NCBI GenBank assembly: GCA_937951485.1
Contig: CALEDJ010000065.1
Location: 1 to 20,831 of the forward strand
Length of the DNA: 20,831 bases
Source: an uncultured bacterium
Lineage (GTDB): Bacteria > Hydrogenedentota > Hydrogenedentia > Hydrogenedentales > CAILVY01
Direction: 5' to 3'
Shown: one piece after another, positions 1 to 20,831 of the stretch
Layout of the letters: each line of letters starts with the position of its first letter
Position numbering within the stretch: position 1 is the first letter of the stretch
Program-made: the position numbers and the translations under genes
The notes under the pieces: generated by a model
Told to the model about the DNA's origin: nothing
Database searches by the model: none
Seen by the model: the letters and a program-made list of their open reading frames with translations, nothing else

Positions 1-139
1 TGCAGAAAGCGGGTGGCAGGTCCGCCGAACCGTCCGCGTTCGGCGGCGCATAACACACCTCCCCCGCCCGGGAAATCCCGGCACAGACCATGACAAGGCC
101 CGCCAGAATACCGATAAGAATACTTCGTCCGCTTTGCAT
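1..139 (-). CDS. Secreted protein, N-terminal fragment (cut by window edge)
   Basis: The reading frame starts at the ATG complementary to 137-139 and stays open for 46 codons to the left edge. Residues 1-25 form a signal peptide: a short basic start (MQSGR), a hydrophobic core (ILIGILAGLVMVCAGI) and a plausible SRA-GE cleavage site. The mature part begins GEVCYAPPNADGS and has two cysteines among its first 21 residues. An AAGAAGGAGAAG ribosome-binding stretch lies just upstream of the ATG. This is seen directly; the function cannot be told because the rest lies outside the window. The product is presumably exported to the periplasm or cell surface. Confidence 0.6.
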   Translation of the reverse strand, partial: MQSGRSILIGILAGLVMVCAGISRAGEVCYAPPNADGSADLPPAFC

Positions 140-666
140 CACTGTCTTCTCCTTCTTCTTGTCGTTGCGACAGCGCCCGCGCCATTGCAGCCGCCGCCCA
201 CTACCTCGTGTTTTCCTCACGGGCCGCCACGGCACAGGCACACCCCATGGCGGAATATACAGATTTGCGCCGCTATTGGGAACAAATCCGGGGACCAGGT
301 CCTTCTACGATGAAAATGTTGACCCCGCCTCTGCCACCACCCAAGCGCCGTTGCCATTCGAATCCTGCCTGCCGCCTCTATTTTGGACTAAACTATCCAG
401 AATTAGACTATCATACTTTTCATGATTTTGCAATCCGCCCAAGTGAAAGCGGTGGCAAGCCACCGCAGTCCAAAAGTTTTACAGAATGGGCGGAGCGAAG
501 CGGAACCCGCCTCCTTGTTGACGGCCGCGGGGGCGGGGGATTGACGACAAGAGAAGGCAATGTTCCCTCATGCGGCGGGAATGTGAGAAACTTGCCGCGA
601 TTCTCGCCGATACGGTACATTCACGCGGCGAATCGTACAAGGAACGACGGCTATTGGGGACGGATT
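140..666. other. Intergenic stretch with inverted repeats, no convincing gene
   Basis: This stretch lies between the divergent starts of the secreted-protein gene and the HNH gene. Open frames cross it but lack a credible start site. It holds a GGACC-A-GGTCC dyad (292-302), a perfect 8-bp hairpin (449-466), and a looser stem pairing 598-609 with 626-635. The section from about 340 to 480 is visibly more AT-rich than the flanking genes. Promoters for both divergent genes should lie here, but I could not assign -35 and -10 boxes with confidence. Confidence 0.5.
449..466. repeat. Perfect short hairpin repeat
   Basis: GCGGTGGC at 449-456 and GCCACCGC at 459-466 are perfect inverted arms around a two-base AA centre. 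The element lies in non-coding DNA and is not followed by a T-run, so it does not look like an intrinsic terminator. It resembles the dispersed REP-like palindromes common in GC-rich environmental genomes. Confidence 0.6.
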
Positions 667-1080
667 ATGGCGCTTGGCAGACGGCGGCTGGACCCGGAAC
701 GGAAGGCGCAGTTTCTGGAGAACTTGCGGCGGGAACGCGCGCAGCGCGATCAGGGGTATCGCGAGCGGGCGCTGCGCATTCTGCCGCATGTGTGCGGTCG
801 GTGCGGCCGGGAGTTTTCGGGCAGGACGCTGCGGGAATTGACGGTGCATCACCGGGACGGCAACCACATGAACAACCCGCCGGACGGCAGCAATTGGGAG
901 TTGCTTTGTCTGTACTGTCATGATGCCGAGCACCAGACGCCGGAACAGCGGGACCATTATGCGAAATCGCCGATGGGGGCCACGGAACCCACGCTGGGCT
1001 TCAATGCTTTTGAAGGGTTGAAGCACCTGTTGCCGCAGGGAGAGGGCGCGCCCGAATCCGCGCCGCCCGAAGAGGATTGA
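667..1080 (+). CDS. yajD: YajD-like HNH nuclease family protein
   Basis: This 137-residue protein matches my recollection of the YajD family of small HNH proteins: a VCGRCGREF zinc-finger half (C43, C46), the LRELTVHHRDGNH core (H61, H62, D64), then NNPPDGSNWELLCLYCHDAEH (C81, C84, H85, H89). These residues form a zinc-ribbon plus beta-beta-alpha metal fold. The family is annotated as putative HNH nuclease; its substrate is not established. The frame is open from 208, but I chose the ATG at 667 because GGGGA lies about seven bases upstream, family similarity starts soon after, and the upstream extension is low-complexity and repeat-derived. The acidic, proline-rich tail after residue 122 is not conserved. 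The gene stands alone and converges on fadA. Confidence 0.85.
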   Translation: MALGRRRLDPERKAQFLENLRRERAQRDQGYRERALRILPHVCGRCGREFSGRTLRELTVHHRDGNHMNNPPDGSNWELLCLYCHDAEHQTPEQRDHYAKSPMGATEPTLGFNAFEGLKHLLPQGEGAPESAPPEED

Positions 1081-1109
1081 ACCCCCGATATTCGGCGCGT
1101 TGCATTCAC

Positions 1110-1131
1110 AAAAACGCCCCCGTCCCGGGGC
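1110..1131 (-). terminator. Intrinsic terminator of the fadN-fadA operon
   Basis: Read on the minus strand, a GC-only stem (GCCCC pairing with GGGGC, with extra G/C around the loop) is followed directly by GTTTTTG. It lies about 43 bases past the fadA stop codon. A second hairpin, CCTGCC-GG-GGCAGG near 1138-1151, sits between it and fadA. The T-run is on the minus-strand side only, so it probably does not terminate the converging yajD transcript. Confidence 0.7.
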
Positions 1132-1173
1132 TTTGGGCCTGCCGGGGCAGGGGCTTGGGATGGAACGATTCAA

Positions 1174-2337
1174 TCAGTCGCAGAGTTCGAAGATGCCGGC
1201 CGCGCCCATGCCGGTGCCGATGCACATGGTTTCGAGGCCGTACTTGACGCCCCGCCGGCGCATCTCGTAAATGAGCGTGCAGGCGAGTTTTGTGCCGGTG
1301 CAGCCGAGGGGATGCCCCAGTGCGATCGCCCCGCCGTTCACGTTCACGATGGCCGGGTCCAGCCCAAGTTGCTTGACCACATAGAGCGTCTGTGAGGCGA
1401 AGGCTTCGTTGCACTCGACCAGACCGATGTCTTTCAGCGTGATGCCCGCCTGCGCAAGCGCTTCTTCGATGGCGGGTACCTGGGCCGGGCCGAGATACTT
1501 GGGATTGCCCGCGCCGACGGCGTAGCCGCGCAGTCTGGCCAGCGGCTTCAGTTTGAGGTCTTTCAGTGTTTTTTCGCTGACGATCACCGTGGCGGCTGCG
1601 CCGCAACTGGTCTGGCTGGAATTGCCGGCGGTGGCGACGCCAAGCGCCGGCGAAGCCGCAAAGGCGGGTTTGAGTTTCGCCAATCCTTCCAGGGTGGTAT
1701 CGGCGCGCGGGCCCTCATCCGTGTCGAAAATGAAGGTGCCGTTGGGGCCTTTGACCTCCATCGGGACGATTTCCTCCTTGAAACGGCCTTCCGTGATGGC
1801 GGTGACGGCGCGCATGTTGCTCTGATAGGCCCACTGGTCGCATTCTTCCCGGGTAATTTTGAAATCGCGTGCGACATTGTCGGCGCACTGGCCCATGCTG
1901 GTGTAGGCTTCGGGCATGTTGCGCACCAGCCCCGGGTTGGGGCAGAGTTTGTTGCCGCCCATGGGAATGACGCTCATGGACTCCGTGCCGCCCGCAACGG
2001 CGCAATCCAGCAGCCCGGCCTCGATTTTCGCCGCGACAATCGCCATGGTCTCCAGGCCGGATGAACAGAATCGGTTCACCGTGACCCCGGCGACGGTGTC
2101 CGGCAATCCGGCGGCGAGCGCAATGATGCGGGCGACATTCATGCCGGATTCTGCTTCAGGAAATGCGCAGCCCATCACCACGTCCTGAATGTTTTCCGCA
2201 GGGATGCCGGAACGTTTCACGGCTTCGCGCACAGCCACCACGCCCAGATCATCGGGGCGCACGTGGGCGATGGCGCTCCCTTTCTTGGACCTTCCAACAG
2301 CCGTCCGCACGGCTGCAACAACATATGACTTATCCAT
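1174..2337 (-). CDS. fadA: Acetyl-CoA acyltransferase (thiolase)
   Basis: A 387-residue thiolase of normal family length. It cleaves 3-ketoacyl-CoA with CoA to give acetyl-CoA and a shortened acyl-CoA, the last step of beta-oxidation. All catalytic landmarks are present: nucleophile C91 in [10 protein letters not shown]342 in [14 protein letters not shown], and C372 in [10 protein letters not shown]. An AAGGAGG ribosome-binding site lies eight bases upstream of the ATG, which supports this start. It follows fadN by 18 bases, so the two are cotranscribed. The pair matches the fadNA arrangement of Bacillus, without an acyl-CoA dehydrogenase gene in this window. Substrate chain length cannot be read from the sequence; a biosynthetic acetoacetyl-CoA thiolase is possible in principle but unlikely next to fadN. 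Confidence 0.93.
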
Positions 2338-2355
2338 GGATGGTTCCTCCTTCTT

Positions 2356-4755
2356 TTAGTTGCGCAGCGGCTTGCCGCTCATCAGCATGTGCTGAATGCG
2401 TTCTTTGGTTTTTTCCGTGCCGCAGAGGCTGCAGAATGCCTCACATTCGAGATCGAGCAGGTCCTGCTCGGTCAGCGGCGTGCCTTCAAAACGGCCGCCG
2501 CCGGTCAGGATGTGGGCGATTTTCTTGGAAATGAGCACATCATGCTCGGAAGCGAATCCTGCTTCTTTCATGCCCCACACGGCGGCTTCGAACGCGGCCA
2601 TGGCTGTGTCGCCCACCGCCCATAGGCGCGGCGGTCGCGGCGGCGTGTAGCCCATCTTCGCGAGGCCGAGCACCACGTCCTTGGCCCGGCCGATCTGGTG
2701 GTCGTAGTTGGGCAGGACGATGTCCGTGTCGCGCATGTAACCGAGTTCGATGAATTCCGCGCCGCTCGTGCCCACCTTGGCGGTGGCGATGTTCTCAAAG
2801 GCGCGACGCACCAGCGGGAAGGGATCCATCGTGACGCCGGGCGGAATCTTTTCCAGCGCGCGGACCAGCATTTCCTTGGTGCCGCCGCCCGCCGGAATCA
2901 CGCCCACGCCGACTTCCACCAGCCCGGCGTAGGTTTCGCCCGCGATAACGACCTTGTCGGTGTGCATGCAGATTTCGACGCCGCCGCCGAAGGTGTAGTG
3001 GTGCGGGGCCGCGACCACCGGCTTCTTGCAGTATTTCATGCGCATGCCGGCGTTCTGCAGGCCGCGCACCATCTGCTCAATCGTGTTCCACTGCTCCGCC
3101 TGAATGGCCATCAGGACCAGCATGAGGTTGGCGCCGGCGCAGAAATGCGGTCCCTGATTGCCGATCACCATGCCCTCGTACTTGCCCTCCTCCAGCAGGT
3201 CCACACCCTTGTTGAGCATGGCGATGATATCGGCGTCAATGGCGTTCATCTTGCAGTGAAATTCCACGCAGATCACGCCGTCGCCGATATCCACGATGCT
3301 GGCGCTGTCGGTGCGGGCGATCACTTTGCCTGCATCTTTCTTCACATTGACGAGCAAGAGTTCACGCGGATTCTTCGGCACCGGCTTGTAACTCTTCGAG
3401 GCCAGGTCGAAGAACATCTCCACGCCATTTTCGGTCTTGTAGAACGACTTGCCGCCCGCCTTCTTGAGTTCCACGGCGATCGGCGGCAGGGCGATGCCCT
3501 CCTTCTCCATGCGATCGCAGACGGTGTCGAAGCCGAGGATATCCCAGGTGTCAAAGATGCCCGTTTCCCATGCGAATCCCCACTTCACCGCATTGTCGAG
3601 ATTCACGATGTCATCCGAGATTTCGGGGATTCGGTTGCCGGCGTACTGGGCGAGGTTGGCGAAAAACTTGAATACGAACTTCGCGCCCCTGTCCTCGCCG
3701 CCCAGCATAATCTTCAGTTTGTCTTCGACCTTATCCACGTTGCGCACCGCGCCCGTGCAGTCGAAACGCGGCTTCATGGGGGGGCGGTAGTCGAGCGTGG
3801 CCGGGTCAAAGGCCATGATGATCGGCTTGCCTTTTTCGTCCTTTTCCTTCGTCTTTTTGTAGAATCCCGATCCGGATTTCAGGCCGAACCAGCCCTTTTC
3901 GATCATCTTGTCGAACCAGTCGGGACCGGACATGATGCTGAGGCGTTCATCGTCGGGACAGCCGTTGCGCACGTTGCCTACGACTTTCTGCAGGGTGTCA
4001 AGGCCCACCAGGTCCGCCGTGCGGAAGGTGGCGCTGCTGGCGTGCCCGATGGCCGGGCCGGTCAGCGCGTCAATCTCCTCCACCGTGAACCCCTCCTTGG
4101 TCATCTCATGCATAAGATACTGCATGGCAAAGGTGATGATGCGATTGGCGATGAAATTGGGCGTGTCCTTGGCGTACACGATGCCCTTTCCCAGGACATT
4201 TTCGCCGAATGCCGCGATCGTCTCGATCACTTCCGGCAGCGTATCGGGGCCCGGGATCAGTTCGAGCAGTTTCAGGTAGCGCGGCGGGTTGAAGAAGTGC
4301 GTCCCCATGAAATGCTGGCTCATCTCCTTGTCCATCTTCGCCGCCATCGCCTTGATCGGAATTCCGCTGGTGTTGGAGGTGACAATGGAACCGGGGCGGC
4401 GGTGTTTGGCCACATTGGCAAACACCTCATGTTTGATATCCAGGCGTTCCATCACCACTTCGATGATCAGATCGCAATCGGCGATCTTCGCCATGTCGTC
4501 CTCGAAATTGCCCGTATCTATCATATCCACGTTGGACTTCAGATACAGGGGGGACGGCTTGGCCTTGAGAAGCGCCGCCTTGTTTCCTTCCACCAGGGCG
4601 TTGCGCTTTTTCTTGTTCTTCTTGTCCTCATCGGACAGGTTTGGCGTGACGATGTCCAGCATGACGCTGGGCACCCCACAGTTGGCGAGGTGCGCGGCAA
4701 TGGCCGCGCCCATCACGCCGGAACCCAACACGGCGACACGTTTGATTTCCCTCAT
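2356..4755 (-). CDS. fadN: 3-hydroxyacyl-CoA dehydrogenase / enoyl-CoA hydratase fusion
   Basis: This 799-residue bifunctional beta-oxidation enzyme hydrates enoyl-CoA and oxidises 3-hydroxyacyl-CoA with NAD. The dehydrogenase comes first: a Rossmann motif VLGSGVMGAAIAAHLAN (residues 9-25), a catalytic His/Glu pair at H153 (GTHFFNPPRY) and E165, and the C-terminal dehydrogenase domain to about 440. The crotonase domain follows (about 485-690), with oxyanion-hole motifs CAGANL (539-544) and FGGGVE (589-594) and the acidic residue E614 in YAGLVEVGVGVIPAGGG. This order (dehydrogenase then hydratase) is that of Bacillus FadN and opposite to E. coli FadB. The C-terminal GKPLRN ending also matches FadN as I recall it. 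It is the first gene of the fadN-fadA operon and sits behind a clear promoter and operator-like dyad. Confidence 0.93.
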   Translation of the reverse strand: MREIKRVAVLGSGVMGAAIAAHLANCGVPSVMLDIVTPNLSDEDKKNKKKRNALVEGNKAALLKAKPSPLYLKSNVDMIDTGNFEDDMAKIADCDLIIEVVMERLDIKHEVFANVAKHRRPGSIVTSNTSGIPIKAMAAKMDKEMSQHFMGTHFFNPPRYLKLLELIPGPDTLPEVIETIAAFGENVLGKGIVYAKDTPNFIANRIITFAMQYLMHEMTKEGFTVEEIDALTGPAIGHASSATFRTADLVGLDTLQKVVGNVRNGCPDDERLSIMSGPDWFDKMIEKGWFGLKSGSGFYKKTKEKDEKGKPIIMAFDPATLDYRPPMKPRFDCTGAVRNVDKVEDKLKIMLGGEDRGAKFVFKFFANLAQYAGNRIPEISDDIVNLDNAVKWGFAWETGIFDTWDILGFDTVCDRMEKEGIALPPIAVELKKAGGKSFYKTENGVEMFFDLASKSYKPVPKNPRELLLVNVKKDAGKVIARTDSASIVDIGDGVICVEFHCKMNAIDADIIAMLNKGVDLLEEGKYEGMVIGNQGPHFCAGANLMLVLMAIQAEQWNTIEQMVRGLQNAGMRMKYCKKPVVAAPHHYTFGGGVEICMHTDKVVIAGETYAGLVEVGVGVIPAGGGTKEMLVRALEKIPPGVTMDPFPLVRRAFENIATAKVGTSGAEFIELGYMRDTDIVLPNYDHQIGRAKDVVLGLAKMGYTPPRPPRLWAVGDTAMAAFEAAVWGMKEAGFASEHDVLISKKIAHILTGGGRFEGTPLTEQDLLDLECEAFCSLCGTEKTKERIQHMLMSGKPLRN

Positions 4756-4809
4756 TGCTTCATTTCTCCCTCGTTGTGATTGTGTGTGTGGGGGCCGCGG
4801 GCCATCCTA

Positions 4810-4825
4810 CTTAACGTTCGTTAAG
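4810..4825. promoter_or_regulatory. Operator-like perfect dyad ahead of fadN
   Basis: CTTAACG-TT-CGTTAAG is a perfect 7+7 inverted repeat, 55 bases upstream of the fadN start. It begins about six bases after the predicted transcription start, where a bound repressor would block initiation or escape. Size and shape suit a TetR-family regulator, the class that controls beta-oxidation genes in several bacteria (Bacillus FadR, Pseudomonas PsrA). No such regulator gene is in the window, so the binding protein is unknown. Confidence 0.6.
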
Positions 4826-4837
4826 ACACAACGCCTT

Positions 4838-4866
4838 ATCCTACACCACATCGGAGCAAAGGTCAA
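4838..4866 (-). promoter_or_regulatory. Predicted sigma-70 promoter of fadN-fadA
   Basis: On the minus strand TTGACC (4866-4861) is followed after exactly 17 bases by TAGGAT (4843-4838). This gives a transcription start near 4831 and a 5' leader of about 76 bases. The -35 box matches consensus at five of six positions and the -10 at four of six. Its position directly ahead of the operator-like dyad strengthens both calls. Confidence 0.55.
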
Positions 4867-4999
4867 GCCCCGGCATATGGGGGAAACACGCCCTGAACCA
4901 ATGCAGGAACCGGCGCATGAACGTCAAGCCCCGGCAGTGGGGGCAAAAGGGCCAAAAAGGGGAATATCATCGCCTGTCAGTTTTCGTATTTATACCCCC

Positions 5000-5200
5000 G
5001 CTGTGGAACTCCAAGATCGGTTGGCACCCCGACAGGCTGAAATCGGTACTCCAGAACAACGGCGCCTGTTGTGGCCGGTCTTCAGACCGATCCACAACAC
5101 GCAGTTCCGGAGCACAGGCTTCAGCCTGCAAAAGATTATTGGAGACCTACGCTCGGCGGCGTGGCGCGGTCCGGAGACCGTCCACAACAGGAAGACCGTC
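5000..5200. repeat. Cluster of short hairpin repeats between fadN and sufU
   Basis: Three compact hairpins with near-identical geometry occur here: CGGTCT-TC-AGACCG (5076-5089), CAGGCT-TC-AGCCTG (5115-5128) and CGGTC-CGGA-GACCG (5167-5180). The first and third are each followed by a CCACAACA stretch (near 5092 and 5182). A further GACCGTCCATAAG follows at about 5194. The stretch contains no credible gene. It follows the suf operon and precedes the fadN promoter region. The arrangement resembles a REP/BIME-type cluster; it may also help end suf transcription, though no T-run follows the hairpins. Confidence 0.55.
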
Positions 5201-5213
5201 CATAAGGATTGGT

Positions 5214-5666
5214 TTATTCGGTGCTTACAGGTTCGTCTTTGCCTTCGAGTGCGGCGTTGAGGGCGTGCCAGGCGAGGGTGGCGCACTTGATGCGGATGGG
5301 GAATTCGCGGACGCCTGAGAAGACGCGGAGTTTGCCGAGGGCTGCTTCGTCAACGGGGGCGTCTGGGTCGGAGGTAATCATGCGATGGAAGCGCTCGAAC
5401 AAGGCCTTTGCCTCGGCGATGGTTTTGCCTTTGAGAATGGTGGTCATCAGCGAGGCGGAGGACTTGGAGATGGCGCATCCGGCGCCGGAAAAACTGACGG
5501 CGTCCACCACATCGCCCTTGAGTCGGACGTAAATGGTGAAATGATCGCCGCAGAGCGGGTTGAAACCCTCCATTTTCCGGTCGTATGGGTCGAGGGGGCC
5601 GAAGTTGCGCGGACTCTTGTTGTGTTCAAGAATGATCTGCTCATATAAAGCGCGGGCTTCGGACAT
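5214..5666 (-). CDS. sufU: SufU-type Fe-S cluster sulfur-transfer protein
   Basis: A 150-residue protein of the IscU/NifU-N fold, SufU branch. It takes persulfide sulfur from SufS for cluster assembly. The zinc and persulfide ligands are all there: C39 and D41 in NPLCGD, C64 in GAGCAIS, and C128 in IKCATLAWHAL. These nearly coincide with C41, D43, C66 and C128 of Bacillus SufU. The stretch between the second and third cysteines is extended as in SufU rather than IscU. In Gram-positive SufU the protein acts as a zinc-dependent sulfurtransferase rather than a scaffold, which I infer here too. Its ATG overlaps the sufS TGA by one base, so translation is probably coupled. It is the last gene of the suf operon. 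Confidence 0.92.
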   Translation of the reverse strand: MSEARALYEQIILEHNKSPRNFGPLDPYDRKMEGFNPLCGDHFTIYVRLKGDVVDAVSFSGAGCAISKSSASLMTTILKGKTIAEAKALFERFHRMITSDPDAPVDEAALGKLRVFSGVREFPIRIKCATLAWHALNAALEGKDEPVSTE

Positions 5667-6934
5667 CAGGCGAAAATCCTGTTGACTTCATGCAGCGCCT
5701 GCACCAGCGCGTCAACGTCTTCGCGGGTGTTGTAAAGGGCGAAGGAGGCGCGGGCGCTGGCGGGCACGCCGAAGCGCTGCATGACGGGCTGGGCGCAGTG
5801 GTGGCCGGCGCGGATGGCGACGCCCGCCTCGTCGAGCACCTGGCTGATATCGTGGGGATGCGCCGCATCCATGGTGAAGGCGATGACGCCGGCGCGCTTG
5901 CGCGGCGCGCCCATGAGACGCAGTCCCGGCACGACGCGGAGCGCCGATTCCGCGTAGCGGAGCAGACTGCGCTCGTATGCGGCAATGGCGCCGAGTCCCA
6001 CGGCATTCAGATAGTCGAGGGCGGCGGCGAGTCCGACGGCGCCTTCGATGTGGGGGGTACCCGCCTCAAATTTGCTTGGGAGGCGGCCATAGATGGTTTT
6101 CTCGAATGTTACGGATAGGATCATGTCGCCGCCGCTCTGATAGGGCGGCATGGCGTCCAGCAATTCCGCGCGGCCGTAGAGCAGGCCAATGCCGGTCGGC
6201 CCGTACATCTTGTGGCCGGAGCAGACGAAGAAGTCGCACCCCAGTTCACGGACGTTCACGGGCATGTGGGGGGCGCTCTGCGCGCCGTCCACCAGCACCG
6301 CCGCGCCGACGGCATGCGCCCTGGCCGCAATGTCCCGGATGGGATTGACCGTGCCGAGCGCGTTGGAGACGTGGGTGACGGCCACGAGCCGCGTGTGCTC
6401 ATTCAGCAGCCGGTCAAATTCTTCCATGACCAGGTTGCCGTCGTCGTCAACAGGAACGACGCGGAGCGTCGCACCGGTCTCCTTGCAGAGGATTTGCCAC
6501 GGCACGATGTTGGAGTGATGTTCCATGCCGGTGATCAGGATTTCATCGCCGGGCAGTACGCGCTGCCGTCCGTAGGAGTGCGCGACGAGATTGATGGATT
6601 CCGTCGCGCCGCGCGTGAAAATCACCTCGCAGTCCACCGTGGCGCCGAGAAACGCGGCGGCCTTGCGCCGCGCCTCATCGTAGGCTTGCGTGGCGATCTG
6701 GCTGAGATAATGCACCCCTCGGTGGACGTTTGCGTTGTATTCGGTGTAATAGCGCGCGATGGCGTCGATCACTGCACGCGGCTTCTGCGTGGTGGCGGCA
6801 TTGTCCAGATACACGAGGGGATTGCCGCGCACCGTGGCCGCGAGGATGGGAAAATCCGCGCGGAGGCGCGCGGGATCGAGCGGCCCCGCCGCTGGCGTGT
6901 CTCGCCGCTTCTCATTTGCGACATGGACTGCCAT
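5666..6934 (-). CDS. sufS: Cysteine desulfurase SufS
   Basis: A PLP-dependent class V aminotransferase-fold enzyme that removes sulfur from cysteine as an enzyme-bound persulfide. Motifs: LDNAATTQKP near the N-terminus, HHSN for PLP stacking, the PLP lysine in CSGHKMYGPTG (K242 from my start), RAGHHCAQP with the persulfide cysteine (C380), and a group II (SufS/CsdA) layout. The frame can also start three codons earlier at a GTG (6943), which would overlap the sufD stop by four bases. I prefer the ATG at 6934 because GGTGATC, a strong match to the anti-Shine-Dalgarno sequence, lies just before it and the GTG has no usable site. It lies between sufD and sufU, both contacting or overlapping. Confidence 0.92.
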   Translation of the reverse strand: MAVHVANEKRRDTPAAGPLDPARLRADFPILAATVRGNPLVYLDNAATTQKPRAVIDAIARYYTEYNANVHRGVHYLSQIATQAYDEARRKAAAFLGATVDCEVIFTRGATESINLVAHSYGRQRVLPGDEILITGMEHHSNIVPWQILCKETGATLRVVPVDDDGNLVMEEFDRLLNEHTRLVAVTHVSNALGTVNPIRDIAARAHAVGAAVLVDGAQSAPHMPVNVRELGCDFFVCSGHKMYGPTGIGLLYGRAELLDAMPPYQSGGDMILSVTFEKTIYGRLPSKFEAGTPHIEGAVGLAAALDYLNAVGLGAIAAYERSLLRYAESALRVVPGLRLMGAPRKRAGVIAFTMDAAHPHDISQVLDEAGVAIRAGHHCAQPVMQRFGVPASARASFALYNTREDVDALVQALHEVNRIFA

Positions 6935-6939
6935 GCTGA

Positions 6940-8271
6940 TCACCCTAGCCGCTTTGCGCCGTATTTCTCAAGAATGTGGCGGCGGATGCGGTCGCGCACG
7001 GCTTCCGGCTTCACATCGCCGATTGCCTCTTCAGCGAAGCCACGGGTGAGCATGGCGCGGGCGGTTGCCTCATCCATGCCCCTGCTGCGGAAATAGAAGA
7101 CCAATTCCGGGGGCGGCGCGCCGACGGTCGCCCCGTGGGTGCATTTCACGTCGTCCGCATAGATTTCGAGTTGCGGTTTGGCGTCAATGATCGCCTTGTC
7201 GGAGAGCAGCATCGTGCTGTTGAGTTGGTTCGAGTCGGTTTTCTGCGCCGCGCGCAAGACATGGACCTTGCCGAGATACACCGCCCGGCTCTCGTCGTTG
7301 AGGATGCCCCGGCAGTGGATGCGGCTGTCGCATTGCGGTTGCGCGTGAAGGATATGCAGCGTATTGTCAATGAGCCGCTGCCCGTCGTTCAGGTACAGGC
7401 CGCCCACATCGCAGCCTGCGCCTTGGCCCTCAAGGCGCGTGCGGTGCTCGTTGCGGACAATGCGCCCGCCGACCGTCGCCAGAAAGGCGCGGCAGCGGCT
7501 GTCACGGGCATGGAGGCATTCCGTCACGGCGAGATGATTGCCGGATGCCCCTTCGTTGACAATCTTGCAGTAATCCAGATGCGCATTCTCGCCGAGCACG
7601 ATTTCCTCGGCCACGTTGTTCAGATAGTCCGCATCTCCGGAAAGCGCGGCGTAGGTGACTGTCACCGACGCCTGGCTGTGGCGTCCCAGGATCAGCAGGT
7701 TGCGGATGTGTGCGGCGAGACGTTCTCGGCGCCCGGTGCTCAGGAACAGCAAATGCACGGGCGTTTGCAGGACCATGTTGGCCGGCACATGCAGCAGTGC
7801 GCCGTCCCGCAGGAATGCGGCATTCAGTGCGGTGAACGCATTTTCCCCCCGCAGCACTTTGCCCAGATGCGGCTCCGCCAACGCGGCGTCCGGGCTGCCG
7901 AGGACCTCGTGGAGGCTGCCCGCGTACATGTCTGGAACCATTGCGCTGAGGCGCGACAGGTCCGGGGCAAACCATCCGTCCACAAAAACCAGTTCAATCC
8001 AATCGCCGCCGAACAACTTGTCGCCGACGGCGTTTCGGGTCAATCCATGCGGCGTTGGGGCGATGGCCGAGGCATAGGGGGTGTTCACGATGGGGGCGAT
8101 GTTGGTATGCCGCCAGGCTTCCATGCGGACATGCGGATACTCGGCCTGCTGGAAACGCGCCGTTGCATCCGCGCGGAGCGCGTTCAGCCAGGCGGGGCGC
8201 CCGTTCATCGGAACACCGGCCAGATCAGCGAGGTAGTGCTGCTTCGGGGCTGTCTTGGTTTCCGGCATCAT
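6940..8271 (-). CDS. sufD: Fe-S cluster assembly protein SufD
   Basis: SufD pairs with SufB and SufC in the SufBC2D scaffold complex. The protein has the variable helical N-terminal part, the central parallel beta-helix core, and the C-terminal EIYADDVKCTHGATVG signature. Its cysteine and histidine (C377, H379 from my start) correspond to C358 and H360 of E. coli SufD, which serve at the SufB-SufD interface. The frame is open from a GTG at 8298, but AAGGAGG at 8280-8286 sits eight bases before the ATG at 8271, so I place the start there (443 residues). This leaves a 23-base gap after sufC. The only close paralogue is SufB, which lies in the same operon and lacks this signature. Confidence 0.92.
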   Translation of the reverse strand: MMPETKTAPKQHYLADLAGVPMNGRPAWLNALRADATARFQQAEYPHVRMEAWRHTNIAPIVNTPYASAIAPTPHGLTRNAVGDKLFGGDWIELVFVDGWFAPDLSRLSAMVPDMYAGSLHEVLGSPDAALAEPHLGKVLRGENAFTALNAAFLRDGALLHVPANMVLQTPVHLLFLSTGRRERLAAHIRNLLILGRHSQASVTVTYAALSGDADYLNNVAEEIVLGENAHLDYCKIVNEGASGNHLAVTECLHARDSRCRAFLATVGGRIVRNEHRTRLEGQGAGCDVGGLYLNDGQRLIDNTLHILHAQPQCDSRIHCRGILNDESRAVYLGKVHVLRAAQKTDSNQLNSTMLLSDKAIIDAKPQLEIYADDVKCTHGATVGAPPPELVFYFRSRGMDEATARAMLTRGFAEEAIGDVKPEAVRDRIRRHILEKYGAKRLG

Positions 8272-8294
8272 GGGTGCATCCTCCTTGGGCGCCG

Positions 8295-9053
8295 TCACAC
8301 CGCCGCCGCTTCTTCGCGAATCCAGTCGTAGCCCTTTTCCTCCAGTTCGAGGGCGAGTTCCCTGCCGCCCGACTTGATGATGCGGCCCCTGGCGAGGACG
8401 TGCACGAAGTCCGGTTGCACATGAGAAAGCAGCCGCTGGTAGTGGGTGACCAGAATGAACGCGCGATGCGGGCTTCGCAGTTTGTTGATGCCGTCCGCCA
8501 CGATGCGCAGGGCGTCAATGTCCAGCCCGGAATCGGTTTCGTCGAGGATCGCGAGACGCGGCTCCAGCACAGCCAACTGCAAAATTTCATTCCGCTTCTT
8601 TTCGCCGCCGGAGAAGCCGTGGTTGACCGAGCGTTGCGCGAGTTCGGGGTTGATATTGATCAGGCGCATCTTTTCCTGGAGCAGTTCGTCGAAGTCCATC
8701 GCGTCGAGTTCTTCCAGCCCCCTGCTCACCCGGATTTCGTTGAGCGCGGCGTGCAGAAAGCGCGCATTGCTGACGCCGGGGATTTCCACCGGGTACTGGA
8801 ACGCCAGAAACAGGCCGAGACGGGCGCGTTCCTCGGCGGGCATCTCCAGGAGGTCCTGGCCGAGAAAAGTCGCACGGCTGTCTTCGTCCACATCGTAGGC
8901 TTCGTGTCCGGCGAGCACCTGCGCGAGCGTGCTCTTGCCGGAGCCGTTCGGCCCCATGATGGCGTGCACTTCGCCCGCGCGCACCGTCAGGTCAACGCCC
9001 CTCAAAATCGGCGTGCCGGCCATGGACACCTTGAGATTGGTGATTTCCAGCAT
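8295..9053 (-). CDS. sufC: SufC ATPase of the SufBCD complex
   Basis: A 252-residue ABC-type ATPase that drives conformational change of SufB-SufD during cluster assembly; it is cytosolic and not a transporter. Walker A GPNGSGKST (34-42), Q-loop Q86 in LAFQYPVEIPG, signature FSGGEKKR (147-154), Walker B LAILDE (167-172) followed by TDSGLDIDAL, and H-loop H204 are all intact. The FQYP and SGGEKKRNEILQ stretches are typical of SufC. Its ATG directly follows the sufB TAA (TAAATG), and AAGGGAG lies ten bases upstream inside the sufB end, so the two are translationally linked. Confidence 0.95.
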   Translation of the reverse strand: MLEITNLKVSMAGTPILRGVDLTVRAGEVHAIMGPNGSGKSTLAQVLAGHEAYDVDEDSRATFLGQDLLEMPAEERARLGLFLAFQYPVEIPGVSNARFLHAALNEIRVSRGLEELDAMDFDELLQEKMRLININPELAQRSVNHGFSGGEKKRNEILQLAVLEPRLAILDETDSGLDIDALRIVADGINKLRSPHRAFILVTHYQRLLSHVQPDFVHVLARGRIIKSGGRELALELEEKGYDWIREEAAAV

Positions 9054-10550
9054 TTATCCAACACTCCCTTCCAGGCTGATGCTCAGCAGTTTCGACGCCT
9101 CGACGGCGAACTCCATCGGCAGGTGGTCGAAGACCTCCTTGCAGAATCCGTTGACGACCATCGAGATGGCGTTTTCGGGGCTGATTCCCCGGGATTGACA
9201 ATAGAACAACTGGTCCTCGCTGATCTTCGAGGTGGACGCCTCGTGCTCGACGGAGGCAGTGCGGTTTCGCGCGTCAATGTAAGGAAACGTGTGCGCGCCG
9301 CAGTGATTGCCGATGAGCAGCGAATCGCATTGGGTGTAATTGCGGGCGTTTTCCGCCTTCGGCATAATGCGCACCAGTCCGCGATAACTGTTGTCGCTTT
9401 GCCCGAGCGAGATCGTCTTGGAGATGATCGTACTGCGGGTGTTGCGGCCGATGTGAATCATTTTGGTGCCGGTATCGGCCTGCTGGCGGTTGCGCGTCAA
9501 CGCGACGGAGTAAAACTCGCCCACGGAATCATGGCCCATCAGCAGGCAACTCGGATATTTCCAGGTGATTGCGGACCCGGTTTCCACCTGGGTCCACGAA
9601 ATGCGCGACCGGTCGCCGAGACATTTGCCGCGCTTGGTCACGAAATTGTAGATGCCGCCACGGCCATCCTTGTCGCCCGCATACCAGTTCTGCACCGTCG
9701 AGTAGCGGATGGTGGCGTCCTTGTGCGCCACCAGTTCCACCACGGCGGCATGCAACTGGTTTTCATCGCGGCGCGGCGCGGTGCATCCTTCGAGATAACT
9801 CACCTCCGCGCCCTCATCGGCGATGACGAGCGTGCGCTCGAATTGCCCCGTGTCGGCGGCGTTGATGCGGAAATAGGTGGAAAGGTCCATCGGACAGCGC
9901 ACGCCTTTGGGCACATACACAAAGGACCCGTCGCTGAACACGGCCGAATTGAGCGCGGCATAAAAATTGTCGCCGGGCGGCACCACGGACCCCAGATACC
10001 GCTGCACGAGGTCCGGATGTTCGCGGATCGCTTCGGACATCGAACAGAAAATGATGCCCTTCTTCGCCAGGATGTCCTTGTGCGTCGTGGCGACGGAGAC
10101 GCTGTCGAAGACCGCGTCCACCGCGACGCCGGAGAGCCGTTTCTGCTCTTCGAGCGGGATGCCGAGTTTCTCGAAGGTTTCCAGCAGGGTCGGGTCCACT
10201 TCGCTGAGGTCGTTCAATTGCGGCCTGCGCTTGGGCGCGGCGTAATAGCGGATGGCCTGGAAATCCGGTTCCTCATAGACCACCTTCGCCCACTTCGGCT
10301 CGACACATTCCTGCCAGCGCCGGTACGCCTTCAAGCGCCATTCCAGCATCCATTCCGGTTCGCCCTTTTTTTCCGAAATCATGCGGATGATGTTTTCGTT
10401 CAGGCCCTTTGGAATGGTTTCCGTCTCGATGTCGGTGGTCCAACCGTATTTGTATTCGCGATCGGCCATAGCGGCGACTTCACGGTTGCTCCGTTCCACG
10501 CGGCTGCCGCCGTAGGCCGCCTGCTCCAACGCCGCAGAAGGCTCTTTCAT
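9054..10550 (-). CDS. sufB: Fe-S cluster scaffold protein SufB
   Basis: A 498-residue SufB, the main scaffold subunit on which clusters form. The family core begins near residue 29 ([22 protein letters not shown]). Cluster-site residues are conserved: C408 in [10 protein letters not shown], and H436/E437 in [22 protein letters not shown], matching E. coli C405, H433 and E434. There is no intein. The first ATG has GGGAG nine bases upstream; the internal ATG at residue 28 has only a weak site, so I keep the longer form, which adds a non-conserved 27-residue lead. It is the first suf gene, 275 bases downstream of a MerR-type regulator on the same strand. Confidence 0.94.
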
Positions 10551-10723
10551 GGTTCACTGCTCCCAACTGTTCGGGGCCGGCGTGGACGTCCTCCCGCTGT
10601 CGCCTGTTGCGCCGCCCATCAATGGCCTTCAGGCATCCCCCGGTTCCCGTGCATTGCGCTTCCGGACGATCCGTTACACCCGACCGCCTGTATCAGAGCA
10701 AACAGAGTCCCGCCGCGCATTTA

Positions 10724-10796
10724 TTCCCCTGCACTGTGGGGAAATACGCGGTGCGGGAGCGGCCAAGATATTCGGATGCCGGGGATTCCTTGGAAT
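10724..10796. promoter_or_regulatory. Two dyads upstream of sufB, possible regulator sites
   Basis: TTCCCC-N8-GGGGAA (10724-10743) and ATTCC-TT-GGAAT (10785-10796) lie between the MerR-type gene and sufB. Both have TTCC/GGAA half-site character. A weak promoter candidate for suf (TTGCTC, 17 bases, TGTAAC) lies just downstream of the first dyad, at about 10664-10703. No Rrf2/IscR-type regulator gene is present in the window. The dyads are seen directly; their role is inference. Confidence 0.3.
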
Positions 10797-10825
10797 AAAT
10801 CTGGATAGCGATTACCAGAATGGCG

Positions 10826-11167
10826 TCAGATGGAATCCAGAAGTTTGAGGGCGGTGCGGACTTCATCTTCGATCTTGTCGGCAAGATCAATGATGCCCCG
10901 CCGGTCTTCCAACGCGCCGGTGCCGTGAATGCTCTTGGACAGCGCCATCGAGGCCCCCTTGATCGTCATTTTTCCGTGGTAGATGTAGTACTTCAACTTG
11001 AGCACGACGTTGATGTCGTCTCGGGTGTAGTACCTGCGGCCGGCGGGGTCGCGTCGCGGTCTTAATTGCGACACCTTGCTTTCCCATTGGCGCAGGACAT
11101 GGACCGGCACGCCGGTTTCACGGCTGACTTCGCCGATGCGGTACCGCTTGTCGGGGGATTCAGGCAT
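10826..11167 (-). CDS. Small MerR-family transcriptional regulator
   Basis: A 113-residue protein with a MerR-type winged-helix domain at the N-terminus: YRIGEVSRETGVPVHVLRQWE (helix-turn-helix, about 9-29), then RRDPAGRRYYTRDDINVVLKLKYYIY as the wing and second helix pair, and KMTIKGASMAL. The VLRQWE and MTIKGA patterns suit the short MerR subgroup that lacks a cysteine metal-binding tail. The remaining 40 residues form a helical, probably dimerising end, with no sensor domain. The frame extends to 11251, but the ATG at 11167 precedes the conserved start and has AGGA upstream. This ATG lies inside the end of the histidine kinase gene, overlapping it by eight bases. It lies just upstream of sufB on the same strand, so it could regulate suf or serve the kinase pathway. 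Confidence 0.75.
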   Translation of the reverse strand: MPESPDKRYRIGEVSRETGVPVHVLRQWESKVSQLRPRRDPAGRRYYTRDDINVVLKLKYYIYHGKMTIKGASMALSKSIHGTGALEDRRGIIDLADKIEDEVRTALKLLDSI

Positions 11168-13706
11168 CGCGTGATGTTCCTGACGCAAGGTCTGTGGAGA
11201 TGGGTTTATTTTCGAGGACGTTTCGGATGATCCGCCCAAGATCATTGCCAAGAATCGGTTTGTAAACGAAGCCCTGGATGCCCATCTGCTGCGCCTGTTC
11301 GGGCGTGATGCTTTCGCTGAAGCCGGTGGCGAGGATGATGGGGAGTTCCGGGCGGGTCTTGAGCATGGCTTGGGCGAGTTGGGCGCCGGTCATGCCGGGC
11401 ATGATCTGGTCAAGCAGGACCATGTCGTACTCGTAGGGGTTGTTGCGGAAGGCTTCGAGGGCTTCGAGGCTTTCGCAGAAGGGAGTCACGCGGTAGCCGA
11501 GTTGTTCGAGGATTTCGGTCCACAGGGCGACCAACTGCTGCTCGTCGTCCACGACCATGATGCGTTCAGTGCCGTGAAGCGTTTCGGAGACGGCATCCTG
11601 CTGGACGCGCTTCTCGCTGTGGTATTTGGGCAAAAACACCTCGAAGGTGGCGCCGGCGTTGGGTTCGCTGCGCACGAGGACGGCCCCGCCGTGACTGGTA
11701 ACGATGCCGTGGAGGATGGCAAGCCCCATGCCGGTGCCTTCGCCGACGCCCTTGGTGGTGAAGAACGGCTCGAAGATGCGTTCCATGGTCTGGCGGTCCA
11801 TGCCGTGGCCGGTGTCGTTGACGATGATCTTCACATAGTCGCCGGGGACCAGATCGCCATGGGGAGTGTGCATGGGGGCGTCAAGGCGGGCGGATTCGAC
11901 GAAGACTTTCAGGGTGCCGCCGTTGCGCTTCATGGCATGCAAGGCGTTCGTGCAGAGGTTGAGGATGACCTGGTGTATCTGTACGGGGTCTGCGAGCACC
12001 GCGCCGGCACTGGAGTTGATGCGCTGCCGGATTTCGATGTTGGCGGGGCAGGAAGCCTGAATAAGAGCAAGCACTTCCTTGGCAATCAGGTGCACGTGCA
12101 CGGGCGTTTCGTTTTGCTCGACCTGGCGGCTGAAGATCAGAATCTGGCGCACGAGTTCCTTGGCGCGGTTGGCCGCTTTGAGCACTTCCTCGAAGTGGCG
12201 TCGAAAGGGATTCTCTTCCTCCATTTTGCGCAGGGCCAGGTCCGCATAGCCCAGGATGCTGGCGAGGATATTGTTGAAATCGTGGGCGATGCCGCCGGCA
12301 AGCGTACCGATGGCCTGCATCTTCTGCGCCTGACTCAATTGCGATTCGAGCCGGGCCTTTTCCTTTTCCGCCATGCGGCGCACGGCGACTTCCTGCTGGA
12401 GTTGCGCGTTGGCGCGGGTGAGGTCCGCCGTGCGCTCCTCGACCCGCCGTTCGAGCGAGTCGTAGGCGCGGCGCAGCGATTGCGCGCTCTGGCGGCGATG
12501 CATGCACGCGCCCACCATCTCGGCGGCGGTGCGCAACACGCGGATTTCGTCCGTCGTCCACCCATTGGCGGTGTGCATGTCCTCGAAACCCAGCACGCCC
12601 CGCCATTGGCCGTCCCAGAAAAGCGGCAGCAGCAGGATGGACTGGACGCCGTAGGGCAGGAGCCGCTCCTGTTCGCAATCGGGGAAGACGCTCACATCGC
12701 CCGTAATGAAGCCCCCGTGCGACAGTTCCACCCTCCATCGTTCCAAACCGTTGGCATAAGGCTCTATCGGCGGCTGTTCGCCCCAATCCCCGGTATGCTC
12801 CTGCTGCGCGGCGCAGTGGGTGACCTTCATACAGAGACCGCGCTCGGAATCCTCGACATTCTCGCCGATATAGACCCTGGTGGCGCCCGAGACGACAAGC
12901 AACTGCCGCAGTGCGGTGTCCAACGCATCTTCCGACTCAAATTCGGCGAGCAACGCGCGCGAACAGGCGGCCAGCCCCTCCTCATAACGGAGCCGCATCG
13001 CCAGCGTGGCCTCGGCGCGTCTGCGTTCGCCCAGTTCCACCCGCAATTGCTGGTTGCGCTCCTCCAGTTCCACGGTGCGCTCCTCCACCTTCCTTTCCAG
13101 AATGCGGTGCGCCTCCATCAGCGCACGCTTCGCCTGCCGGCGCGCGGTAATATTCTCCGCAAGCCGCTGCCGCTCATACGCCAGTTGCCGCAGCGCGTTG
13201 TCGTTGTTCAGCAGGGCGCCGAAAACTCCCGCCAGAATAAAGGCGCTGCCCGTGATCATCAGGGTTTCATGGATCAGCCGGTGAATCGGTTCCGTCTTAT
13301 TGAGCAGCACCATCCGGTAGGCGAACGGAAACTCATCCAAAATATCGCTCATCTGATAGAGGAACAGGCAGAATACCCCGACAAGCAGGCAACGCCGCAC
13401 GAAGGGCTCCGTGGCAATCAGCGAGAACACATAGAAGGCGGCGGCCCATATCCCGGCAAGCATCATCAGCCCGATGAAATCCCGCGTGGTGCCGGAAATC
13501 CATCCCAGTTCCGTCGCGTAGCGACTCAGCAACCCGACGGCGGCGCAGACCGCCAGCACCCCAATCGCGCGGCGCATCACGGTCTCTTTGTCGTAATCAC
13601 GCTTGCGGATGCGCGCGACGATCCTCCCCACGGACGACCGTGCCGGCTCCAGATCCACCGAACTGTCGGAAATCTGCTGCATGCTGCGGCCCGACTCCTC
13701 CCTCAT
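11160..13706 (-). CDS. Hybrid sensor histidine kinase (membrane, GAF, HisKA, HATPase, receiver)
   Basis: This 848-residue signalling protein has domains in order. A membrane region of about four helices (44-168) is followed by a coiled coil (175-235), a GAF-like sensor domain (about 240-400) and a second coiled coil (405-460). The dimerisation/phosphoacceptor domain carries H475 in GGIAHDFNNILA. The ATPase domain has N587 (N box), DTGHGMD (631-637) and GEGTGMGLAI (655-664). A C-terminal receiver carries D720/D721, phospho-acceptor D766 in LLDQIMPG, T794 and K816. All catalytic residues are intact. There is no DNA-binding output domain. The downstream MerR-type gene overlaps its end. The stimulus is unknown; the membrane helices and GAF domain suggest an internal or membrane-derived signal. 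Confidence 0.9.
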   Translation of the reverse strand: MREESGRSMQQISDSSVDLEPARSSVGRIVARIRKRDYDKETVMRRAIGVLAVCAAVGLLSRYATELGWISGTTRDFIGLMMLAGIWAAAFYVFSLIATEPFVRRCLLVGVFCLFLYQMSDILDEFPFAYRMVLLNKTEPIHRLIHETLMITGSAFILAGVFGALLNNDNALRQLAYERQRLAENITARRQAKRALMEAHRILERKVEERTVELEERNQQLRVELGERRRAEATLAMRLRYEEGLAACSRALLAEFESEDALDTALRQLLVVSGATRVYIGENVEDSERGLCMKVTHCAAQQEHTGDWGEQPPIEPYANGLERWRVELSHGGFITGDVSVFPDCEQERLLPYGVQSILLLPLFWDGQWRGVLGFEDMHTANGWTTDEIRVLRTAAEMVGACMHRRQSAQSLRRAYDSLERRVEERTADLTRANAQLQQEVAVRRMAEKEKARLESQLSQAQKMQAIGTLAGGIAHDFNNILASILGYADLALRKMEEENPFRRHFEEVLKAANRAKELVRQILIFSRQVEQNETPVHVHLIAKEVLALIQASCPANIEIRQRINSSAGAVLADPVQIHQVILNLCTNALHAMKRNGGTLKVFVESARLDAPMHTPHGDLVPGDYVKIIVNDTGHGMDRQTMERIFEPFFTTKGVGEGTGMGLAILHGIVTSHGGAVLVRSEPNAGATFEVFLPKYHSEKRVQQDAVSETLHGTERIMVVDDEQQLVALWTEILEQLGYRVTPFCESLEALEAFRNNPYEYDMVLLDQIMPGMTGAQLAQAMLKTRPELPIILATGFSESITPEQAQQMGIQGFVYKPILGNDLGRIIRNVLENKPISTDLASGTSRDA

Positions 13707-13827
13707 TCACATTCCCCGAAGCGCTGCGCCTTATCCTCCGCCCCAACAACAAGGGTGCCTGAAAAAGCAACATGTTGGCCCACCGGTGTAATCCTTGTGA
13801 TCACCACCCCTGAGACTTTCTTTTCGT

Positions 13828-13924
13828 CATTGCGGGCAAGGCGGCGCGCTGCGCTGCTGAGCGAAGCATCCGAGGCGGACTCACTACCCGGATTGCCACG
13901 CGATGCTGCGCTTCGCTCGCAATG
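13828..13924. repeat. Dispersed-type imperfect palindrome
   Basis: CATTGCGGGC at 13828-13837 pairs with GCTCGCAATG at 13915-13924 at the ends of a 97-base non-coding segment. Inside, GCGAAGC-type and CGCAGC-type motifs recur in both arms, and the section as a whole could fold into a long, interrupted hairpin. It resembles the common CATTGCGAGCGAAG-type palindromic repeats found in many copies between genes in environmental genomes. Only one copy is in this window. Confidence 0.6.
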
Positions 13925-13992
13925 TCGGAGTTATGCGCAGTGATTGCTTCTGTCGGCTGCCATGTTACCAGATTAATTATAACGCGAAAAGC

Positions 13993-14009
13993 AAAAAATC
14001 GCGCGATTT
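13993..14009 (-). terminator. Candidate terminator after the membrane EEP gene
   Basis: Read on the minus strand, AAATC-GCGC-GATTT is followed by further T residues (GATTTTTTG). It begins 18 bases after the stop codon of the EEP-domain gene. The stem is short and partly A/T, so it is a modest terminator by sequence. Confidence 0.5.
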
Positions 14010-14027
14010 CACCAGCACGTGGATTGC

Positions 14028-16013
14028 TCACTCCCATCGGATGATTGACCAATGAGCGGGGTGATCCGTCTGCGAGGCGGGCGCGGGTATATAGTGCGAT
14101 TCCACCACCTCGAAATCGGGCGAGACGAAGATGTGGTCTATCCGCTGCGTCATATCGAGCGGTTCCCGCGTGTCGGGCATCACGCCAATCCCGTCGGGAT
14201 ACAGCGCCCGCCAGGAATCCGTCAATGTCCCGACCACCTTCTCATAATACGGGGAGGACTCGCGGAAATTGTAGTCGCCCACGGCGATCACATGATCGTA
14301 TTTGCGCACCTCGGCCATCAAAGCGTCAACGTGGGCCTGCATCGCCGCCGGCCTGCCCGCGGGATGACTGTTGAAGAACGCGATGCGGCGCCCGCCCGCC
14401 TCGATGACCGCCGCAGCCGTGCCGATTTCATCGGTTGTACTGTAGGAGAAGAACGATACGGGGTCGTGCAGCGGGAATCGGGAGACGATGGCGGTCCCGA
14501 AGGTGCCGGAAATGGCGTTGGGGCCGTAGTAGTGATAAAAGCCGAGCGCTTCCGCGAAGAAACGGGCGGCGTCCACATGGCCGCCGGAAGGCCGTGCCAC
14601 ATCGCTTTCCTGCAGGCCGATGATGTCGGGGGCCACCGCGCGGATGCGGGCCAGTTGTCCCCAGTAATTCTGGTCGCCCTCCAGCGCCGACCCCTGCTGC
14701 ATGTTATAGGTCAGCACCGTGATCGCGCGGAGGGACTCGTCTGCGGGCGCGGGCCGCGCCGCGCGGCCAACGACGCCCGTGATCGCCAGCAGGGCCAGCG
14801 CCACCCCGCCAACAACGGGCAGGGCGGACGCGGACGGCGCGTTATCGCGTGATGCCGCGTCCCGCTTCGCGGGAATCAGCCACGGCGCGATCATGCCCGC
14901 CCCGGCGATGAGAAACGGCAGATAGAACCGGTTTCTGAGATAATCCCCCGCAATGCCGACATAGCCCCAGACATTGGTGAAAATCAACAGCATCGTGACC
15001 AGCGTCAGGAATGCCATGCCCAGCGTTACGGGCGCGACGTATCTGCGCGGACGCCCCGCCGCGCATCGCGCCGCCAGCGCCGCGATATTCAGCGGGACCA
15101 CGCCGGCCAGCAGGAGCATGAGATAGAGCGGCGCGGTCTGGCGCCACGACGGCGGCCCGACGAATACGGCCGGGGCTTCCGACGTTGCAGGGAAAACGAT
15201 GGTGTTCCATCGGATGCCCGCCACCAGTGCGACCACAAACACGCCGTTCCACAACAGCAGCACGCTCCGTGACGGGCCGTACGGCTTCGCCGCCATCCAA
15301 CCCAGCGCGCAGACAAGGGACACCACAAGCAACGCCGTGCCCAACAGGTAGTCGGCCCCGCACCATGCGCTCACCACCGCCGGACTGAGCAGCACGAGGT
15401 AGATAATCGCCGCATTGGCAAACAGGCCCAGCGCCGCCGCGATGTCGTTGATTTGCCCGCCGTCCGCCGCATGCGCTTCGTCGGACGCCCCACGCTGGCG
15501 CGGAACAAGCAGCAGGACAAGCGCAAGCCCCGCAAGCACCCATCCCAGCCACGCCCAAGGCCCGCCCATCGAGAGGTCATAGGAAGAACCCCAAACCCGC
15601 AGCAGAATGGACAGAAGCACCGCGATCGCCACGGTAACGCCCAGATCGCGGCGGATGGGGCCTGTCGTCCCCGACAGCACATGACAGGCAAGCGCCAGGC
15701 ATGCCGCCACGCCCACGCCCGCATTCACGATCAACCATGGCGCGGACAGCAGCGGACACAGCGCGCGCGTCACGAGCACGACCAGCAGCGCCGCCGCCAG
15801 GACGCCGCGTTCCACGCGGCGACCCGCCGCGGCAATCGGCAGGAACAGCAACGGCAGCAGAATGCCCAGCAATTCCGCGCCCATCGCAAGTTTGATGAGG
15901 CTCAGCCGGTAGATGCTTTCAATCCACACGCCCAACAACTGAAAGAAGAACAGTATCAGAATCGCCGCAAGAACAGTTTCCCCCTGTCGTCGGATTTCTC
16001 TCCGTGTCCCCAT
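14028..16013 (-). CDS. Polytopic membrane protein with C-terminal EEP phosphodiesterase domain (CWH43-like)
   Basis: A 661-residue protein. About 13 hydrophobic segments fill roughly residues 12-425. The last 230 residues form an endonuclease/exonuclease/phosphatase domain with all metal and catalytic positions: N437 (LTYNMQQG), E469 (GLQESD), H550 (NSHPAG), D580 and N582 (VGDYNF), D626/H627 (IDHIF) and D650/H651 (TDHPAHW). A basic N-terminus and an odd helix number would put this domain outside the inner membrane (inference). The architecture and the LQESD-AR-GG, YYGP and GTFGTA-VSRFP stretches resemble eukaryotic CWH43/PGAP2IP as I recall them. I chose the ATG at 16013 because GGGAG lies eight bases upstream; the frame opens 24 codons earlier without a site. 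The substrate is unknown; a lipid or sugar phosphodiester is plausible. Confidence 0.8.
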   Translation of the reverse strand: MGTRREIRRQGETVLAAILILFFFQLLGVWIESIYRLSLIKLAMGAELLGILLPLLFLPIAAAGRRVERGVLAAALLVVLVTRALCPLLSAPWLIVNAGVGVAACLALACHVLSGTTGPIRRDLGVTVAIAVLLSILLRVWGSSYDLSMGGPWAWLGWVLAGLALVLLLVPRQRGASDEAHAADGGQINDIAAALGLFANAAIIYLVLLSPAVVSAWCGADYLLGTALLVVSLVCALGWMAAKPYGPSRSVLLLWNGVFVVALVAGIRWNTIVFPATSEAPAVFVGPPSWRQTAPLYLMLLLAGVVPLNIAALAARCAAGRPRRYVAPVTLGMAFLTLVTMLLIFTNVWGYVGIAGDYLRNRFYLPFLIAGAGMIAPWLIPAKRDAASRDNAPSASALPVVGGVALALLAITGVVGRAARPAPADESLRAITVLTYNMQQGSALEGDQNYWGQLARIRAVAPDIIGLQESDVARPSGGHVDAARFFAEALGFYHYYGPNAISGTFGTAIVSRFPLHDPVSFFSYSTTDEIGTAAAVIEAGGRRIAFFNSHPAGRPAAMQAHVDALMAEVRKYDHVIAVGDYNFRESSPYYEKVVGTLTDSWRALYPDGIGVMPDTREPLDMTQRIDHIFVSPDFEVVESHYIPAPASQTDHPAHWSIIRWE

Positions 16014-16349
16014 CGCTGATACTCCCGGTTCTTCGGTATTGTTACGGCGCGCCGACTGCCGATCAGCACAGTTTATTTGCAGCATCTTAACACAATGGTG
16101 CGAATCGTCGGGGTGTTGTGCACTGTTGCTTGTATTCCCCCATGTTCTGCGCTTTTTTCTATATCAAGACGCCCTGCGCCGCTCGGAAAAGGCGCCAGGC
16201 ATGAAATGCCCATTGGACATTCCCGTGGCTGTTGTGTGAAACTTACCGAGTTTCCGAGCGCCGGAACGGTCTTCTTTTCGGCTGTGTTTTTCAAAGGGAA
16301 CAAGCGGAGTCTTTTCCCAAAACCATTTCCGCAATGATGGGAATTGCCA
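16014..16349. promoter_or_regulatory. Divergent intergenic region with operator-like dyads
   Basis: This 336-base region separates the minus-strand EEP gene from the plus-strand hydrolase and must hold both promoters. Seen in it are GAAACT-TACCG-AGTTTC (16238-16254), a perfect 6+6 dyad 96 bases before the hydrolase start, and GGCAT-GAA-ATGCC (16198-16210). Short open frames cross it on both strands but have no credible start signals. I could not assign convincing -35/-10 pairs. Confidence 0.4.
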
Positions 16350-17282
16350 ATGCGTAAAGCCTTGAAAATCACCGGTATCGTCATCGTCAGCGTCATTACG
16401 CTGTTGCTCCTGCTGAAACTGGTTGCAGACCTCCTTTACTTCAGCAACTATGACCCCTCCTTGCCATTCCGGGAGCGGGTGGCCGAGTTCGAGGAACGCC
16501 CGGAATACCGCCGCATCAAATTGTATTTTCAGGGCGCCGGCAACGAACAGGTACCCGCGCTCCTTACCTTCCCCAGGCAATTCCGGGGCAGGGTCCCCTG
16601 CATAATCTTTCTACACGGCATCGGACAGAAAAAGGAGTTCCTTGACGAAATCACCACGCCTTTCAATCAGAACGGCTTCGCCATGGCCACTTTCGACCAG
16701 TACATGCAGGGCGAACGCCGCGTCGAACAGACCATCCTCAAACAGGCCCGGGCCTTTCGGCAGCGCCCCGCCAAAACCGTCAACGACACCCGCCGGCTCA
16801 TTGACTATCTCTCAACCCATCCCGATATTGACGCAAACCGGATCTATGTGGTGGGCGCGAGTTACGGCGCGATCACCGGCAGCACCGCAGCCGCATTCGA
16901 CGATCGCATCAAGGCCATTGTGCTGGTCTATGGCGGCGGCAATCTCAACCGACTGCTGGAAGCCCCTCTGATCGCCAACGAACTCGGCAGGTGGCTGCCC
17001 GTGGCCAAACTCTTCGCTCAGTTCTATCTGTGGCCCGCCGACCCCGTCCGCTACGTTCATCGCATATCTCCCCGCCCCGTGCTGTTCCAAAACGGCCGCT
17101 ACGATGCCCTGGTCGCGCCGGGCGCCGCCGAGGCGCTTCAGAACGCCGCCGGAGAACCCAAGAAAATCACCTGGTACAACTCCGACCACATCGGCCTGGA
17201 TGAGGAGGTGGTGCGCCAGGTGCTCGAAGAGGCGCTGCACTGGCTTCTCGAACAGGACCGACCCCACCGAGAAGCAGCATAA
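16350..17282 (+). CDS. Membrane-anchored alpha/beta hydrolase
   Basis: A 310-residue hydrolase. Residues 6-30 form one uncleaved-looking transmembrane anchor (ITGIVIVSVITLLLLLKLVA), so the catalytic domain probably faces the periplasm. The fold landmarks are an oxyanion HG in FLHGIG (89-90), the nucleophile S171 in VVGASYGAITG, D252 in NGRYDALV and H280 in NSDHIGL, giving a complete Ser-Asp-His triad. The layout resembles the dienelactone hydrolase/acyl-peptide hydrolase-like group; the substrate is unknown (ester or peptide). The frame also has a TTG two codons earlier, but the ATG at 16350 has GGGA seven bases upstream. The gene is divergent from the EEP membrane protein and convergent with pyrC, ending 29 bases from it. 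Confidence 0.82.
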   Translation: MRKALKITGIVIVSVITLLLLLKLVADLLYFSNYDPSLPFRERVAEFEERPEYRRIKLYFQGAGNEQVPALLTFPRQFRGRVPCIIFLHGIGQKKEFLDEITTPFNQNGFAMATFDQYMQGERRVEQTILKQARAFRQRPAKTVNDTRRLIDYLSTHPDIDANRIYVVGASYGAITGSTAAAFDDRIKAIVLVYGGGNLNRLLEAPLIANELGRWLPVAKLFAQFYLWPADPVRYVHRISPRPVLFQNGRYDALVAPGAAEALQNAAGEPKKITWYNSDHIGLDEEVVRQVLEEALHWLLEQDRPHREAA

Positions 17283-17311
17283 GCGCCGTGATGATTATTG
17301 TTGGGGCCGGG

Positions 17312-18580
17312 TCAGTCGTGGTAAACGATGCGCCCGTCGCAGAGGGTATAGCGCACTTTGCCTTTGAGGGTCGCGCCGATGAAGGGGGAATTGCGGCTGA
17401 GGGAGGCGAAGTCTTCGGCGCGGACGGTCCACGCGGCGGCGGGATCGAAGATGCAGATGTCCGCCGGGCCGCCTTCGCGCAGCGCGCCCGCCCCGAGATT
17501 GCAGATGGCGGACGGGGCGGCGGTCATGAGCGCGATGGCGCGCTCGAGCGTGATGTGGCCGGGTTCGACCAGGCCGGTGATGACAAGTCCCAGCGCGGTT
17601 TCCAGCCCGATGATGCCGAAGGGGGCGAGGTCGAATTCCACGTTCTTTTCCGTCGGCGTGTGTGGGGCGTGGTCGGTAGCGATGCAGTCAATCGTGCCGT
17701 CCTTGATGCCGGCGATGATGGCGTTCACATCGGCCTGTTCGCGGAGCGGCGGGTTCATTTTCGCGTTGGTGTCGAATTCCCGGACCGCGTCGTCGGTGAG
17801 CATCCAGTAGTGGGGCGCGGTCTCACAGGTGACGCGCACGCCGCGCGCCTTGGCGCGGCGGACGATGTCCACCCCTTCCGCCGAAGTGACGTGCTGGACA
17901 TGCAGGCGCGTGCCGGTCATCTCGGCGAGCCGGACGTTGCGGTCAATGCGGATTTCCTCGGCGGCCTTGGGGATGCCGGGGATGCCGAGGACGGTCGAGG
18001 TGAATCCCTCGTTCATCGCGCCGCCTTCGGCAAGCGTCTCGTCTTCATTGTGGGTCATGGGGGTCAGCCCGGCCATGTCGGCGTATTGCAGCACGCGGCG
18101 CATGACGGCGCTGGAGGCGATGTCGCGTCCGTCGTCGGTGACCGCGACCGCGCCGACCTCCTTTAGTTCCGCCATTTCGGTGATTTCGGCGCCCTCCATG
18201 CCCTTGGTGGCGCATGCGGCGGGGCGGACCTTGATGCAGGCGGTCTCGCGGGCGCGCCGGATGATGAATTCGACCATGCCCGCGTTGTCAATCACGGGCC
18301 GCGTGTTCGCCATGGTGACGACGGTGGTGAAGCCGCCGCGCGCGGCGGCGCGGCTCCCGGATGCAATGGTTTCCTTGGACTCGAAGCCCGGTTCGCGAAA
18401 ATGCACATGGATATCCACCAAGCCGGGGCAGACCACGCAGCCCTGAGCATCAATGGTTTGAGTTCCTTTCACTTTCCCGCCCATTTTGGCGATCACGCCG
18501 TCCTTCACCAGCAGGTCCATCGGTTCGCTGAAGCCCGAAGCGGGGTCAATCACGCGTCCGTTCACAATGGCAAGACTCAT
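17312..18580 (-). CDS. pyrC: Dihydroorotase
   Basis: A 422-residue class I dihydroorotase of the amidohydrolase superfamily. It closes N-carbamoyl-L-aspartate to dihydroorotate, the third step of pyrimidine synthesis. Zinc and catalytic residues are all present: H58 and H60 in DIHVHFREPG, D150 in VTDDG, H177 in THNED, H230 in QHVTS, and D303 in ATDHAPH. Each is one position before the Bacillus PyrC equivalents as I recall them, and D150 is consistent with a bridging Asp rather than carbamylated lysine. It is therefore an active enzyme, not a PyrC-like partner (PyrX) that has lost its zinc site. AAGGAGAAGG lies upstream of the ATG. It follows pyrB by 32 bases. No clear terminator follows before the convergent hydrolase gene. 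Confidence 0.94.
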   Translation of the reverse strand: MSLAIVNGRVIDPASGFSEPMDLLVKDGVIAKMGGKVKGTQTIDAQGCVVCPGLVDIHVHFREPGFESKETIASGSRAAARGGFTTVVTMANTRPVIDNAGMVEFIIRRARETACIKVRPAACATKGMEGAEITEMAELKEVGAVAVTDDGRDIASSAVMRRVLQYADMAGLTPMTHNEDETLAEGGAMNEGFTSTVLGIPGIPKAAEEIRIDRNVRLAEMTGTRLHVQHVTSAEGVDIVRRAKARGVRVTCETAPHYWMLTDDAVREFDTNAKMNPPLREQADVNAIIAGIKDGTIDCIATDHAPHTPTEKNVEFDLAPFGIIGLETALGLVITGLVEPGHITLERAIALMTAAPSAICNLGAGALREGGPADICIFDPAAAWTVRAEDFASLSRNSPFIGATLKGKVRYTLCDGRIVYHD

Positions 18581-18612
18581 CGGAATGCCTTCTCCTTAAC
18601 TTGTAGCATGTC

Positions 18613-19590
18613 TCAGGCCGGGCGGCCGCTGTTCACCAGCAGGTGCATCACGGCCATGCGGATGGCGACGCCGTTGCTGACCTGCTCCAGTATGACGCTT
18701 CGCGGCCCGTCGGCCACCTCGGTGGCCAGTTCCAGGTCGCGGTTGATCGGCCCTGGGTGCATGATCAGGGCATGCGGCGGCGCATGCCGCAGCGATTCGT
18801 TGTCAATGCGAAAGAGGCGGATGTATTCGCGCAGGCTGGGGAACAACCCCTTGGCCTGGCGCTCCAACTGGATGCGTAGCGCATAGATCACGTCCGCATC
18901 GTGGATGGCCTCGCGGAGGCTGGTGGTCATCCGCACGCCCATCCGCTCCACATGCACGGGCATGAGCGTGCTCGGCCCGCAGAGCGTCACCTGCGCGCCC
19001 AGTTTGTTCAGCGCCCAGATGTTGCTGCGCGCCACCCGGCTGTGCTCGATGTCGCCAATGATGGCGACCTTCACGCCATCCAGTCCGGCGCAGGGGTCGC
19101 CCCGGCGCTTGCGGATATGCTCACGCATGGTGAAGGCGTCGAGCAGCGCCTGGGTGGGGTGCTCGTGGCGTCCGTCGCCCGCGTTGATGATGTGCGAGGC
19201 GTGCCGCGCCGCGAGGATGTGCGGCGCGCCGGCGGAACTGTGCCGGATTACGATCACATCGGTGTGCATGGCTTCGATGTTGGCCAGCGTGTCATGGAGG
19301 GTTTCGCCCTTGACCGCGCTGGAGGAGGAAGCGGTCATGCTGAGCGTGTCGGCGCTGAGCCGCTTGGCGGCGAGTTCAAAGGAGGTGCGGGTGCGCGTGC
19401 TGGGTTCATAGAACCAGTTCACCACGAGGCGGCCCTGGAGCAGGGGCACCTTCTTGATGCCGCTTTCGCGGCGGAAGACCGCCACGAACTGCGGCGCGGT
19501 GTCCAGAACCAGTTCAATTTCCTCACGGGAAAGGTCCTGAATTCCGATGAGGTCCTTGCGCGTCCAGACCGTGTGCCCCGATTCCGCCAT
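18613..19590 (-). CDS. pyrB: Aspartate carbamoyltransferase catalytic chain
   Basis: A 325-residue ATCase that joins carbamoyl phosphate and aspartate, the first committed pyrimidine step. Carbamoyl-phosphate loop STRTRTS (64-70), the loop lysine K94 in SSAVKGE, HPTQ (144-147), the LRIQLER aspartate-side stretch (238-244) and HPGPINR (278-284) are intact. No regulatory chain (PyrI) is nearby, so it is probably an unregulated trimer or an ATCase-dihydroorotase assembly with the adjacent PyrC (inference). The start is six bases after the pyrR stop. The only good ribosome-binding sequence, GGAGG, overlaps the pyrR end and lies about 14 bases upstream, which suggests translation by coupling to pyrR. 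Confidence 0.94.
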   Translation of the reverse strand: MAESGHTVWTRKDLIGIQDLSREEIELVLDTAPQFVAVFRRESGIKKVPLLQGRLVVNWFYEPSTRTRTSFELAAKRLSADTLSMTASSSSAVKGETLHDTLANIEAMHTDVIVIRHSSAGAPHILAARHASHIINAGDGRHEHPTQALLDAFTMREHIRKRRGDPCAGLDGVKVAIIGDIEHSRVARSNIWALNKLGAQVTLCGPSTLMPVHVERMGVRMTTSLREAIHDADVIYALRIQLERQAKGLFPSLREYIRLFRIDNESLRHAPPHALIMHPGPINRDLELATEVADGPRSVILEQVSNGVAIRMAVMHLLVNSGRPA

Positions 19591-19596
19591 GGGCTG

Positions 19597-20184
19597 TTAT
19601 GTTTCCTCCCCGGGCGCGGGCGCGGCGCGTTTTTCCAACAGCACCCCGTCCTCGCCGTCCGTCTCCTTCATACGCACGGCCACCCACTCGCCGGGAACCG
19701 TCGCCACCGGCCAGCCCAGATAATCTGCCTGAATCGGCAGTTCCCGCCCGCCCCGGTCAATCAGGCATGCCAGTTGAATGCGCTTGGGGCGGCCGTAATC
19801 CATGACTTCATCCATCGCGGCGCGGATGGTGCGGCCCGCCGCCAGCACGTCATCCACCAGCAGCACCGTCCGCCCGTCCACGTTGAAGGCGAAATGCGTT
19901 TCGCCCCGCAATTTCGGCAAGCCGATGCCCGTGCGGTAATCGTCGCGGTAAAGCGTGGTGGCGAGCGAACCGACCGGCGGGCGGAAGCCCGTCATGTCGC
20001 GAATCTGGTCTGCAATCCGGTCTGCCAGCGGGCGGCCCCGCCGCAGAATCCCCAGCAGCACCAGCGATTCGATATCCGGGTTGCCTGCCACGATCTCCTG
20101 TGCCAGACGGTGGATATGTGCGGCCATGGTCGCATCGTCCATGACCACCGTCCGCTCGATTGCACTGTCCTCCGGCGCGATCAT
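19597..20184 (-). CDS. pyrR: Pyrimidine operon regulator / uracil phosphoribosyltransferase
   Basis: A 195-residue PyrR. It binds UMP/UTP and a pyr mRNA hairpin to reduce expression of the operon, and may convert uracil plus PRPP to UMP. Motifs: LVLLGILRRGRPLADRI (41-57), SLATTLYRDD (73-82), the PRPP loop VLLVDDVLAAGRTI (107-120), and LIDRGGRELPIQADYLG (141-157), all typical of PyrR. It is a little longer than the usual 175-185 residues owing to a C-terminal tail after about 180. GAGGGG lies nine bases before the ATG and directly after an intrinsic terminator, so expression of the whole pyrRBC operon depends on read-through. Autoregulation by PyrR is established for the family; here it is inferred from the leader. 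Confidence 0.93.
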   Translation of the reverse strand: MIAPEDSAIERTVVMDDATMAAHIHRLAQEIVAGNPDIESLVLLGILRRGRPLADRIADQIRDMTGFRPPVGSLATTLYRDDYRTGIGLPKLRGETHFAFNVDGRTVLLVDDVLAAGRTIRAAMDEVMDYGRPKRIQLACLIDRGGRELPIQADYLGWPVATVPGEWVAVRMKETDGEDGVLLEKRAAPAPGEET

Positions 20185-20282
20185 CCCGTCGTCCCCTCAA
20201 AAAAACGCCTTCTCATCACCGTGAGAAGGTCGTCCGGTCGGCATTCGGCCTGCCTGTGGATCTGCTGAGGTGGATACCGCAC
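20181..20282 (-). CDS. Candidate pyr leader peptide (33 residues)
   Basis: A GTG at 20282 with AAGGA about eight bases upstream opens a 33-codon frame within the predicted pyr leader transcript. It passes through the terminator hairpin, where its T-run is read as RRRFFEG, and ends at a TGA that overlaps the pyrR ATG as ATGA. Reading through an attenuator in this way is the arrangement of the E. coli pyrL leader peptide. The peptide otherwise shows no domain and no sign of conservation can be judged here. It could equally be chance, so confidence is low. Confidence 0.3.
   Translation of the reverse strand: MRYPPQQIHRQAECRPDDLLTVMRRRFFEGTTG
20199..20229 (-). terminator. Intrinsic terminator (attenuator) in the pyrR leader
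   Basis: On the minus strand CCTTCTCA (20229-20222) pairs perfectly with TGAGAAGG (20215-20208) across the loop CGGTGA, followed by CG and seven T residues (20205-20199). It lies only 14 bases before the pyrR start codon and about 70 bases after the predicted transcription start. A terminator between a strong promoter and the first gene of a pyr operon is the hallmark of attenuation control. Confidence 0.85.
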
Positions 20283-20306
20283 GTATCGGTTTCCTTTTGC
20301 GATGCC

Positions 20307-20335
20307 ATTGTAGCAGGGTCGCCAGAGACTGTCAA
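20307..20335 (-). promoter_or_regulatory. Strong sigma-70 promoter of pyrRBC
   Basis: TTGACA (20335-20330) and TACAAT (20312-20307) are separated by exactly 17 bases on the minus strand: a perfect -35 and a five-of-six -10. Transcription should start near 20300, giving a leader of about 115 bases before pyrR. Confidence 0.85.
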
Positions 20336-20340
20336 ATGAC

Positions 20341-20831
20341 GCGCAAAGTTTTGCCGTGGAAAACAACGAAAAAGAGAAACAAAAAGGACACAAGGGACAA
20401 AAAGGACCCTTTGAATCCACGGGAATGTGCGTTGGTTGTTGCAGCGACTTCGCGGTGCTTCCTGCATTCTCTTCCGTCCCCTTTCTTCAGTTTATCCCAG
20501 TGCTGTCCAAAATATGCTTTGCGTTGAGAATAGCCTTCGATACATATTGGCCTTCCCCCTCACCCCACCCCTCTCCCGGAGGGAGAGGGAGTTATGAACC
20601 ATTATTCAGAAGGTCGTGGGAACCCCCACCCCTCTCCCGGAGGGAGAGGGAATTATGAACCATTATTCAGAAGATCGTGGGAACCCCCACCCCTCTCCCG
20701 CTGGCAGAGGGAGCGACAGCAGGCCGCAGGTGGCGCGCCAAACGCCCTCTCCCCCTGGGAGAGGGGTGGGGTGAGGGGAAACAAAACAGAACACCTTGGT
20801 ACACGGGTCATTGACGTCTCAGGAATCCCAC
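20341..20831. other. Non-coding right end with repeats
   Basis: No credible gene is seen in these 491 bases. The first part (20355-20420) is a purine-rich run of ACAAAAAGGAC-type words (GGACACAAGGGACAAAAAGGACC). The section 20556-20778 is the nested repeat described separately. The last 50 bases show nothing recognisable. Confidence 0.5.
20556..20778. repeat. 22-bp inverted repeat enclosing a 61-bp tandem repeat
   Basis: The outer arms 20556-20577 and 20757-20778 are perfect 22-base reverse complements of the CCCTCACCCCACCCCTCTCCC type. Between them a 61-base unit occurs at 20567-20627 and 20628-20688 with two differences, and a partial third copy starts at 20689. Each unit carries its own small hairpin, CTCTCCC-GGA-GGGAGAG. 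The unit also contains TTATGAACCATTATTCAGAAG. This is a dispersed palindromic repeat that has been locally duplicated. It is non-coding. Confidence 0.85.

Follow-up and report, generated by a model that had tools for sequence, protein, structure and literature searches.

A putative ribosome-coupled attenuator, apparently independent of PyrR, ahead of the pyrR-pyrB-pyrC operon of Candidatus Hydrogenedentota

The stretch of DNA analysed here (the window, 20,831 nucleotides) belongs to a Candidatus Hydrogenedentota genome (G000) and carries on its minus strand a pyrimidine operon in the order pyrR-pyrB-pyrC. Nearly all named relatives of the encoded PyrR come from Hydrogenedentota bins. The first gene (19597-20184) encodes a 195-residue protein of the PyrR family (NCBIfam NF003549, 189 bits) which, when aligned, lacks the residues matching H140, R146 and K152 of Bacillus subtilis PyrR. 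It is followed by pyrB, for aspartate carbamoyltransferase (18613-19590; NF002032, 395 bits), and by pyrC, for dihydroorotase (17312-18580; TIGR00857, 417 bits, above its cut-off). A sequence scan placed a promoter of the form TTGACA-17-TGCTACAAT ahead of pyrR on the same strand (20307-20335), with TTGACA at 20335-20330, a 17-nt spacer and a TGn-extended -10 box (TGC-TACAAT, the box at 20312-20307). It matches the consensus at 11 of 12 positions, and transcription is predicted to start near 20300. The sequence-only reading of this DNA had described a near-perfect promoter here, and that description holds, similar promoter-terminator spacing being found in relatives; the promoter is not decisive alone, because over 4.8 kb the scan returned two promoter-like sites, where shuffled sequence gave 0.8 +/- 0.9. 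The -10 box lies 77 nt 5' of the stem of an intrinsic terminator (20199-20229, minus strand), in which the arms CCTTCTCA and TGAGAAGG enclose CGGTGA (20229-20208) and are followed by CG and seven T residues (20205-20199). Both the 8-bp stem and the T run had been pointed out before and are present; the hairpin folded in isolation has an energy of -11.3 kcal/mol (z -4.07).

Other features of the window lie outside the leader. Upstream of the pyr promoter, at 20450-20780, there are two near-identical GC-rich repeats ending in CTTCTGAATAATGGTTCATAA, a 21-mer with a third exact copy elsewhere in the genome (G000:C36). At 16076-16396 (minus strand) a 107-residue reading frame with no Pfam or NCBIfam match adjoins a 685-residue protein of the endonuclease/exonuclease/phosphatase family. 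The pyrR-leader element was not seen upstream of carA in the same genome.

We then compared the leader with those of relatives, in 89 of 100 of which a pyrR-like sequence was detected. The terminator stands directly 5' of pyrR in 44 of the 60 loci examined from the order and is absent from the other 16. G003, one of the order genomes in which pyrR was not matched in full, is uninformative because its pyrB sits at a contig edge. A -10-like box occurs 41-77 nt 5' of the terminator in nearly all of the 44 loci, a count that includes unreliable promoter calls at L019, L023 and L057. In 35 of the 44 loci, drawn from 22 genera, the 5' arm of the stem reads CCTTCTC; the 3' arm varies (GAGAAGG, GAGAGGG, GGGAAGG, GAGGAGG), with pairing kept through G-U. 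As a strict pattern (CCTTCTC...GAGAAGG-T) the stem was matched in 17 genomes, in the pyrR leader only, and a relaxed pattern was matched in 32 of 68 genomes, with one site elsewhere (G037:C5) and the others (about 31) at pyrR leaders. Because these matches fall almost exclusively at pyrR leaders, the terminator is, on comparative grounds, a pyr-specific element, and a generic genome terminator is ruled out. The recurrence of the promoter and terminator spacing in relatives, together with a stem sequence specific to pyrR leaders, is by the same comparison beyond chance. The sequence-only reading had proposed transcription attenuation before pyrR-pyrB-pyrC and had named lack of conservation of the terminator as evidence against it; the terminator is conserved, and the proposal is well supported by the phylum-wide conservation of the layout.

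The window has two candidate leader reading frames that cross the stem of the terminator, both on the minus strand. Candidate A (20181-20282) begins with GTG, 9 nt after a possible Shine-Dalgarno sequence AAGGA (20292-20296), encodes 33 residues (VRYPPQQIHRQAECRPDDLLTVMRRRFFEGTTG) and runs through the terminator to a TGA that forms an ATGA overlap with the start codon of pyrR. Candidate B (20197-20244) begins with an ATG 15 nt before the stem, has no clear Shine-Dalgarno sequence, encodes 15 residues (MPTGRPSHGDEKAFF) and stops where the T run ends. The start is thus ambiguous between a GTG with and an ATG without a Shine-Dalgarno sequence; we prefer the GTG frame, because its ATGA overlap with pyrR matches that of relatives. 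The hairpin GATAC-GTGCG-GTATC noted earlier in the leader does exist (20287-20273), and its loop contains this GTG.

The leader frames of the order were assessed against 1000 dinucleotide shuffles in which stem and T run were held fixed, with genus weighting over 31 genera, a weighting that lowers the effect of relatedness without removing it. ATG frames open past the stem scored 23.5 against 14.9 +/- 2.4 in the shuffles, where frames crossed the short GC-rich stem by chance in about half of the loci. Frames with an ATG and a Shine-Dalgarno sequence that are open into the stem scored 12.8 against 2.7 +/- 1.4, and stops overlapping the pyrR start as ATGA or GTGA 10.4 against 3.4 +/- 1.5. An ATG 9-20 nt 5' of the CCTTCTC core scored 16.0 against 7.4 +/- 2.2, the distance classes having been picked partly after inspection of the data. 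None of the 1000 shuffles reached the observed value in any of these four comparisons. When GTG and TTG starts were allowed the excess of openness was smaller (reached by 1 to 3 of 1000 shuffles) and that of the ATGA/GTGA overlap was still reached by none. Pairs of related loci retain the leader frame through compensating +1/-1 indels (L004/L012) or three single-base insertions (L010/L011), and in L033 the frame remains open over the 107 nt that follow the stem, up to a point 3 nt short of pyrR. In compact leaders of the order the ATG lies 13-17 nt 5' of the CCTTCTC core and, in the seven measured, 38-40 nt from the T run. The frame terminates within the stem in L003, L034, L035 and L040, and L047 has no leader frame under the rules applied. 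Different genera read the stem in different frames, and its sequence is therefore not conserved on account of the codons it contains. By eye, the leader peptides share no common amino-acid run, and many of them reach the stem after 4-5 codons. An amino-acid leader peptide of the trp/his type was rejected, there being no regulatory codon run and no alternative fold.

Transcription attenuation in pyr operons may also be exerted by PyrR on RNA, the mechanism that the sequence-only reading had considered while remarking that the usual PyrR-binding loop was not obvious. We searched the window leader with the Rfam model of this element (RF00515) and obtained no match even at E <= 10; a search with Rfam, at the gathering cut-off and at E <= 10, returned nothing relevant. 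The sequence AGATCCACAGGCAGGCC is present in the leader and was rejected as a PyrR loop on the silence of RF00515 at E <= 10. None of the 68 genomes of the order had a match over the cut-off (the best below it reached 31.8 bits), and the model passed the cut-off in 4 of 14 control genomes, including those of B. subtilis and Thermus composti. Four weak matches (26-32 bits) occur in one Hydrogenedentota genome (G023), at L065, L068, L069 and L070. Structure was likewise no more abundant than in shuffles: over 42 leaders the mean z was -0.08 for the leader fold and +0.33 for pairing of the leader with the 5' arm of the stem as an antiterminator. The whole leader of the window folds with z -1.4, and with z -0.35 once the terminator is removed.

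The PyrR proteins of the order point the same way. Among 60 of them, H140 is kept in one and K152 in three, and none has both of these residues of the basic RNA-binding surface; the position of R146 is occupied by Q in 55. R141, E142 and the PRPP loop are retained. Residues of the H140/R146/K152 type reportedly act in RNA binding by PyrR, according to work by Savacool and Switzer in 2002. Their association with the loop was computed here in the outgroups, where H140 and K152 occur together at all 9 of the loci that RF00515 matches (E < 0.1) and at 6 of the 15 that it does not match (Fisher p = 0.007). One family of loci (f7) encodes PyrR and aspartate carbamoyltransferase as a fusion, in a single reading frame of 535-568 residues (L054:1543-3150, plus strand; L058:436-2142, minus strand). 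At L054 Pfam gives the phosphoribosyltransferase domain and then both carbamoyltransferase domains, and G020 and G025 have the same fusion, judged by the length of the open frame. The attenuator was not found upstream of the f7 fusion loci.

The sequence-only reading thus stands in its attenuation layout and is not borne out in its PyrR-RNA mechanism: folding, the Rfam search and the comparison of leaders that it had suggested yielded neither antiterminator pairing above shuffles nor a PyrR loop over the Rfam cut-off in the window or in the order, and PyrR-RNA attenuation is not supported in the order by these comparisons. It had also overlooked the frames that cross the terminator. Its other suggestion, control of another kind, fits better, with the PyrR loop and the loop-linked residues of PyrR both absent.

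Since both the RNA site and the PyrR residues are absent, whether the operon is transcribed probably depends on a ribosome on the leader. On balance we lean towards an attenuator in which this ribosome acts as the antiterminator and pyrimidines are sensed through the speed of RNA polymerase, independently of PyrR. Polymerase starting at the promoter would make a short leader and then meet the CCUUCUC...GAGAAGG-U7 terminator. With no ribosome on the leader frame, the hairpin would form and transcription would stop. A ribosome initiating on the frame, often 13-17 nt 5' of the stem, would mask the 5' arm and allow read-through; in many species it would then terminate at the ATGA overlap, from which it could restart on pyrR. 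When CTP and UTP are low, polymerase would move slowly over CCUUCUC and U7, so that a ribosome could load meanwhile, and by the presumed geometry a ribosome starting at the leader ATG would reach the 5' arm while the polymerase is at the U run. The ribosomal step is supported by the comparison, which shows promoter, terminator and leader frame conserved and the PyrR loop and its linked residues absent; the competition between ribosome and hairpin we infer. Such sensing of a pyrimidine shortage, by polymerase slowing on the 5' arm and the U run, would resemble that of Escherichia coli pyrBI. It is favoured by the finding that no pyrimidine runs other than this arm and the T run are conserved; against it, leaders of the order contain 16.5% U and show no evident U-rich pause region upstream of the kind known from pyrBI. 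The evidence is comparative and comes mostly from metagenome bins, and a literature search found no paper on pyr control in Hydrogenedentota.

The leader frame and terminator could also attenuate in answer to another signal, either overall translation capacity or a protein that recognises the CCUUCUC arm, which we consider rather unlikely. A 5' arm held constant as CCTTCTC in so many genera, beside a 3' arm that drifts through G-U pairs, and the restriction of the stem sequence to pyrR leaders speak for this reading; there is, however, no candidate protein, and the conservation of the arm may reflect only the terminator and the pacing of polymerase. Quite improbable, in our judgement, is control with a diverged site, of the kind described for Thermus, in which UMP-loaded PyrR would bind the leader close to the ribosome-binding site of its frame and prevent translation of that frame, so that the terminator forms. 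It would agree with the position of pyrR as first gene of the operon and with outgroup loci (L063, L107, L134, L136, L141, L147 and, by eye, L135) that have a PyrR loop directly 5' of the leader Shine-Dalgarno sequence. Against it, the model found no such loop over cut-off in the 68 genomes, leader structure does not exceed that of shuffles, H140, R146 and K152 are lost from PyrR, and two leaders of the same family (L003, L006) have only about 20 nt between the -10 box and the leader ATG. That there is no control of termination, the frame merely feeding ribosomes to pyrR by restart at ATGA and the hairpin acting as a weak constitutive brake, seems highly improbable: the ATGA/GTGA overlap is in excess, and reinitiation downstream of a closely spaced leader gene may enhance translation (PMC4833913), but the stem of the terminator and the sequence of that stem are conserved phylum-wide though the leader frame varies in sequence and in reading frame. 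Attenuation of the Bacillus type with an RNA antiterminator can practically be dismissed, for although pyrR, terminator and pyr operon are all present, there is no PyrR loop, antiterminator pairing does not exceed shuffles and the leader is too short for three alternative hairpins.

If the ribosome-coupled reading is right, this leader shows one attenuation system swapping its sensor while terminator and operon persist, and it adds a phylum, represented here by metagenome bins only, to those with ribosome-coupled pyr attenuation. The loss of PyrR residues in parallel with that of the loop would also make it possible to tell from sequence which PyrR proteins still regulate RNA, useful because many are labelled 'bifunctional regulators' by homology alone.

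The leader shares features with three known systems. With the pyr attenuators of B. subtilis (RF00515) it has in common a terminator 5' of the pyr genes and a PyrR-family protein; it differs in having neither the ARUCCAGAGAGGYU loop nor an antiterminator, and in the altered residues of PyrR. With E. coli pyrBI/pyrL it shares a terminator within a leader frame, in a pyrimidine operon. The E. coli leader gene has 135 bp and pause sites and its operon no pyrR, whereas the Hydrogenedentota leader is shorter, U-poor before the stem and followed by pyrR. In E. coli, a ribosome whose stop codon lies close to a terminator represses it, an effect lost at distances above about 27-30 nt; at normal UTP the pyrBI terminator, which is located within its leader gene, escapes this repression (PMC4824070). 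The pyrBI hairpin is kept from forming when ribosome and polymerase are tightly coupled (PMC5021804, PMC4824070).

The third system is that of Thermus strain ZO5, for whose pyrR-pyrB-bbc-pyrC leader Van de Casteele et al. are reported to have proposed, in 1997, a PyrR loop and a reading frame through the terminator. This architecture, which we checked on the Thermus-like locus L063, is shared with Hydrogenedentota in that pyrR comes first, the leader is short, a frame runs through an intrinsic terminator and no RNA antiterminator is needed. At L063 the leader Shine-Dalgarno sequence adjoins a PyrR loop, and the PyrR protein carries H140, R146 and K152, whereas Hydrogenedentota lack both; no PyrR loop abutting the Shine-Dalgarno sequence was found in leaders of the order. 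The outgroups L063, L107, L134, L136, L141 and L147 all have the PyrR loop, a leader ATG 0-9 nt past the searched motif and a frame running into or through the terminator, and L135 appears by eye to have the same layout. The combination occurs in several lineages, at some loci below the RF00515 cut-off, and Thermus-type control may be common across lineages. More tentatively, an ancestral leader frame gated by PyrR could have become, across the phylum, a PyrR-independent sensor relying on the ribosome only, with the pyrimidine arm of the stem pacing the polymerase and PyrR left as an enzyme only, a course that we regard as possible but doubtful. Because these outgroups combine PyrR loop, leader frame and terminator, the Hydrogenedentota leader looks, on the simplest reading, like a Thermus-type attenuator minus its PyrR half.
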